Below, piece after piece: positions 1-64,000 of a stretch of DNA of 64,000 nt. The DNA is taken from assembly GCA_030447245.1 (NCBI GenBank), contig JAUJPG010000005.1, positions 90,049 to 154,048 on the forward strand. Reading direction: 5' to 3'. The notes under the pieces were generated by a model. That model was not told the DNA's origin. It made no database searches and worked only from the letters and a program-made list of their open reading frames with translations. Each line of letters begins with the position of its first letter. Positions within the stretch are counted from its first letter, which is position 1. Source of the DNA: Chloroflexota bacterium. GTDB lineage: Bacteria > Chloroflexota > UBA6077 > JACCZL01. Both the position numbers and the translations under genes were made by a program.

Positions 1-53
1 AAAGTATACCCGCTACCGTTGGCCTGGCGGAGCGGCGCGACCACCCTCACCAT
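1..53 (-). CDS. possible 5' fragment of a gene downstream of dnaX, cut by the window edge
   Basis: On the minus strand the dnaX stop overlaps an ATG (TAATG), and an open frame of about 17 codons runs off the left end of the window. The spacing is typical of a translationally coupled next gene. In many bacteria ybaB and recR follow dnaX, but the visible residues (MVRVVAPLRQ...) do not look like the start of either, so no product is assigned. It may be only a chance open frame. Confidence 0.25.
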   Translation of the reverse strand, partial: MVRVVAPLRQANGSGYT

Positions 54-1870
54 TACTGGCGGGACTCAGGGTCGTCGTCCACCAGACCATCGGGCGCTCC
101 GTTCTCTTCGGGGCGAGTTGGTGACTGAAGCTCCGCGGGGGTATCGAGGAATCTAAGCGGCCCGCCGAACAATCGCACGGCGGCACGCACAACGGGGTCC
201 TCCATGGCCGTCTCATCGCCGCTTCGCCCGGCTGCCGGCGCCGCTGCATCGGCCTCATCGAACATCCGAACGCTGACGGGCCGTTTCAGAATCCTGCCCA
301 GCTCGCGCTCCAGCGTCATTCGGCGCTCTCGCCCCTCCACGAAGGCGCGGAGGCTCGGGTCCAGTCTGAGCAGCAAGGTCTGCCCGTCAACGCCGAGCAG
401 AGCACACTGGTAGAACCAGGATCGGTCCAGGCGGGCGGCCGCGATCTCCGCCTGGATCCGGGGCCATCGGTCGCGCAGGTCTGCCGCGTCGAGCGGCGAG
501 TCGGCCGGCGTACTCTGGCACGCCGTGGGGGGCTCGGCCAGGGCATTCTTCTCCACGTCGCTGCGATTCGGCCTGGTTCTCGTACCCTCCGCCCCGCGTG
601 GCGGCGGGAAGGTGGCCCTCCCGCTCGCGGGCGTTTCTGCCATCGACGCGGGCGCGTCTTGCTGTTGAGCGCCGTCCACCTCCTGACCAGTCCCGCTTGT
701 AGGCCTCGGCTCGGCGGTTCTGGGCTCGGCTGCCGCCGGGATGGCAACGAAGCGCGGTGACGGCACAGGCCCTGCGTCTGGCGGGTCCTGGCCGGCCAAA
801 AGGATGAGCTCGACCTGGATCATCAGCTGTCCTGGGTCGCGGAAGCGGGCCATTGCGTCACCAAAGCCGCCGACGAGCGCGCGCAGCCGTCCCGCCTCCC
901 AGGCGGTCACGCGCTCTTCAAGCCAGGCGATCTCCTCGGTCGGAAAATCGACCAGGAGCGCGCTCCTGGCGCCATAGCGCAGCAGGAGTAGCGCCCGCAG
1001 ATACGCGAGCGCATCTGAGACGTAGACTCGCAGGTCGGTTCCCCGTTCCACGGCGGCGCTCAGCTCTTCGACGGCTTCGCCAGGGCGGTCATCTTCGAGC
1101 GCGAGCAGGAATGGACGGATCGTCTCGAGCCCGGCCAGGCCAAGCACCTCGCGCGCCTCGGCGGCGTCGATCCGATCGCTGGAGAAGGCGCGAAGCTGGT
1201 CAAGCAGCCCGATCGCGTCGCGCATCCCACCTCGGGCCGCGCGCGCCAGCCAGGCCAGGACGGTCGGCTCAACATCGATCCGTTCCTGACGAGCGATCGC
1301 CGCCAGACGGTCACGGATGTCGACCGCTGAGATGCGGTGGAAGTCGAACCTCTGGCAGCGCGACAGGACGGTTGCGGGAACTTTGTGCGCCTCGGTTGTG
1401 GCGAGGACCAGGATGGCGTGGGGCGGCGGCTCTTCGAGCGTCTTGAGCAACGCGTCCCACGCCGGCTGAGTGAGCTGGTGAGCCTCGTCCAGGATGTACA
1501 CACGGTAGCGCGCCTCTCCGGGCGCGTAGTTGATCTTGTCGCGAAGATCCCGGACGTCGTCTATGCCACGGTTGGACGCGGCGTCCATCTCGATCAGGTC
1601 GAGGGCGCTGCCCTCATTCGCCGACACGCAGATCGCGCACCGCTCATCGGGCGCACCGTCTCGCGGGTCGAGGCAGTTGACCGCCTTGAACAGCAGTCGC
1701 GCCATCGTCGTCTTCCCGGTGCCGCGCGGGCCAGCGAACAGGTACGCGTGGGCCAGCGTGCCCTGCAAAACCGCGTTGCGAATCGTCTGGACGACGTGCT
1801 GTTGGCCGACGACGTCCGCAAACGTCCGCGGCCTCCAGGCGAGGTAAAGCGCGCGGTCGGCTTGGGCCAC
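53..1870 (-). CDS. dnaX: DNA polymerase III subunit gamma/tau
   Basis: 605 aa clamp-loader ATPase that opens the beta clamp and links polymerase cores. The N-terminal AAA+ module has Walker A GPRGTGKT at residues 47-54 and a DEAH Walker B near residue 128. The zinc module keeps Cys66, Cys78 and Cys81, but the ligand expected at residue 75 is Asp. After about residue 365 comes a low-complexity Pro/Ala/Glu linker and then a tau-like C-terminal region. The start is a GTG. A -10-like TATACT ends six bases before it, so it may be leaderless. It lies 27 bp after recO on the same strand. Identification is secure; the length of tau is taken from the open frame. Confidence 0.97.
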   Translation of the reverse strand: MAQADRALYLAWRPRTFADVVGQQHVVQTIRNAVLQGTLAHAYLFAGPRGTGKTTMARLLFKAVNCLDPRDGAPDERCAICVSANEGSALDLIEMDAASNRGIDDVRDLRDKINYAPGEARYRVYILDEAHQLTQPAWDALLKTLEEPPPHAILVLATTEAHKVPATVLSRCQRFDFHRISAVDIRDRLAAIARQERIDVEPTVLAWLARAARGGMRDAIGLLDQLRAFSSDRIDAAEAREVLGLAGLETIRPFLLALEDDRPGEAVEELSAAVERGTDLRVYVSDALAYLRALLLLRYGARSALLVDFPTEEIAWLEERVTAWEAGRLRALVGGFGDAMARFRDPGQLMIQVELILLAGQDPPDAGPVPSPRFVAIPAAAEPRTAEPRPTSGTGQEVDGAQQQDAPASMAETPASGRATFPPPRGAEGTRTRPNRSDVEKNALAEPPTACQSTPADSPLDAADLRDRWPRIQAEIAAARLDRSWFYQCALLGVDGQTLLLRLDPSLRAFVEGRERRMTLERELGRILKRPVSVRMFDEADAAAPAAGRSGDETAMEDPVVRAAVRLFGGPLRFLDTPAELQSPTRPEENGAPDGLVDDDPESRQ

Positions 1871-1897
1871 GACGCTAGTATACGGCGAGAAGCCGCC

Positions 1898-2722
1898 TCA
1901 TTCCCTGGCTCCCTCTTCCACCGGCAGGGCCGGAGTCTGAGGTGCGGACGGGTGGGATTCACCGGCCTCACTTCGGAGCCGGGCGATCAGATCCGGCGAG
2001 CGCAGCCGACGCTCGGTGTGCCGCTCGGCCAGGTCTCGCAGGACGCGGTCCACTTCGCGGGCGACCGGTTCGGCAAGGCGTAAGCGGACGGTTCCTGGCG
2101 GACCGCTCCGCTGCAGGTGGCGCAGCACCTTGAGGACGTCCGAGGCGATTGGGCGGGCACTTGCCTCGCCGGGACCGCAGCGCGGACAGAGCGCCCCACC
2201 GAGCATTGCGCTAAACGCGTTCAAGCCAGGCCGGAGCTCTTCGCGGCAAAGCAGGCAGACCGCAAGTGACGGGCGAAATCCGACGATCCCGAGTAACGCC
2301 AGGGAGTAATGGTCGACTACCAACCGCGGATCCAGCGCAACTTCCAAGGCGCTGAACGTCTGCAGGAGCAGGTCGAACATCTCCGGCTGCTCGGCCTGAT
2401 CCTCGGTCAGCACGTCCGCCAACTCGGCCACCAGGTACGCGTGCGACGTGCGGGTCAGATCCTCCCGGAGGGCTCGAAACGGGTTCCGAGCCTCGGCCTG
2501 GGTGATCACGTCCAGGTCGCGTCCGTTGGCCACCTGGAGCTCGGCGTGGGTAAATAGCTCCAGGTGACCTGCAAGACGGCTCGTCGTCCGGCGGCTTCCC
2601 TTAGCGATCGCCCTGAGCTTGCCCCGCTCGCGCGAGAACAGAACCAGAATTCGGTCGGCCTCGCCGAAGTCATGGCGCCGCAGGACGACAGCCTCGCAGC
2701 GGTAGGAGCGGGGTCTAGGCAT
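1898..2722 (-). CDS. recO: DNA repair protein RecO
   Basis: 274 aa recombination mediator that, in the RecFOR pathway, helps load RecA on SSB-coated single-stranded DNA. The N-terminal OB-fold begins 'EAVVLRRHDFGEADRIL', a characteristic RecO signature. A C4 zinc motif is visible at Cys156, Cys159, Cys179 and Cys182 (CLLC...CPRC). Length and layout match the family. ATG start; the gene begins 6 bp after rimM ends and is 27 bp before dnaX, so it is probably co-transcribed from the rpsP-side promoter. Confidence 0.96.
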   Translation of the reverse strand: MPRPRSYRCEAVVLRRHDFGEADRILVLFSRERGKLRAIAKGSRRTTSRLAGHLELFTHAELQVANGRDLDVITQAEARNPFRALREDLTRTSHAYLVAELADVLTEDQAEQPEMFDLLLQTFSALEVALDPRLVVDHYSLALLGIVGFRPSLAVCLLCREELRPGLNAFSAMLGGALCPRCGPGEASARPIASDVLKVLRHLQRSGPPGTVRLRLAEPVAREVDRVLRDLAERHTERRLRSPDLIARLRSEAGESHPSAPQTPALPVEEGARE

Positions 2723-2728
2723 CGCGGA

Positions 2729-3475
2729 TCACTCGCGCGGACGTCTGGCGTCCGAGCGGTTCGATTGGCCCAACTTCGGCCTGTGGCGAGGCCGTCTCGT
2801 GCCACTGGCGGTCTTCGCACCGGGTGTGCGGGCACCGTGGCCCGAGCCCGGTGACTCGTCGTCCGTCACCTCCGGGTCTTCCATGCCCGGCAACAACTCG
2901 ATCGTCATGACCCCGCGCTCCGGCGCAATCGCCTTGACCACCGACTTGATCGCCGGTATCAGCAGCTCGCCGCGGCCTGTCTGGACGACGTAGACGTCGT
3001 TCGCACCGGTCTCCAGGATGTCCTTCACGGTGCCGAGCTCCCGTCCGTCAACCGTCTGAGCACGAAGTCCGATGATCTGGTGCCAATAGTAGCGACCGCG
3101 CGGCAGCCTCCATGCCTCGGGCTCGGGCACCTGAATCAGCGCGCCGCGTAGCGCGGTGGCTGCGTCGCGATTGGCAATGCCTTCGACCTGCAGGAGGAGC
3201 TGAGCTCCCTGAGCGCGCGGCACGATCCGCGCCGAGATCACCGTTCGTGGGACCGGGGGCTCTCCGGCGGTCGTCTTGCCACTCGGGCTGAAGTAGAGCG
3301 TCCGAGTCTTGCGAAACCGCTGGGGGAATTCGCTCACGATCTCGCAGACGAGCTCGCCGCGGGTCCCATGCGCCCGGACGACCCGCGCGACTGCGAGAAA
3401 GAGCGGGCGGGCGACCTGAGGCCGCGGCGCGTGCGCTTCTCCCGAGTAGGAAGCGAGATCCGGCTCCTCAGTCAC
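2729..3475 (-). CDS. rimM: 16S rRNA processing protein RimM
   Basis: 248 aa 30S maturation factor that binds ribosomal protein S19 during assembly of the 16S 3' domain. The N-terminal RimM barrel (VARVVRAHGTRGELVCE) and the C-terminal PRC-like barrel (YYWHQIIGL...LGTVKDIL...LLIPAI) are both clear. An Arg/Gly/Pro-rich basic tail of about 50 residues follows the PRC domain and is longer than in most RimM proteins. GTG start. It sits between khpA and recO in the usual rpsP-khpA-rimM order, although trmD and rplS, which often follow, are replaced here by recO and dnaX. Confidence 0.95.
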   Translation of the reverse strand: MTEEPDLASYSGEAHAPRPQVARPLFLAVARVVRAHGTRGELVCEIVSEFPQRFRKTRTLYFSPSGKTTAGEPPVPRTVISARIVPRAQGAQLLLQVEGIANRDAATALRGALIQVPEPEAWRLPRGRYYWHQIIGLRAQTVDGRELGTVKDILETGANDVYVVQTGRGELLIPAIKSVVKAIAPERGVMTIELLPGMEDPEVTDDESPGSGHGARTPGAKTASGTRRPRHRPKLGQSNRSDARRPRE

Positions 3476-3476
3476 C

Positions 3477-3492
3477 CTTCGCCCCCGCGAAG
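3477..3492. other. small hairpin between khpA and rimM
   Basis: CTTCGC and GCGAAG form a 6-bp perfect stem around four C residues, just upstream of the rimM GTG. It could modulate rimM translation or be chance in GC-rich sequence. Confidence 0.3.
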
Positions 3493-3513
3493 TACATCCG
3501 GGCGCGCCGCTCC

Positions 3514-3741
3514 CTAGAGGACGTCGACGTCGACCCGTTCGCCGTGGCGCGTGGCCGCGGCCTTCACGACGGTTCTGATCGCGCGGATGACTTTGCCCTG
3601 GCGACCGATGATCTTGCCGACGTCCTCTTCCGCGACGGTCAATTCGTAGACCGTCGTCCGACCGCCATCGGCCTCCTCCACCAGGACCGCATCTGGCTGG
3701 TTGACCAGCGCCTTGGTGAGATACTCAACCAACTCGCGCAT
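3514..3741 (-). CDS. khpA: KhpA (YlqC-type) KH-domain RNA-binding protein
   Basis: 75 aa single KH domain. The RNA-gripping GxxG loop is visible in VGKIIGRQGKVIRAIR, and length and order (rpsP-khpA-rimM) match the family. In other bacteria KhpA pairs with KhpB/EloR and acts in post-transcriptional control and cell-wall elongation; the partner is not in this window. ATG start, 24 bp after rpsP ends, same operon. Confidence 0.95.
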   Translation of the reverse strand: MRELVEYLTKALVNQPDAVLVEEADGGRTTVYELTVAEEDVGKIIGRQGKVIRAIRTVVKAAATRHGERVDVDVL

Positions 3742-3765
3742 ATCGTGAGTTTCCGCCCTGAACGC

Positions 3766-4197
3766 CTAGGCGGATGCCGGCTCGGCCTCGGTGGTTGCAC
3801 CGGCCTCGCCAGCCCCAAGGGCGCCGCCTTCGGTCGCGTCGGTCTCTTGCGTGACCGGCGCAGCCTCTTCTGCGTCAGGCAATGGCGCGGCCCCTGCCGC
3901 CGGAGCCGTGCTCGGTGCGGGTTCGGCCGATCGGGCGGGCGGTGGTACTGGTCTGGCCTCGATGATCCCCTCGCGGGCGAGCAGTCGCGCGACGCGCTCG
4001 GTTGGCTGGGCACCGTGGCCGATCCACCGCTGGGCCTTGTCGCCGTCGATGCGGACCGTGGCCGGTTCAGTCAGTGGGTCGTAGAACCCAATAATCTCGA
4101 TGTACTTCCCGTCGCGCGGGGCAGTGTGCTCCGTCACGACGACACGATAGTTGGGCCGCTTGCGGGCGCCGGTGCGGCGCAGCCGAATCTTCAGCAC
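3766..4197 (-). CDS. rpsP: 30S ribosomal protein S16
   Basis: 143 aa from the chosen start. The conserved S16 core (LKIRLRRTGARKRPNYRVVV, then IGFYDP and ARLLAREGII) fills the first 80 or so residues; the rest is an Ala/Pro/Glu-rich tail of about 60 residues that most S16 proteins lack. I chose the GTG at 4197 over the track's ATG at 4224 because a GAGG Shine-Dalgarno lies 5 nt upstream and the family begins at this residue. It heads the rpsP-khpA-rimM-recO-dnaX run, with a candidate promoter about 60 bp upstream. Confidence 0.96.
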   Translation of the reverse strand: MLKIRLRRTGARKRPNYRVVVTEHTAPRDGKYIEIIGFYDPLTEPATVRIDGDKAQRWIGHGAQPTERVARLLAREGIIEARPVPPPARSAEPAPSTAPAAGAAPLPDAEEAAPVTQETDATEGGALGAGEAGATTEAEPASA

Positions 4198-4261
4198 AGA
4201 ATCCTCGCTTGTTCCTCGCCGCATGAATATGAGCGCACAGACCGTCTGGTGTTCGCCCCGA

Positions 4262-4291
4262 ACGATACTCGCTCCAGGAGAGAAACGTCAA
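4262..4291 (-). promoter_or_regulatory. candidate sigma-70 promoter for the rpsP operon
   Basis: On the minus strand TTGACG (5/6 to the -35 consensus) is followed after 18 bp by TATCGT (4/6 to -10). The predicted transcript would start near 4255, giving a 5' leader of about 58 nt before the rpsP GTG. Confidence 0.5.
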
Positions 4292-4394
4292 CTTGGCGGG
4301 GACGAAGCACGCGGCCGGCAGGCGCGCTATGTCGGCCGATACCGCTCCCGTTCGGGGAGCACGGGAACCTCACGGGCGCGCCGGGCATGCTCGG

Positions 4395-4553
4395 CTAATG
4401 GGTGCCAGTCGTCTTTTTCCACTTCGCATACACTACGATCATCCCCGGGTCGTCCTGACCGGCTTGTTCTGCAGGGGCTATCGCCGCTCCCCTCTTGGTG
4501 CGCTCGCCCCACTGGCTGTGTGCCAATGTCTCGCCGCTGACCCAGGCCTCCAC
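4395..4553 (-). CDS. possible small protein upstream of rpsP (52 codons)
   Basis: Too short for the ORF track. A GTG-initiated frame on the rpsP strand encodes 52 residues starting VEAWVSGETLAHSQWGE and ending YAKWKKTTGTH. About three quarters of its codons end in G or C, and the composition (Trp, Lys, Glu, few Arg runs) looks more protein-like than the shadow frames around it. I do not recognise it. It lies in an otherwise gene-free 500-bp stretch and has no strong Shine-Dalgarno, so it is tentative. Confidence 0.3.
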   Translation of the reverse strand: MEAWVSGETLAHSQWGERTKRGAAIAPAEQAGQDDPGMIVVYAKWKKTTGTH

Positions 4554-4712
4554 CGGCCCCGCGTGCTGGCGCGGCTGCGCCCCGGAACTCGATGGCGCGA
4601 CCGCCCGCGAGGATTTCCTGCGCCGTCATGCACGCGGCGGCGATACTCTGGCTGCGCCTCCGAGATTCGGCCGGCCGGCTCGACACGGTAAGCCCAACCG
4701 GAACATGGAACA
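4554..4712. other. remainder of the rpsP / molybdopterin-oxidoreductase divergent gap
   Basis: Between rpsP (start 4197) and the oxidoreductase start (4713) about 515 bp carry no confident gene. The left part holds the rpsP promoter candidate and the possible small ORF. In this right part I see no convincing coding frame, RNA gene or repeat. Confidence 0.5.
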
Positions 4713-5723
4713 TTGTCTCGACCCACGACGAACCTGCTGCTGCTGACGCTGGTGCTGGCTCTGGCGCTGAGCGGCCTGGCCGGTTGGATACTGCCCGAAC
4801 CGGCCGCGCTCGGCTGGTACGAGTTGCACCGCGCCAGCGGGACGGCGCTTCTCGTGGTGTTGGTCTGGAAGTACGGGATCGCGCGGCAGTCGCTGCTACG
4901 GCGGCTCGGCGCCCGGCCCCCAGACCGCTCAGTCATTGCCGGCCTGCTCGCCGCCGTGGCCCTCGCCGGGAGCATCGGATTCGGCCTTGCCTGGACACTC
5001 CAGCTAGCATCGTTCGAGGCGCTCTGGGGGTATTCACCCCTCAACATCCACGTCCAGCTCGGTCTTGTGCTAGTTCTCCTGTTGGGCTGGCACGTGTTGC
5101 GGCGCCGGGAGCACAACCCAGACAGACGGGACCTGTGGGGTCGGCGTAACGCCCTCCGGCTGATCGGGCTCGGGGCAGCGACGGCGCTGTCCTGGCGCGG
5201 ACTCGAGTCGGCGGCAGGCGCGCTCGCCCCGGCGGGCTCGCGGCGCCCGAGCGGGTCCAAACACGCCGGATCGTTCACCGCGAACGACTATCCCGTGACC
5301 ATTTGGACGCTCGACCGCGTGCCAGAACTCGATGCCGCGACCTGGCAGCTCAGCGTCAGTGGCAAGGTGGCCACGCCTGCCCTGTTGTCCTACGCCCAAC
5401 TCGCGCACCTGCCACGTCAGGAGGCGTCGGTCGTGCTGGATTGCACCGGCGGGTGGTGGAGCGAGCAGATTTGGAGCGGCGTCTCGGTCGGCGATCTGCT
5501 CGCCGCTGGCGGGGCTGACCCCTCGGCGCGCACGGTCGACGTCGTCTCGGTGACTGGCCACCGCTGGACCTTCCCACTGAACGAGCTGCGCGGCGCGATC
5601 CTGGCGACCCACGTCGGCGGCGAGCCACTCTCTCCGGGGCACGGCTACCCCGTTCGGCTGGTCGCCCCTAATCGCCGTGGCTTCCAGTGGATCAAGTGGG
5701 TCGCCAGGATCGAGGTCGCCTGA
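4713..5723 (+). CDS. membrane-anchored molybdopterin-dependent oxidoreductase (sulfite-oxidase fold)
   Basis: 336 aa. Residues 1-130 form about four transmembrane helices with several histidines (LHRASG, NIHVQLG, GWHVL), a layout that could bind heme or serve only as an anchor. After a short linker, residues about 185-336 match the SUOX/YedY molybdopterin domain; the probable Mo-ligand cysteine is in LDCTGGWWSE. It begins with TTG. The soluble part should face the periplasm or outer surface, passing electrons to or from the membrane module. Substrate is unknown; no moco genes are adjacent. Confidence 0.85.
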   Translation: MSRPTTNLLLLTLVLALALSGLAGWILPEPAALGWYELHRASGTALLVVLVWKYGIARQSLLRRLGARPPDRSVIAGLLAAVALAGSIGFGLAWTLQLASFEALWGYSPLNIHVQLGLVLVLLLGWHVLRRREHNPDRRDLWGRRNALRLIGLGAATALSWRGLESAAGALAPAGSRRPSGSKHAGSFTANDYPVTIWTLDRVPELDAATWQLSVSGKVATPALLSYAQLAHLPRQEASVVLDCTGGWWSEQIWSGVSVGDLLAAGGADPSARTVDVVSVTGHRWTFPLNELRGAILATHVGGEPLSPGHGYPVRLVAPNRRGFQWIKWVARIEVA

Positions 5724-5729
5724 ACACCA

Positions 5730-7445
5730 TCAGTCGCCATTCAGGCGGAGGTCGCGCACGGCGAGTGGCACGGCGTCGCGCGACGCGAGCGACGGCCCGA
5801 GCAGGAACGTGCTGCCGTTATCGAAGCGAAGCATGTCCACACGACTGAGATCGAGGACGAAAATCGAACGGTAGCCAGTCGCGATCGTCTCGACAAGCGC
5901 CTCCTGCTGCACGAGCGAGCGGGCAAGCTGGGGGTCCAGGATGATCGCCCAGCGGGCACCGAACGGTCGCGGGAGCGTCCGGCGTGCACGAGTCAGTCCC
6001 TCGACCGAGTAGTCAGTCGTTCCGTCGTACGCGGTGAACAGCCATCCGAAGCGGTCGCGGCGGTCGCGCCCGAGGCCGTAGACCCGGTACTTCGGCAGGT
6101 AATAGCCAGCGTGGCGGAAGCTTCCCCAGGGGCTCGCCTCAGCCAGCACGATCGCGTCGACCGGACCGAAACCCGCGACAAACGGCGGGATCTCGCTCCA
6201 GAAGCGGTCGTTGTCGCGGACGTCGACCATCGCCGCCGCGATCGGGTCGGCCAGCAAGGCGTGCGCCGTGGCGGGCGCGTGGAGGACGGTGGCGACGTTC
6301 GCACCGGTCAGAACGGCGACCAGACAGGCTGTGACAACGCCATGGGTCAACCAGCGTGGGCCGGTCAGGCGCTGGCTCAGACCCTGCCCGAGCGCCTCGA
6401 CGTAGACCGCCAACACTAGACAGAGGGCCGGCAGGACCAGCAGTAAGTAGCCGACCTGGCCAATGTGGCCGAAGACGAAAACTGCCATGGCTGGGCCGGC
6501 CCACAGCCCGAGCATCGCCCACTGGCCGCGACCCAGCCGCCGTCCGGCCGGGCTGCGCCGCGCCAGGCTGAACGCGAATACGAGCACGCTCAGGTTCAGT
6601 CCAACCAACAGGCCGATGCCGACCTGAGCCAGGTTGCCGAGCACGGCCCCGAGTCCGCCGTAGACGACGGAGGTCCGCTCGCCGACGAACAGAAACAGCT
6701 CCAGGGCCGTCCGCGCATACTGGATTGGCCCCCCGGAGAGGTACACTAGCGGCGCCACCCAGAGCAGGCAGGTCCCGCCGAGCGCGAGCAGCCCATGGAC
6801 GAGCGGCCGGCGCCCAACCCGAAGCGCGGCGAACAGCCACAGGGGCAGCAGCAGCAGCAGCGTCGACTGGCGCACGCCGCCGGCCAGCCCGAGGACGAAC
6901 GCCGACCAGAGGACCGCGCCGGCGCTCCCGGTCTTGATCGCCCGCCAGCACAACCAGGCGACGAGTAGCAGGAAGAACGCCTCGACGGCGTACGTCAGGG
7001 CGACCACGCTGTAGTACCAGAGCAGCGGCGAACCGGCGAACAGCGCCGCGGCGACGAGCGCGGTGGCCGTACCTACCATCTCGCGACCGAGCAAGTACAA
7101 CAAGGCGACCGCCAGGCTGCCGGCCACCAGGCTGGTGACGACGAAGGCGGAGTTCGCGTCGCCAGTCAGCCAGGCGAGAAGTCGTCCCCAGCCGACGTAC
7201 AGGATGTAGCCCGGAGGATGCGGTTGATGACGCTCCAGGTCGAACGATCGAGTCGCCAGGGCAAACTGCACGGCATCCCAGTTGACCAGCGCGCTGGAGG
7301 CGAATGGGATCCGGAGCAGCAGTGAGAGGCCAAACAGCCCGATCGCCGGTAGGGCCGCACCGGCCGCAGGATGAGCCGCGACCCAGGTCCGGAATCGTCG
7401 CGAGTGCCCGCGAACGGGTTCCAGACGTCCGCCAAGCCCTATCAT
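5730..7445 (-). CDS. polytopic glycosyltransferase-like membrane protein (GT-C / ArnT-PMT type)
   Basis: 571 aa from the chosen ATG. There are about ten hydrophobic helices, and the first large loop carries NWDAVQFALA and QPHPPGYILY, typical of GT-C enzymes that take sugar from polyprenyl-phosphate donors. The last 130 residues are soluble. The track start at 7532 would overlap the divergent UbiA gene; the ATG at 7445 removes that overlap. It faces the UbiA-family gene across about 35 bp, and UbiA products of this type make the polyprenyl-phosphate sugar that GT-C enzymes use, so the pair may act in envelope glycan synthesis (inference). Confidence 0.75.
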   Translation of the reverse strand: MIGLGGRLEPVRGHSRRFRTWVAAHPAAGAALPAIGLFGLSLLLRIPFASSALVNWDAVQFALATRSFDLERHQPHPPGYILYVGWGRLLAWLTGDANSAFVVTSLVAGSLAVALLYLLGREMVGTATALVAAALFAGSPLLWYYSVVALTYAVEAFFLLLVAWLCWRAIKTGSAGAVLWSAFVLGLAGGVRQSTLLLLLPLWLFAALRVGRRPLVHGLLALGGTCLLWVAPLVYLSGGPIQYARTALELFLFVGERTSVVYGGLGAVLGNLAQVGIGLLVGLNLSVLVFAFSLARRSPAGRRLGRGQWAMLGLWAGPAMAVFVFGHIGQVGYLLLVLPALCLVLAVYVEALGQGLSQRLTGPRWLTHGVVTACLVAVLTGANVATVLHAPATAHALLADPIAAAMVDVRDNDRFWSEIPPFVAGFGPVDAIVLAEASPWGSFRHAGYYLPKYRVYGLGRDRRDRFGWLFTAYDGTTDYSVEGLTRARRTLPRPFGARWAIILDPQLARSLVQQEALVETIATGYRSIFVLDLSRVDMLRFDNGSTFLLGPSLASRDAVPLAVRDLRLNGD

Positions 7446-7480
7446 CGACGCAGGCACCGGCGTGGAGGAGTGGATTGCCC

Positions 7481-8422
7481 GTGAGCAGCGGTTCGGCCTC
7501 GCATGAACGTTCGGCGCCCCATCTCGCCTCACGGACCCAGCCGGAGGCGGCGTTGCTGGTGGCCGTCGTTCAGTCGCTCCGCCCGAAGCAGTGGAGCAAA
7601 AACCTCCTGGTCTTTGTCGGCCTGACGTTCACCTACAACCTGCGCAACGAGTCCATGCTCGCCGCGGCGGTTGGTGCCTTCATCGTCTTCTGCGCGCTGT
7701 CCAGCGCCGGCTATCTGTGGAACGATCTCCGAGATCGGCCCGCCGACCGCCTCCACCCGGCCAAGAAGCAGCGGCCGATCGCTTCGGGGCGATTGCCGGC
7801 CAGGATCGCCGCTGCTGTCGCCTTTGCCCTCGCCGCGGGGGCGCTTGCCGTCGCCTTCGCGCTGCGCCCGTCGTTCGGCATGGTGGCAGCCCTGTACCTG
7901 GGCCTGACGGTCTGCTACAGCCTGTGGCTCAAACATCTTGTCCTCATTGACATTTTTTCGATTTCGGCCGGCTTCGTGCTGCGCGCCGTCGGCGGAGCGG
8001 TCGTGATCGGGGTGCCGGTTTCGCCGTGGCTGTATGTCTGCACCGTGCTCGGGTCGCTCCTGCTGGCGCTAGGCAAACGGCGCCACGAGCTTGAGCTGCT
8101 CGCCGCGGAGGCGGCCGGCCACCGCCGTAACCTGGGCCAGTATACCCTGGAGCTGGTCGACCAGTTGATCCTGATCGTCGCTTCGGCGACGCTGATGGCC
8201 TACTCGCTGTACACCTTCTCGGCGGAGAACCTGCCCCGAGATCACTCGATGATGCTGACGATCCCACTGGTCCTCTACGGCATCTTCCGCTACCTGTACC
8301 TGCTCCGCGTCAAGCGCCAGGGCGGGGCGCCCGAGGACATGCTGCTCTCCGACGCCGGCCTGCTTGGCACCTCGGTCGCCTGGGTCCTCCTCTCGATCGC
8401 GATCCTGTACCTCCGGCATTAG
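7481..8422 (+). CDS. UbiA-family prenyltransferase, decaprenyl-phosphate phosphoribosyltransferase type
   Basis: 313 aa integral membrane protein with eight to nine helices. The aspartate-rich motif NDLRDRPADRLHPAKKQRP followed by IASG is the form typical of 5-phosphoribosyl-1-PP:decaprenyl-phosphate transferases (Rv3806c-like), not of quinone or heme UbiA enzymes. GTG start at 7481 with GGAGGAG ten bases upstream; a TTG at 7475 with tighter spacing is an alternative. The longer track start (7304) would overlap the divergent glycosyltransferase. Likely role: making a lipid-linked pentose donor for the envelope. Confidence 0.85.
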   Translation: MSSGSASHERSAPHLASRTQPEAALLVAVVQSLRPKQWSKNLLVFVGLTFTYNLRNESMLAAAVGAFIVFCALSSAGYLWNDLRDRPADRLHPAKKQRPIASGRLPARIAAAVAFALAAGALAVAFALRPSFGMVAALYLGLTVCYSLWLKHLVLIDIFSISAGFVLRAVGGAVVIGVPVSPWLYVCTVLGSLLLALGKRRHELELLAAEAAGHRRNLGQYTLELVDQLILIVASATLMAYSLYTFSAENLPRDHSMMLTIPLVLYGIFRYLYLLRVKRQGGAPEDMLLSDAGLLGTSVAWVLLSIAILYLRH

Positions 8423-8444
8423 AGCGGAACTTGCGTCCAGCTCC

Positions 8445-8505
8445 ATGAACCCTTCCCCCGCCCCCGCCCCGTGATGGAGGGGGCCCGAGGGGAGGTTTGT
8501 ACCGA
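8445..8505. other. C-rich/G-rich imperfect inverted repeat after the UbiA gene
   Basis: A run of C-rich blocks (CCCTTCCCCCG) is followed by G-rich blocks (GGAGGGGGCCCGAGGGG) that can pair imperfectly. It lies just after the UbiA stop and before the site-2 protease gene, so it may act as a terminator. It is shorter and less regular than the nuoI-nuoJ repeat. Confidence 0.35.
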
Positions 8506-8541
8506 TCGCGCTACAGGCCCATGCTATGATCCAGAGCTCTG

Positions 8542-9237
8542 ATGCACCGTTACAGCCCGCGCGACATCCTGGTCCTAGCCGGCATCGCGCTGCTGTTCCT
8601 CTGGCAGCTTGCGCCAGGCTTACTGGGCGACCCGCGCCGGCTGCTCGTCTTCGCCGGCGCGATCATCCTGGCGATCACGGTCCACGAGTTCAGCCACGCG
8701 TTGGCCGCCCACCTGTTGGGTGATCACACGCCTGCGTCGATGGGTCGGCTGACGCTCAACCCACTCGCCCACCTCGACCCGATGGGCACGGTCCTGTTGT
8801 TCATCGCCCAGTTCGGGTGGGGCAAGCCCGTCCAATTCAACCCGTACAACCTGCGGATCAATCCGGCGGTCGGCTCGGCGGCCGTGTCGTTCGCCGGCCC
8901 GTTGTCGAACATCCTGCTGGCGATGCTGCTGACGCTGGTGGCCCGCTACACGATCACGCCCGGGCCGCTCGAGCGCGAGATTCTCAGCGCCGCGATCAGG
9001 ATTAATATCGGCCTGGCCGCGTTCAATTTGCTGCCGATCCCACCGCTCGACGGCTTCGGCGTGCTCGAAGGCGTCCTCCCGCGGCAGTTTGGCCGCGTGC
9101 TGGAGCCACTGCGGGCGTATGGGCCGTTCATCCTGCTGGCCCTGGTCTTCCTCCCCAGTCTTGGCGGCCCCAACGTGATCGGCGCCTTGATGGGTCCAAT
9201 CCTGGGGGCGATCACGACCTTGGTACGTGGAGTCTAG
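8542..9237 (+). CDS. site-2 protease family (M50) zinc metalloprotease
   Basis: 231 aa intramembrane protease with about six hydrophobic segments. The zinc-binding HEFSH motif lies in the second helix (AITVHEFSHALAAHLLGD) and the third ligand in NLLPIPPLDGFGVLEG matches the NxxPxxxLDG motif. It is the short form without a PDZ domain, so its substrate cannot be told from sequence. ATG start; Shine-Dalgarno is weak. It stands alone on this strand before tyrA. Confidence 0.93.
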   Translation: MHRYSPRDILVLAGIALLFLWQLAPGLLGDPRRLLVFAGAIILAITVHEFSHALAAHLLGDHTPASMGRLTLNPLAHLDPMGTVLLFIAQFGWGKPVQFNPYNLRINPAVGSAAVSFAGPLSNILLAMLLTLVARYTITPGPLEREILSAAIRINIGLAAFNLLPIPPLDGFGVLEGVLPRQFGRVLEPLRAYGPFILLALVFLPSLGGPNVIGALMGPILGAITTLVRGV

Positions 9238-9244
9238 GCGCCAT

Positions 9245-9275
9245 GGACCACCGACGACCGACGACCGACGACCGG
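9245..9275. repeat. three tandem ACGACCG units inside a short inverted repeat
   Basis: Between the M50 gene and tyrA a heptamer (ACGACCG) is repeated about three times and flanked by CCACCG and CGGTGG, which are complementary. It could form a hairpin after the protease gene or be a slippage-prone simple repeat. Confidence 0.6.
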
Positions 9276-9324
9276 TGGTTCCTGCGCCTGCCGTCCGCTC
9301 TCGTGCGTCAGGAGGTGTAGGGCA

Positions 9325-10308
9325 GTGGCCAGGAGTCCGTTCGCCAGCGTTGGGATCCTTGGGACGGGGCTGATCGGCGCTTCCCTGGGACTGGCGCTGA
9401 AGCGGCTCGGGTCGCCGCCGCGCGTGATCGGCTTCGACATCAGCTCGGATAGCCGCCGCGCCGCCAACGCGCGCAAGGCCCTCGATCGAGCCACGGGTAA
9501 CCTGGCTGAGGCGGTGCGGGATGCCGACCTGGTAGTCGTCGCGACGCCGGTTCGCGCCATGGAGCTAGTCTTTCGCGAGATCGCCCCGCTGCTGCGACCC
9601 GGCACCGTCGTGACCGACACTGGTTCGACCAAGCGCCAGGTTCTGGCCTGGGCCGCGGCGCTACTCCCACCCGAGGTCAGCTTCGTCGGTGGTCATCCAA
9701 TGACGGGACGAGCGACGGCCGGCGCCGACGAGGCGACCGCCGACCTGTTCGACAACGCAGTGTACTGCCTCAGTCCGCCGGCGAGCGCGGACGCGAAGGC
9801 CGTCGAGCAGGTTGTCAAACTGGTCGAGATGATCGGCGGAGTCGCCTACTTCGTGGAACCCGATGAGCATGACGGACTCGTCGCGGGAGTTAGCCACCTG
9901 CCGTACGTTCTCTCAGCGGCGCTCATGCAGAGCGTGTCGGCCGACCGCGGGTGGCGCGAGGCGCGGTCGATCGCGGCCGGCGGCTTCGCGACAGCGACGC
10001 ACCTGACCGAGGGCGATCCGCGCATGTTCGCCGACATTTGCCTGACGAATCAGGACCAGATCGTCCGTCAGATCGACCGGCTGGTTAGCCATCTGACCGA
10101 GCTTCGCGGAATGGTCGAGCGCCGAGATGAGACGGTGTTCGACCGCTTCGTTGAGGCCCAGACGCTCCACCGTCAGTGGTTGGCCGGTCGAGGCGCCGAC
10201 GATGAGACGCGACCGGCGCTCGCCACCGAGGACATCAAGCCGCAGAGCCTCTTTTTCCCCAGCCGCCTTAGCAACGTTCTGCGTCGCGGGGACAAGGACA
10301 AGGACTGA
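9325..10308 (+). CDS. tyrA: prephenate dehydrogenase
   Basis: 327 aa. The N-terminal Rossmann fold opens with GILGTGLIGASLGLALK; VVVATPVRAM, DTGSTK and GGHPMTGR are signatures of prephenate/arogenate dehydrogenases. The enzyme oxidatively decarboxylates prephenate to 4-hydroxyphenylpyruvate in tyrosine synthesis. There is no fused chorismate mutase or clear ACT domain. GTG start with GGAGG nine bases upstream. No other aromatic gene is adjacent; the trp genes are 8 kb away on the other strand. Confidence 0.93.
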   Translation: MARSPFASVGILGTGLIGASLGLALKRLGSPPRVIGFDISSDSRRAANARKALDRATGNLAEAVRDADLVVVATPVRAMELVFREIAPLLRPGTVVTDTGSTKRQVLAWAAALLPPEVSFVGGHPMTGRATAGADEATADLFDNAVYCLSPPASADAKAVEQVVKLVEMIGGVAYFVEPDEHDGLVAGVSHLPYVLSAALMQSVSADRGWREARSIAAGGFATATHLTEGDPRMFADICLTNQDQIVRQIDRLVSHLTELRGMVERRDETVFDRFVEAQTLHRQWLAGRGADDETRPALATEDIKPQSLFFPSRLSNVLRRGDKDKD

Positions 10309-10326
10309 GCTGCAAGACGAAGTCAG

Positions 10327-11772
10327 CTACGCAGCGCGCCCGATGGTGCACTCGCGGGCGTACAGCTCGCGAACCCGCCGATCGAGCTCGGCCGGATCCC
10401 GCCGCGACACGGCCAGCCAGAAGTTCAGCTCTTCGTCCAGTTCGGTCTCGGGTGGCATCTTGCCGCCGGGGCCGTAGAAGCCTCCCCACACCGCGGACTG
10501 CGCGGCGAAGGCCCGCGTCTCGAACTGGAAGCAGCTCTCCGCTGTGCGGGCATCGGCGCCTGCCAGGTCGTCTTCCAGGTGCTTGGCCTCGTGGGCAATC
10601 ACCGTCGCTAGGGCCTTTGGGTCAAGCCCGCGCAGTCTGCTGCTCACGACAATCTCACGCGTGGGGCCCCCGGCGCCGGGGCGTTCGATCCGGGTGTAGC
10701 GAGCACGGGCGCGCGCCGGGAGCTCGCCAAAGCTGAGCTCCGTGGCCGACTCAAGAATCGCGTTGAGCGGCGCGAGCTGTTCGGCCGATTCGAGCGCGTC
10801 GAGTGATTCCGAGAGGTGCGCGTCCATGCGCATCCGGGTGCGCGTCGGCGCGGTCTCTGGCGGAGCCACCGCGCTCCCGGGGAGCGGCGCGAGGGCCGTC
10901 GGCGCCACCTGACGGGCAAACGCCTGGCGCAGGTCCGTGGCAGGGAGCTGACTCGGAACGCGAACGCCGTTCGGATCGTCCATGCTCAACTGGCGAAAAA
11001 ACGCACTGCCGCGCGCTTGCTGCTCGAGATCCGGTGGAAGATTCACGCCGGTCACCAGCGCCTTGAAGTACTCGGCAAGCAGCAAACCCTGGGTGCAGCG
11101 ACAGCTCGCGTCGTAGTGCATGATCCCGCGCTGGAAACGCTGGTAGATGAAGTCGCCGTTGTTCGGGTCGCGGGCCGGCGCCGAAATCGGAACGCCCCAG
11201 ATTTCGAGGTTGATCAGCGGAAGGAGGCTCCCATCACCGCCGCTCGGGAACGCGTCACGCTCGCTAACCGTGCCGACGAAGGTGCTGAAGAACTTGACCG
11301 GTTGCCCCTCAAAGCTGTCGGGCGCGGTCTGCCGGACAAACTGGACGATCGCCGCCGCGTAGTTCGGTTGCTCCGGCGAAGGGGCTGCCTCGGCCAGCCG
11401 GTCGTCAGGACCGGGGAACGTCGAGCCGTTAATTCCCGTGTACGGAAGCAGACCGGGCTCGAGCAAGTTCAGCGGCCGAACCTCGCCATCAGGCCCGAGC
11501 TGGAGGACGATCCGCTGGAAGAACTGGGTTGGCAAACCGAGGAGCTGGAACGTTCGCGATGTCGGGTAGCCGAAGGTCTTGACCTGGCCGCGCCGCCCGA
11601 AGAAATCGGCGAACTCGGGCTGGTCAATCCCGAAGCCCGTCTCGTCAAAGAAGAAGTAGATCGCCGAGTCGGATCCCTGTGCACGGGCCGGCAACGGCCA
11701 CGACAAGAGCACGAGGGCGAACACCACCAGCGCGCGGAAGGCCCACATGCGGCGGCGCTGGCCCGACATCAT
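10327..11772 (-). CDS. secreted protein with FGYP-type N-terminal region and C-terminal HExxH motif
   Basis: 481 aa from the paired ATGs at 11772/11769. A Sec signal peptide (ALVVFALVLLSWPLPARAQ) is followed by DETGFGI...FADFFGRRG...TFGYPTSR and QFFQRIVLQ, an arrangement I associate with extracellular proteins of Chloroflexota. The C-terminal third contains IAHEAKHLEDD, an HExxH zinc-peptidase motif. Function is unknown; an anchored or secreted peptidase is possible. The track's start (11838) lies upstream of the signal peptide and is less likely. It converges on tyrA with 18 bp between stops. Confidence 0.7.
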   Translation of the reverse strand: MMSGQRRRMWAFRALVVFALVLLSWPLPARAQGSDSAIYFFFDETGFGIDQPEFADFFGRRGQVKTFGYPTSRTFQLLGLPTQFFQRIVLQLGPDGEVRPLNLLEPGLLPYTGINGSTFPGPDDRLAEAAPSPEQPNYAAAIVQFVRQTAPDSFEGQPVKFFSTFVGTVSERDAFPSGGDGSLLPLINLEIWGVPISAPARDPNNGDFIYQRFQRGIMHYDASCRCTQGLLLAEYFKALVTGVNLPPDLEQQARGSAFFRQLSMDDPNGVRVPSQLPATDLRQAFARQVAPTALAPLPGSAVAPPETAPTRTRMRMDAHLSESLDALESAEQLAPLNAILESATELSFGELPARARARYTRIERPGAGGPTREIVVSSRLRGLDPKALATVIAHEAKHLEDDLAGADARTAESCFQFETRAFAAQSAVWGGFYGPGGKMPPETELDEELNFWLAVSRRDPAELDRRVRELYARECTIGRAA

Positions 11773-11797
11773 GTCACAAGCGTACGACTTCGTGACA
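11772..11797. promoter_or_regulatory. inverted repeat overlapping the start of the HExxH protein gene
   Basis: TGTCACAAG and CTTCGTGACA flank CGTACGA, giving a near-perfect dyad (one bulged base) that overlaps the ATG at 11772. It could be an operator or an mRNA hairpin that masks the start. Confidence 0.3.
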
Positions 11798-11900
11798 GTG
11801 AAGGTCCTGATTTCTCGCTCAGTCTTGCTGCTCTTCATGAACCCGAGTTCGACTTCTGCCGTGCCGACGGCGCCGGACTCGCCGCGGTCGCTGCTCGGTG

Positions 11901-12560
11901 TTACGCGTCGGCGGCGACCTCGAACTCGCTGTTCGTCACGACTTGCCGACCGGCACTATCACGGACGGTCACCACGACTCGGGCCGTGCCAATAACGCCG
12001 GGCGTGTCGGGCACCTCGAACACGGAATCGCATTTGCCTTCGCTGGTAAGGTCCACGTCGCGCGGCGTGGAGGTCCCGCCACCAGCGTATTCAACCCTAA
12101 CGCTGCATCTGCCGGTAATCCTCGGCTCGGTCTTGGTGGTGATCTTCTGCTCGCCACCGGGCGCCACCCTGGACCGGGGATCAACCGACACCCTGAACGT
12201 GGCCGCGGTCGGCGGAACGGGGGCGGGTGGCACTGGCGCCGCGGCGGCCGGCCCGATCGGCACCGGCGAGGCGACCCCTGCCGGGGGCGGAGCCGCGGCG
12301 GGCGCACCCGCGGTTCCCATCGGCAGCAGCCCGACGTAAATCGGTTCGCCCTCTGGGATGGCGTTCAGCTCAGCATCGGTAATCACAACCGTTGCCACCC
12401 AGCGGCGGACCCCACTGGTGATGAGGTACACCGCGCCATCGGAGCGGACGGCCACCTGGCCGTCCGCTGGCGCCATCTGCTGGGCAGCGACTGGGCCGAG
12501 CATGCTGCCAAGTAAGAAGCCGCCCGCCAGGAATGCGCCAGCTCGGATCGGAACTTTCAT
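11901..12560 (-). CDS. secreted Ala/Pro-rich protein of unknown function
   Basis: 219 aa. A signal peptide (AGAFLAGGFLLGSMLGPVAAQ) is followed by a short module (DGAVYLITSGVRRWVA), a Pro/Ala linker of about 45 residues, and a C-terminal Ig-like beta domain. The domain begins FRVSVDPRSRVAPGG and has two cysteines that could pair. ATG at 12560 with AGGTGG six bases upstream; the track's longer start lies in the neighbouring gene's tail. It is followed on the same strand by the HExxH secreted protein, so the two may be exported together. Confidence 0.7.
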   Translation of the reverse strand: MKVPIRAGAFLAGGFLLGSMLGPVAAQQMAPADGQVAVRSDGAVYLITSGVRRWVATVVITDAELNAIPEGEPIYVGLLPMGTAGAPAAAPPPAGVASPVPIGPAAAAPVPPAPVPPTAATFRVSVDPRSRVAPGGEQKITTKTEPRITGRCSVRVEYAGGGTSTPRDVDLTSEGKCDSVFEVPDTPGVIGTARVVVTVRDSAGRQVVTNSEFEVAADA

Positions 12561-12756
12561 GTGGGTCCACCTTTCCAGTTGACTCTGGGCCCAGGCCCCC
12601 AGGGTCTGGCCGGGTGCTGACAGGCAAGCCGTGCTGCCCACCCGAAGATCGGCGCGACACCCATCCGGGCGACCGGCCGCGAAGCGGCGGCATTGTACGG
12701 CTTGCAGGAGCATCTGGCCAACGTCTGGCCCCCAACCAGGTGCAGGCCGCTGGAGC

Positions 12757-12777
12757 GGGTCGCTCCGGGAGCGACCC
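12757..12777. terminator. candidate hairpin terminator after the C26 hydrolase
   Basis: GGGTCGCT and AGCGACCC form an 8-bp perfect stem with a CCGGG loop, 22 bp past the stop of the minus-strand hydrolase. There is no T-tract, as is common in GC-rich genomes. Confidence 0.45.
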
Positions 12778-12798
12778 CTGCTGCCGAACCAATCGCCC

Positions 12799-13578
12799 TC
12801 ACCCCGCGCAGGCTCGGACAGCAGGCCGGCTGCCAAGGCCGCCACTTGCGCAGGCCGCGACGAACGCCTCGAGCAGGCGGCGGCTCGGCATGTGAAAGCC
12901 GTGCAGGTCTTCCGGGTGGAACTGGACCGCGAGCAGCCAGGGATGCTCCTCGCTCTCGACGGCCTCGACGACACCATCTGCTGCCCACGCAACAGCACGC
13001 AATCCGCGCCCCAGGCGGCGGATCGCCTGGTGGTGACGGCTGTTCACCTCGAAGGTCGTGGCGCCGAACACCTCCGCGAGCCGTGAACCAGGCGCTACTT
13101 CGATTGGGTGGGCCAGGCCCCCCCTCGGGCTGTCTCGCGGGACCCACGGATGAGGCAGGCCCTCCGACGGCAGGTCCTGGACCAACGTGCCGCCAAGCGC
13201 AACGTTGAGGACTTGTTCGCCTCGACAGATGCCAAGGGTCGGCACGGCCCGCTCTATCGCCCAGCCCGCCACGTGCAGCTCCAGGTCGTCCAGCGCGCCG
13301 TCAGTACGAGTGGTGGGGTGAGCGGCCTCGCCGAAGCGGGCCGGCTCGACGTCCAGCCCGCCTGGGAGCAAGACTCCATGCACGAGCGTGAGAAGCTGAT
13401 CCAACCGGTCGGACGGCATCGGGGGGAGCAGCACCGGTATCCCGCCCGCCGCCAACACGGCATCCGGATAGGTCCGCCGGAGCTCGAGGTACTCAGGCGC
13501 CGTAGGCACATCGAACCCAACTGTGATCCCGATCACTGGATGGCCGGTTGCCAACCCGCGCCCCGTGCGTCGATCCAC
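12799..13578 (-). CDS. gamma-glutamyl-gamma-aminobutyrate hydrolase family (peptidase C26) protein
   Basis: 259 aa class I glutamine-amidotransferase-like fold. The nucleophile is Cys118 in LGICRGEQ, and His221 and Glu223 in VQFHPE complete the triad. PGGLDVEP and EVNSRHHQAI are typical of the PuuD branch, which cleaves gamma-glutamyl amides such as gamma-glutamyl-GABA. GTG start, GAGAGAGG nine bases upstream. No putrescine genes are adjacent, so the substrate is uncertain. Confidence 0.85.
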   Translation of the reverse strand: MDRRTGRGLATGHPVIGITVGFDVPTAPEYLELRRTYPDAVLAAGGIPVLLPPMPSDRLDQLLTLVHGVLLPGGLDVEPARFGEAAHPTTRTDGALDDLELHVAGWAIERAVPTLGICRGEQVLNVALGGTLVQDLPSEGLPHPWVPRDSPRGGLAHPIEVAPGSRLAEVFGATTFEVNSRHHQAIRRLGRGLRAVAWAADGVVEAVESEEHPWLLAVQFHPEDLHGFHMPSRRLLEAFVAACASGGLGSRPAVRACAG

Positions 13579-13877
13579 GCTCCCACGCCTCTCTCGACAC
13601 CTGCGATCAGCAGGCCCGCCTCACTGAGTGTACCCACCCGCGACGCCTCGCTGTCGAGTCAGCGCCGCCTGACCAGGTCGCGGCCACAACAGAGATCACG
13701 ATCGCCCAGGCGCCAGTTTGTGCGGTCTGTACATGGCCGTGTTCGGTGAGGGCGGCTACAATCGCGCCACGTGGGCACCCACGCGCCTGCCCACTTCGCG
13801 CCGGCAGTCACTGGTCCACCCACGCGCTCGCCCGACCCGCGTGCGCACCCCAGATCACCCACAGGAGGACCTTGTCC

Positions 13878-15101
13878 ATGGCCCGTGCGCTTCCCTACTT
13901 GGCGTCCGTGCTGGTGCTCGCGCTCGCGGTTACGGGCTGCGCCCCGACCCCACCGGTGAGCCCCACCGCGGCCCCGAAGGCTGATCCGCAGCCTGCCGCC
14001 GCTTCGCCCAGCCCGGCGACGGTCGCTTCGCCTGGCGCGGCGGCCAAGCCGGCCGCTTCGCCCTCGCCGAGCCCCAGCCCGTCGCCATCTCCCTCCCCAG
14101 CCGTCAGCGTGGCGACGGCCACAGCGGTGGTCCCGGCGGTGGCCGTCAAGCCGAGAGGTCCGCTCACCAAGGTCGCCTACGGAGCGGACTTCCTGATCAG
14201 TGGGACAACGGCGCCAATCTTCATCGCCGCGGAGAAGGGCTATTTCGCCGAGGGCGGGATCGAAGTCTCGGTGTCGCGCGGCTACGGCTCGGCCGACGCC
14301 GTCAAGCGCGCAGCGACCGGCCAGGCCGACGTCGTGCAGGGCGACATCGGCACTGCGATGCTCCTTCGTGCGAACGAAGAGGCGCTCGTCAAGACCGTTT
14401 CGCCGCTCTACGGCAAGGTTCCGGGCGCGGTCCTCTTCTACGAGGACCAGAACATCAAGACCCCGAGAGACTTAGAAGGTAAGACGCTCGCCGACGGCGC
14501 CGGCTCAGCACCCCGGGTGCTCTTCCCGGCCTTTGCCGGCGTGGCCGGCATCGACGCGTCCAAGGTCCAATTTCGGACTGTCGACCCATCGGCGCGCAAC
14601 ACGATCTTCGCGGCGGGTCAGCTAGAGGTGATCACGGCCTTCATCCTCAACCTTGCGGACGTCGAGAAGCTGGCGTACAGCACCAGGCCCGAGCGCAAGA
14701 TTGGCGCGCTGCGATACGCCGACTACGGTCTTGACATGTACGGCAATGGCTACATCACGAGCGACAAGATGATCGCCGAGCAGCCCCAGGCAATCGCGGC
14801 ATTCGTCGAGGGCGCGGCCAAAGGGTTGCGTGACACCTACCAGGATGTCCCGGCGGCGGTCGACGTCGTCCGCAAGTACGCACCCGAGGTCGACCGCGAG
14901 GTGGCCATCCGCCAGCTCAAGTTGATCAAGGACCTGGTACTGACCGAGGACATGCTGGCGAATGGCCTCGGCACCCTCCAGGAAGAGCGACTCCAGAAGA
15001 CGATGGACGTCATGCGCCAATACCAGGGGATGAGCCACGCCCTCCCGCTCGCCGACGTCCACACCGCCGAGCTCCTGCCGGCGACGCCGGTCAGGCCATA
15101 A
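13878..15101 (+). CDS. ABC transporter substrate-binding lipoprotein (NMT1/THI5-like, SsuA/TauA type)
   Basis: 407 aa. The lipobox LAVTGC places the lipidated Cys near residue 20; a 60-residue Pro/Ala/Ser tether follows. The binding domain then reads PIFIAAEKGYFAEGGIEV and GQADVVQGDIGTAM, characteristic of aromatic, sulfonate or pyrimidine-precursor binders. ATG at 13878 with GGAGGA eight bases upstream; the track's start at 13548 is only an upstream open frame. It begins an SBP-ATPase-permease run. Upstream (13579-13877) I see only a TACAAT near 13770 as a possible -10. Confidence 0.9.
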   Translation: MARALPYLASVLVLALAVTGCAPTPPVSPTAAPKADPQPAAASPSPATVASPGAAAKPAASPSPSPSPSPSPSPAVSVATATAVVPAVAVKPRGPLTKVAYGADFLISGTTAPIFIAAEKGYFAEGGIEVSVSRGYGSADAVKRAATGQADVVQGDIGTAMLLRANEEALVKTVSPLYGKVPGAVLFYEDQNIKTPRDLEGKTLADGAGSAPRVLFPAFAGVAGIDASKVQFRTVDPSARNTIFAAGQLEVITAFILNLADVEKLAYSTRPERKIGALRYADYGLDMYGNGYITSDKMIAEQPQAIAAFVEGAAKGLRDTYQDVPAAVDVVRKYAPEVDREVAIRQLKLIKDLVLTEDMLANGLGTLQEERLQKTMDVMRQYQGMSHALPLADVHTAELLPATPVRP

Positions 15102-15105
15102 CGAC

Positions 15106-15163
15106 GTAGGGGCTCGATTCGTCGCGATCGCCCCGGCAATGGCGCGATGAAGCGAGCCCCTAC
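15106..15163. repeat. long imperfect inverted repeat between SBP and ATPase genes
   Basis: Arms at 15106-15120 and 15149-15163 (GTAGGGGCTCG... and ...CGAGCCCCTAC) match at 14 of 15 positions, and pairing continues inward with one or two mismatches. It fills the whole gap between the two genes. Such palindromes can protect the upstream message and lower distal expression, or can be a dispersed repeat family. Confidence 0.8.
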
Positions 15164-15172
15164 AATGTGCCC

Positions 15173-16030
15173 ATGATCGAGCTGCGCGCGGTCTCCAAAG
15201 TTTACCCGACCCGCAAGAAAGGGGCGGTCACGGCGCTCACCGATCTCGATCTTCGGGTAGCGGACGGCGAGTTCGTGACGCTCGTCGGCCCGTCGGGGTG
15301 CGGCAAGAGCACGGTGCTCAAGCTCGTTGCCGGACTGCTGGCGCCGACCACTGGCCAGGTCCTGATCGACGGTCGCCCGGTGACCGGCCCCCGCCGGGAG
15401 ATGGGCTTCGTCTTCCAGACGCCGGTCCTGTTGCCCTGGCGGACGGTCCGCGAGAACGTGCTACTGCCGATCGAGATGCTCGGCCAGCCAGTCGGCCCGG
15501 TTGAACGGCGCGCCGACGACCTGCTGCACCAGGTCGGCCTGGCGGACTTCCGCAAGGCCCACCCCTGGGAGCTCTCGGGCGGAATGCAGCAGCGGGTCGG
15601 CATCTGCCGCGCGCTCATCCACGATCCGGCCGTGCTGTTGATGGACGAGCCGTTCGCCGCGCTCGACGCCATGACGCGCGAGGCGCTCGGCATCGAGCTG
15701 CTCCGGATCTGGGAGGAGCAACGTAAGATCGTCCTGTTCGTGACCCACAGCATCCCCGAAGCGGTGCTGCTGGCCGACCGCGTTGTGGTGATGACCTCGC
15801 GGCCCGGGAGGATCGCGGGAATCGCCGAGATCGACCTGCCGCGCCCACGCGAGATCGACCAGGAGTACGACGACAGATTCAAGAACGCGGCGCGCCGGAT
15901 CCGCCGGCTAGTCGAGGGCGGCGGAGTGGACGAGGGACAACGGTTGGACGCGGTCGCCAGTTCGCCGTCTCATGTCATTCGTCCTCCATCCCTGGTTGGC
16001 GATGGAGGCGCCGCTGGTGGACGTTCCTAG
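15173..16030 (+). CDS. ABC transporter ATP-binding protein (NitT/TauT type)
   Basis: 285 aa from the ATG (a GTG two codons upstream is possible). Walker A GPSGCGKST, Q-loop FVFQTPVLLPW, signature LSGGMQQR, Walker B VLLMDEPF and switch His in FVTHSIPEA are all intact. The LPWRTVRENV wording is typical of SsuB/TauB-like importers. It energises the SBP and permease encoded on either side. The last ~30 residues overlap the start of the permease frame. Confidence 0.93.
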   Translation: MIELRAVSKVYPTRKKGAVTALTDLDLRVADGEFVTLVGPSGCGKSTVLKLVAGLLAPTTGQVLIDGRPVTGPRREMGFVFQTPVLLPWRTVRENVLLPIEMLGQPVGPVERRADDLLHQVGLADFRKAHPWELSGGMQQRVGICRALIHDPAVLLMDEPFAALDAMTREALGIELLRIWEEQRKIVLFVTHSIPEAVLLADRVVVMTSRPGRIAGIAEIDLPRPREIDQEYDDRFKNAARRIRRLVEGGGVDEGQRLDAVASSPSHVIRPPSLVGDGGAAGGRS

Positions 16031-16880
16031 GGCCACGGAGGATGCTGTTCGCGGGCCGGTCACAGGCACGTCGACCGGCGATGCGGCCGAGACGCCGGAC
16101 CAGGCGCGGGAGCGCGGGTTCAGCCTTCCCGCCGACCTGGGACGCTGGACGGCACCGCTCGTCAGCGCGATCCTGATCGTCGTCTTGTGGCAGCTCTTGA
16201 TCGTGGTCGCCCGCCTGCAGCCGTTCGTCCTGCCACCGCCGATGACGGTCTGGACCGCATTCCAGGGCAACATCACTGCCCTGGTGGCGAATGCCTGGGT
16301 GACGCTGCTGGAGACGCTCGCGGGCTTCTTCTTGAGCATAGCCATCGCGGTGCCGCTTGCGATCCTGATCTCGACGTCGGCGCCGCTCCGCAACGGGATC
16401 TACCCCTTCCTGCTGCTCGGCCAGTCGGTCCCGAAGCAGGCGATCGCGCCGCTATTGCTCTTGTGGCTGGGCTACGGCGACGGGCCGAAAGTGGTCCTGG
16501 CCTTTCTGACGGCATTTTTCCCGATCGTCGTCAATACGGCGATCGGTTTGCAGATGACCCCACCGGAGATGCTGGACCTGGGCCGGCTGCTCTCCGCCTC
16601 GCGCTGGCGCCTCTTCGCCAAGGTCACGTTCCCGGCGGCGATGCCCTACTTCTTCGCCGGGCTGAAGGTGGCGATCAGCCTGGCGATCGTCGGCGCGGTG
16701 ATCGGCGAGTTCATCGGCGCCGATCGCGGCCTCGGCCAGATGATCGTCGTCGCAACGGCCAACGCCCAGACGCCCCTCGCTTTCGCGGCAATCCTGATGC
16801 TCTCATTCCTCGGCATCGCCCTTTTCGGCCTGATCTGCCTCGCGGAGCGCATCATCTGCCCCTGGTACAACAAGGGGTAG
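16002..16880 (+). CDS. ABC transporter permease (BPD_transp_1, NitT/TauT type)
   Basis: 292 aa with about six helices. The EAA loop is visible around PPEMLDLGRLLSASRWRLFAKVTFPAAMPY, the contact site for the ATPase. The start is not certain: ATG at 16002 or 15972, both inside the upstream ATPase gene and without clear Shine-Dalgarno, so translational coupling is likely. Third gene of the importer. Its last 235 bp are antisense to the deacetylase frame. Confidence 0.92.
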   Translation: MEAPLVDVPRATEDAVRGPVTGTSTGDAAETPDQARERGFSLPADLGRWTAPLVSAILIVVLWQLLIVVARLQPFVLPPPMTVWTAFQGNITALVANAWVTLLETLAGFFLSIAIAVPLAILISTSAPLRNGIYPFLLLGQSVPKQAIAPLLLLWLGYGDGPKVVLAFLTAFFPIVVNTAIGLQMTPPEMLDLGRLLSASRWRLFAKVTFPAAMPYFFAGLKVAISLAIVGAVIGEFIGADRGLGQMIVVATANAQTPLAFAAILMLSFLGIALFGLICLAERIICPWYNKG

Positions 16881-18046
16881 CGGAGCCGAAACACGGCATA
16901 GTCCGGGTCCGGCGACGGCTCCTCGCGCGCATCATCACCCACCTCGAAGTCTTCCCGCGACGCCGCTGGGAACACGACCCTGTTCGGATCGCCGTCGCTG
17001 ACGTAGCGTTCGCCCGGGTTGCGCTCGAAATGGCGGAACCAGTACTGGAGATGATCCGGCACCGCCTGGATGCGGGGGAGACGGAGGAAGTTGGTCTCGC
17101 GATGGCTCGGCGAGGTGACCGGACCGCCGCTCACCTCGAGGATCGCCTGGTGGCGGTAGCTGACGCCCTCAAAGGTGCCGGCGACGAGAAGACCCAGCTC
17201 CTCCGGATAGACACCGCCGGGCGGATTGAAGACGCGCGCCCGGTACTGGGGGACGGCCTCCTGAATCGCCTTCTGGGTCAGGGCGAGCTGGCGGACGATC
17301 TCCTGGCCGTCGATCTCACTCAAGATGGCGTGCCAGAGCGTGTGATTGCAGAGCTCGTAGCCCCCGCGAGCCAGATACTGGAGCTTCCGTTGTCGCAGCT
17401 CGGGCTGTCCAAACAGATCGTTCGGTGGGTCGGCCGCCGGGAGCACGCAGAACACGGCGGCTCGGCCGAAGTCCGGATGCCGCTCGACGAACGACTCGAG
17501 GATCCCGAGCGCGGAGCTCGGATCCACCTTGAGCTGCCCGTCCGGGCCGGCGGTAGCCTGGAACTGGCTCCGGTTCGAGTCGTCAAAGGTGAGCACGACC
17601 GGAGTCTTGCCGGCCGGAACAGAGACACGGTTGTCCAGCAAGTCGTGCAGTCCGACGAGGTAGTAGCCGTTGCGGTGCAGGTGCTCCAGATCCTTGCGGA
17701 AGTTCGCGCGCGTGCGGGTCCAGCGAAGCTCTTCGTCGCCGACCTGGTGGTACTGCAAAATCATGATCTTGCCGAGCTCGTTCGGGCGAATGTCGGCGAA
17801 GCGGGACCCGGGGGCGGGCGACGGCGCGGGCACGGCGGTCGGGACGGCCGCTGCAGCCGGGGCCCGCGACGGCGGCGGCGCGAGGCTCGGGACGGCCGCT
17901 GCAGCCGGGGCCGCGACGGGCCTGGCGCCAGCGGCCCCGGCCGGCTGGTCGGCACCACCGCCGAAGCTCCAGGTACCGAGCAACACGGTCAGGACGAACA
18001 CGTGCGATACGAAGCGTCGTTTGGCCTGCGGCGGGGGGACCGGCAT
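16646..18046 (-). CDS. secreted polysaccharide deacetylase (NodB domain)
   Basis: 466 aa. A signal sequence follows MPVPPPQAKRR, then a 60-residue Ala/Pro/Ser linker, then a carbohydrate esterase 4 domain: LTFDDS at the metal-binding Asp pair and CNHTLWH as the second metal motif. It would remove acetyl groups from a glycan outside the cell. ATG at 18046 with GGAG seven bases upstream. The frame has no stop where the domain ends; the last 78 codons are antisense to the permease gene, so the true C-terminus may differ. Confidence 0.85.
   Translation of the reverse strand: MPVPPPQAKRRFVSHVFVLTVLLGTWSFGGGADQPAGAAGARPVAAPAAAAVPSLAPPPSRAPAAAAVPTAVPAPSPAPGSRFADIRPNELGKIMILQYHQVGDEELRWTRTRANFRKDLEHLHRNGYYLVGLHDLLDNRVSVPAGKTPVVLTFDDSNRSQFQATAGPDGQLKVDPSSALGILESFVERHPDFGRAAVFCVLPAADPPNDLFGQPELRQRKLQYLARGGYELCNHTLWHAILSEIDGQEIVRQLALTQKAIQEAVPQYRARVFNPPGGVYPEELGLLVAGTFEGVSYRHQAILEVSGGPVTSPSHRETNFLRLPRIQAVPDHLQYWFRHFERNPGERYVSDGDPNRVVFPAASREDFEVGDDAREEPSPDPDYAVFRLRYPLLYQGQMMRSARQIRPKRAMPRNESIRIAAKARGVWALAVATTIIWPRPRSAPMNSPITAPTIARLIATFSPAKK
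17840..17915 (-). repeat. duplicated 24-bp block in the deacetylase linker
   Basis: The block GGGACGGCCGCTGCAGCC... appears twice about 50 bp apart in the coding sequence for the Ala/Pro linker. It reflects expansion of low-complexity coding DNA and is not a mobile element. Confidence 0.75.
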
Positions 18047-18315
18047 CGGCAGCTCCGTTGCGAGCGCACGTGCCGCGCACTCACCGGGCCTCTTCTCGAG
18101 CGGTGACTCCACATGGCCCGGCGAGCCGAAGTCCGCCGGGCACAGGGCGAGAGGCAGCCGATCCTATCGGCCGCGACGCAAGCCTGTCCAGGCCACGGGT
18201 AACGTTGTCGCGACAAGCGCCCAATGCAGGCGAGTTTGGGCGGACTCAGCTCGCGCGAGCCGCAGCGATCGCCGCCCACCAGCCTGATGTGCGCGGCGGA
18301 GCGGCACGCGCCCGA

Positions 18316-19143
18316 TCAGTGGGTCGGCAACGGGGAGGATGGTCTGGTCGCGGCCTTGAGCTCCCGCACAAAGTCGGCGACTGTGGGCAGTAGCTCACGC
18401 GCGTCGGTACGCTCTATCAGGTCGGCAAGCGCGCTGGCGACGATCGCGCCATCCGCGTGTCCGACCAGCGCGGCGACGTGGCCCGGCGTTGAGATTCCGA
18501 AGCCGACGACGAGCGGCGTCTGGATCGCGCGCCGCGCGGCGGCGAGGAACCGGGGCAGCTCGGGGGCGAGAGCAGGCCGCGCCCCAGTCGTGCCGACGAG
18601 CGCGACGCAGTACACGAAGCCGCTCGCGCGGGCGCCGATTGCAGTCAGCCGCTCTGCGCCCGTTGTCGGCGCCACCATCCGGATCAAGTGAACCCCGGCC
18701 GCCGTGCACGCTCGCTCGAAAGGCATTGACTCCTCGAACGGGAGGTCCGGAACGATGATCCCGTCCACGCCGGCGGCCGCGGCATCCTGGGCCAGTCGTT
18801 GGAGTCCGTGGGCGAAGAGCGGATTCAGGTAGCTCATCAGCACGATCGGCAGCGCGTGACGTTCGCGGACGCTCGCCGCCAGCTCAAACGCATCCGCTAG
18901 CACAACACCCTGCCCGAGGGCGTGCGCGTTGGCGCGCTGGAGGGTAGCCCCATCCGCCAGCGGGTCCGAGAACGGTAGGCCCAGCTCCAGGCCATCGGCG
19001 CCGGACAGGGCCATGGTGTCCAGCAAATCTCGGCAGGTAGCGCGATCCGGGAAGCCGGCCGTCAGGTACGGGAACAGGCCAACCTCGTCAGCGCTCCGCA
19101 AGCGAGTGAACGTCGCTGCCAGCCGATCCGGCCGGTCACTCAT
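18316..19143 (-). CDS. trpA: tryptophan synthase alpha subunit
   Basis: 275 aa TIM barrel that cleaves indole-3-glycerol phosphate to indole. Catalytic Glu53 ([11 protein letters not shown]) and Asp64 (LADG) are present, as are the loop P(D)LPFEES and the phosphate-binding GFGIST. ATG overlaps the trpB stop by 4 bp (ATGA). Last gene of trpDCBA. No terminator with a T-run follows; a 12-bp palindrome (GCTCGCGCGAGC) lies near 18249. Confidence 0.97.
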
Positions 19144-20387
19144 TGCTCGTCGCCGGTCGCCTCGCGATATGTTGCGAGATCCTTGTCGCCCCTCCCCGAG
19201 AGGTTGACCACGACCAGCGCCCCGGGTCCGAGGCGCGTCGCCAGCTTCGGCAGATAGGCCAGGGCATGGGCCGGCTCGAGTGCCGGGATGATGCCCTCGA
19301 GCCGCGAAAGCTGCCGGAACGCCGCGAGCGCAGCCTCGTCGTCCACCGCCACGTACTCCGCGCGGCCGCTGCCCTTCAGGTGGCTGTGCTCCGGACCGAC
19401 ACCGGGGTAGTCCAAGCCGGCCGAGACGCTGTGAGTTCCGACGATCTGGCCGTGCTTATCCTGGAGCACGAACGAGCGCGCGCCGTGCAGCACTCCAACC
19501 TGCCCGGCAACGAGGGTCGCCGCGTGCTCGCCCGTCCCGCGCCCGCGCCCGCCGGCCTCGATGCCCACGAGGCGCACCGACGCGTCGTCCACAAATGGAG
19601 CGAAGATGCCGATGGCGTTGCTGCCACCGCCGACGCACGCGACCACCGCCTCAGGCAGACGGCCCGTCTCGTCGAGCAGCTGGCTGCGCGCCTCGCGACC
19701 AATTACCGCCTGAAAGTCGCGCACTAGCGTCGGATACGGGTGCGGGCCAACGGCCGAGCCCAGGACGTAGAACGTCGTCCGTGGGCTCGTCACCCAGTCT
19801 CGCATCGCCTCGTTGATCGCGTCCTTGAGCGTCCGTGTCCCGGAGTCCACGATCCTGACCTCGGCACCGAGCAGCCGCATCCGCTCAACGTTGAGCGCTT
19901 GGCGAAGCACGTCGTCCGCGCCCATGTAGACGACGCACTCCAGGCCAAGCATCGCGCAGGCCGTCGCGGTCGCCACGCCGTGCTGGCCAGCGCCGGTCTC
20001 GGCGATGACTCGCCGCTTGCCCATCCGCGCGGCCAACATCGCCTGTCCGAGGGCATTGTTAATCTTGTGCGCGCCAGTATGAGCCAGGTCCTCCCGCTTC
20101 AGAAAGACGCGCAGCCCGAGCGCATCGGACAGTCGGAGCGCCTCGTAAAGCGGCGTCGGTCGGCCACTGAACGACCGCGCCAGGCGGGCATACTCTGCCT
20201 GGAACTTGGCGTCCATCTGAGCGGCAGAGTAGCCGACTTCAAGCTCCTGGAGGGCCGGCATCAGCACCTCGGGCACGAATTGGCCCCCGAACTCGCCAAA
20301 GTAACCAGGCCGTGCCGTCGCCTCGCCGACCGGCACGTCAGGCCCGGTGTCGGTCAGTGCGCCAGCCGCCTTGAACGCGCCCGTCAC
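19140..20387 (-). CDS. trpB: tryptophan synthase beta subunit
   Basis: 415 aa PLP enzyme that condenses indole and serine to tryptophan. The PLP lysine is Lys108 in [17 protein letters not shown] and the GGGSNA phosphate loop are intact. It is the TrpB1 type that pairs with TrpA. GTG start overlaps the trpC stop (GTGA), and its own stop overlaps trpA. Confidence 0.98.
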
Positions 20388-21196
20388 GCGCTCGCCCCCG
20401 CACCAACCGGTGACGCCAGGCGCCCGGCCTCGACCAGCTCGGCCAGGCGCACGGCCGGATCAGCGGCCGTGACCAGCGCCTCGCCCACGAGGACCGCATC
20501 GACGCCGAGTCTCCGCAGGCGGTACACGTCCTCCGCGGTCCTGACACCGCTCTCGCCGACGACCGTCACCCCCGCCGGGACGAGCGGTCGGAGCCGTGCG
20601 GTGGTCTCCAGGTCAACCGTCATCCGGGTCAGATCGCGGTTGTTGATTCCGACTGTCCGGGATCCCATCTCGAGCGCAACCGCCAGCTCACCTTGGGTGT
20701 GGACCTCGACCAGCGCGGTCATTCCGAGCGACTCGGTCAGCGCGGCAAACTCTCGGAGTTCTGTTGGCCTCAACGCGCGCACGATGAGCAGCACCGCGTC
20801 TGCCCCGAGCGCGCGCGCCTCGTAAATCTGGTAAGGATCGACGACGAACTCCTTGCAGAGCACCGGCACTTCAACGCTTCGCTTGACGCTTGCCAGGTCG
20901 CGCCCAGAGCCACCGAAGTAGCGCGCATCGGTCAGCACCGAAATCGCTGCCGCTCCAGCGGCCGCATATCCTTCGGCGACGTCAGCGGCGTCGAGGCTCG
21001 CCCGTAGAGTGCCCCGGGACGGCGACGCACGCTTGATCTCCGCGATCACTGCCAGGTTCCGACCAGCCAGCGCCGCTCGGAAGTCCAGCGCGGGTGGCGC
21101 CGACGCCGCCCGCCGAGCCACGGCGCCCAGTGGCTCGCGTTCCGCGCGGGCGGCCAACTCCACCGCCTTGTGGGCCAGAATCTCGTCGAGGATCAT
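20384..21196 (-). CDS. trpC: indole-3-glycerol phosphate synthase
   Basis: 270 aa TIM barrel converting CdRP to indole-3-glycerol phosphate. IKRASPSRG, the [16 protein letters not shown] stretch and the GINNRDL phosphate site are family signatures. I chose the ATG at 21196 ([10 protein letters not shown]) rather than the track start at 21229: it shares a base with the trpD stop (TGATG) and fits the family's N-terminus. Not fused to trpF. Confidence 0.97.
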
Positions 21197-22227
21197 CACG
21201 CCACGAGCGTCCGCCGCAGCTCGCCGCACTGGGCCCGTACCTGGTCGAGCTTGTGCCGCGCCGCTCCCGAGTCGACGACCTCCGCGGCGATCCGCACGCC
21301 ATCGGATAGGCTGCCGACCATACCCGCGACGAGCAACCCCGCCGCCGCGTTGAGCAGGACCACGTCCCTAGGCGGCCCACCCTCGCCGGCGAGCACCGAG
21401 CGTGCGATCCGGACGTTCGCCTCGACGGTACCACCCCGAACGGCCTCGCCCGGGGCACGCGGCAAGCCGACGTCCTCGGGAACGAGCTCGTACTCGGGAA
21501 TCTGCCCGTCGACGAGCTCGTTGACTCGGGTCGGTGCGGAGATCGACAACTCGTCCAGCCCGTCGCGCCCGTGGACCACCAGCGCCCGACGCGTGCCGAG
21601 CAGCCGCAACACTTCGGCAATCGTGGGCACCAACGCATCGTCGGCCACGCCGGTGACCTGGGCCGTGGCCCCGGCGGGATTGGTCAGAGGACCCAGGACG
21701 TTGAACACCGTCCGCACGCCGATCTCGCGCCGCGGACCGGCCGCGTGCTTCATGGCGGGATGGTAGAGCGGGGCGAACATGAAGCCGAAGCCAGTCTCCC
21801 GCACCGACCTGGCGACGCCTTCGGGCGGCAGGTCGATCGCCACGCCGAGCGCCTCGAGGATGTCAGCACTGCCACACGTGCTGGTTACCCCGCGATTGCC
21901 ATGCTTGGCGACCCGCCCGCCAGCGGCCGCTACGACCAATGACGAGACGGTCGAGATGTTGAAGGTACGAGCCCCATCGCCCCCGGTCCCGACTACGTCG
22001 ATGACGTCGTCGCCGGCGTCGACCCGGGTCGCGTAGCGGCGCATGATCCGAGCGAGGCCGGCGATCTCGTCCGCACTCTCGCCCTTCATCCGCAACCCGA
22101 CTACGAAGGCGGCGATCTGGGGCGCGGTGGCCACCCCCTCGACGATGTCGACCATCGCGGCGGACGCCTCCGCCTCCTCCAGTGATCTGCCTTCGACCAC
22201 CTTGCCGGTCATTTCCTTGATTGCCAT
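21196..22227 (-). CDS. trpD: anthranilate phosphoribosyltransferase
   Basis: 343 aa. GTGGDGARTFNIST binds PRPP, and KHGNRGVTSTCGSAD is the other signature. It joins anthranilate to PRPP. I chose ATG 22227 (MAIKEMTGKV) because AAGGAGAG lies six bases upstream and the T-box terminator ends just before it; the track start at 22281 falls inside the terminator. First gene of trpDCBA. trpE, trpG and trpF are not in the window. Confidence 0.97.
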   Translation of the reverse strand: MAIKEMTGKVVEGRSLEEAEASAAMVDIVEGVATAPQIAAFVVGLRMKGESADEIAGLARIMRRYATRVDAGDDVIDVVGTGGDGARTFNISTVSSLVVAAAGGRVAKHGNRGVTSTCGSADILEALGVAIDLPPEGVARSVRETGFGFMFAPLYHPAMKHAAGPRREIGVRTVFNVLGPLTNPAGATAQVTGVADDALVPTIAEVLRLLGTRRALVVHGRDGLDELSISAPTRVNELVDGQIPEYELVPEDVGLPRAPGEAVRGGTVEANVRIARSVLAGEGGPPRDVVLLNAAAGLLVAGMVGSLSDGVRIAAEVVDSGAARHKLDQVRAQCGELRRTLVA

Positions 22228-22263
22228 CGTGCACTCTCCTTGCCCGCGAAGAATCGGGACACC

Positions 22264-22297
22264 AAAACGCCTCTCGTCCACGCAGGGGCGAGAGGCG
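22264..22297 (-). terminator. T-box intrinsic terminator
   Basis: CGCCTCTCG and CGAGAGGCG form a 9-bp perfect stem with a 12-nt loop, followed on the minus strand by TTTT. It is the terminator half of the trp T-box switch and lies about 40 bp before the trpD ATG. Confidence 0.9.
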
Positions 22298-22540
22298 CGC
22301 TCGCGGTGCCACCCTGATTCGGCCGCCCAACCTCACGGCGGGCCGCCATCTTCGCGGGCACGGCCACCTCGTACAATGGCGATGCCCTACACCTTGATAA
22401 CGGTGGTAGCTCCGGCGAAGCCTACTGGGCGGTCCAGAAACCGCCGTTCGGTTCGCGACTCCCGGGTCCATTCACGGGGCTTCCCAGCGCCGGCTCACAC
22501 CTTGCCCGGCTCTCTGAGCTGTTCCACCCTGCTACTCGTC
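22264..22540 (-). promoter_or_regulatory. T-box riboswitch, tRNA-Trp specific
   Basis: Read on the minus strand, the 277-nt leader has T-box hallmarks in order: stem I with AGAGAG and GGTGTGAGCCGG, a specifier loop GTGAATGGACCCGGGAG with UGG in specifier position, the AGTAGG...ACCGTTATC region, the antiterminator sequence AGGGTGGCACCGCG at 22302-22315, and a terminator. CAGGG of the T-box can pair with CCCTG in the terminator loop. Uncharged tRNA-Trp should stabilise the antiterminator and switch on trpDCBA. Confidence 0.93.
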
Positions 22541-22577
22541 CCGTTCACAGTCTTTGGGTATTCGGTTGATGGTCGGG

Positions 22578-22606
22578 AGTATAGTCAGGCCTGGGAACGC
22601 TGTCAA
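22578..22606 (-). promoter_or_regulatory. near-consensus sigma-70 promoter of the trp operon
   Basis: TTGACA (6/6) at 22601-22606 and TATACT (5/6) at 22578-22583 are separated by exactly 17 bp on the minus strand. Predicted transcription start is near 22571, about 30 nt before T-box stem I. Regulation would then be mainly by the T-box rather than at initiation. Confidence 0.85.
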
Positions 22607-22850
22607 GATGAACGATGGCCGACGAGCACGAGGGGACCGCGGGCGAGAAGCCAATGCGGACATTCTACGTGGCGTACTACAGATGAACGCGAGGTGGCCC
22701 GTCGGCACTCCACCTTCATCCGAGGTCGTCGATCGCAAACTCGCCCTCGTCACCCATCGCCGGCGGCTGGCGAGCTGGCAGGGATCGGGCGGGTATGCTG
22801 GACCTGCCCGGGCCTACGCTGTGGCATCGCAGAAGGGACGCATAAGCGGC
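22607..22850. other. divergent gap between the trp promoter and the SDR gene
   Basis: Apart from the trp promoter and T-box, the 620 bp between trpD and the SDR gene hold no gene I can support. A promoter for the SDR should lie here, but none stands out. Confidence 0.5.
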
Positions 22851-23630
22851 ATGGACGCATTCAGACTGGACGATAGAGTCGCCTTCGTGACGGGCGCGGG
22901 ATCGGAACGTGGCATCGGCCGGGCCATCGCGGAAGCGTATGCCCGGGCGGGGGCGCTGGTAGGGCTGGCCGACCTCGACGAGGCCGGGGTGCAGGCCGGG
23001 GCGGACGCGGTTCGCGCGGCTGGCGGGAGCGCCACCGGGGTGCGCGCGGATGTGACAGACCCGGAGTCAGTGGCAAGCGCAGTCGCCGATGTCGAGCGCG
23101 AGCTCGGGCCGATCGACATCCTGGTCAACAACGCGGGGATCGTTCACGGGGCACCGATCCAGGAGTCGTCTCTGGCGGACTTCGACCGAGTCATGGCCGT
23201 CAACGTCCGTGGAGGGCTGATCTGTTTGCAGGCGATCCTGCCGGGCATGATGGCCCGCGGTCGGGGGAGGATCATCTGGCTCAGCAGCGTCGCCGGCAAG
23301 CAGGGAGGTGGGTTCTTTGGCAGCTCCCACTACGCCGCAAGCAAGGCGGCGGTCATCGGGCTCTGCCAGGGCATCGCGCGCGAGCTCGGGCCGTATGGCA
23401 TCACCAGTAACGCGATCGCTCCTGGTCTGATCCTGACCGGCCTTGTCGCACGTAGTGGCGGCCCGGACATCGAAAACCAACTACGTGAGCGGACCGAGGC
23501 ATCCGTCCCGGTGCGACGGGCCGGCACGCCCGAAGACATTGCCCATGCCGCACTGTTCCTGGCAAGCGACGCCGCTAGCTACGTGACGGGCGAGATCCTG
23601 GACGTCAACGGCGGCGCGTACTTCGACTGA
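22851..23630 (+). CDS. SDR family NAD(P)-dependent oxidoreductase
   Basis: 259 aa classical short-chain dehydrogenase. The cofactor loop TGAGSERGIGRA, the NNAG motif and the catalytic Ser...YAASK are present. DLDEAG after beta-2 (acidic residue) suggests NAD(H) preference. ATG at 22851; the track's start at 22554 is only upstream open frame through the trp promoter. Substrate unknown. It converges on the L,D-transpeptidase gene. Confidence 0.92.
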   Translation: MDAFRLDDRVAFVTGAGSERGIGRAIAEAYARAGALVGLADLDEAGVQAGADAVRAAGGSATGVRADVTDPESVASAVADVERELGPIDILVNNAGIVHGAPIQESSLADFDRVMAVNVRGGLICLQAILPGMMARGRGRIIWLSSVAGKQGGGFFGSSHYAASKAAVIGLCQGIARELGPYGITSNAIAPGLILTGLVARSGGPDIENQLRERTEASVPVRRAGTPEDIAHAALFLASDAASYVTGEILDVNGGAYFD

Positions 23631-23654
23631 CCCTGCCGTCAGCTATCTACTCGG

Positions 23655-25379
23655 TCAGTAATGGATCCGGACCAGAGTGCCCTCTGGGGCCCAGTCGTAG
23701 ACTAGCTTGGCATTCGCATCCGTCAGGCTGACGCAGCCGTTGCTGCCGGGTGCGCCGAAGTTCGAGCGCCAGTACGCCCCGTGGATCGTGTAGTCACCCT
23801 GAAAGGCAAGCACCCAGTTGACGTCGCCGATGTCGTAACGCGAGCCGTTGACGTTCGTTCCGCGGAAGCGAGCTTGCTGCATCTTGTACTGGACGTTGAA
23901 CTGGCCGATCGGTGTGTCGGCGCCGGGCACCCCGGTGGCAACTGGCAACGTGTGGACTGCCCGGCCTTCCTGGATCAGCGTCATCACCTGGCGGGTCACG
24001 TCAACGTCGATGATCTTGTCCAGTTCGGTCGTGAACGACAGCACCGCCGGTCGCTCGAAATAGCCCCCCCTGACCGAACGCGAGCCGTCCGGGCCGGGCT
24101 TGACGCGGAACGTGATCGTTCTGTCGTACGGCAGGTTCTTGGCAGGAAGCCAGCGGACCTGCCTATCGTCAATCCATTCGAAGCGGCCGGGCAAGGCCGG
24201 CTCGATCGTGATGGCCGCCTGGGCCACATTGCGGTCACGAATCGGCTCGGCGAACATGAGCACCGGCTGCGTCTTGACCGAGGCCCGCCCAGTGGTTCCA
24301 GTCTCGAGATCCTCCACCATCAGCTTTGGAGGCGTCACCAGTTCGAGGGTTCGCGGCTCGACGAGCGGGGCGCCGCCACGGGCATACGCTTCGCCGATCG
24401 TGAGCTCGTAGGTCGTGCCCTGCTCGAGACCCTCGAACCGCAGCTCGATGATCGACGGGTCGCGGCGCTCCGCCTGCCAGGTGACCGTCGCCGGTGGGTT
24501 GATCTCCCAAGCCATCCGCTCGATCGGCACGTTCCAGCGAAGCTGGAGCGGCGTCCCGACTTCCAGCGGCAGCGGATCATCCCCCTCGAGCAGCAGCCGC
24601 GGCCGCGCCGGCGCGATGACGGTGTAGCTCTCGCGGTGCTGGAGGTCCGTGCCGTTCTCCGCACGCGCCCCGGTGAGCGTCACCTGGTACGTTGCCTCGT
24701 CATCCGGATTCTCGATCAACACCCAGGACTCGCGACGATCTTGCGGATTCACCCACGAGCGAGTTGTCGCGTCCGGACTGACACCGTACTGGAACTCGGC
24801 GATCGGCACACTCCAGCGGATCGGCAGCGGCTCCTCCCACTTCAATCGGGCCGGCAGTGGTGCCGGCTGCGCGCGCGGCGAGGCCGGCGTGCTGAAGTGG
24901 ATCTCCCGCTCCCACGGTGCCTGTTGAGGCCACGGGAAGGTAGGCTCCAAGGCCGTTCCACGCAGCACCAGCCGATATGCCCCATCCGGACGAAGCGACC
25001 CGGTCGCGGGACGGAGCGCCACCTCGGTCAGATTCGGCTTCCAGTCCGCGCGGAGAACCTCCGCCTGGAGCGGCACTTCTCGCGGTGCGCCACGGCGTCC
25101 ATCCCGGTCGAGGACAGTTTCCTCGAGGCGTGCCGCCTCGAAGCGCGGGTCCCAGCCCTGAGGCCGAACCAGGACCGTGCTCTCAAGCGGAAGGTCCATT
25201 GCGCCATCCGCGACGTTCATCGCCACGCCGGGCGGCGAGACCGCCAGCGTGGCAAACACCGCGGCCACGCCGCCGATCAGGGCGCCGACGACGGCCAAGA
25301 GCGACGTGACGAGCAGCATCGAGGTGCGGTGCCCGACAAGGCCTGACGACAAGCCCTCAGACGCGGATGCCCGTATCAT
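23655..25379 (-). CDS. L,D-transpeptidase with Ig-like domains (YkuD family)
   Basis: 574 aa. An N-terminal signal anchor is followed by several beta-rich Ig/Big-like repeats (about residues 50-440). The C-terminal YkuD domain has His533 in IHGAYW and Cys549 in SNGCVSL. Such enzymes form 3-3 crosslinks in peptidoglycan or attach proteins to it. ATG with GAGG four bases upstream. Chloroflexota differ in cell-wall structure, so the acceptor substrate is uncertain. Confidence 0.92.
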   Translation of the reverse strand: MIRASASEGLSSGLVGHRTSMLLVTSLLAVVGALIGGVAAVFATLAVSPPGVAMNVADGAMDLPLESTVLVRPQGWDPRFEAARLEETVLDRDGRRGAPREVPLQAEVLRADWKPNLTEVALRPATGSLRPDGAYRLVLRGTALEPTFPWPQQAPWEREIHFSTPASPRAQPAPLPARLKWEEPLPIRWSVPIAEFQYGVSPDATTRSWVNPQDRRESWVLIENPDDEATYQVTLTGARAENGTDLQHRESYTVIAPARPRLLLEGDDPLPLEVGTPLQLRWNVPIERMAWEINPPATVTWQAERRDPSIIELRFEGLEQGTTYELTIGEAYARGGAPLVEPRTLELVTPPKLMVEDLETGTTGRASVKTQPVLMFAEPIRDRNVAQAAITIEPALPGRFEWIDDRQVRWLPAKNLPYDRTITFRVKPGPDGSRSVRGGYFERPAVLSFTTELDKIIDVDVTRQVMTLIQEGRAVHTLPVATGVPGADTPIGQFNVQYKMQQARFRGTNVNGSRYDIGDVNWVLAFQGDYTIHGAYWRSNFGAPGSNGCVSLTDANAKLVYDWAPEGTLVRIHY

Positions 25380-25583
25380 GTTTCCTCACCCGATCCCGTA
25401 CCCGGCGGCTCGTCGCCCCCCGAGAGCCTCCGGCCTTCTAGTCGCCGCGATTCACTGGTCGCCCACGCTGCTCAGCGTGCTCGTGACGGGCCGAGTTGAC
25501 TCGTAACACTATTGTACGACTGTACGGGTCGGCGCGCCGAGAATCAAGCTTCTTCACGTCGAATCGGCGCGTTCTCGGGCCGC

Positions 25584-25589
25584 TATAAT
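25584..25589 (+). promoter_or_regulatory. -10 element TATAAT just before a methyltransferase gene
   Basis: A perfect TATAAT ends ten bases before the methyltransferase ATG, so the transcript would have a leader of only about 4 nt. No good -35 is seen. Confidence 0.5.
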
Positions 25590-25599
25590 CGCCGTTCGG

Positions 25600-26280
25600 A
25601 TGGGCGGTGAGACCCGGTTGCTACGGCGCGCGGCAAGGGCCAAGATTGAGCTGAGCAAGCGCTTCTCGCGGCACGGGATTGATGCCTTCCTGCACCAGGA
25701 GCTGCGCGGCATCCGCGGGACGATCCTGGATCTCGGGGCCGGGTTGCGCCCCTTCGCGGGGTTGCTGCCGGGCGGGACGATCGCCCTGGACCACCGCCCG
25801 CGGCCGGACATCGACCTGATCGGCGACGCCCACCGCCTGCCGTTCGGCGACGAGACGGTTGACGCAATCGTCTGTACCGAGGTGTTCGAGCACCTGCGTG
25901 ACCCGCCAGCTGCCGCGGCCGAGATTATTCGTGTGCTCAAGCCCGGCGCGCGGCTGGCGCTGACGACCCGTTTTTGCTTCCCGCTGCACGACCGTCCCGG
26001 CGACTTCTGGCGCTTCACGCCCTACACCCTGCGGCATCTGTTTGCGCCCCTTGCGCCCACGGTCATCTCCCAGCACAGCGCCTACCAGACCTTGATCGTC
26101 CTGCTGATCCGCCTGGTGATGGAGCCCACCCGCCTGAACCGTGTCGTGTCGCCACCAGTCCTGGTGCTCTGCACGGCCCTCTGGGGACTCGAGCCGCTAA
26201 TCGGCCGACTCTTGCCAAGTGACGCCCTGACTAGTGGCTACCTGGTGGCCGGCCGGAAGCCGGCGCGACCATCGCGTTGA
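25600..26280 (+). CDS. class I SAM-dependent methyltransferase
   Basis: 226 aa. Motif I is LDLGAGLRPFAG, followed by ALDHRPRPDIDL and DAIVCTEVFEHLRDP, typical of the Methyltransf_11 type. The C-terminal part has two hydrophobic stretches (LIVLLIRLVM, VLVLCTALWGL) and may associate with membrane. No Shine-Dalgarno; probably near-leaderless. Substrate unknown; the second methyltransferase 1 kb away suggests a glycan or lipid-modifying neighbourhood. Confidence 0.85.
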   Translation: MGGETRLLRRAARAKIELSKRFSRHGIDAFLHQELRGIRGTILDLGAGLRPFAGLLPGGTIALDHRPRPDIDLIGDAHRLPFGDETVDAIVCTEVFEHLRDPPAAAAEIIRVLKPGARLALTTRFCFPLHDRPGDFWRFTPYTLRHLFAPLAPTVISQHSAYQTLIVLLIRLVMEPTRLNRVVSPPVLVLCTALWGLEPLIGRLLPSDALTSGYLVAGRKPARPSR

Positions 26281-26282
26281 CG

Positions 26283-26298
26283 GGCCCGGAATCGGGCC
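26283..26298. terminator. hairpin after the methyltransferase gene
   Basis: GGCCCG and CGGGCC form a 6-bp stem with a GAAT loop, 3 bp past the stop. No T-tract. A second GAAT-loop hairpin lies at 27127. Confidence 0.4.
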
Positions 26299-26321
26299 GC
26301 TAGAGTCGAGGCGGAGGGCCC

Positions 26322-27110
26322 GTGGCAACAACCGATCGGGACAGCTCGCGCGGACGGCCCGGTGCGACCCCGCTCTTGTCGAACTGGGTGCGTGCCTTTC
26401 CGCCGTCAATTCTGCTGATCGCTGCATGGCTGCTGCTTGGCCCCTGGACAGCCGCCGCGCAGCCGGACCCTGGCGCGCCACGGCCGGCGCCGCCGGAGGC
26501 GCCATACGTTGGGCCGGCCGAGTCGAACGATCAGCCGCCGCCCACGAGCGAGGTTCGGCCCTCCGCGCCGGCCATCCAGCCCTCGCCGTCGGCGGTCGCC
26601 AAGCCCTCGCCATCAGCAGTCGCCAAGCCCTCGCCGTCGGCGGTCGCGAAGCCGGGCGGCGCGGCCGCCCCGTCCGAACCGGGCTGGGCCTGGATCAATC
26701 GGTACGTGAGCCTGACGGCGCTCCTTGCTGCACTGGGGGCCGGGCTTCTCCTCCTCGCTGGGATTGCGTGGTACCGGTCGAACCGGGCGGAGGCGGCGCC
26801 CGGGCCGGAGCACCGGGCCCAGATGCGGCGCTTCGTCGAGGAGGACTTCGCCCGGTTTGTCGCCGCTGGCCTGCCGCTCGAGGTAGACGAGGCCCCGCTT
26901 CTCTCTCGAGACGATGGGTGGCGGACGCTCTTCACACACCACGTCAAGCTGCATAACGAGCTGTACCGTTTCAGCACGCGGACCGCGCTGGCCATCTACA
27001 CTGCCCACGTCGACGATGCGGTTCGTCGTGCCCTAACCGAGCGGCGCGCGCTGTTAGCGAACGATCCCGATGGAAAACAGGCCCGGGTTGCAACTGGGCC
27101 ACCTGTGTAG
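26322..27110 (+). CDS. membrane protein of unknown function with PSPSAVAK repeats
   Basis: 262 aa. An N-terminal signal (ILLIAAWLLLGPWTAAAQ), a Pro/Ser/Ala-rich segment with three PSPSAVAK repeats, one transmembrane helix (LTALLAALGAGLLLLAGIAW) near residue 140, and a soluble C-terminal domain rich in Glu/Arg. GTG start with GGAGG close upstream. I do not recognise the family; topology suggests an outside linker and a cytoplasmic tail. Confidence 0.65.
   Translation: MATTDRDSSRGRPGATPLLSNWVRAFPPSILLIAAWLLLGPWTAAAQPDPGAPRPAPPEAPYVGPAESNDQPPPTSEVRPSAPAIQPSPSAVAKPSPSAVAKPSPSAVAKPGGAAAPSEPGWAWINRYVSLTALLAALGAGLLLLAGIAWYRSNRAEAAPGPEHRAQMRRFVEEDFARFVAAGLPLEVDEAPLLSRDDGWRTLFTHHVKLHNELYRFSTRTALAIYTAHVDDAVRRALTERRALLANDPDGKQARVATGPPV
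26580..26651 (+). repeat. 24-bp tandem repeat x3 (codes PSPSAVAK)
   Basis: Three consecutive 24-bp copies starting CCCTCGCC; copies differ only at a few third positions. The frame is kept, so the repeat is a coding linker. Confidence 0.9.
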
Positions 27111-27126
27111 GGAGCCCACCCGCGCC

Positions 27127-27144
27127 GCTCGCCGAATGGCGAGC
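27127..27144. terminator. hairpin between convergent genes
   Basis: GCTCGCC and GGCGAGC form a 7-bp perfect stem with a GAAT loop, centred between two convergent stops; it could end transcription from both sides. Confidence 0.5.
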
Positions 27145-27180
27145 TGAGGGACGACGCCCGGGGCCTGGGCGGCGCCGGGG

Positions 27181-27921
27181 CTAGCTCGCTCCGGACGAGT
27201 CGGCGAACCTCGGGGCAAAGGCGGCTACCCGCTTTTCCGGGTAGCGGAACGAGGGATCCCGACGAGCCACAGCCAATGCCGAGATTCCGAGCTCGCGGAA
27301 CAGTGGCTCGCCCCAGCCAAGCAACGGATGGCCACGGGCGCCGACGAAGACCAGATCGTCGACGACAAAGCCCGCCCGCTCCAAAGTGAATCGCAGCGTT
27401 CGTGGTGTGAACGCGTTGATGTGCTCGCTCGCCTGGTACCCGTTGTGGCCGATCGCCCGCTTGATGACTCGCTCGACGATCGGCAGCGGCGGGATGGTCG
27501 GGACGTGGATGAAGAGGTGCCCATGCGCCTCCAACTGGGCGTGCAGGCGCAGCAGAAATAAGTGTGGCGCGACCAGGTGCTCGAGCAGGTTGGAGCAGAA
27601 GACGGCGTCAAACCGCCGTTCGAGGTCAGGCAATCCATCCTCGACGTTGGCGAGGTGCGCATCGAGACCAAGCGCCCGGCAGAACGTCACGTTGCCCTCT
27701 ACCGCGTCTAGTCCCGCGCTACGCGCTCCAAAATGGACCAGGTGCTGGCCATGGCCAGCACCGATGTCGAGGACGGCGAGGCGATCGGCGCGATGCGTCT
27801 CGCAGACGAAGCGAACCGCGCGAGATGGGACGAAGAAGCCTCGCAGGATGCGCTCGGTATCCTCAGGCGGAAGCGGTGACCGAGCACGGACCAGCGCGGC
27901 GACATCCTCGGGCGAGCGCAG
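27181..27921 (-). CDS. class I SAM-dependent methyltransferase, probable CTG start
   Basis: 246 aa in the extended frame. The track starts at 27690, after motif I; yet the same open frame upstream encodes LAVLDIGAGHGQHLVHFG, a perfect motif I, and SPEDVAALVRARSPLPPEDTERIL before it. There is no ATG, GTG or TTG between the upstream stop (27966) and 27690. A CTG at 27921 has GGAGG exactly six bases upstream. Further motifs: AVFCSNLLEHLVAPH and LFIHVPT. Probably methylates a small molecule or glycan intermediate. Confidence 0.8.
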   Translation of the reverse strand: MRSPEDVAALVRARSPLPPEDTERILRGFFVPSRAVRFVCETHRADRLAVLDIGAGHGQHLVHFGARSAGLDAVEGNVTFCRALGLDAHLANVEDGLPDLERRFDAVFCSNLLEHLVAPHLFLLRLHAQLEAHGHLFIHVPTIPPLPIVERVIKRAIGHNGYQASEHINAFTPRTLRFTLERAGFVVDDLVFVGARGHPLLGWGEPLFRELGISALAVARRDPSFRYPEKRVAAFAPRFADSSGAS

Positions 27922-28079
27922 GGCGGGCCTCCGCGAAGGGTACTCTCGACCGGAGTTTGAGTGTCAGCAGACACCGCCAGACCGGGCATGCCCCGTTCGG
28001 AGCGGTCCGCCGGACATTTATGATACCCCGGAGTCCGCCGTTGCCGGACTGTTCCGCCCGACCTCCTAATCCTACGGTC

Positions 28080-29487
28080 TCAGGTATCCGAGACGAGCGG
28101 CGGACGACAGCAATGCCAGTCCACGGCGCACTGGAACGCATGGCCGGCGGCGAGCACGGCCGCCTCGCCCAGCCGCGGCCCGACGATCTGGATGCCAACG
28201 GGAAGCGCACGGTCGTCAAAGCCGCACGGGATCGACATCGCCGGGACTCCGGGCAGGTTGAAGACCCCGCGGAAGTTGTCCCGCGCGAGCGGCTCCAGGA
28301 GCGCGCCATTCGACCCCATCCTCGGTGCCGTTCCGGATAGGGTCGGGGTGATCAGGATGTCCACGTCGCTGAACACCTCTGCCAGGGACGCGCCGAACCC
28401 CTTGCAAGTTTCGCGGGCCGTGATGTACTCGACCGCCGGGATGTCCAGGGTCTCTACGAGGTTCTTCCGAACTTCTGGAGTGAGCTCCTCCGGCCGCTCA
28501 GCCAGCAGCCCGCCGTACTCGGCGCCGGTCAGCGCCTTGTGGACCGTGAGCGCAGCGGCGGCAATGGGTGGCATAGGTGGGAGCGTCACGTCGCGTACCT
28601 CCCACCCGAGGCCGCGCCACACGTCAAGGGCCGCCTCGGCCACGCGCCCGAGATCGGGCGGCAGATCCTCCCAGAAGTAGGCCCGGGGGACCCCAACGCT
28701 GAGCGGGCGGCCGCTCTTGGTGATGGGACTGGACCAGCCATCGTCAGTCGGCGCATCGAGCGACTCGGGATCGCGCGGATCGTGCCCGGCGAGCGCGTCG
28801 AGCAGGATTGCGCAATCGAGGACGGAGCGTGCCATCGGGCCGACGTGGTCCAGACCGGGTGAGAGCGGAGGACCCCGTGCAAGCTGATGCGACCGTACGT
28901 CGGCTTCAGGCCAGTGATGCCGCAAGCCGCGGCCGGATTCCGAATCGAGCCACCGCTGTCAGTGCCGACAGCACCGTAGGCTAGCCCCGCCGCCAGAACG
29001 ATGCGCCGAGCCGGGCTGGAGATCCGGGGTGGTGATTCGTGTTCCAGGGATTACGCGGGATCGCGTACGGGTGATCTCGGAAGCTCTCGGCCCAGCACAG
29101 CTCCGGCAGGTTCGTCTTCCCCAGCAGGACCGCACCCGCCTGACGCAGTCGCGCGACCGCCGTCGCATCCTCCTCGGGCACGAAGGTGGCGAATGCCCGG
29201 CTGCCGAAGGTCGCCGGCACGCCCTTGCTCCAGAGCTGGTCCTTGATCGCGACGGGCACGCCGTGGAGCGGCCCGCGGTACTCGCCAGCCAGGATCTCTT
29301 GCTCGGCGCGATCGGCCTCCTCGAGGGCCGAGTCGGGTGTGCACGTGATGTAAGCGCCGAGCGTCGGCTCCAGGCGCTCGGTCCGCTCGATCATCGTCCG
29401 GGTAACCTCCACTGGCGAGAGGTCCCGAGCGCGCAGATGCTTTCCGAGCTCGTCCAGCGAGAGGTACGCTAGCTGCGGTTCACCCAC
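28080..29487 (-). pseudogene. amidase (amidase-signature family), frameshifted
   Basis: Three open segments in different frames together make one amidase of about 470 residues. Frame one (29487 to about 29030) has the catalytic Lys in VPVAIKDQLW; frame two (about 29010-28880) has [17 protein letters not shown] with the Ser nucleophile; frame three (to 28080) has [14 protein letters not shown] and the C-terminal half. The GGSSGGS region with the cis-Ser is garbled by several single-base losses, and a C is missing near 28868. Either a decaying gene or homopolymer sequence errors. Substrate unknown. Confidence 0.8.
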
Positions 29488-29573
29488 GGCGCCTCCGGTC
29501 TAGACCGCCCCGTGTCTGAGAATGCCGCACCCTTTCATCTCAACTCCGCGCATACAGCCAGCAGTGTCCCGAT

Positions 29574-29593
29574 GACTCGCGTCCTCGCGAGTC
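29574..29593. terminator. hairpin between the dehydrogenase and amidase genes
   Basis: GACTCGCG and CGCGAGTC form an 8-bp perfect stem with a 4-nt loop. It lies 137 bp past the stop of the minus-strand dehydrogenase; no T-tract. Confidence 0.45.
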
Positions 29594-29729
29594 AAACACG
29601 CTACCAAGACGTATGAGGTGCCCAGTTGCCCGAAGCGAGCTTCCTTCGTCCCTTCCAGCGGATCACGACCTACATCGTCCGCCTGCAAGTCGCCTGGTGC
29701 AACCCGAACGTCCGCTAGGCGGGGGCTGG

Positions 29730-30632
29730 CTACGCTTCGGGGCGGGTCACCGTGACGCCGGCGATCCGCTCGGCCGGCTGGACCATCGCCGACATGTCCT
29801 GGTCGCCAAATCCAAGTTGGCGCGCTTCCTTGAACAGCTCGAGCGAGGCAGCAGTCAGCAACATCCGCACGCCGAGCTCCTGGCCAAAGGCACTGATTAG
29901 CCCGAGATCCTTGAGCACAAGGTTGACCGGCGTGGCCGGGTCGAATTTGCGCTCGAGCATCAGCGGGACGTGGCGGTTCAGCATCGCGCTCGACCCGAAG
30001 CTAGTGCCGAGCAGGTCCAGCATGACCTGCGGATCAGCCCCGGCCTTGACGCCCATCACAAACCCTTCGACCGCCGCTACCGTGTGGATGCCAACCAGCA
30101 GCTGATTGACGAGCTTGACGATCGTTCCCGTGCCCGGGCCGCCGCAATGCTTGATGTTCTTGCCCATCGCTTCGAAGACCGGTCCGGCCTTCGCGAACGC
30201 ATCGGCGTCCCCGCCCACCATGATCGTCAAGGTACCAGCCTGTGCTCCCCCGGGCCCGCCGCTGACCGGAGCGTCAAGGAACGCCGCGCCCCTGGCGTTG
30301 GCTGCCTCGGCGCAGGCGGCGTTGGTGGCCGGGCTGACGGTGCTGTGGTCGATCCAGAGCTGGCCACTGCGGCCGCCGGCACCAACCCCATTCTCTTCCA
30401 GGTACACTTCCTCGACCGCCGCCGGCGTCGGCAGGCAGGTCAGCACGAAGTCCGATGCCCCGGCAACCTCGCGCGGTGATCCAGCCGGCTTGGCCCCTTC
30501 GCTGACCAGCTCGTCCACCGCGCCACGGCTTCGATTGTGGACCGTCACCTCAAAACCCGCCTTGAGTAGTTGCTGGGTCATCGGCCGCCCCATCTTGCCC
30601 AATCCGATGAAGCCAACCTTGCCACTCGCCAT
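29730..30632 (-). CDS. beta-hydroxyacid dehydrogenase (3-hydroxyisobutyrate / tartronate-semialdehyde reductase family)
   Basis: 300 aa. GFIGLGKMGRPM is the NAD(P) loop and FLDAPVSGGPGGAQAGTL is the substrate-binding signature; the catalytic Lys lies in GTIVKLVNQLL. ATG with AAGGAG nine bases upstream. Members of this family differ in substrate (3-hydroxyisobutyrate, tartronate semialdehyde, succinic semialdehyde) and the neighbours do not decide. Confidence 0.9.
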   Translation of the reverse strand: MASGKVGFIGLGKMGRPMTQQLLKAGFEVTVHNRSRGAVDELVSEGAKPAGSPREVAGASDFVLTCLPTPAAVEEVYLEENGVGAGGRSGQLWIDHSTVSPATNAACAEAANARGAAFLDAPVSGGPGGAQAGTLTIMVGGDADAFAKAGPVFEAMGKNIKHCGGPGTGTIVKLVNQLLVGIHTVAAVEGFVMGVKAGADPQVMLDLLGTSFGSSAMLNRHVPLMLERKFDPATPVNLVLKDLGLISAFGQELGVRMLLTAASLELFKEARQLGFGDQDMSAMVQPAERIAGVTVTRPEA

Positions 30633-30943
30633 CTCAGCCGCTCCTTCTCGCGATTCGGTGCACTCGTCAGTCAGTGCAAAGGATTCGTAGAATCCAGGCT
30701 CGGCGTCCCCGATCGCACCCGTGCTGACGTTTCACTCCTGGACGGCCGGCGTGGAACCGAGTGTAACATGCCCCCCGCGGGCGGGCATCGCCGGAACCGC
30801 GTCGAAGTCTGGCTGTTTCCCCGTCACGGACGCATCACAGCAATCCCCACATTTCGCGGCGGCGCACGACCCTTGGTATAGTCCTCGCGCGCTGACTTCG
30901 TGTCTAGAGCGGCGACGACCCTACTCAGCATCACGGAGTCCAG
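30633..30943. other. divergent gap between the dehydrogenase and the glycosidase
   Basis: No gene is seen in these 311 bp. TGCACT and AGTGCA flank an 8-nt spacer at 30659-30678, just upstream of the dehydrogenase, and could be an operator. A TATAGT at 30877-30882 is a possible -10 for the glycosidase. Confidence 0.4.
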
Positions 30944-32908
30944 ATGTCCCTGAGCCCACGGATTGCAGCGCTCCTTGTCGGCCTGGTTCTGCTCTTGTCG
31001 TTGCCGCCGGTCCCCGCTGGCGCCAACCAACAGAGATCGGTGGTTGCCCCCCTGCCCGCGGTGGCCGAACCGGACGGTCGATTCGGGATGGTACAGGCGA
31101 TGCATGCGCCGGACCTGGCGCTCCAGATGGGCGCGCGCTGGGACCGGATCATCTTCCCCTGGTCGCTGATCCAAAAGGACGGGCCGGACTCCTGGGATCA
31201 GCTTTACTTTACCGATGAGCAGATCCGGGCCCAGGCCGCACGCGGCATGACGCTCGCCGGCGTGATGATCTACACCCCTCAGTGGGCATCCGAAAAGCCG
31301 GAGGTCGGCCGACCGGTGGACCGTCCGGCTGGACTGTACCTGCCGTACGACGATCCGAAGAACCACTGGGGCCAGTTCGTCCGCAAGCTGGTTGCTCGCC
31401 ACCGCGGCGTGGTCGACCACTGGATTGTCTGGAATGAGCAAGATTTGTACGACATGGCGATCCGTTACACGTGGGATGCTCCGTACGAGGATTACGTGCA
31501 GCTTCTAAAGGTGGCGTACCTCAACGTCAAGGAAGTGAATCCGAATGCCAAGGTGATCCTTGGTGGTCTGGCGTACTGGTACGACAAGGAGTACAACCGG
31601 CCTCCATATCTTGGGCCGATGCTGGAGATCATGGCGCGAGACCCAGAGGCCAAACGTCACAACCACTACTTCGACATTGTCAGCGTGCATGCGTACAGCG
31701 CGCCGCTCAACTCGTATGCCGAGCCATTGATCATGCGTGAGATCCTGGAACTGCGTGGCATGAAGAAGCCGATCTGGATCTCCGAGAGCAACGTGGTGCC
31801 GCTCGACGATGGGGACCACCACCTCCCTGCTGGCGGCTGGCGCGCAACGCTTGACCAACAGGCCTCGTACGTCATCCAGAGCATGGCAATGGCGCTGGCC
31901 GCTGACGTCGAGCGGTACGCGATGTACAAGATGGTGGACGAAGAGCCGGAGAACAACACCGACTTGTGGGGGCTGGTCCGCAACAACGGTAGCCTGAAGC
32001 CAGCGTACGTCGGCTATCAAGTCGGGGCGACGTACTTCTCCAAAGTGAAGTCCGCGGTGTATAGCTGGCCGGGCAGTCGCGAGGTGCCGACAGCCGCCGA
32101 GGTCAAGTCAATCTTGACGTCGAATTCGAACCGAGCCCAGTTCATCTGGCCGGCCCAGATTAGTCAGGTCACCATGGAGCGCGGGCGCCAGTTGACGACC
32201 GTCCTCTGGAACAACTCGCCGGCCGAGGTCACCCACAAGATTCCGGCGAACGCCCGGCGGGCTACACTGGTGAACAAGTACGGCACGACCGAAACGATCG
32301 GCGCACGCGACGGCTTCTACAGCATCCGCCTGCCGGGCTCGCAGCACAACTCGGACCTTCGTGACTCGAGCATCTACATGATCGGCGGCGATCCGTTCAT
32401 CATCGACGAGCAGGTCGCCCCGCTACCTACGGATCGCGTCGTAAGCCGCATCGAGATGGTGTGGCCGCAGGGCGGAGCCTCGCAGCGCGAGGCCAGCAAG
32501 GCGAACATCACTGCGCAGCTCCTGATGCCGGGTGCGAACGAGTCGGTCCCCTGCCGCTACAAGCCGGAATCGGTCCAGCTCTGGCGCAAGATCAACAACG
32601 GCCCACGCGAGTTGGTCACGACGGGAGTGCGCCGGGTGGCGAATGCCGAAGGGGTCACCTATCCGGTCTGGGACTTCAACGACATCAGCGTTGCCGGGGT
32701 GCGCGGTGGACCGCCCCCGCCGACGCCGACGCCCGCGGCTGAGGGGACGGTGGACACGCCAGCGGCGCCCCCGCCCCCCAGAGACTTCATCGAGTTCTCG
32801 GTGGTCGTCGACGGCATTCAAACCGATGTCGGCACGTGGACCTATGGCGGCCCAAACGCGACCGACTGGACCCGGCCGCCGATCCGCCCACGCGTTGGCT
32901 GCGAGTAA
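30944..32908 (+). CDS. secreted glycoside hydrolase-like protein (clan GH-A type)
   Basis: 654 aa. A signal peptide (LLVGLVLLLSLPPVPAGA) precedes a TIM barrel: Glu165 in IVWNEQD fits the acid/base and Glu281 in IWISESN the nucleophile, the spacing of clan GH-A (GH5/GH39/GH42-like). From about residue 400 the protein turns beta-rich, with a Pro/Thr linker (PPPPTPTP) near residue 590. ATG with GGAG six bases upstream. Substrate unknown; glycan turnover outside the cell is likely. Confidence 0.82.
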   Translation: MSLSPRIAALLVGLVLLLSLPPVPAGANQQRSVVAPLPAVAEPDGRFGMVQAMHAPDLALQMGARWDRIIFPWSLIQKDGPDSWDQLYFTDEQIRAQAARGMTLAGVMIYTPQWASEKPEVGRPVDRPAGLYLPYDDPKNHWGQFVRKLVARHRGVVDHWIVWNEQDLYDMAIRYTWDAPYEDYVQLLKVAYLNVKEVNPNAKVILGGLAYWYDKEYNRPPYLGPMLEIMARDPEAKRHNHYFDIVSVHAYSAPLNSYAEPLIMREILELRGMKKPIWISESNVVPLDDGDHHLPAGGWRATLDQQASYVIQSMAMALAADVERYAMYKMVDEEPENNTDLWGLVRNNGSLKPAYVGYQVGATYFSKVKSAVYSWPGSREVPTAAEVKSILTSNSNRAQFIWPAQISQVTMERGRQLTTVLWNNSPAEVTHKIPANARRATLVNKYGTTETIGARDGFYSIRLPGSQHNSDLRDSSIYMIGGDPFIIDEQVAPLPTDRVVSRIEMVWPQGGASQREASKANITAQLLMPGANESVPCRYKPESVQLWRKINNGPRELVTTGVRRVANAEGVTYPVWDFNDISVAGVRGGPPPPTPTPAAEGTVDTPAAPPPPRDFIEFSVVVDGIQTDVGTWTYGGPNATDWTRPPIRPRVGCE

Positions 32909-32942
32909 CTGCCTGGCGCGCGACCAGGATGAACGCTGCGCC

Positions 32943-33194
32943 GTGAGGGTCACAGACAAGCAGTTCTTTCGAGAGCGTCACCGCCTTGGCTTTGCGGCGA
33001 TGGACGATCTAGAGCTGGCACACACCACGGCAACGCGGCTGGCCGAGAGTGTCGGCCGCCGCCGCCCGGAGCCTGCCGTTCTGCGCCTGGCCGCCGCGCT
33101 CGAGCAGGTCCGTCCCCGGTCGCTGCAACGTCCTGCTGGCGACGGGGTCCTGATCAGCCTTCAGCCGCCGATGGCGAGCCGGGCGACGGCGTAG
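32943..33194 (+). CDS. possible small protein (83 codons)
   Basis: GTG-initiated frame encoding MRVTDKQFFRERHRLGFAAM and ending near PMASRATA. About 70% of codons end in G or C and the composition looks protein-like. It overlaps the 3' end of the convergent nuoN by 34 bp. No family recognised and no strong Shine-Dalgarno. Confidence 0.4.
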   Translation: MRVTDKQFFRERHRLGFAAMDDLELAHTTATRLAESVGRRRPEPAVLRLAAALEQVRPRSLQRPAGDGVLISLQPPMASRATA

Positions 33195-34498
33195 GCGAAG
33201 CCTGGGGCAAGGCCAAGGACGACGACCGCTGCGCCGGCGAACCACACGGCAGGGGCCGGCGCAGACGACACATGAGCCCGAGTAAGCGCCAACAGGTCCG
33301 GCAGTGGGCGGAGATAGTAGAGCACGCCGGCTACGCCACCGATCACGGCCACAAGGGTGGGCCAGAAGCCGAGCGCGGACCATGATGCATCGAGGATCGC
33401 CAGCTTGGCCCAGAAGCCGGGAGTCGGCGGGATACCGGCGAGCGAGAGCAGCGCCAGTGTCAGGCCGAGGGCACGCGTCGCGCTCAGGCCTTCACCGCGG
33501 ACCTCGCCGAACGGGAGCGGGCCGGTGCCACGGCCGGCCATCGCAGCGAAGGCCAACAGGATCGTCAGCACGTAGATCACGACGAAGAAGATGGCGGCCG
33601 CGCGTCCCTCTGGGCCGCAGCCAAGGGCTAGCGCCATCAAACCGGCATTCGCGACGGTTGAGTAGGCGAGCATCCGGCGCACCTCCCGCTGGGCGAGCGC
33701 GCCGAACGTGCCCCAGATGATCGAGACCAGGCCGATACCGATCAAGATGGGGGCCATCGGCACAGCTGCGCCGGCAGCGAGTCGGGCGAGCGCCACGACG
33801 GCGGCGATCTTGCTCGCCGCCATCACGAAGCCGGCCAGACCGGGAGCGCCCGCGGTGTAGGCGTCAAGCGGCCCCCACAGAAGCGGGAACACGGCCAGCT
33901 TGTAGGCAAAGCCGAGGCCAATCAACAGCACGCCGATTGTCCAGATGTAGCTGTACGTGGGATCAACGACGCCTGGCCGCGGCCACGCAAACGAGCCCGT
34001 TGCGAGCAGGAGCAAGCCGAGCCCGTACACCAGCGCTGCAAACGAGATCGCGGCGAGAACAAAGTACCGAAACGCGGCCTCGAGTGGCCGGGCACCCCGG
34101 CCGAGCGCGACCAGGACAGCCGCGCTGAGCGACAGCGTTTCCAACCCGAGCGCGGCGCTCAGTAGCTCGCCTGCTGTGGCCAGCACGATCGCGCCGGTCG
34201 AGCCGAGCAGGATCAGCGCGGCGACCTCGGGCCGCTGGGTGGAATTGTGCAGCTCGGCGCTCGGCACCAGCAGCATGCCGACCAGGCCGGCGGCCACCAC
34301 ACCGAGCACCGACACGCGGGTCAGCGCGTCGCCGCCCATCGCCGGCAGCGCCGCCCCGAGCAGCGAAAGCACGCCGATCGTCGCCAGAATCGTCGGGCTG
34401 TTCGAGAGGCGGCCTGTCAACAGCAGGATGACGAGCGTGCCAAGGACCAGAATCAGCACGGACCCGAGGGGCGGCGGGATGCTCGCGAGCACGTTCAC
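33161..34498 (-). CDS. nuoN: NADH-quinone oxidoreductase subunit N
   Basis: 445 aa antiporter-like proton-pumping subunit with about 13-14 helices. LGLETLSLSAAVLVA with the conserved Glu, GTFGALAQREVRRMLAYSTVANAG, and IPPTPGFWAKL mark it as NuoN rather than NuoM. ATG overlaps the nuoL stop by 4 bp. It is the last gene of the operon and follows nuoL directly, with no nuoM. Confidence 0.94.
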   Translation of the reverse strand: MNVLASIPPPLGSVLILVLGTLVILLLTGRLSNSPTILATIGVLSLLGAALPAMGGDALTRVSVLGVVAAGLVGMLLVPSAELHNSTQRPEVAALILLGSTGAIVLATAGELLSAALGLETLSLSAAVLVALGRGARPLEAAFRYFVLAAISFAALVYGLGLLLLATGSFAWPRPGVVDPTYSYIWTIGVLLIGLGFAYKLAVFPLLWGPLDAYTAGAPGLAGFVMAASKIAAVVALARLAAGAAVPMAPILIGIGLVSIIWGTFGALAQREVRRMLAYSTVANAGLMALALGCGPEGRAAAIFFVVIYVLTILLAFAAMAGRGTGPLPFGEVRGEGLSATRALGLTLALLSLAGIPPTPGFWAKLAILDASWSALGFWPTLVAVIGGVAGVLYYLRPLPDLLALTRAHVSSAPAPAVWFAGAAVVVLGLAPGFAYAVARLAIGG

Positions 34499-36249
34499 GA
34501 ACGCACCCCAGGCGAGGCCGGGAGCGGCGCAGAAATGCCGAACAGGGATGACAACAAGCCGAGCAGCAGAATGAGCGCAATGCCGAGCACCGAGACAAGG
34601 GCATATCGGCCGAGCCGCCCGCTGTGCGCGGAGATCAGCCGCGCCGACACGCCGGTAGTCAGGCTGGCGACCGCGCCAACCCAGCCGCCTTCCTCAACCG
34701 CCGCGGCAGGCTGTGCCACGGCTGCGCGATCGCGCCGAAACGCGATCGCAAATCCGGCCATCCCGAGCGCCCCGGCGAAGAAGCCGAGGAGGCTGGGGAA
34801 GTGAACGACTTCGGCGTGGGCCACCGTGTCCCCGAGGACACCCGACAGGATGCCACGAGGCCACTCCAGGTAGCCGAGCAGCAGCGCACCCGCCGCCAGC
34901 GGGACAAGCGACCACTGCATCAGTGGCGACGGCGCGTGGATCGGCTCACTGTCCGGGCGCGGACCGTGGAATACACTGAAGAACAGACGGCCGATGTACC
35001 AGCCCGTCAGGAACACGCCGGCGAACAGGCCGAAGAACGCAAGCGGCCCAAAGACGCCGCGCTCTTCGGCGGCTTCGAGGATCAGGTCCTTGCTGAAACC
35101 CCCGGACAGACCCGGCACGCCGATCAGAGCGAGTGCGCCGATCAAGAACGCGGCATACGCCCCTGGCAGGACCCGGCGCAGCCCTCCGAGCGACGCCAGG
35201 TCCTCGCGGCCGTGCCGCGCATGGATCACCACGCCGGCGGAGAGGAAGAGCAGCGCCTTGAAGGCCGCGTGGGTGATCAGGTGAAAGAGCGCCGCGAACG
35301 GTGCGCCAAAGCCGACCGCGGCGAACATGTAGCCAAGCTGGCTGACCGTCGAGTAGGCCAGGCCGCGCTTCAGATTGGCCTGGCGTGTGCTGGCTAGGCC
35401 CCCGCCGACCGCGGTCAGCACGCCGATGATCGCCGTCGCCGCCGCCACGCGCGGCGCGGTCGCCATCACTGCGTTGGTGCGCACCAGCAAGTACACGCCG
35501 GCCGCGACCATCGTTGCGGCGTGGATAAGCGCGCTGACCGGAGTTGGGCCCGCCATCGCACTTGGGATCCAGAAGTAGAGCGGCCCCTGAGCCGACTTCG
35601 CCATCGCGCCGATGAGCAGCAGCGAAGCCAGCAGCGTGGCTCCTCCCGGCAAGGCCAGGCAGCCGGGCGTCTGCAATGTCAGCAGATCGCCGCAGTTGGC
35701 CGGTACGAGGACGAGCGCCAGCAGCAGCGCGGCGTCTCCGACAGCGTTGGCCGCCAGCGCCTGCACACCTGCCGCGAGGGTGCCGGGCCGGTCATGCCAG
35801 AACGAGATCAGCAGGAAGCTGGCCAGGCCGACCCCGGACCAGCCGACGAGCAGGACCGCCAGGTTGCCGGCCAGGACCAGGATGGCCATGCTCCCGACGA
35901 AGACGTCGAGGAACATGAAATAGCGTCGTCGGCTGGCCGGCGTCTCCTCGGCCATATACGCGAGCGAGTAGACGTAGATGCAGGTGGACACGATACCGAC
36001 GACGGCCAGCATGACCGCCGCGAGCGCATCCGCTCGCAGGTGGAATGAGCCGTCCGGCAGAAACGGCAACCAGCCCGCTCGGACGACCTCAACGGGCGCC
36101 CGTGGGCCCACCAGCCAGGCAACCGCGACCACGGCGATCATGACCGGCCCGATAAGGCTGGCGGCACCCGGCCGCCCGACTCCGAGGCCAGTCAGCAGCA
36201 GCCCGGGCAGGGTAAATAGCCATGCCCAGGACAGGAGGGCACTCACCAT
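34495..36249 (-). CDS. nuoL: NADH-quinone oxidoreductase subunit L
   Basis: 584 aa antiporter-like subunit. CIYVYSLAYM, VGWSGVGLASFLLISFW, and the MAKSAQGPLYFWIPSAM channel lysine region are NuoL signatures. Conserved SALIHAATMVAAGVYL is present. The C-terminal part with the long lateral helix is short. The stop overlaps nuoN. Confidence 0.95.
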   Translation of the reverse strand: MVSALLSWAWLFTLPGLLLTGLGVGRPGAASLIGPVMIAVVAVAWLVGPRAPVEVVRAGWLPFLPDGSFHLRADALAAVMLAVVGIVSTCIYVYSLAYMAEETPASRRRYFMFLDVFVGSMAILVLAGNLAVLLVGWSGVGLASFLLISFWHDRPGTLAAGVQALAANAVGDAALLLALVLVPANCGDLLTLQTPGCLALPGGATLLASLLLIGAMAKSAQGPLYFWIPSAMAGPTPVSALIHAATMVAAGVYLLVRTNAVMATAPRVAAATAIIGVLTAVGGGLASTRQANLKRGLAYSTVSQLGYMFAAVGFGAPFAALFHLITHAAFKALLFLSAGVVIHARHGREDLASLGGLRRVLPGAYAAFLIGALALIGVPGLSGGFSKDLILEAAEERGVFGPLAFFGLFAGVFLTGWYIGRLFFSVFHGPRPDSEPIHAPSPLMQWSLVPLAAGALLLGYLEWPRGILSGVLGDTVAHAEVVHFPSLLGFFAGALGMAGFAIAFRRDRAAVAQPAAAVEEGGWVGAVASLTTGVSARLISAHSGRLGRYALVSVLGIALILLLGLLSSLFGISAPLPASPGVRS

Positions 36250-36310
36250 TGCACGCTGTCAGTGGCGGTTGCACCCACTGCTAGCTCTTGACTGCTGATC
36301 GCTCGCCCGG

Positions 36311-36613
36311 TCATCCGCGCACCTCCGCCGCGGCGTCGACGTCGACCGTTTCGCGGTCGCGGAACAATGCGAGCGCCAGGCCCAGGCCGATCACCGCCTC
36401 GGCCGCGGCCAGGACAAGGACGATCAGCGCCGCTGACTGCCCGTCGACGAGGCCACGGATTCGCGCGGCCAGCACGAGCACCAGGTTGCCCGCGTTCAGC
36501 ATCAGCTCGATCGACATGAGCATCGAAATCGGGTTGCGGCGCATCAATACGCCCGCGCTTCCAAGCGCCATCAGCGACGCGCTGGTGGCCAGGATCAGCG
36601 ACTCGGCGTTCAT
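36311..36613 (-). CDS. nuoK: NADH-quinone oxidoreductase subunit K
   Basis: 100 aa with three helices, as expected. RRNPISMLMSIELMLNAGNL carries the first conserved membrane Glu; AAAEAVIGLGLALALFR carries the second. ATG overlaps nuoJ by 4 bp. Sixty-one base pairs separate it from nuoL. Confidence 0.96.
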   Translation of the reverse strand: MNAESLILATSASLMALGSAGVLMRRNPISMLMSIELMLNAGNLVLVLAARIRGLVDGQSAALIVLVLAAAEAVIGLGLALALFRDRETVDVDAAAEVRG

Positions 36614-37215
36614 CGCGCTGGCCCCCCCTCGTCCAGGAGCCGCTGGCGGCCGGTGGCGCCGGGAGCATCGGCGGTGTGTGCCAGGCTGCCCTCGCTGGCG
36701 GCCCGCGACGAAGCCTTGGCGCCGGGTTCCGGCTCTTGGCGGCGCCAGATCGCCACGGCGCCGATGATCGCCACGAGCAGGAGCGCCGCGGTCAACTCAA
36801 ACGGCACGATCAACGGCCCGAACAGTGACCGGCCAATCGCCTCAACCCCGCCGGCCGGATTCTCGGGCGCGGTCGGCGCGCCAACCGCCAGACCGGCCGC
36901 CAGGGCCGCCAGCAGCGCAGCGCCCGCGACCACCGCCGAGACGACCCTGCCGGTCGGAACCACGCTTTCGATACCCCCATGCGGCAGCAAGGCGACGACG
37001 AACAAGAACAGCACGACGATCGCCCCAGAGTAGATCAACACTTGCCCCAGCGCAACCAGGTCGGCGGCCATGATCAGGAACAAGGCTGCCACGCACAAGC
37101 TGTGTGCCAGCAGGGCAACGACCGCGTGGACCGGTCGCCGAGCCAGGATCACACCAACCGCGCTCACCAGCGCGACCGCGCAGGCGAGAGCAATGGGGAG
37201 GAAGGCGTTGTTCAT
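36610..37215 (-). CDS. nuoJ: NADH-quinone oxidoreductase subunit J
   Basis: 201 aa with five helices. ALGQVLIYSGAIVVLFLFVV is the family signature of the pi-bulge helix. The C-terminal tail is hydrophilic. I chose the ATG at 37215 (MNNAFLPIALA) over the track's 37494, because the latter runs through the inverted repeat and into nuoI. Confidence 0.95.
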   Translation of the reverse strand: MNNAFLPIALACAVALVSAVGVILARRPVHAVVALLAHSLCVAALFLIMAADLVALGQVLIYSGAIVVLFLFVVALLPHGGIESVVPTGRVVSAVVAGAALLAALAAGLAVGAPTAPENPAGGVEAIGRSLFGPLIVPFELTAALLLVAIIGAVAIWRRQEPEPGAKASSRAASEGSLAHTADAPGATGRQRLLDEGGPAR

Positions 37216-37249
37216 ACCTGGCCCCCCCGCCCCCGCTTCCCCATCTAGC

Positions 37250-37304
37250 CCGCCTTCCCTGAAGAGAAGGAGAGAGTTCGCCCCCTTCTCTTCAGGGAAG
37301 GCGG
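37250..37304. repeat. 21-bp perfect inverted repeat between nuoI and nuoJ
   Basis: Arms at 37250-37270 and 37284-37304 (CCGCCTTCCCTG... and ...CAGGGAAGGCGG) are exact complements over 21 bp with a 13-nt loop. It fills the only sizeable gap in this half of the nuo operon. It may be a REP-like palindrome, an mRNA stabiliser or an internal attenuator. Confidence 0.95.
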
Positions 37305-37324
37305 CCGGAGGGTTTGGTCGGTCC

Positions 37325-37978
37325 TCACGCGTGGTCCTCGCCGGCGGCTGGCGTGGCAACCGGCTCGGGGGTGCCGTGTCCGTGGACGTCCGCGCTATCG
37401 GCGTCGGCATGAGAGACGGCGCGGCGAACGTCGGCACCGATCGGATGGTGAGTTCGGTAGACCTCGCCAAGCTTCGTGTGAGCGTCACGGTCATCCGCTG
37501 CGCGATCCCGCTCGACGTCCGGGTGGAACTGGATCTTCGGTGCGTACTTTTCCGGCTCGAGCAGCATCGGCTTCGTATACACGAAGTCGGCCCGCGCGAA
37601 GTCGGACAACTCGTACTCCGGCCCGAGCTTGATCGCGTCCACCGGGCACGCTTCCTCGCAGAAACCGCAGAAGATGCAGCGGATCATGTTGATCTCGTAC
37701 ACCTCGGCGTAGCGCTCGCCGGGCGACACCGGCGCGGCCGGATCGTTCTCGGACGACTTGACGTAGATGGCCTGCGAGGGGCATGCCGCCGCGCACAGAC
37801 TACAGCCAATACATCGCTCCAGACCGTCCGGCTCGCGATACAATCGATGCCGACCACGAAACCGAGCGGACGGCGTCCGCTTGACGTCCGGGTAACGGAC
37901 GGTGGTGGGCGGCCGGACGACGTGCTTGAGCGTGGTCCAGAAGCCCCGCGCCAGAGCCTTGGTGTCCTTGATCAGCAT
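37325..37978 (-). CDS. nuoI: NADH-quinone oxidoreductase subunit I
   Basis: 217 aa iron-sulfur subunit. [12 protein letters not shown] and [12 protein letters not shown] bind the two [4Fe-4S] clusters N6a and N6b. A His/Asp/Ala-rich tail of about 35 residues follows. I chose ATG 37978 ([12 protein letters not shown]) with GGAG ten bases upstream; the track's 38116 is inside nuoH. Confidence 0.97.
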
Positions 37979-38043
37979 GCGTGAGTTTCTCCGATTACTT
38001 GAGAGGCCACGATTGACGAAGGACGTCTCCTTCGTGCACGCAT

Positions 38044-39030
38044 CTAGCCGAGCAGGACGACCACGAGCGCCGTCACGGCGATGTTGACCAAGCCGAGGGG
38101 CAGCAGCACTCCCCACGAGAGGCGCATCAACTGATCGTAGCGCAGACGCGGGAGGGTCGCTCGCAACCAGACGTACAGGAACAAGAACAGCAGCATCTTA
38201 ATGAACAGCCAGTGTGGGCCAGGGAAAAACGGTGCCCACCAGCCGCCCAGGAAGATCGTCGACGCGACCGCCGAGACGGTGATCATGTTGACGTACTCGG
38301 CAATGAAGAACATCGCGAATCGCATCCCGCCATATTCGGTGTGGTAGCCAGCCACCAGCTCGGTTTCAGCCTCCGGCAAGTCGAATGGGGCGCGATTGGT
38401 CTCGGCAATCGCGGCGATCATGAAGAGCACGAAGCCGACCGGCTGGAGCAAGATAAACGGGACTGAACGAGCCTGCGCCTCGACGATCTGCCCCAGCGAT
38501 AGGCTGCCACTGACGATCACCACGCCGACGAGCGACAGTCCCAAAATCAGCTCGTACGAGACCAGCTGGGCAGCCGCGCGCAGTCCTCCGAGCAGCGAGT
38601 ACTTCGAGCCCGAGGACCAGCCCCCGATCACCAATCCGTACACGCCCAGGCTGCTCGCCGCCAGCAGGTAGAGCAATCCCACTGGGAGGTCCGCGACCTG
38701 GAGCGGGATCTCCAGCCCCCCGGCGGAGATCGTTGGCCCCAGCGGAACCACCGCGAACGCTGCCAACGCCGCAAACAGGGCGATCGCGGGGGCGATCGGG
38801 TAGAGCAAACGGTCCGCCGTGGACGGCACGACGTCTTCCTTGAAGAACAGCTTGATTGCGTCCGCGAGCGGCTGGAGCAGCCCAAACCAGCCGACCTTGT
38901 TCGGCCCGATCCGGACTTGAAGACGACTGATCACCCGCCGCTCGAACCAGGTCATGTACGCCATGCCGGTCATCAACGCCAGGATGATCACCAGCGAGCG
39001 GACGACATCGATCGTGAGTTCGGCCATCAC
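38044..39030 (-). CDS. nuoH: NADH-quinone oxidoreductase subunit H
   Basis: 328 aa, eight helices, forming the quinone chamber entrance. [36 protein letters not shown] and the [16 protein letters not shown] loop are diagnostic. ATG overlaps the nuoG stop by 4 bp. Confidence 0.98.
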
Positions 39031-41096
39031 GCCACCGGCAAGCTGAGCTTGCCGCGTCGACGGGAAGGGCCTTCCGGCAGGCGGTAGCTCGGGTGCGTCT
39101 CAGACAGAGCGGCGCGCAGCGCCGGCAGCCCCCGTGGCGGATTGCCGCCCAGGAGGGCTGCCAGGTCGGCCAGCAGGGTCCAATCCGGGGGCACGCCATC
39201 GGGCGGCAGCCCAGCCGTATGGAGATGCTGGACTCGACCCTCAAGATTGGTGATCGAGCCCGCCTGCTCGTAGGGGTGCGCTATCGGCAGGACGACCTCG
39301 GCGTATTCCAGATCCTCGCTGTCGAGCGGGCCCGTCGTCATCAGCACTCTACGAGCGCCTCCGGTGCTCGGCCAGCGCTCGCGGCCGACGAACAGGATTG
39401 AGCGGAGCTCGCCCCTGAGCGCCTGACCGATCGGGCCGATATCCACGTCGGCCAGCGCAAGGTCGGGCGCCAGGTCCAGCGCGCCACGCCCATTCGCTGC
39501 GAGGGCCGGACTTCCGACCAGCCCGTTGTCGCCGCTTGCGTTAGCCGCCTCGGCCAGCCGATCCAGTACCTCCTGGGCCGCTCGGTCGGCAGCCACCCGC
39601 GGACCGGCAAGCACCGCGGCCGGGCCCGGACCGATCCTCCGCGCTGCCGCGCCCACGGCACCGTCGTCCACGGGGCCACCAGCGAGGGCGGCTCGTCCGT
39701 CCAGCGGACGCCCAGCGGCGTCGCCGCCGGCGCCGTCGCGGACGACGGCGTCGAGTAGCTCCTCGACCATCGCCGCCTCGCGGCCAGCGTCGACCCGCAG
39801 CCAATGGGCCGTGTCGCGGTACAAGCCGTTCTCAGGGCCGATCGCGATCAGCGTCCCTCCGTTCTGGACCGCCTTGCGGATCCAGAGCGCCAGGATCGGC
39901 AGCTCGCACCAGGCGTCCAGACCGACCAGGATCACCGTCTTGCATCCTACGAGATGCTTGATCTGTCCCCGCAGCGGCCAAGGAGCGGCAGCACGCGGCC
40001 AGAAGCCCGCCCGTGCTTCAGGCAGCGCGGCGCGGAGTGCGTCGGCGAACAACCAGGTGACTTCGTTGCTTAGGCTCGGCGAGGCGACCAGGCCGGTCGG
40101 CCCCGAGCGCAGAAGCTCAACCGCACGCCCCAGGGCGACTTCCCAGCTGGTCGGCTCCAGGCGGCCGTCGCGCCGCGCCAGCGGCGTCACCACGCGCCGT
40201 TCAAGAAGCGGGGGCAGGGTATCGAAGCGGCCAGTGTCGCACAGCCAGACGTCGTTGACCTCGTCGTTCTGGCGGGCCAACATCCGCAGGATCTGCCCAT
40301 CGCGAGCGTGGAGTTCGGCGCTGCAGCCGACCGCGCATCCAACGCAGGTGCTCGGGGTTCGCTGCAGGTCCCACGGCCTTGCCCGGAAGCGGTACTGGCG
40401 GCTCGTCAGCGCGCCCACCGGACAGATCTCGATGGTGTTGCCACTGAAGATCGAGTCGAACGTCTCCCCCTCGAGGACCCCGATTTCGCTGTAGCCGCCG
40501 CGGTCAACCGCGGCCAGCGCCTCGTCCCCGGCGATCTCGGACTGGAAGCGGGTGCATCGGAAGCACATGATGCAGCGCTCACGGTCGAGGACGATCCGCT
40601 CGGAGAGGACAAACGCCTTCTCGTTGTGACGCTTCTCCTCGGTGAACCGGCTGGCGCCCGGGCCATAGGCGAACGTGTAGTCCTGGAGCGGGCACTCGCC
40701 GCCCTTGTCGCAGATCGGGCAGTCCAACGGGTGGTTCGTCAGCAGTAGCTCCAGGACGCCGTTCTGGGCCTCGACGACGTTCCTGCTGGTCGTGGTGACG
40801 ACCATACCGTCGGCGACCGGAGTCGTGCAGGCCGTCTGGAGACGCGGCATCTTCTCGATCTCGACCAGGCACATCCGGCACGCGCCAACCGGCTTGAGCC
40901 GCGGGTGGTAGCAGAACACCGGGATCTGGACGCCGATCGTCTTGGCGGCCTCGACGAGTAGCGTCCCCTTGGGTACGTTGACCTCGCGGCCGTCGACGGT
41001 CAGTGTGACCTTGTCAGGCGAATTGGCGAGGACCGGTGGAGTGGTAGGTGACGACGTCGCCGTCGCCGCGTTCGGAGTTGCGGGCGGTATGCTCAT
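39027..41096 (-). CDS. nuoG: NADH-quinone oxidoreductase subunit G
   Basis: 689 aa. The N-terminal [2Fe-2S] domain (FCYHPRLKPVGACRMC), the His-Cys3 cluster site (HPLDCPICDKGGEC), a second ferredoxin-like pair (CIMCFRC) and a C-terminal molybdopterin-oxidoreductase-like region are present. A low-complexity Thr/Pro/Ala stretch of about 25 residues precedes the [2Fe-2S] domain. It overlaps nuoF and nuoH by 4 bp each. Confidence 0.97.
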   Translation of the reverse strand: MSIPPATPNAATATSSPTTPPVLANSPDKVTLTVDGREVNVPKGTLLVEAAKTIGVQIPVFCYHPRLKPVGACRMCLVEIEKMPRLQTACTTPVADGMVVTTTSRNVVEAQNGVLELLLTNHPLDCPICDKGGECPLQDYTFAYGPGASRFTEEKRHNEKAFVLSERIVLDRERCIMCFRCTRFQSEIAGDEALAAVDRGGYSEIGVLEGETFDSIFSGNTIEICPVGALTSRQYRFRARPWDLQRTPSTCVGCAVGCSAELHARDGQILRMLARQNDEVNDVWLCDTGRFDTLPPLLERRVVTPLARRDGRLEPTSWEVALGRAVELLRSGPTGLVASPSLSNEVTWLFADALRAALPEARAGFWPRAAAPWPLRGQIKHLVGCKTVILVGLDAWCELPILALWIRKAVQNGGTLIAIGPENGLYRDTAHWLRVDAGREAAMVEELLDAVVRDGAGGDAAGRPLDGRAALAGGPVDDGAVGAAARRIGPGPAAVLAGPRVAADRAAQEVLDRLAEAANASGDNGLVGSPALAANGRGALDLAPDLALADVDIGPIGQALRGELRSILFVGRERWPSTGGARRVLMTTGPLDSEDLEYAEVVLPIAHPYEQAGSITNLEGRVQHLHTAGLPPDGVPPDWTLLADLAALLGGNPPRGLPALRAALSETHPSYRLPEGPSRRRGKLSLPVA

Positions 41097-42421
41097 GCAG
41101 CCCAGCTATCGTAGGGGCATCGGCCCAGTCTGAAGTGCTCGAGGTATTCGTCGCGGTACTGGCGGACCGTCGCGGTGACGGGGCTGGTCGCAAAATCGCC
41201 GAGGGCGCAGAGCACCTTGCCGCTGATCTGGCCTGAGAGCGACATCAGCAGGTCCAGGTCGGCCGACGAACCGCGTCCCTGCTCCAGGCGGAGCAGGACC
41301 TCGTGCAGCCAGGCGGTGCCCTCGCGACAGGGGGTGCACTTGCCACATGACTCGTGGCGGAAGAACTCCTCCATCCGAGCCGCCGCGCGGACGATGCAGA
41401 CCGTCTCGTCGAGGACGATCAGGCTGGCCGAGCCAAGCATCGAGCCGGCGGCTTGGACGGAATCGTAGTCCAGCCGGGTGTCGAGCTTGTCGGCGGTCAG
41501 GATCGGCGCCGAGGCGCCGGCCGGCAGGACACCCTTGACCGCGCCACCGTTCGGGATTCCCCCACCGTACTGCTCGATCAGCTCGCGGAACGTCACCGAG
41601 CCGAGCGGCAGCTCGTAGTTGCCTGGGCGGTTGACCCGCCCGGAGAGACAGAAGATCTTCGGCCCCGTGTTCTTCGGTGGCACGCCAATCGTCTGGTACC
41701 ACTCCTGGCCGTTGCGCAGGATGTGAGGGACGTTTGCCAGAGTCTCGACGTTGTTGACGACCGTCGGACGGCGGTACAGACCCTCGACCGCCGGGAACGG
41801 GGGGCGGGAGCGCGGCATCGGGCGGCGGCCCTCGAGCGATTCGAGCAGCGCCGTCTCCTCGCCGCAGATGTAGGCCCCGGCCCCGCGGAACACCCGGATG
41901 GTCAGGTTGTAGCCGCTCCCGAGGACGTTCCCACCGACCAGGCCAGCCTGCTCGGCTTCAGCGATCGCCGCGTCCAATCGATCGGCGGCCGTGACGTACT
42001 CGCCGCGGATGTAGATGAACGCATCCTGCGCGCCGATCGCGTACGAGCCGATCGCCACACCCTCGACGAGCATGTGCGGCTCGATCTCCATGATCTCGCG
42101 GTCCTTGAAGGCCCCCGGCTCGGACTCGTCGGCGTTGCAGACCATGTACTTCGGCCCATCGACCTTGGGAACGAAGCCCCACTTGGCACCGGCCGGGAAG
42201 CCTGCCCCGCCACGACCGCGGAGGCCGGACGACTTAACCTCCTCGATCACCGCGTCGGGCGCCATCGTAATCGCCTTCTCCCAGCCCTGGTAGCCGCCGG
42301 CCTGGCGATACTCCTCGAGCATCACCGGCGTCGTCCGACCAGGGTGGGGAAGCAGCATCGGCCTGTAGTCGACCGCTGCCGACGGCTGCTGCTCGGGCGG
42401 CCGTTCTTCGATCGTCGTCAT
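41093..42421 (-). CDS. nuoF: NADH-quinone oxidoreductase subunit F
   Basis: 442 aa NADH- and FMN-binding subunit. GLRGRGGAGFPAG and GAGAYICGEETALL bind NADH and FMN; the [4Fe-4S] N3 site is ESCGKCTPCREG with a downstream Cys. ATG at 42421 (MTTIEERPP); the longer track start lies in nuoE. Confidence 0.97.
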   Translation of the reverse strand: MTTIEERPPEQQPSAAVDYRPMLLPHPGRTTPVMLEEYRQAGGYQGWEKAITMAPDAVIEEVKSSGLRGRGGAGFPAGAKWGFVPKVDGPKYMVCNADESEPGAFKDREIMEIEPHMLVEGVAIGSYAIGAQDAFIYIRGEYVTAADRLDAAIAEAEQAGLVGGNVLGSGYNLTIRVFRGAGAYICGEETALLESLEGRRPMPRSRPPFPAVEGLYRRPTVVNNVETLANVPHILRNGQEWYQTIGVPPKNTGPKIFCLSGRVNRPGNYELPLGSVTFRELIEQYGGGIPNGGAVKGVLPAGASAPILTADKLDTRLDYDSVQAAGSMLGSASLIVLDETVCIVRAAARMEEFFRHESCGKCTPCREGTAWLHEVLLRLEQGRGSSADLDLLMSLSGQISGKVLCALGDFATSPVTATVRQYRDEYLEHFRLGRCPYDSWAA

Positions 42422-42461
42422 CTGATCACATCCGCTACCGTGAGCATCTGTTCGAAGTATG

Positions 42462-43082
42462 TCACGCGCTCGACGCCGCTGGCGGGCTCGCGTTCCCATT
42501 GGCGCCCGGCTGCTCGAACGTGCCGGCCCTAAGCGCCTCGATCAGGCCGCGCGTCGCCTCGGGAGTCAGGTGCTCATGATATTCATCGTTGACTCGACAC
42601 ATCGGCGCGCGGTGGCAGGCGCCGAAGCACTCGGCCGTTCGGATCAGCTCAATGCTGCCGTCCGGCGTGACCTCGCCAGGCGCGATGTCCAACGCGTCGG
42701 AGAGTACCGCCAGCAGCTTCTCCCCGCCGGCCAGGGCGCACGGGAGCTGGACGCAGACTTCCACCTTGCTCCTCCCACCCGGACGAAGGCGCAACATTGA
42801 ATAAAAGGAGGCCAGCTCGTTCGCCGCGGCGTGCGAGACGCCGACGAGCCCGGCGACTTCGGCGATGGACCCAGGGGGCAGCCAGCCGATCTGGGCCTGC
42901 GCCATTTTCAATGCCGGCAACAAGGCTGTCCGCCGCTGCGGGAAGCGACGTATCTCGGCAGCGATCCGTTCGCGCGTCTCCGGCGCAAGCAGCGGTTGGC
43001 GGTCGCTCGCGGACGGGCCATCGGCCGTCGGGCCGTGCACAGACTCGTCCCGCGCGGTCCGTTCGTTCAGTCGGTCAGTCAC
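42462..43082 (-). CDS. nuoE: NADH-quinone oxidoreductase subunit E
   Basis: 206 aa thioredoxin-fold subunit. The [2Fe-2S] cluster N1a is bound by VCVQLPC and CFGACHRAPMC. A 30-residue polar N-terminal extension precedes the core. ATG overlaps the nuoD stop by 4 bp. Forty base pairs separate it from nuoF. Confidence 0.96.
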   Translation of the reverse strand: MTDRLNERTARDESVHGPTADGPSASDRQPLLAPETRERIAAEIRRFPQRRTALLPALKMAQAQIGWLPPGSIAEVAGLVGVSHAAANELASFYSMLRLRPGGRSKVEVCVQLPCALAGGEKLLAVLSDALDIAPGEVTPDGSIELIRTAECFGACHRAPMCRVNDEYHEHLTPEATRGLIEALRAGTFEQPGANGNASPPAASSA

Positions 43083-44293
43083 CGGTCGACGTCGCCCATG
43101 ACGGGATCGAGGCTGGAGATGATCGCGATCAGGTCGGCGACGAGCGCACCTTCGGCGATCAGCGAAATCACCTGGAGATTGGCGAAGCTCGGACCACGAT
43201 CATGGACCCGAACCGGCTTCCCGGAGCCGTCGCTGACGACGTAGAAGCCAAGCTCGCCGCGCGGCGACTCGACCGGCACGTACGCCTCGCCCGCGGGAGG
43301 GCGGATGCCCTCGGTAAACAACTTGAAGTGGTGGATCAGCGCCTCCATCGAGTGGCTCAGCTCCGCGCGCGGGGGCGGCGCGATCTTGCGGTTACTCGTC
43401 TTGACCGGACCGGGCCCGATCTCGTCGAGCATCCGGAAGGCTTGCTTGCAGATCTTGACGGCCTCGCGCATCTCCGCAATCCGCACCTTGTATCGGTCGT
43501 AGCAGTCGCCGTTGTCGGCGACGATCGCGTCAAACTGAAAGCGCTCATAACTGCAATACGGGTTGGCCTTCCGGATGTCGTGCGGGACCCCCGACGCGCG
43601 CAGGATCGGCCCGCTCACCCCCATCGCGATCGCGTCCTCGGCACTCAGCACGCCGATCCCGATCATCCGCTCCCGGAAGAGCGGGTTGTCAGTCAGCAGC
43701 GCCTCGTAATCGTCGAGCCGTGCCGGCAGGACGTCGACGAATTGCTCGGCGGCGGCGAGCCACTCCGGCGTGAGGTCGTCGGCCAGGCCGCCCGGGCGGA
43801 TGAAGCTGGTCATCATCCGCGCACCGCTCATCTCCTCGAACAGGTCGAGCAGCACCTCGCGCTCGCGGAAGGCGTACAAGAAGACCGAGCTGGCTCCCAG
43901 CTCCAATCCGGTGGTCCCGACCCAGACCAGGTGCGAGTTGATCCTGGTCAGCTCGGCCAATAGAACTCGGGCGATCACCGCCCGCTCCGGGATGACGCAC
44001 TCATCGCCGAACAGCTTCTCGACCGACAATGCGTAGGCCAGGTTGTTGCCGAGCGGGTTCAGGTAGTCCATCCGGTCGGTCAGCGTGACCCCATGCAGGT
44101 AGGTCTTCTGCTCGAATGTCTTCTCGATCCCGGTGTGGAGGTAGCCGATCACGGGCGTGCAGGAGACGACGAGCTCGCCGTCTAGCTCCAACTCCAGGCG
44201 CAGCACACCGTGGGTAGACGGGTGCTGCGGTCCCAGGTTCAAGCGGAGGGTATCCGAGCGGCGCTCGGTCTGGATCTCGCCCTGGATCGCCAT
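43079..44293 (-). CDS. nuoD: NADH-quinone oxidoreductase subunit D
   Basis: 404 aa 49-kDa subunit that forms the quinone site with NuoB. LGPQHPSTHGVLR and GYLHTGIEKTFEQKTY are diagnostic. ATG at 44293; the track's 44806 start joins this gene to frame-shifted nuoC sequence, so it is not a natural CD fusion. Two bases separate it from nuoC. Confidence 0.97.
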   Translation of the reverse strand: MAIQGEIQTERRSDTLRLNLGPQHPSTHGVLRLELELDGELVVSCTPVIGYLHTGIEKTFEQKTYLHGVTLTDRMDYLNPLGNNLAYALSVEKLFGDECVIPERAVIARVLLAELTRINSHLVWVGTTGLELGASSVFLYAFREREVLLDLFEEMSGARMMTSFIRPGGLADDLTPEWLAAAEQFVDVLPARLDDYEALLTDNPLFRERMIGIGVLSAEDAIAMGVSGPILRASGVPHDIRKANPYCSYERFQFDAIVADNGDCYDRYKVRIAEMREAVKICKQAFRMLDEIGPGPVKTSNRKIAPPPRAELSHSMEALIHHFKLFTEGIRPPAGEAYVPVESPRGELGFYVVSDGSGKPVRVHDRGPSFANLQVISLIAEGALVADLIAIISSLDPVMGDVDR

Positions 44294-44295
44294 CC

Positions 44296-44784
44296 TCAGC
44301 CCCTCCGGTCGCCAGTCCCGTAGATCTCGCGGGTCACGGTGAAGTCGACCGGCTCCCCACCGACCGGGTGGTCCTTGCGGAGTGGGTGGCCCTCCCAGTC
44401 GTCGGGCATCATGATCCTGGTCAGGTTCGGATGTCCGTTGAAGCGGACGCCGAACAGGTCGTACACCTCGCGTTCGTACCAGTCCGCCCCGGAGAAGACC
44501 GAGGTGATGCTCGGGACCTGCTCGTCGGTCCGGACTTTGATTCGCAGCCAGACGTGCTCGTCCATCGAGTAGAGCAGGTACTGGAGCTCGAAGCGGTCCT
44601 CGTACTCCCGGGTCGTCGACAGCGGTCAGGTCGATGAAGCGGACATATCCAAGCGCATCCGCAGGCGGCGAATCGCGTCTGGTAGCTCCCGCGGCGCCAG
44701 CAGCAGCACGCGGATCCCATCGGCTGACACGCTCGTCTCGGCCGACGGGAAGGCGGCGGCGAGCCGGTCCGGCGCGATGGTCAT
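44296..44784 (-). CDS. nuoC: NADH-quinone oxidoreductase subunit C, with two compensating indels
   Basis: The ATG at 44784 overlaps the nuoB stop (ATGA). The frame reads [12 protein letters not shown]... to ...AIRRLRMR, then meets TGA at 44626-44628. [14 protein letters not shown] is found one frame away, and [16 protein letters not shown] and the rest of NuoC ([23 protein letters not shown]) return to the first frame. One C seems lost near 44653 and one gained near 44610-44612, both next to C runs. Corrected product about 162 aa. Most likely sequence error in an essential operon. Confidence 0.88.
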
Positions 44785-45287
44785 GCCCGCCCTTGCCCCT
44801 TGCCAATCTGCTCCTTGAGCTTCAGAATGCCGTCGATCAGCGCCTCCGGTCGCGGCGGGCAGCCCGGCACGAAGACGTCAACGGGCACGATCTGGTCGAC
44901 GCCCTGGACGATCGCGTAGTTGTTGAACACCCCGCCGCACGCCGCGCAGTCACCCATGGCGATGACCCATTTCGGGTCAGGCATCTGGTCGTAGATCTCG
45001 CGGAGGACCGGCGCCATCTTTTGTGAGACACGCCCGGAGACGATCATCAAGTCGGCCTGGCGCGGACTCGCTCGGAACAACTCCGAGCCGTAGCGCGCCA
45101 GATCGTACTTGCTCGCCGAGGCGGCCATCATCTCGATGGCGCAGCAGGCCAGGCCGAACGAGACCGGCCAGAGCGATTTGTCACGGCTCCAATCCTGGAG
45201 CTTCCCCAGGAGGAAGTTCGGCGCACCATCTTTGCCATGGGTTGTCGCGGTCGTGTTGGCCGGCTCGACCGGCAGGTGGATGGACAT
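44781..45287 (-). CDS. nuoB: NADH-quinone oxidoreductase subunit B
   Basis: 168 aa. Cluster N2 ligands are visible in [18 protein letters not shown] and VPGCPPRPE. It contacts NuoD at the quinone site. Stop overlaps nuoC; 34 bp separate it from nuoA. Confidence 0.98.
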
Positions 45288-45321
45288 CCTCGTACCGCCT
45301 GTCCGCGTGTCGTGTGCGAGC

Positions 45322-45675
45322 TTATCGCCAGGTTAGCGCGCCGCGCGCGCGAGCATACAGGTAGCCGACCCCGAGCACTGCGAAGAATCCGCCCATGGCC
45401 AGCAGTCCGTTCCAGCTGAGCTCGCGCGCGAGCACCGCCCAGGGAAAAAAGAACAGCGCCTCCACGTCGAAGACGAGGAACAGCATCGCGACCAGGGCAA
45501 ATCGGACCGGCCAGCGCGTCTCGGTGGTTTGTGGCTCGGACACGCCGCACTCATACGGGCGGAGCTTGGCGATCGACGGGTTGCTCGGCGAGAGCCTGCC
45601 GGAGATGATCACCAGCAGCGCGGCGATGGCCGCCGCGAGTGCAAGGTACACCATCAGCGCGGAGTAGTCGGCCAC
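45322..45675 (-). CDS. nuoA: NADH-quinone oxidoreductase subunit A
   Basis: 117 aa with three helices. [12 protein letters not shown] and [12 protein letters not shown] are the conserved loop and helix. First gene of the operon, about 108 nt from the predicted start of transcription. Confidence 0.97.
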
Positions 45676-45781
45676 CAGCGATCCTCTTCGTCATCGGCGT
45701 GCGTCGCGCCGGACGCGGCTCGCATGCGACAGTCGCGGCACTGCGCGGTCGCGCCGCCCGGGACGATCCACTTCCTGTCGC

Positions 45782-45818
45782 TCACCAGAAGTATAGTCCC
45801 TGGTGAACGCCTCGGCAA
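45782..45818 (-). promoter_or_regulatory. candidate nuo promoter with dyad over the -10
   Basis: On the minus strand TTGCCG (4/6) and TATACT (5/6) are 17 bp apart, giving a start near 45783. TCACCAG and CTGGTGA, exact complements 11 bp apart, bracket the -10, as an operator would. Confidence 0.6.
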
Positions 45819-45912
45819 ACGGCACCGAGGAGCTACCCTGTGCCTTCGCGCGGCCGATCTGCCACGTACACGCCAGCGCGCCGCTGGTGGGTGCACCCAG
45901 GTGAATGGCGAC

Positions 45913-46851
45913 TTAACCTCGGCGCTGACCAGCGAGCTCCGCCATCAAGGCGGGAACCTCGTCGAGCAGCTCGCGAGCAAGAAAGCCGAGCCGTCCAATC
46001 CGCTTGGCCAACCGTTCGCCGGCCGCCCCATGAAGGTACACACCCCAGAGCGCGGCCTGGAGCGGACTCGTCCCGCGCGCCGCAAGGCCGGTGATGATCC
46101 CGGCGAGAGTGTCGCCCGAGCCCGAGGTGGCCAATCCAACGTTGCCAGTTCGATTTGCATATGCCTCGCCGTCCGGAGCAGCGATCTGCGTCTCAGCGCC
46201 TTTGAGGGCAACGATCGCGCCGAGCTCTCGAGCGGCGCGGCGGGCGGCGCCCAGGGGATCCGCCGAGACCTCCGCTTTGTCGATGCCAAGCAGGCTGGCC
46301 ATTTCGCCCGCGTGCGGCGTCAAGATAGCGCTACCCGAGAAGCCGTGCAGGGAGTGCGCCGTGTCGAAGCCGCAGGTCAGGGCCTTCGCGTCGAGTATCA
46401 GCGTTGCGGCGTCCAGCCGCGGCAAAACGCGCTCGAGCAGCGCATGGGTGGCGCTCTCGTCCACCATGCCGGGGCCGATCAGCGTCGCCTCTGCACCGGC
46501 CGCCAGTCCCAGGATAGTGTCCGCGGCCCTGGGGTCGATCCCTCCCGAGCGCGCTTGCGGCAAGGCCACGACAAGCGCCTCGGGAACAGCCACACCGATC
46601 GCCAGCGCGATGCTCTCGGGAGTGGCGATCTGAAGCTTGCCCGCCCCGGCCCGCAGCACCGCTGTCGCGGCTAGGATGATGGCTCCTGGCAACTCGGGAG
46701 CGCCGCCCACCACGAGGGCCCGCCCGCGCCCCTCTTTGTCGCCTCCCTCGTCAGGCTCAGGCAACGGCCAGCGGCGCAGCACCCCTGGAGTGATTTCTCG
46801 CGCTTTGGCGTCAGCCTGGACCTCGACGTTACGGCGCAACGGCTTTGGCAT
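45913..46851 (-). CDS. nnrD: NAD(P)H-hydrate dehydratase (carbohydrate-kinase fold)
   Basis: 312 aa. The C-terminal YjeF-type domain alone, without the epimerase half. TPHAGEMASLLG and the anion-hole GLATSGSGDTLAGIITGL are diagnostic of ADP-dependent dehydratases that repair hydrated NAD(P)H. Lies just upstream of the nuo promoter on the same strand; overlaps the phosphatase gene by 23 bp. Confidence 0.93.
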   Translation of the reverse strand: MPKPLRRNVEVQADAKAREITPGVLRRWPLPEPDEGGDKEGRGRALVVGGAPELPGAIILAATAVLRAGAGKLQIATPESIALAIGVAVPEALVVALPQARSGGIDPRAADTILGLAAGAEATLIGPGMVDESATHALLERVLPRLDAATLILDAKALTCGFDTAHSLHGFSGSAILTPHAGEMASLLGIDKAEVSADPLGAARRAARELGAIVALKGAETQIAAPDGEAYANRTGNVGLATSGSGDTLAGIITGLAARGTSPLQAALWGVYLHGAAGERLAKRIGRLGFLARELLDEVPALMAELAGQRRG

Positions 46852-47608
46852 CGCGCTCCACCGTGACCTGTGTTCCGAGCTGCTTCAGGTGGTCGACTGC
46901 GTTGTACTCCTGCCGTAGCAGCTTGCCGTTCTTACCGGCGCGTGGATCGTAGGCGTACGTCGTGATCGAGCAGTTGGCGAGCTCGTGGTCTCGATCCAAC
47001 TGGAGAATCTGGTCCTCGGTCATCCGCTCCAACAGGTACATGAAGCAGGAGACGACCACCGAGTGGCAGACGACTAACACCCGCTCACCTCGATACTCGC
47101 GGGACAGCATGTCGATGATGCTGCGCAATCGGAGGATGACGTCGCACCAGCTTTCGCCGCCCGGCGGCCGATGGTAGAACTTTCCAAGGAGCCGCCGCAG
47201 CTCGGCCTGCTCCGGATGGTTCTGCTGGATGCCGATGCGGGTCATCCGATCGAGGACTCCGAATTCCTTCTCGCGGAGCCGCTCGTCGACCACGATCTTG
47301 CCGTCGACGAACCGGTCGGCGGAGAGGCCGGCGGTGTCGCAGATCAGCCTCGCCGTCTCGCATGCCCGCTGATACGGCGAGGCCAACACAACCGTAGGCT
47401 GTTGATCCGACGGTAGCAGCCCGAGCCAACGGCCGGTTGCTTCCGCTTGCCGCTCGCCGACCTCGGACAGCGGCACGTCTACGTCGCGGACCGCGATGTC
47501 GATGAGCGGCAGGCCAGCCTTGTAGGCGACGTCGCGCGCAACATTGCCCGCGCTCTCGCCGTGCCGAACGATCCAGAGCACGTCCGGCCACTTCTGCTCA
47601 GCCTTCAC
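46829..47608 (-). CDS. histidine phosphatase family protein
   Basis: 259 aa. The phosphohistidine His16 is in IVRHGESAGN; a second His is in VVCHSVVV, and the acid is likely in LREKEFGVLD. Related to phosphoglycerate-mutase-like broad phosphatases; substrate unknown. Its 3' end overlaps nnrD, so the two are co-transcribed. Confidence 0.88.
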   Translation of the reverse strand: MKAEQKWPDVLWIVRHGESAGNVARDVAYKAGLPLIDIAVRDVDVPLSEVGERQAEATGRWLGLLPSDQQPTVVLASPYQRACETARLICDTAGLSADRFVDGKIVVDERLREKEFGVLDRMTRIGIQQNHPEQAELRRLLGKFYHRPPGGESWCDVILRLRSIIDMLSREYRGERVLVVCHSVVVSCFMYLLERMTEDQILQLDRDHELANCSITTYAYDPRAGKNGKLLRQEYNAVDHLKQLGTQVTVERDAKAVAP

Positions 47609-47617
47609 CAGGTTGCT

Positions 47618-47656
47618 ACCCCCGAGCCCGCGGATGCACGGGCTGTGCCAGGGGGT
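47618..47656. terminator. nested hairpin after the thiolase gene
   Basis: An outer ACCCCC/GGGGGT pair encloses an inner GCCCG/CGGGC pair. It begins 5 bp past the minus-strand thiolase stop, the position of a terminator, and separates the thiolase from the phosphatase. Confidence 0.5.
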
Positions 47657-47660
47657 TAGC

Positions 47661-48821
47661 CTATTCGCGCACGAGCACCGTCGCAGTCGCCATCCCGAAA
47701 CCGATACACATCGTCTGCAGACCGATTGATTGGTCGCGACGCTCTAGCTCATACAGCAGCTTGGTCATCAAGATCGCGCCGGTCGCGCCGAGCGGGTGGC
47801 CCATCGCGATCGCCCCGCCGTTCGGGTTGACCCGCGCCATGTCGGGCTCGTACTCGCGCGCCCAGGCCAGGACGACCGAGGCGAAGGCCTCGTTGATCTC
47901 GATCAGGTCGACCTCCCCGAGCGCCATGCCGGCCCGGTCAAGCACCTTCCTGGTGGCCGGAATCGGTCCGGTGAGCATCAGCTCCGGGTCGGAGCCGACG
48001 ACGGCCGTCGCGCGCAGATGCGCCCGCGGGCCAAGGCCTAACTCGTTCGCTCTCGCGCGCGACATCAACAGCAGGGCCGCGGCACCGTCCGAGATCTGGC
48101 TGGCGTTGCCGGCGGTGACGACGCCGTTCTGCCCGAAGGCCGGCTTCAAGCTCGCCATCTTCTCGAGCGACGGCTCGGCTCGGATGCCCTCGTCCTTCTG
48201 AAACAGCATCGGCTCGCCGTCGACACTCTTGATCTCCACCGGCGCGATCTGTGAGGCGAAGTGGCATGCCTCGCGCGCCCGTCCCGCCCGCACATGGCTC
48301 TCGTAGGAATACTGGTCCAGGTCCTGGCGGCCCAAGCCCCAGCGCTCGGCGATGAGGTCGGCCGAGACGCCCTGGTTGGTGCTGACGTCGCCGCGCGCCG
48401 CCAGTTCCGGGCTCCAGTCTTTCGGGTAGTCTGACGAGATCGGAACGCGGGTCATCGACTCGACGCCGCCGGCAATGACCACCTCGGCCTGGCCGCTCGC
48501 AATTGCCTGAGCGGCAAAATGGACCGCCTGCTGGCCCGAGCCGCACATCCGGTCCAGGCTTACGCCTGGCACTTCGATCGGGAAGCCAGCCTGGAGGGCG
48601 GCCAGTCGGGCGATATTGGCCCCCTGCTCGTCCACCTGCGCCACGCAGCCGAGGATCACGTCCTCGACGATGGCCGGGTCAATGCCTGCACGGCGCACGA
48701 CGTCGCGCAGCACGTGCGACGCCAGCTCATCCGGGCGGATGTCCTTGAGCGAGCCGTCCCGCCGCCCGATCGGCGTCCGCACCGCCTCCACGATCACCAC
48801 GTCGTTCAGCCCATTGGTCAT
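47661..48821 (-). CDS. thiolase family protein (acetyl-CoA acetyltransferase type)
   Basis: 386 aa. Nucleophile Cys93 (DRMCGSGQQ), [14 protein letters not shown] with the catalytic His, and C-terminal Cys in [10 protein letters not shown] are all present. It either condenses two acetyl-CoA or cleaves 3-ketoacyl-CoA. ATG is inside the 3' end of the acyl-CoA dehydrogenase frame, with GGGA upstream. With that gene it suggests beta-oxidation. Confidence 0.93.
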
Positions 48822-50037
48822 GGTCCTGTCCCTTCTCTTCTGCTGTCATCAGTCCGTTGCGTGGCGTGTAGCCGTCTCCCCGCAAGGCAGCCAGGCCGCC
48901 GCGGAGCAGCTCGCGAGCGATGATTAGCCTCTGGATCTCGCTCGTGCCTTCGTAGATCTGAACCACCTTGGCATCGCGCATGAGCTTCTCGACCGGAGCC
49001 TCGCGCGAGTAACCATACCCGCCGAAGATCTGGACTGCCTCGGTCGTCGCCCGCATGCACATGTCGGCGCCAAACGCCTTGGCATACGAGGCCTCCCTCG
49101 CATTGCGACACCCCCGGTCGCCGAGCCAGGCAGCGTGCCAGGTCAGGTGGCGAGTGGCTGCGATCTCCATCGCCATGTCGGCCAGCTTGAACTGGATGGC
49201 CTGGTGCTCGGCGATCGGTTTGCCGAACGTGCGGCGCTGCTGGGCGTAGCCGAAGGCGTGCTCCATCGCGGCGCGGGCGATACCAACCGCGAGCGCGCCA
49301 ACCGGCGGTCGGGTCCGATCGAACACCTCCATCGCCAGCTTGAACCCTCGCCCTTCGCCACCAATCAACTGGTCCTTCGGGACGACCGCCTCCTGGAACA
49401 CAATCTCAGCGGTGTTGCCCGCCCGCTGGCCCATCATGTCTTCCTTGCGGGGCACGGACACGCCAGGCAGATCGCGCGGGACGACGAAGCAGCTCATCCC
49501 GTCGCGCGGGCGCGCGGGGTCGGTGTAGGCGAATACGGCGAACCAGCGGGCGGCCGTGCCGGCGGTGATCCAGCGCTTCGAGCCGTTGATGACGTACTCG
49601 TCCCCAACTCGCCGCGCGGTTGTCCTGATGCCGGCGACGTCCGAGCCCGCGTCCGGCTCGCTCATGCCATACGAGGCAACCGCTGGCTCACTGGTGAGCG
49701 GCTCGAGCCAGCGCCTCTTCTGGTCTTCGGTGCCACCGACGAGCAAGGGAGCGGCACTGAGCGCGGTGATCGTCAGCGCGGACGTAATGCCGGCGCAACC
49801 TGCCGCGAGCTCCTCCCAGACCAGGCATTGGTCCAGTAGACCGAGCCCTCCGCCGCCATACTCGTGTGGAACCGAGAGATTCATCAGGCCGACGTCAAAC
49901 GCCTTGCGGGCGACCGGCCACGGGAAATCGGCGCTGCGATCGTACTCGGCCGCGACTGGCGCGATCTCTTTCTGGGAGAACTCTCGCGCCAGGTCGCGAA
50001 TGGCGCGCTGCTCGTCATTGAGCTGGAAGTCCACCAT
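48727..50037 (-). CDS. acyl-CoA dehydrogenase
   Basis: 436 aa FAD enzyme making the 2-enoyl-CoA. [15 protein letters not shown] and the [33 protein letters not shown] stretches are the ACAD signatures. ATG at 50037 ([10 protein letters not shown]). The usual C-terminus ([11 protein letters not shown]) is followed by about 45 residues read in a second frame over the first 95 bp of the thiolase gene, so the tail may be readthrough of an early stop loss. Confidence 0.92.
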
Positions 50038-50116
50038 CGGTCGATTTCCCCCGCAAAAGGATGATAGCCGGCGGCCACCCGCCGCCGCGCCCGCCATCAT
50101 TCAACCCTGGCGAAGT

Positions 50117-50134
50117 GGCGGGGCGCACCCCGCC
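50117..50134. terminator. hairpin in the gap after the D-aminoacylase
   Basis: GGCGGGG and CCCCGCC form a 7-bp stem around CGCA. The gap 50038-50287 holds no gene that I can support. Confidence 0.4.
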
Positions 50135-50287
50135 GTCGGTTGGCCTCCGCGCGATGGGATCGACCCTCGGCCGGACTCAGCGAATAGCGGTCTAGGTCCG
50201 ACGGATGGGCACACGCGTAGCCGAGCGGCGGGCAGGGCGGCGGCGCGAAGCTGGTGCCGATTGCAGTCGGCCACCCTCAGACCGCTG

Positions 50288-51865
50288 TCACGCCCGCAGC
50301 ACCTTACCCGCCCGCGCCCTCGTGTAGCGGCCGTCGCGCACCGCGAAGGTGCCGTTGACCAGGACGTGCGGCATCCCGATCGGCGGCTGCTCCGGGTCCT
50401 CAGGCGTGGCGCGGTCGAGCACCGTCGCCGCGTCAAAGACCACGAGGTCGGCTGCCATCCCTGGCCGAACCAGCCCTCGATCCAGCAGCCCGAACTTCTG
50501 GGCGGGGTAGCTCGTCATCTTGCGCACCGCCTCAGGGAGCGGGATCAGCCCGGCGTCGCGCGCGTAGCGGCCGAGCACGCGTGGATAGGTGCCCCAGGTC
50601 CGCGGGTGCGGCTTGCCGCGCGTCACGATCGCGTCCGAGCCGATCATCACCAGCGGGTGCCGCATGATCGTCCGTACGTCCGCCTCGTCCATCATCCGCA
50701 CCACGATCGTCGGCTGGCCGCGCTCCTCGAGCAGCACGTCGCACAGGGCGTCGACTGGATCCACGCCCTTCTCGTCGGCGATCTGCTGGATCGTCTTGCC
50801 GAGGTAGCCCGGGCTCTGGTCCACGCTGGAGATGCGTACGTTCTCCCAGCCGCCGGCGGCGGCCAGGTTCTCCCAGCCGGGAATGCCCTCGGCGAAGTCG
50901 CGCTTGATCCGCTCACGGTCGGCCGCCACGGTGAGTCGCTCCAGCAGCAGCTCGCGGCCACCTTCCTGCGACCACGGGGGCAGCAGCGCGGCCATGCGCG
51001 TGCTGCCGGCGTCGTAGGGGTACTGGTCGCCGGTCACCTCGACGCCGCGCTCGCGTCCCCCCTCGATCAGGCGGAGCAGCTCGTCGGCGCGGCCGTGATT
51101 CTGCTTGCCGGCCGCCTTCAGGTGCGAGAGCTGGACCGGCACTGCGGCCCGCTCCCCGATCTCGATCGCCTCAGCGTGGGCGTTGAGCAGGGTGGCGGTC
51201 TCGCCGCGCACGTGCGAGCAGTACGGGCGGCCGGTCCCGCGCAGCACCTCAGCCAGGGCGATCAGCTCGGGCGTCTTCGAGTAGAAGCCCGGCGCGTAGA
51301 TCAGTCCCGAGGAGAGCCCGACAGCGCCATCCTCGAGCGACTCGGACAGCAGCCTCTGCATCATCGCTAGCTCGTCGCTCGTCGGGGCGCGGTTCTCGAA
51401 GCCCATCGCCGCCACCCGCAGCGCCCCGTGGCCAACCAGAGGGGCGATATTGCTGACCGGCCCGGCCCGCTCCAGGCTCGCAAAGTACTCGCCGGCCCGC
51501 GACCAGTCCCACGGCAGGTCGCCGAAGATGCCGGCGTGCTGCTCCCTGAGCAGGTGCCCTGTCTCCGCGACCACCGGGTAGGCCGTCGATCCACAGTTGC
51601 CATTCACCTCGGTGGTGACGCCCTGGAGGATCTTGGCCGGCAGCGGGTCGTCCGCGAACGGCAGGGCGTCCGAGTGGCAGTGCGGGTCAATGAACCCGGG
51701 GCAGACAGTCAGGCCAGGAATGTCCACCGTCTCGCGCGCCTCCGTATCGCCAAGCTGTCCGACCGCCGTGATCGTTCCACCCTTGATGGCCACGTCCGCC
51801 GCGAAGTCCGAGTTGCCGGCTCCGTCGATCACGCGGCCGCCTCGCAACACCAGGTCGAACATCAT
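50288..51865 (-). CDS. N-acyl-D-amino-acid deacylase (amidohydrolase family)
   Basis: 525 aa. GFIDPHCHSD (metal ligands), NGNCGSTAYP, SHVRGET, and SDAIVTRGKPHPRTWGTYP are typical of D-aminoacylases, which hydrolyse N-acyl-D-amino acids to D-amino acids. ATG-ATG start with AAGGAGG upstream. Last gene after a peptide-type importer, so the substrate may be imported N-acyl or D-residue peptides. Confidence 0.9.
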   Translation of the reverse strand: MMFDLVLRGGRVIDGAGNSDFAADVAIKGGTITAVGQLGDTEARETVDIPGLTVCPGFIDPHCHSDALPFADDPLPAKILQGVTTEVNGNCGSTAYPVVAETGHLLREQHAGIFGDLPWDWSRAGEYFASLERAGPVSNIAPLVGHGALRVAAMGFENRAPTSDELAMMQRLLSESLEDGAVGLSSGLIYAPGFYSKTPELIALAEVLRGTGRPYCSHVRGETATLLNAHAEAIEIGERAAVPVQLSHLKAAGKQNHGRADELLRLIEGGRERGVEVTGDQYPYDAGSTRMAALLPPWSQEGGRELLLERLTVAADRERIKRDFAEGIPGWENLAAAGGWENVRISSVDQSPGYLGKTIQQIADEKGVDPVDALCDVLLEERGQPTIVVRMMDEADVRTIMRHPLVMIGSDAIVTRGKPHPRTWGTYPRVLGRYARDAGLIPLPEAVRKMTSYPAQKFGLLDRGLVRPGMAADLVVFDAATVLDRATPEDPEQPPIGMPHVLVNGTFAVRDGRYTRARAGKVLRA

Positions 51866-51978
51866 TCTTCCTCCTTCAGCATCGACAGCAGCGGTCGCTC
51901 GGACCTCGGCGCCCGTGGTGTTACGGCGGGCACGGAGATCCTGTCACCACGTCTTGGTGGGCCGCTCCGTCCTCTCCT

Positions 51979-52950
51979 TCAGTCGCCCGTCGGACCGCGA
52001 TTGCGGATGCGCCTTGGATCGATCGCGTCTTGCAGCGCGTCCGCGAAGTAGTTCATGCCGATGACGACCAGCGTAATCGCCAGGCCCGGAAAGAGCGCGT
52101 ACGTCGCCGAGCGGGCGAGATAGCCCTGGGCCGCGCTCAGCATGTTGCCCCAGGACGCCTCCGGCGGCTGGCTGCCGAGGCCGAGGAAGCTGAGCGTCGC
52201 CTCAACTAGGATCGCTTCCGGCGCCGCGATCGCCATCTGGACCACCAGTGGGGCGAGGCAGTTCGGGAAGACGTGGCTGAGCATGATCCGCGCGTCAGTG
52301 CACCCGACCGCCCGCGAGGCGGTGACGAACTCCCAGCCCCGGATGGCCAGTGTACTGGCGCGGGCCAGCCGTGCGAAGATCGGCAGGTTGATGATCGCGA
52401 TCGCCAAGACGGCGTTGAGCCAGCCTGGGCCCAGGACCGTGACGATGCCGATCGCCAGGAAGATCGCCGGGAACGCCAGCAGCGTATCGCACACGCGCAT
52501 GACGATCAGGTCGAACCATCCCCCACGGTAGCCGGCGAGCAGTCCGACCGCCGCCCCGACGGTCGCGGCCAACAGAATAGTCAATAGCCCCGCGCCAAGG
52601 GCTGGGCGCGCGCTGTACATGACCCGGCTGAGGATGTCGCGCCCGGCTTCGTCGGTGCCGAACCAGTACCGCGCCGACGGCGGCGAAAGCTGATCCCGAA
52701 GGTGGAGCTCGTTCGGATCATAGGGCGCAACCTGTGGGCTGAGCACGGCTACCACCATGACCACGAGCAGGACACTGACTCCAAAGGCGCCCTTTCGATT
52801 GTGGATGAGGCGCCGGAGCAGGGCAGTCCGCGCATGCGCCCGGCCCCCTCCCTCCAGGGCCCGGCGATCCACCGCTGGCGCGTTCTGGGTCACGTCCCCG
52901 GCCGCGATCGGCGGCGCTGACCTGCCATCCTGGCGCGCCCCGGACTCCAC
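51979..52950 (-). CDS. peptide-type ABC transporter permease (DppC/OppC-like)
   Basis: 323 aa. The N-terminal OppC domain (RRLIHNRKGAFGVSVLLVVMV) and periplasmic YWFGTDEAGRDILSRVMYSAR are typical; the EAA loop is in ASRAVGCTDARIMLSHVFPN. GTG start, 2 bp after the DppB-like gene. Confidence 0.94.
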   Translation of the reverse strand: MESGARQDGRSAPPIAAGDVTQNAPAVDRRALEGGGRAHARTALLRRLIHNRKGAFGVSVLLVVMVVAVLSPQVAPYDPNELHLRDQLSPPSARYWFGTDEAGRDILSRVMYSARPALGAGLLTILLAATVGAAVGLLAGYRGGWFDLIVMRVCDTLLAFPAIFLAIGIVTVLGPGWLNAVLAIAIINLPIFARLARASTLAIRGWEFVTASRAVGCTDARIMLSHVFPNCLAPLVVQMAIAAPEAILVEATLSFLGLGSQPPEASWGNMLSAAQGYLARSATYALFPGLAITLVVIGMNYFADALQDAIDPRRIRNRGPTGD

Positions 52951-52952
52951 GC

Positions 52953-53906
52953 CTAGTCGGCCCGATGCGGAGCCACCCGCGGGTCCAGGTACGCGTACGA
53001 CAGGTCCACCAGGATCGTGGTGACCAGGAAGATGAGCACCACCAGCATCAGGGCGCCCTGGACGACCGGATAGTCTCGGTTCAGGATCGACATGACGACG
53101 AGCCGACCGATTCCCGGGTAGGCGAAGACTGTCTCTGTGACCAGCGCGCCGCCGAGCAGGCGCCCTATCTGGATTCCGAGCACGGTCACGACCGGGATCA
53201 GCGCGTTTCGGAGCGCGTGGCGCGCGACGACAACCCGCTCGCGCATCCCTTTGGCGCGCGCAGTCCGAATGTAGTCAGCGCTGAGCACGTCGATCATCGC
53301 CGAGCGCACGAAGCGTGACAGCGTTGACAGGTTCAGAACGGCGATCGTGACGACCGGCAGCACGAGGTAGCTCAGGTTGAGCAACGGAGAACGGCTGGCG
53401 TCGCCGATGCCGGAAGGAGGCAGCCACTGCAGCGTCACGCTGAACAGGATGATGAGCAACATCCCTAGCCAGAATTGCGGGACGGCCAACCCGAGCGAGT
53501 TGAGGCCGGTGATCAGGAGATCGATGCGCGTGCCCTGGTGGAGAGCCGCGAAGCACCCGAGTGGCACGCCGATCAGCAGCGCCAGCAGCAGCGCCGTGAC
53601 CGACAGCCGCACCGTGTTCGGGAAGTACTCGGCCAGGAGCTGAGTAACCGGACGATTGTTGACCTGCGAGCGGCCCAGGTCGAACCGTCCGAGGTCGGCC
53701 AACCAGACCAGGTACTGGAGCGGCAGCGGCCGGTCCAATCCCAGACGCTCGCGCTCACCGGACACCTCTTCCGGCGTCGCCTCAGTTCCGAGCTTCATCC
53801 GCACGGGATCGCCAGGCGAGAGCCGGATGATCCCGAAGATCAGGAGTGACGCCAGGAACAGCGTCGGAAGCAGGGCCGACCAGCGACGCACTAGGTACGC
53901 CAGCAT
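52953..53906 (-). CDS. peptide-type ABC transporter permease (DppB/OppB-like)
   Basis: 317 aa, six helices. YLVRRWSALLPTLFLASLLIFGIIRLSPGDP and the EAA loop RTARAKGMRERVVVARHALRNAL are typical of DppB. It forms the channel with the DppC-like gene. Confidence 0.95.
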   Translation of the reverse strand: MLAYLVRRWSALLPTLFLASLLIFGIIRLSPGDPVRMKLGTEATPEEVSGERERLGLDRPLPLQYLVWLADLGRFDLGRSQVNNRPVTQLLAEYFPNTVRLSVTALLLALLIGVPLGCFAALHQGTRIDLLITGLNSLGLAVPQFWLGMLLIILFSVTLQWLPPSGIGDASRSPLLNLSYLVLPVVTIAVLNLSTLSRFVRSAMIDVLSADYIRTARAKGMRERVVVARHALRNALIPVVTVLGIQIGRLLGGALVTETVFAYPGIGRLVVMSILNRDYPVVQGALMLVVLIFLVTTILVDLSYAYLDPRVAPHRAD

Positions 53907-53943
53907 CGCTAGATCCTCTCACTCGCTGCCGACAGCGCGCGGC

Positions 53944-55638
53944 TTACCTCGTGACCACCGTCCGTTCCATGACCAGGTTACCGTTGAGATCGACGCCAAC
54001 GTCCCGGACGGCCTTCCCGTACGCCCAGACGCGCGGGTTGGTCGCGATCTGGATGACGTGGGACGCATCGATCGTCATCTCGTTTAGCTTCTGGTAGGTC
54101 TGCTTCCGCTTCTCGGCGTCGGTTTCGGTCGCGGCAGCGGTGATGAGCTGCTCCATCTCCTCGTTGATGTAGGCGTGGGTGCCTGATGTCGGGCCAGCAC
54201 GGTAGTTCCGTTGGGTGCTCCAGAAAATCGCTGGGTCTCGCGTCGTACGGGCGTTCAGCCAGGCCTGCATGTCTTCGCCCTGGAGGGACTTGTCGCCGTT
54301 GAGCTCGTAGAACTTGGCGTTCTCGACCTCGTTGATCTTGAGCCGGATGCCGATCTTCGCCAGGTCGGCCTGCCAGAGCAACGCGAACAGCTTCATCTGC
54401 GGCCAGGCCGGCGTGACGATGATGCTGAGCTCCATGTTCCGCGCGCCGGCGCCTTCGAGCAGGCTTCGCGCCTTGTCCAGGTCGAACTGGTGGGCCATCA
54501 GAAGGTCTTCGCGGTAGGCGAGCGACGTCGGGCTGTAGAAGGGCGACGTGATCGGCTTGGACACGCCGAAGAAGGCGGTCTGAGCCATCTCGACCCGGTT
54601 GAGCGAATACGACAGCGCCTGGCGGACTTCCTTCTTGTCAAGTGGCGGCTTGGTGACGTTCAGCTGGATGTTGAAGATGCTGCCGGCGTTGTCGTTGACC
54701 TCGAGCGTGTAGTTCGGGTCGGACTGGAGCGGGCCCACGTCGCCGAGGCTCGTCATGAGGATGCCGTCAACTGCGCCGGACTTCAAGTTTGGCACCAGCG
54801 TCTCGGCCTGACCGAGACGCTTGAACACGACCTCGTCCAGCAAGGGCGCCTCACGGTTGTAGTAGTCCGGGTTCTTGACGAAGCGGGCGAACTGGCTCGT
54901 CTGCCACTCGGTGATCTTGAACGGGCCGGTCCCAACCGGCAGCTTCTTCAGCATCGACGGATCGCTCGGGTCGTCGATCCGGATGGCGTAGACGTAGTCG
55001 AGGATGTCGTAGACGTACGGGACCGGGGCGTCGAACCTGAGCTCCAGTGTCGACCGGTCCGGCGCCTCGGCCTGCTTGATCGGCGACGTGATGCCGCGAA
55101 TCTTGGTGACGCCGACGTGCTTGGAGAGCGACTCGTCCTGGAGGTAGCCCCACATCGTGACGAAGTCCTGGGCGGTCAGGTCGGCGCCGTCGTGCCACTT
55201 GACGCCGTCGCGCAGCTTGAGCCGGAGCGACAGGTTGTCGGGCGCCAACTGCCATGACTCGGCCAGGTCTGGGACCGACCGGCCGGTCCCGTCTTTCCAC
55301 ATGAGCCGGGAGAAAACCTGGTTGTACAGCTCGAAGTTGACGGCGGTGTAGGTCCAGGGGTTGAAGTCGTTGAAGTCGCCGGCCTCAGCGTAGTTGAAGG
55401 TTCCTCCGCGCCCCGTGCTCGCGGCCGACTTGGCTACTTCGGCGGGTTTGGTTTCGGCCGGCTTCACCTCCGCTGGCTTGGACACGGCTGCCGTTGGCTG
55501 CGCCGCGGCGGGCTTGGCCGCCTCGGTCGGCTTGGCCGGCGCGGGCGCCGCCGGTGGCGCGCAGGCAGCCACCAAAGCTCCGGCGCTGGTCGCGAGCGTG
55601 CTGACAAGGAACGCTCGGCGGGTAGTTCGACCGACCAT
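53944..55638 (-). CDS. peptide-type ABC transporter substrate-binding lipoprotein (SBP_bac_5)
   Basis: 564 aa. TRRAFLVSTLATSAGALVAAC reads as a twin-arginine and lipoprotein signal. A Lys/Pro/Ala/Glu-rich tether (about 60 residues) is followed by the family-5 binding domain (DLAESWQLAPDNLSLRLKLRDGVKWHDG). ATG at 55638 with GGGAGGA four bases upstream. No DppD/DppF ATPase genes are present in this window. Confidence 0.94.
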   Translation of the reverse strand: MVGRTTRRAFLVSTLATSAGALVAACAPPAAPAPAKPTEAAKPAAAQPTAAVSKPAEVKPAETKPAEVAKSAASTGRGGTFNYAEAGDFNDFNPWTYTAVNFELYNQVFSRLMWKDGTGRSVPDLAESWQLAPDNLSLRLKLRDGVKWHDGADLTAQDFVTMWGYLQDESLSKHVGVTKIRGITSPIKQAEAPDRSTLELRFDAPVPYVYDILDYVYAIRIDDPSDPSMLKKLPVGTGPFKITEWQTSQFARFVKNPDYYNREAPLLDEVVFKRLGQAETLVPNLKSGAVDGILMTSLGDVGPLQSDPNYTLEVNDNAGSIFNIQLNVTKPPLDKKEVRQALSYSLNRVEMAQTAFFGVSKPITSPFYSPTSLAYREDLLMAHQFDLDKARSLLEGAGARNMELSIIVTPAWPQMKLFALLWQADLAKIGIRLKINEVENAKFYELNGDKSLQGEDMQAWLNARTTRDPAIFWSTQRNYRAGPTSGTHAYINEEMEQLITAAATETDAEKRKQTYQKLNEMTIDASHVIQIATNPRVWAYGKAVRDVGVDLNGNLVMERTVVTR

Positions 55639-55756
55639 GTCATCCTCCCGAGGCCACTCGGCTCGTGGCCAGGTAGCCGCTTGACCCATCCTGGACAGCG
55701 ATGATAGCGTGCCGCCACGGGCACGTCGAAAACGGCGGTGTCGCTGGAGCAACACG

Positions 55757-56713
55757 GTGAAGCTGGTGACCTTCGCCCTCGCCCACGGCGCGGAACGGGT
55801 GGGCGTCGTCGATGGCGACCGGGTCGTCGACCTGGCGGCCGTGGCAGGCGCCACTGGGCGCCGCGAGGCCCCGATCGGCACGATGCTGGCGCTACTGCGT
55901 GCCGGCCCGACCGGCCTTGCCCTGGCGGCAGAACTGGTCCAGGCGGCGCGCCGCGGCACGGCCGATTGGCACCACCCGTTGGCTGACCTGCGCTTGCGCG
56001 CGCCAGTCCCGACGCCCGGGAAGATCCTGTGCGTGGCCGGCAACTATGCCGAGCACTGGCGCGAGAGCGGCCTGGATGCTCCGTCCAAGCAAGGCTTCGA
56101 GCCCCAGACGTTCATCAAGCCGGTCACCACGCTCATCGGCCCAGACGACCAGATCCGGCTGCCCGGTGAGATCTGCACTGCCGTCGACTATGAGGGGGAG
56201 CTCGTCGCCATCATCGGCGCGTCCGGTCGAGACATCCCCGCCGAACGGGCGCTCGACCATGTCGCGGGATACGCGAACTTCAATGACGTCTCCGGCCGCA
56301 AGCTCACGATCACCACACCCCGTCCAGACAGCCCGCGAACGTGCTTCTTCGACTGGCTGAACGGCAAATGGTTCGACACGTTCGGCCCGCTCGGCCCGTG
56401 GCTGGTGACCGCCGACGAGGTCGGGGACCCCCAGTCGCTGGAACTCCAAACACGGGTCAATGGCGTCGTGCGCCAGCACGGAACGACCGCCGACATGATC
56501 TACACGGTTGCCGAGACCATCGCCTGGATCAGCCGCTTCACCACCCTCCAGCCCGGCGACCTCATCGCCACTGGGACTCCGTCCGGAGTCGGCGCCGCGA
56601 CCGGGACATTTCTGGCCCCTGGCGACGTGGTGGAGGTCGAGATCGAACAGTTGGGGGTCCTACGCAACCCGGTTGGGGCGGCCACGTACACGAGGGGGGA
56701 CTTCGATGCCTGA
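55757..56713 (+). CDS. fumarylacetoacetate hydrolase family protein
   Basis: 318 aa. VDYEGELVAIIG (metal ligands), GYANFNDVSGR, ATGTPSGVG are signatures of FAH C-terminal-domain enzymes, which split or isomerise beta-diketo and catechol ring products. GTG start (VKLVTFALAHG) with GGAG seven bases upstream. Overlaps the M42 gene by 8 bp. Confidence 0.9.
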   Translation: MKLVTFALAHGAERVGVVDGDRVVDLAAVAGATGRREAPIGTMLALLRAGPTGLALAAELVQAARRGTADWHHPLADLRLRAPVPTPGKILCVAGNYAEHWRESGLDAPSKQGFEPQTFIKPVTTLIGPDDQIRLPGEICTAVDYEGELVAIIGASGRDIPAERALDHVAGYANFNDVSGRKLTITTPRPDSPRTCFFDWLNGKWFDTFGPLGPWLVTADEVGDPQSLELQTRVNGVVRQHGTTADMIYTVAETIAWISRFTTLQPGDLIATGTPSGVGAATGTFLAPGDVVEVEIEQLGVLRNPVGAATYTRGDFDA

Positions 56714-57887
56714 CAGCGAGCTCCAACGTTTGTTCGACGAGCTTCGATGGCTGACCGACCTGCCGGGGACGGCCAGCTTCGAGCAGCCGGTCGTCCGAGC
56801 CCTGCGGGAACGCGTGGCCGACCTTGCCGACAAGGTCGAGGTCGATCTGATGGGCAACCTGTACGCCATCGTGCGTGGTGAGGAGGGTGGCTGCAAGATT
56901 ATCTGCCCGGCCCACAGCGACGCGGTCGGCTTCATCATCCGTCATATCGAACCGAACGGCCTCTTGCGCGTGATGAACCTCGGCCGAGTGCCGCCGTACC
57001 TGGTCTACGGCCAGCGGCTTCGGATCTATCGCGATGATTCAGGTCGCGACCCGCTCTTTGGCGTCGTCGGAACCAAGCCTGGCCACATCCTGTTCAGCTC
57101 GGCGGGCGCCGAGCAGCGCGCGTATCCACCCGATCGTCTCCAGGTTCCCAACTACGACGACCTGTTCGTCGACGTCGGAGCCCTCTCCGCGGATGAGGTT
57201 CGGGACATGGGGGTCCGGCCAGGCCTGGAGCTGACCTACGACCGCGATCTCCGCTGGCTCGGCGACGGTCGCCACGGCCTGGTGACCAGCCGAGCCCTGG
57301 ATGATCGCGTCGGCTGCCTTGCCCTGCTCGAAACGATGCGGAGCCTCCGCGCGGCCGGCCGCAAGCCGCGCGCCGACGTGTACTTCACGTTCTGCAGCCA
57401 GGAAGAGCTTGGCTTGCGCGGCGCCCAGGTCTCCGGAGGTTACGTCCAGCCCGACATCTGCATCGGCGTTGACGGGACGATCTCCGCGTCCGGCTTCGGC
57501 GTCGGAGCCGGTCCAAGTCCAGGCACCTCCGCGACCGAGGCGCCCAGCTTCCTCGGCGCCGGCGTGGGCATCTCCTACGGCGACCAGAGCGCGCCCGGGC
57601 GCGGGCTGCTCGGCAACGCCAAGTTGAACGCGCGGCTGGTCGAGCTAGCCCGGGAGCACGACGTACCACACCAGCTCGAAGGCCACGCGACCTACATTAC
57701 CTCGGACGCCGCGGCGATCCAGTACGCCAAACGCGGTGGCTGTCCGTCCGTCACGCTCAAAGTCCCCATGCGCTACACGCACGGTCCGGTCGAGTCGTGC
57801 AGCCTCCGCGACATCGCCGCCACGGCGCGACTGCTCGAAGCTGCTGTCGTTGCGCTCGGCAAGGACACCGATCTGTCATTCATCTGA
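56706..57887 (+). CDS. M42 family metallopeptidase (tetrahedral-aminopeptidase-like)
   Basis: 393 aa. CPAHSDAVGF (first zinc ligand), SRALDDRVGCLALL (bridging Asp), FTFCSQEELGLRGA (catalytic Glu pair), GVDGT and the last His in PMRYTHGPVES fit M42. It would release amino acids from peptides in the cytosol. ATG overlaps the FAH stop, so co-translated. Confidence 0.88.
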   Translation: MPDSELQRLFDELRWLTDLPGTASFEQPVVRALRERVADLADKVEVDLMGNLYAIVRGEEGGCKIICPAHSDAVGFIIRHIEPNGLLRVMNLGRVPPYLVYGQRLRIYRDDSGRDPLFGVVGTKPGHILFSSAGAEQRAYPPDRLQVPNYDDLFVDVGALSADEVRDMGVRPGLELTYDRDLRWLGDGRHGLVTSRALDDRVGCLALLETMRSLRAAGRKPRADVYFTFCSQEELGLRGAQVSGGYVQPDICIGVDGTISASGFGVGAGPSPGTSATEAPSFLGAGVGISYGDQSAPGRGLLGNAKLNARLVELAREHDVPHQLEGHATYITSDAAAIQYAKRGGCPSVTLKVPMRYTHGPVESCSLRDIAATARLLEAAVVALGKDTDLSFI

Positions 57888-57901
57888 CCAACGCCACGCA
57901 C

Positions 57902-58138
57902 ATGATCCCCGGCGACGCGAGGCCGCTAGCCTCCGAGCTGGGTGGGCACGCTACGAAGCTGGGCGGGATCGTCGACGCCACGCACGGCCATCTGGTGAAG
58001 GACCACGCCGGCAGCATCCTGTCCCTCCAGGCGCTGACGGCGGTCTTCGACCGAGCCGGCGTGGTCGAGTGTGCCGAGCAGATCAGGCGAAACCGCCGCG
58101 GCCCCTGCCTCCGCGCCGCCTGGCCGCGGGGGCGGTGA
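57902..58138 (+). CDS. possible small protein (78 codons)
   Basis: MIPGDARPLASELGGHATKL, then HGHLVKDHAGSILSLQALTAVFD. Codon third positions are nearly all G or C, like real genes here. No strong Shine-Dalgarno. The stop sits one base before the stop of convergent dedA. Family not recognised. Confidence 0.5.
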   Translation: MIPGDARPLASELGGHATKLGGIVDATHGHLVKDHAGSILSLQALTAVFDRAGVVECAEQIRRNRRGPCLRAAWPRGR

Positions 58139-58139
58139 G

Positions 58140-58778
58140 TTAGCTCGCCGTGCGCGCGCGCCGGTCGCGGACCCAGGTGTGGATCGTGGACCGATTCTCA
58201 CGGTACAGGTGGATTGCCGTCGGCATGGCCGACGCGATGATGATCAGCAGAATGACCGGAATCAGGTAGCGGTCGACGTCAGGGATGACACTCCCAAACA
58301 CGTAGCCACCCGTGAGCAGGCTGACCACCCAGAACAGCCCGCCGAAAACGTTGAACGACAGGAACTTGCGGTAGCTCATGCGCGCCATGCCGGCCACGAT
58401 CGGCACGAAGGTTCGCACCGCGGGCAGGAATCGGGCAAGGACGATCGCCTTGCCGCCGTGCTTCTCGTAGAACACGTGCGCTGTGTCGAGGTGCCGCTTG
58501 TTGAACCAGAAGGAGTCGTTGCGAGTGAATAGCCGCCGTCCAAACTTCTCGCCGGTCCAGTAGCCGACGCTGTCCCCGGCAATCGCGGCAATCGAGAGCA
58601 GAACCATCAACAGTACGACGTCGAAGTAGCCCTGCGAAGCGAGGAAGCCGGCCGTGAACAGCAAGCTATCGCCCGGCAAGAAGAAGCCGAAGAACAGCCC
58701 AGACTCGGCAAAGACGATCGCAAACAACCCGATCAAACCAACGGCGACGATGATTTCCTTGAGATCGAAATGCGGCAT
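58140..58778 (-). CDS. dedA: DedA family membrane protein
   Basis: 212 aa, about five helices. ESGLFFGFFLPGDSLLFTAG and the RFLPAVRTFVPIVAGMARM loop are diagnostic. DedA proteins flip polyprenyl-phosphate or phospholipid carriers. ATG at 58778 with GGGGGAG close upstream. A TACAAT at 58808-58813 on this strand is a likely -10. Confidence 0.93.
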   Translation of the reverse strand: MPHFDLKEIIVAVGLIGLFAIVFAESGLFFGFFLPGDSLLFTAGFLASQGYFDVVLLMVLLSIAAIAGDSVGYWTGEKFGRRLFTRNDSFWFNKRHLDTAHVFYEKHGGKAIVLARFLPAVRTFVPIVAGMARMSYRKFLSFNVFGGLFWVVSLLTGGYVFGSVIPDVDRYLIPVILLIIIASAMPTAIHLYRENRSTIHTWVRDRRARTAS

Positions 58779-59049
58779 GACTCCCCCGGGGTATAAGTGC
58801 GCGGCCGATTGTACACGATCACCGCGCGGAACGCAGGCCGAGTTCAAACTCCACCTGGAACGGAGCGAGAATCACGTGTCACGGCAGACATGCGCGCCAC
58901 TTCCTGGGCGCGCCACGACCACCTGACAGCCGCTGATGAGCACGCACGCTCGCTTCCAGCTCGAATAGCACGCTCAGAGCTGAGATCGGCACGGTCATCG
59001 TATCCGGCGCGACGAGCGGTATCGGCCAGCACGTCGTCGACGAGCAGCA

Positions 59050-60522
59050 CTAGTGGCTGGACAGCGGCGCGCCCACCTCGCGGATGCCACTGGTCCCTGC
59101 CTGCTGCGGGGATGGCTGTGCGCGGCCGTCGACGCCCGCGAGGGCGGCGTCGCGGACGCGCTCGTACTCGGCCGGCAGCACGACAGGGCGATTCGCGTAG
59201 TCGTCGCGGATGCCCTCGAGCGCGCCTTCGTGATAGCGAACCTTGAACTCTGGAAACTTCAGCCCGTTAGCGGTTGAGACGACGACCGTCCGGTCGTTCG
59301 GTCCAATCACCTTGCGGGCGACAAGCTTCTCCAGAACGGCCAACGCGACGCCGGTGTGTGGGTCGGTGAAGAGACCGGTCCGGTCACCGAGCGCCGCGGC
59401 CTGGGCCAACTCGTCCTCCGTCGCCTGTTCGACCAGTCCTTCGAAGCGTCGGAGCGTCCGGACAGCCTTTTCATAGCTCACCGGATTGCCGATCTGAATC
59501 GCCGAGGCGAGGGTCGGCTGGGCCTGAATCGGCTCGAGGTGATCGAAGCCGTGCTGGTAGGCAATGTAGAGCGGATTCGCGCGCTCGGCCTGGGCCACGA
59601 CGATCCGCGGCACACGGTCAATCACCCCCAGTTCCTGGAGCATCAGGAACCCGGCCCCAAGAGCCGCCGTGTTACCCAGATTGCCGCCCGGAATGATGAC
59701 CCAGTCCGGGACGTCCCAGTCGAACTGCTGGACTATCTCGATGCTGACGGTTTTCTGGCCCTCGACCCGGAGTGAGTTCATTGAGTTGGCCAGGTAGATC
59801 CCGGGCTCGTGGGCCAACCGTTTGACCATGGCCATGCAGCCGTCGAAGTCGGTGTCCAGCGAGAGCACCAGCGCGCCGTTCGCCAGCGGTTGGACCAACT
59901 GAGCCGTGCTGACCTTGTCGCGCGGCAGGATCACCACGCCCGGGATATCGGCCACAGCGCAGTAGGCGGCCAGCGCCGCCGAGGTGTCGCCGGTTGAGGC
60001 GCAGGCCACGGCCTTGATCGGCGTGCCCTCGGAGATCATCTGCTTGACCGTCGAGACCAGGACGGTCATTCCGAGATCCTTGAAGGACCCGGTGTGGCTG
60101 TTGCCGCACATCTTGACCCAGAGGTCGCGCAACCCGAGCTCTGCGCCGTACCGCTCGGCCCAGAACAAGTTCGTGCCGCCTTCGTCCAACGACACCACAT
60201 TGTCATCCCCGACGTGCGGTGCGACCCACTCCTTCTTGCCCCAGACGCCGCTGCCGTACGGCCAGGTCGTCCGCTTGTAACGCTCGTCGAACAGCCTGAT
60301 CCATTCCTCAGCGCTATGCTCGCGCAGACGCTCCAGGTCGTGGGCCACTTCGAGCAACCCTGCGCAGCGCGGGCACTCGTAGGCGACCGCGGTCAGCGCA
60401 ATCCGGCCCGGGCAACCGGCGATGCAGCGGAACCAGGCCTGCTGCTCGGCCGCCTTCCGCGGGTCCCCGCGCTGGGTGTGGACAGAGCCGCCGAGCGACT
60501 CGCCGCTACATCGCTGTTCCAT
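59050..60522 (-). CDS. thrC: threonine synthase
   Basis: 490 aa from ATG 60522. An N-terminal C4 zinc ribbon (CIAGC...CPRC) leads into the PLP domain: [12 protein letters not shown] has the Schiff-base Lys, and [12 protein letters not shown] forms the phosphate loop. It converts O-phosphohomoserine to threonine. A GTG at 60546 is possible but would put a GGGGGAG motif inside the gene. Ser-rich C-terminal tail of about 20 residues. Follows the hydroxyacid dehydrogenase by about 28 bp. Confidence 0.94.
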
Positions 60523-60549
60523 CTGGAAAGTGTACTCTCCCCCCACACG

Positions 60550-61644
60550 CTAAGGGCGCGGAATCGTCGCCAGCTCCGGCAACGCGGCCAGGCGGTCGTA
60601 GAGGCCTTTGTTGATGACGACTTTCCGCTCCGGCAAGCCACCGCGGGCGACCTGTAAGGCGATCTGGGCGACGCGGAGGCGGTGGAGATAGTCGCCCTCG
60701 TCGGAGTAGCTGGCCAGATGCGGCGCCAGCACCACGTTGTCCATCGACAGCAGCGGGCTCCCAGGCGGCAGGGGCTCGACCTCAAACACGTCGAGCGCAG
60801 CGCCGGCGAGCCGACCGGCCCGCAGCGCCTCGACCAGCGCCAACTCGTCGACGACAGGCCCGCGTGACGTGTTGACGAGGTACGCCTCGGGTTTCATCAG
60901 CGCTAGTTTTCCGGCGTCGATCAGCTTGCGGGTCTCGGGTCCCAGGAAGACGTGGAGCGAGACGATGTCCGAGGTCCGCAGCAGTTCGTCCAGGTCGACC
61001 AGCTTAACCTCGGTCGCGTCGACCGAGTCTGGAGCAATGTATGGGTCGTGGGCGAGGATCCGGAAGCCGAACGGCAGGGCCCGCCGTGCGACGAGCCGCC
61101 CAATGTTGCCGAAGCCGACGAGCCCGAGCGTGAGCGTCGAGAGCCGGCGGATCGGTCGGGCCACCTCACGGGCCTTGCCTCCGCCCTCCCAGGCACCAGC
61201 GCGGACCCATCGGTCCATCAGGAGCAGCTTGCGGTTAGCGGCAAGCAGCAAGGCAAGCGTGTGATTGGCAACCTCCTCTACGAACGTGTCCGGCACATTC
61301 GCCACCAGGATGCCGCGCTCGGTCGCCGCGTCGACGTCGATGTCGTCGTAGCCGACGTACGGTCGGAGCAAGAACCGGGCGCGGCGAATCTGATTGAAGA
61401 ACTCCGCGTCCAGACTGGCTCCGCCGGAGATCACGACGTCGGCGTCGGACACCGAGGCGGGGACCACGCCGCGGTCGTCGTAGGGTGCTGCTTCGACCAA
61501 CTCGATGCCACCTTCGATCAGCGCGTCGCGGGTGATGTTGGCCGGGTCCATCGGCGCGGCGTGTGCGAGTGCCACTCGCCCCGGTTGACTCCATCCATCC
61601 GGCTGCCAGCGGCCCGCCCCCATCCCCTGCGCGCTCGTCGTCAT
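60550..61644 (-). CDS. D-isomer-specific 2-hydroxyacid dehydrogenase (C-terminal-binding-protein / SerA-like)
   Basis: 364 aa. GLVGFGNIGRLVARR is the NAD loop, and SRGPVVDELALVEALRAGRLAGAALDVFEVEP and HLASYSDEG carry the catalytic Arg, Glu and His region. There is no C-terminal ACT domain, so it is closer to CtBP/formate-type members than SerA. ATG start. Upstream of thrC on the same strand. Confidence 0.9.
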   Translation of the reverse strand: MTTSAQGMGAGRWQPDGWSQPGRVALAHAAPMDPANITRDALIEGGIELVEAAPYDDRGVVPASVSDADVVISGGASLDAEFFNQIRRARFLLRPYVGYDDIDVDAATERGILVANVPDTFVEEVANHTLALLLAANRKLLLMDRWVRAGAWEGGGKAREVARPIRRLSTLTLGLVGFGNIGRLVARRALPFGFRILAHDPYIAPDSVDATEVKLVDLDELLRTSDIVSLHVFLGPETRKLIDAGKLALMKPEAYLVNTSRGPVVDELALVEALRAGRLAGAALDVFEVEPLPPGSPLLSMDNVVLAPHLASYSDEGDYLHRLRVAQIALQVARGGLPERKVVINKGLYDRLAALPELATIPRP

Positions 61645-61774
61645 TGTCCGATTCCTTCCCGAGTAGGCGTCGGCCGGCGCCCGACAGCGGTCGGCACGCG
61701 CGCTGGATTGTAGAGGCTATACTGCTCCCGCGGCCGTCCCGCCGACGCTGTCCCAAGTAGAGGAGCGGCACGCC

Positions 61775-62578
61775 GTGTCTTCGGGCTCCGAACTCCCGTC
61801 TACCTCGCCGGTCGAGATCGTGAGCATCGGCACCGAGCTCCTGCTCGGCCGAATCCAGGACACGAACAGCTTCTGGCTCGCCCAGCAGATCGCCGATTTG
61901 GGCGGCTCGGTCGCACGGATCTCGATCGTCGACGACGACCTGCCGACGATCGTCGGTGTGCTCCGCGACGCGGTCGGTCGCGGGGCGCGGACGATCGTCA
62001 CCACCGGCGGGCTTGGCCCGACGCCGGACGACCTCACCGTCGCCGCGGTCGCCGATCTGCTCGGGGTCGGGACGGTCGTCGACGGTCCGACCGTCCAGGA
62101 CTATCTGCGCCGAAGGGCGATCCGCGAGGAGGAGCTGACCCCGGCTCTGCGGGCGATGGCGACGGTCCCGGCCGGTGCCAGCATCTTTCCCAGCCCGGCC
62201 GGTTGGGCGCCCCTGATCCGCGCCGACCTGGACGGGTGCGCCATCTTCCTCCTACCAGGTCCACCGCAAGAGGTCCAGGCGATCTTCGCCCGCTACATGG
62301 CCGACCACTTCGGTGGCGCCGGTGCTGGTCGGGCGGCAGTCCACCGCGTCTACGTCGACATGTGGGAGTCGGAGGTCGCGCCGTTACTCCAGCAGGTCAT
62401 GGACGCCGTGCCCGGCACCTACTGCAAGGGCTACATCGCCCTGGGCAATCAGCGCTTCCTGCCGATCGACGTCGTCGCCCGTGGCGACGACGAACCTGGC
62501 GCTCGCCGCGCCCTCGACCGCGCCCTCGACCTCCTTGCTCGTCGCGTGGCCGAAGCGGGCCGCGACTTCCAGCGCTGA
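61775..62578 (+). CDS. CinA-type molybdopterin-binding domain protein
   Basis: 267 aa. VSIGTELLLGRIQDTNSFWLAQ and TTGGLGPTPDDLTVAA are the MoCF-biosynthesis fold of the CinA N-terminal domain, which hydrolyses ADP-ribose or repairs NMN in some species. The C-terminal deamidase domain is missing. GTG with AGGAG nine bases upstream. A TATACT at 61718-61723 is a possible -10. Confidence 0.9.
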   Translation: MSSGSELPSTSPVEIVSIGTELLLGRIQDTNSFWLAQQIADLGGSVARISIVDDDLPTIVGVLRDAVGRGARTIVTTGGLGPTPDDLTVAAVADLLGVGTVVDGPTVQDYLRRRAIREEELTPALRAMATVPAGASIFPSPAGWAPLIRADLDGCAIFLLPGPPQEVQAIFARYMADHFGGAGAGRAAVHRVYVDMWESEVAPLLQQVMDAVPGTYCKGYIALGNQRFLPIDVVARGDDEPGARRALDRALDLLARRVAEAGRDFQR

Positions 62579-62638
62579 CGTGACGGGCTAGCCGGCCTAC
62601 GTCTGGACAGTCCACGCTCCGACGGAGGACAATCGGGC

Positions 62639-63553
62639 GTGCTGACGATCCATTCGGTTCCGGAGCTTCGTGCGCCGACGTTGGTGTGCGCGTTTTCGGG
62701 GTGGCCGGATGCCGGGGCAGCGGCAAGCGGTGCGATCGAATACCTGATCGCCAAGTGGGGGCCGCGGCGGTTTGCTGAGGTCGACCCGCACGCCATCTAC
62801 GTCGCAAGCGAACAGCGCCCGCGAGCAAGACTCGCCCCCTCCGGCGAGCGGCGCCTGCGATGGCCGGGGATGGACTTCTATGCCTTACCGGTTCCGCACG
62901 GGCCGCGCGACCTCGTCTTGCTGCGGGGTCCCGAGCCTGACCTGCGCTGGCGGACCTGCGCCCACGCAATCCTCGACCTGGCCGAGCAGCTCGGGACCGA
63001 GACCGTGATGACCCTCGGCGCCTTCATCGGACCGGTGTCGCACGCCGGCCCGGTCATTCTGTCGGGCCGCTCCTCACGGCCTGACTTGCGCGGGGTCCTG
63101 ATGGGGCTCGGGCTCAGCGACGGCAGCTACCAGGGTCCAACCGGATTTCCGACGGCGCTCCTCGAGGCCGCCTCGCGCCGCGGGATGGGAACGGCGTCTG
63201 CCTGGGCCGCCAGCCCGATCTACTTGCGGAGCTTGCGCAACCCGAAGCTCGCGGCGGCCTTGCTCGGCGTCGTGGAGCGCCTGTTCCGAGTAGACATCGG
63301 ACTGACCGAGCTGGAGGTCGCCGGCCGCGACCTTGAGCGGCGAGTCGACGAAGCGCTCCGCGGCCGTCCCGATCTGGCCCACATCGTCCAGCGGCTGGCC
63401 AGTCTCCATACCGAGGGCAGCGCTGTTGACGAAGCCGAAAGGACGGGCGGTGGGCAGGGCGAGGGCGACCTGCCGGACGCCCGAGCCTTGCTCGATTATC
63501 TCGATCACTACCTGCGCGACCTCCGAGGGGGCGATCGGCCCGAAGCAGGCTGA
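62639..63553 (+). CDS. PAC2 family protein
   Basis: 304 aa. CAFSGWPDAGAAASGAIEYL and LGAFIGPVSHAGPV, YQGPTGFPTALLEAASRRG, AASPIYL fit the PAC2 fold, first known from proteasome assembly chaperones. Bacterial members with no proteasome exist; function here unknown. GTG with GGAGGA nine bases upstream. A Gly/Glu/Asp-rich tail follows residue 265. Confidence 0.88.
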   Translation: MLTIHSVPELRAPTLVCAFSGWPDAGAAASGAIEYLIAKWGPRRFAEVDPHAIYVASEQRPRARLAPSGERRLRWPGMDFYALPVPHGPRDLVLLRGPEPDLRWRTCAHAILDLAEQLGTETVMTLGAFIGPVSHAGPVILSGRSSRPDLRGVLMGLGLSDGSYQGPTGFPTALLEAASRRGMGTASAWAASPIYLRSLRNPKLAAALLGVVERLFRVDIGLTELEVAGRDLERRVDEALRGRPDLAHIVQRLASLHTEGSAVDEAERTGGGQGEGDLPDARALLDYLDHYLRDLRGGDRPEAG

Positions 63554-63644
63554 CAGCCGAGATCTGTCGGCCGAGCCGCCACGTCCTCCGATCACCGCGC
63601 CCCACGCCGAGCCTGCACCGACGACTCATGCGCGCGCCAACTGT

Positions 63645-63670
63645 TGAGGCGCTCCGCTGAGGCGCTCCGC
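63645..63670. repeat. 13-bp tandem duplication before the E1-alpha gene
   Basis: TGAGGCGCTCCGC occurs twice without a gap. It lies about 25 bp upstream of a TACACT (-10-like, 63696-63701), so it could affect the promoter. Confidence 0.9.
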
Positions 63671-63722
63671 GCGCTTTCGTGGCCCGCGCGCCTGGTACAC
63701 TCACCAGTGCACGAGGTGACGG

Positions 63723-64000
63723 GTGAGCACGACGGCCAAGACGCCCACTGCCCGGTTGGCCGACCAGGTACAGGACGCACTCGGTGCCGATCTGGCGCGG
63801 ATCTATCGCACGATGCTCCTGACCCGCCGGCTCGACGAGCGGATCTGGCTTCTCTCCCAGCAGGGCCGGGTCGCGATCGCGGGCCCGGTCCGCGGCCACG
63901 AGGCGGCCCAGGTCGCCAGCGCGTGGGCGCTCACGCCAGGCCGCGACGTAGTCTACCCCTACTACCGCGACATCGGGGTCGTGCTCACGCTCGGGGTGAG
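63723..64000 (+). CDS. thiamine-dependent dehydrogenase E1 component, alpha subunit (5' part)
   Basis: Ninety-two codons before the window ends. LARIYRTMLLTRRLDERIWLL, GPVRGHEAAQVASAWAL and DVVYPYYRDIGVVLTLG are the start of an E1-alpha of the pyruvate or branched-chain 2-oxoacid dehydrogenase complex. GTG with GAGGTG four bases upstream. Beta and E2 genes should follow. The ORF track omits it because its stop is outside. Confidence 0.9.
   Translation, partial: MSTTAKTPTARLADQVQDALGADLARIYRTMLLTRRLDERIWLLSQQGRVAIAGPVRGHEAAQVASAWALTPGRDVVYPYYRDIGVVLTLGV

Follow-up and report, generated by a model that had tools for sequence, protein, structure and literature searches.

Where does translation of a methyltransferase gene begin when its reading frame offers no canonical start codon ahead of the cofactor-binding motif? 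This question is raised by a reverse-strand frame, open from stop to stop over 260 codons (positions 27181-27963), in the window, i.e., the whole stretch of 64,000 nucleotides of Chloroflexota DNA analysed here. The first-pass annotation had pointed out that the SAM motif of the enzyme lies upstream of the called start in the same frame, that no ATG, GTG or TTG is found back to the preceding stop, and that a CTG at 27921 follows GGAGG by six bases. All of this was borne out: the motif LDIGAGHGQH is present at 27771-27742, before GTG 27690; none of the 3 canonical codons occurs in the methyltransferase frame between TGA 27966-27964 and GTG 27690; and the GGAGG is separated from the CTG by CCCGCC. 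Our analysis points, with moderate confidence, to the CTG as a functional translation start directed by the GGAGG. The features of the locus are as follows:

27966-27964, reverse strand: upstream in-frame stop TGA
27932-27928, reverse strand: proposed Shine-Dalgarno (SD) sequence GGAGG, six bases before the CTG
27921-27919, reverse strand: proposed start codon CTG, aligned with the ATG of relative G001
27181..27921, reverse strand: methyltransferase coding sequence read from the CTG, 246 codons plus stop (Methyltransf_23 profile, E 1.9e-15)
27771-27742, reverse strand: SAM-binding motif I LDIGAGHGQH, upstream of GTG 27690
27690-27688, reverse strand: first canonical start, GTG, 91 codons past TGA 27966-27964
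27708..27989, reverse strand: overlapping frame from ATG 27989, which one frameshift would join to the gene; its first 20 codons are not coding-like

Judged from its profile match, the gene product is a class I SAM-dependent methyltransferase. It resembles the Pfam family Methyltransf_23 (PF13489) in scoring well above the curated cut-off (57.4 bits against 27 bits; E 1.9e-15) and in the presence of motif I, but differs in carrying no NCBIfam equivalog assignment, as none of the equivalogs reached its cut-off against this protein, and hence no substrate is assigned. Structure prediction from 3 sequences (the present protein and its orthologues from G001 and G004) was of poor quality, with a mean pLDDT of 56.

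By default, a gene caller would begin the protein at GTG 27690, which is the first canonical start and has GAGG upstream. The protein read from this codon, however, comprises 169 amino acids and is devoid of motif I, and the reading would sacrifice, along with the motif, 77 conserved codons under purifying selection. In the comparison with G001, dN/dS is 0.27 for codons 2-77 (76 codons, from the CTG to GTG 27690) and 0.11 for the rest of the gene, indicating that the segment preceding the GTG evolved as translated sequence. We consider initiation at GTG 27690 highly improbable.

The position of the start was addressed by comparison with 2 orthologues, one from G001 (same family, 74% identity) and the other from G004 (same order, 48%), neither belonging to the same genus. 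No further close orthologues turned up in a search that covered 400 genomes from the phylum, genomes from its order and class, contigs from 84,980 species and viral contigs. The ATG of G001 matches the CTG codon exactly, the alignment being gap-free from the first codon, and LVRARSPLPP is conserved thereafter, as the first 14 codons illustrate:

Here: CTG CGC TCG CCC GAG GAT GTC GCC GCG CTG GTC CGT GCT CGG
G001: ATG AAA TCG TCC AGC GAG GTC GCG CGG CTC GTT CGC GCC CGG

From the start codon onward, 62 of 90 bases are identical between the 2 genomes, compared with 9 of 42 before it, which is about the level of chance. The frame of G001 remains open upstream of its ATG; the drop in similarity at this position supports the ATG as the likely start of that gene. 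In G004, the frame opens just four codons before a TTG, the sole canonical start there, which lies 27 residues before a conserved FF, compared with 28 from the CTG to the FF here, i.e., within one residue. The alignment with homologues that the first-pass annotation had proposed for locating the starts thus places both of them at or next to the CTG, and an N-terminus extending past the stop at 27966, which it had named as the sign of a frameshift, was sought in the 2 relatives and not found. Consistently, when a codon model was trained on 775 genes from approximately 1 Mb of the genome, it set the onset of coding usage in the methyltransferase frame a single codon ahead of the CTG; its precision is lower in G001 and G004, with the onset 5-6 codons past the start. 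On these comparisons, the start very likely lies at codon 27921.

Alternatively, the true start could be ATG 27989, its frame being joined to the gene by a one-base indel between this ATG and the CTG, whether genuine or introduced by the assembly. Near a CCC run, a shift of one base would indeed connect the 2 frames, and about ten coding frame breaks are present in 1 Mb of the assembly. However, the first 20 codons of the ATG 27989 frame receive a score of −2.0, compared with a median of +4.4 for true genes and −4.3 for wrong frames; this is close to the 5th percentile of the true genes and within the wrong-frame range, and no coding signal was found by the codon model upstream of the CTG in another frame. 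Furthermore, the relatives start at the CTG codon and none starts upstream, and both the aligned CTG and the SD would have to be mere coincidences. This alternative is very unlikely.

The GGAGG carries no weight by itself and has to be judged by its context, since GGAGG-N6-CTG occurs in the window at the level of chance (3 cases against 3.86 expected from shuffles). In approximately 1 Mb of the genome, 0.65% of CTG triplets have a GGAGG ending 5-9 bases upstream; the motif is informative only at CTG 27921, because this codon aligns with the ATG of a relative. SD-led initiation does operate in this genome, as SD words of 5 bases are present ahead of 25 of the 84 clear starts examined, compared with 3 of the 84 internal controls. 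SD-like words stand before the start in all 3 genes, GGAGG here and AAGG in both G001 and G004, and the initiation region is not more folded than usual (−16.2 kcal/mol against a median of −18.8). Scans for sigma-70 promoters and terminators gave no match. A TATCAT is present upstream both here and in G001, but at different distances. In G001 (L002, reverse strand), a six-codon frame, ATGAAGGCTCTGTCTGCATGA, is located just upstream, about eight bases after the TATCAT, with its end overlapping the methyltransferase ATG; it is possible that this frame encodes a leaderless leader peptide.

In a scan of approximately 1.0 Mb, a sampled fifth of the genome, with the codon model, 27 of 775 genes displayed coding signal ahead of their first canonical start. 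By inspection, these included about ten frame breaks, with upstream coding in another frame, some spurious antisense frames and one in-frame stop. The methyltransferase is the only one among the approximately 775 genes with an SD-preceded CTG at the coding onset and no upstream coding in another frame. Habitual use of CTG starts was considered and rejected for the sampled fifth of the genome, given that no second good case was found among the 775 genes and the other 26 were for the most part assigned to frame breaks, to spurious antisense frames or to internal stops. A gene at L107 16698-17207 (reverse strand), similar to a 2Fe-2S subunit and by eye CoxS-like, contains an in-frame TAA near the N-terminus (RDYERTG*VWTSLADFL).

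The surroundings of the gene are conserved on one side. Downstream lie a convergent gene (26322-27110, forward strand) and a second methyltransferase gene (25600-26280, forward strand), in the same order as in G001; within 25600-27921, a gene for a proline-rich putative membrane protein thus stands between 2 methyltransferase genes, an order which G001 keeps. The upstream side differs, with a broken amidase gene on the same strand here and, in G001, no amidase counterpart and an apparent divergent gene instead. The amidase (PF01425; 28080-29487, reverse strand) is divided among three reading frames, the breaks lying near 28860 and 28990, whereas its relatives are mostly single frames of about 500 codons; it is either a pseudogene or an assembly error. 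The differing upstream contents, together with the border of similarity at the start codon, suggest that the upstream region was exchanged in one of the lineages, and the start codon may have changed along with this exchange.

At the CTG, the GGAGG six bases upstream would guide the usual initiator tRNA to CUG 27921. As known for such starts, initiation by fMet-tRNA at this CUG would involve a mispair at the first base and be of low efficiency, and the protein would begin with methionine. The codon probably was an ATG, GTG or TTG in the ancestor that was replaced by CTG in this lineage. Such events are rare: CUG accounts for 0.024% of bacterial starts and its output is 0.86% of that of AUG (PMC11497404); a mycobacterial selection gave no enrichment of CTG, which is a poor start in mycobacteria (PMC4633059); and a comparison of close genomes found an ancestral AUG turned into CUG at only 2 of 61,358 starts (PMC5622118). 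Owing to this low prior, 2 further explanations each retain a small but real share of the probability.

According to the first, the CTG is a base error of the assembly or reflects a strain mixture, the true codon being ATG, GTG or TTG and the gene an ordinary one. A prior of ~2 in 10,000 for a real CUG start (PMC11497404) speaks for this, as does the assembly, which looks metagenomic (131 contigs, 90% complete, 4% contaminated, no 16S gene detected); yet substitution errors are rare in well-covered assemblies, and one would have to strike exactly this base. The second, recent loss of the start by mutation to CTG, would leave a decaying gene with trace translation at most. A CUG output below 1% of that of AUG (PMC11497404) and the broken neighbouring amidase, a possible sign of local decay (or of assembly error), are consistent with this, but the methyltransferase has no internal stop or frameshift, its motif I is intact, its dN/dS against G001 is well under 1, a good SD has been retained and this lineage has not clearly evolved faster (18 unique changes, compared with 12). 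We regard both as unlikely, and infer that CTG is the true base and the start used in the cell. That the CTG is, in addition, a fixed and selected low-level start keeping the enzyme scarce, with the strong SD compensating and CTG starts otherwise unseen in the lineage, seems quite doubtful.

Gene finders limited to ATG, GTG and TTG would call this enzyme too short and without its SAM-binding motif, whereas a comparative rule combining the frame, the aligned start of an orthologue, the SD and the coding onset offers a cheap way to such cases. Initiation at CUG in bacteria is rare but already known, and the methyltransferase probably represents a further case. It differs from the known CUG-initiated bacterial genes in having been recognised by sequence comparison alone, and resembles them in that a CTG takes the position of the canonical start and is preceded by an SD at normal spacing.
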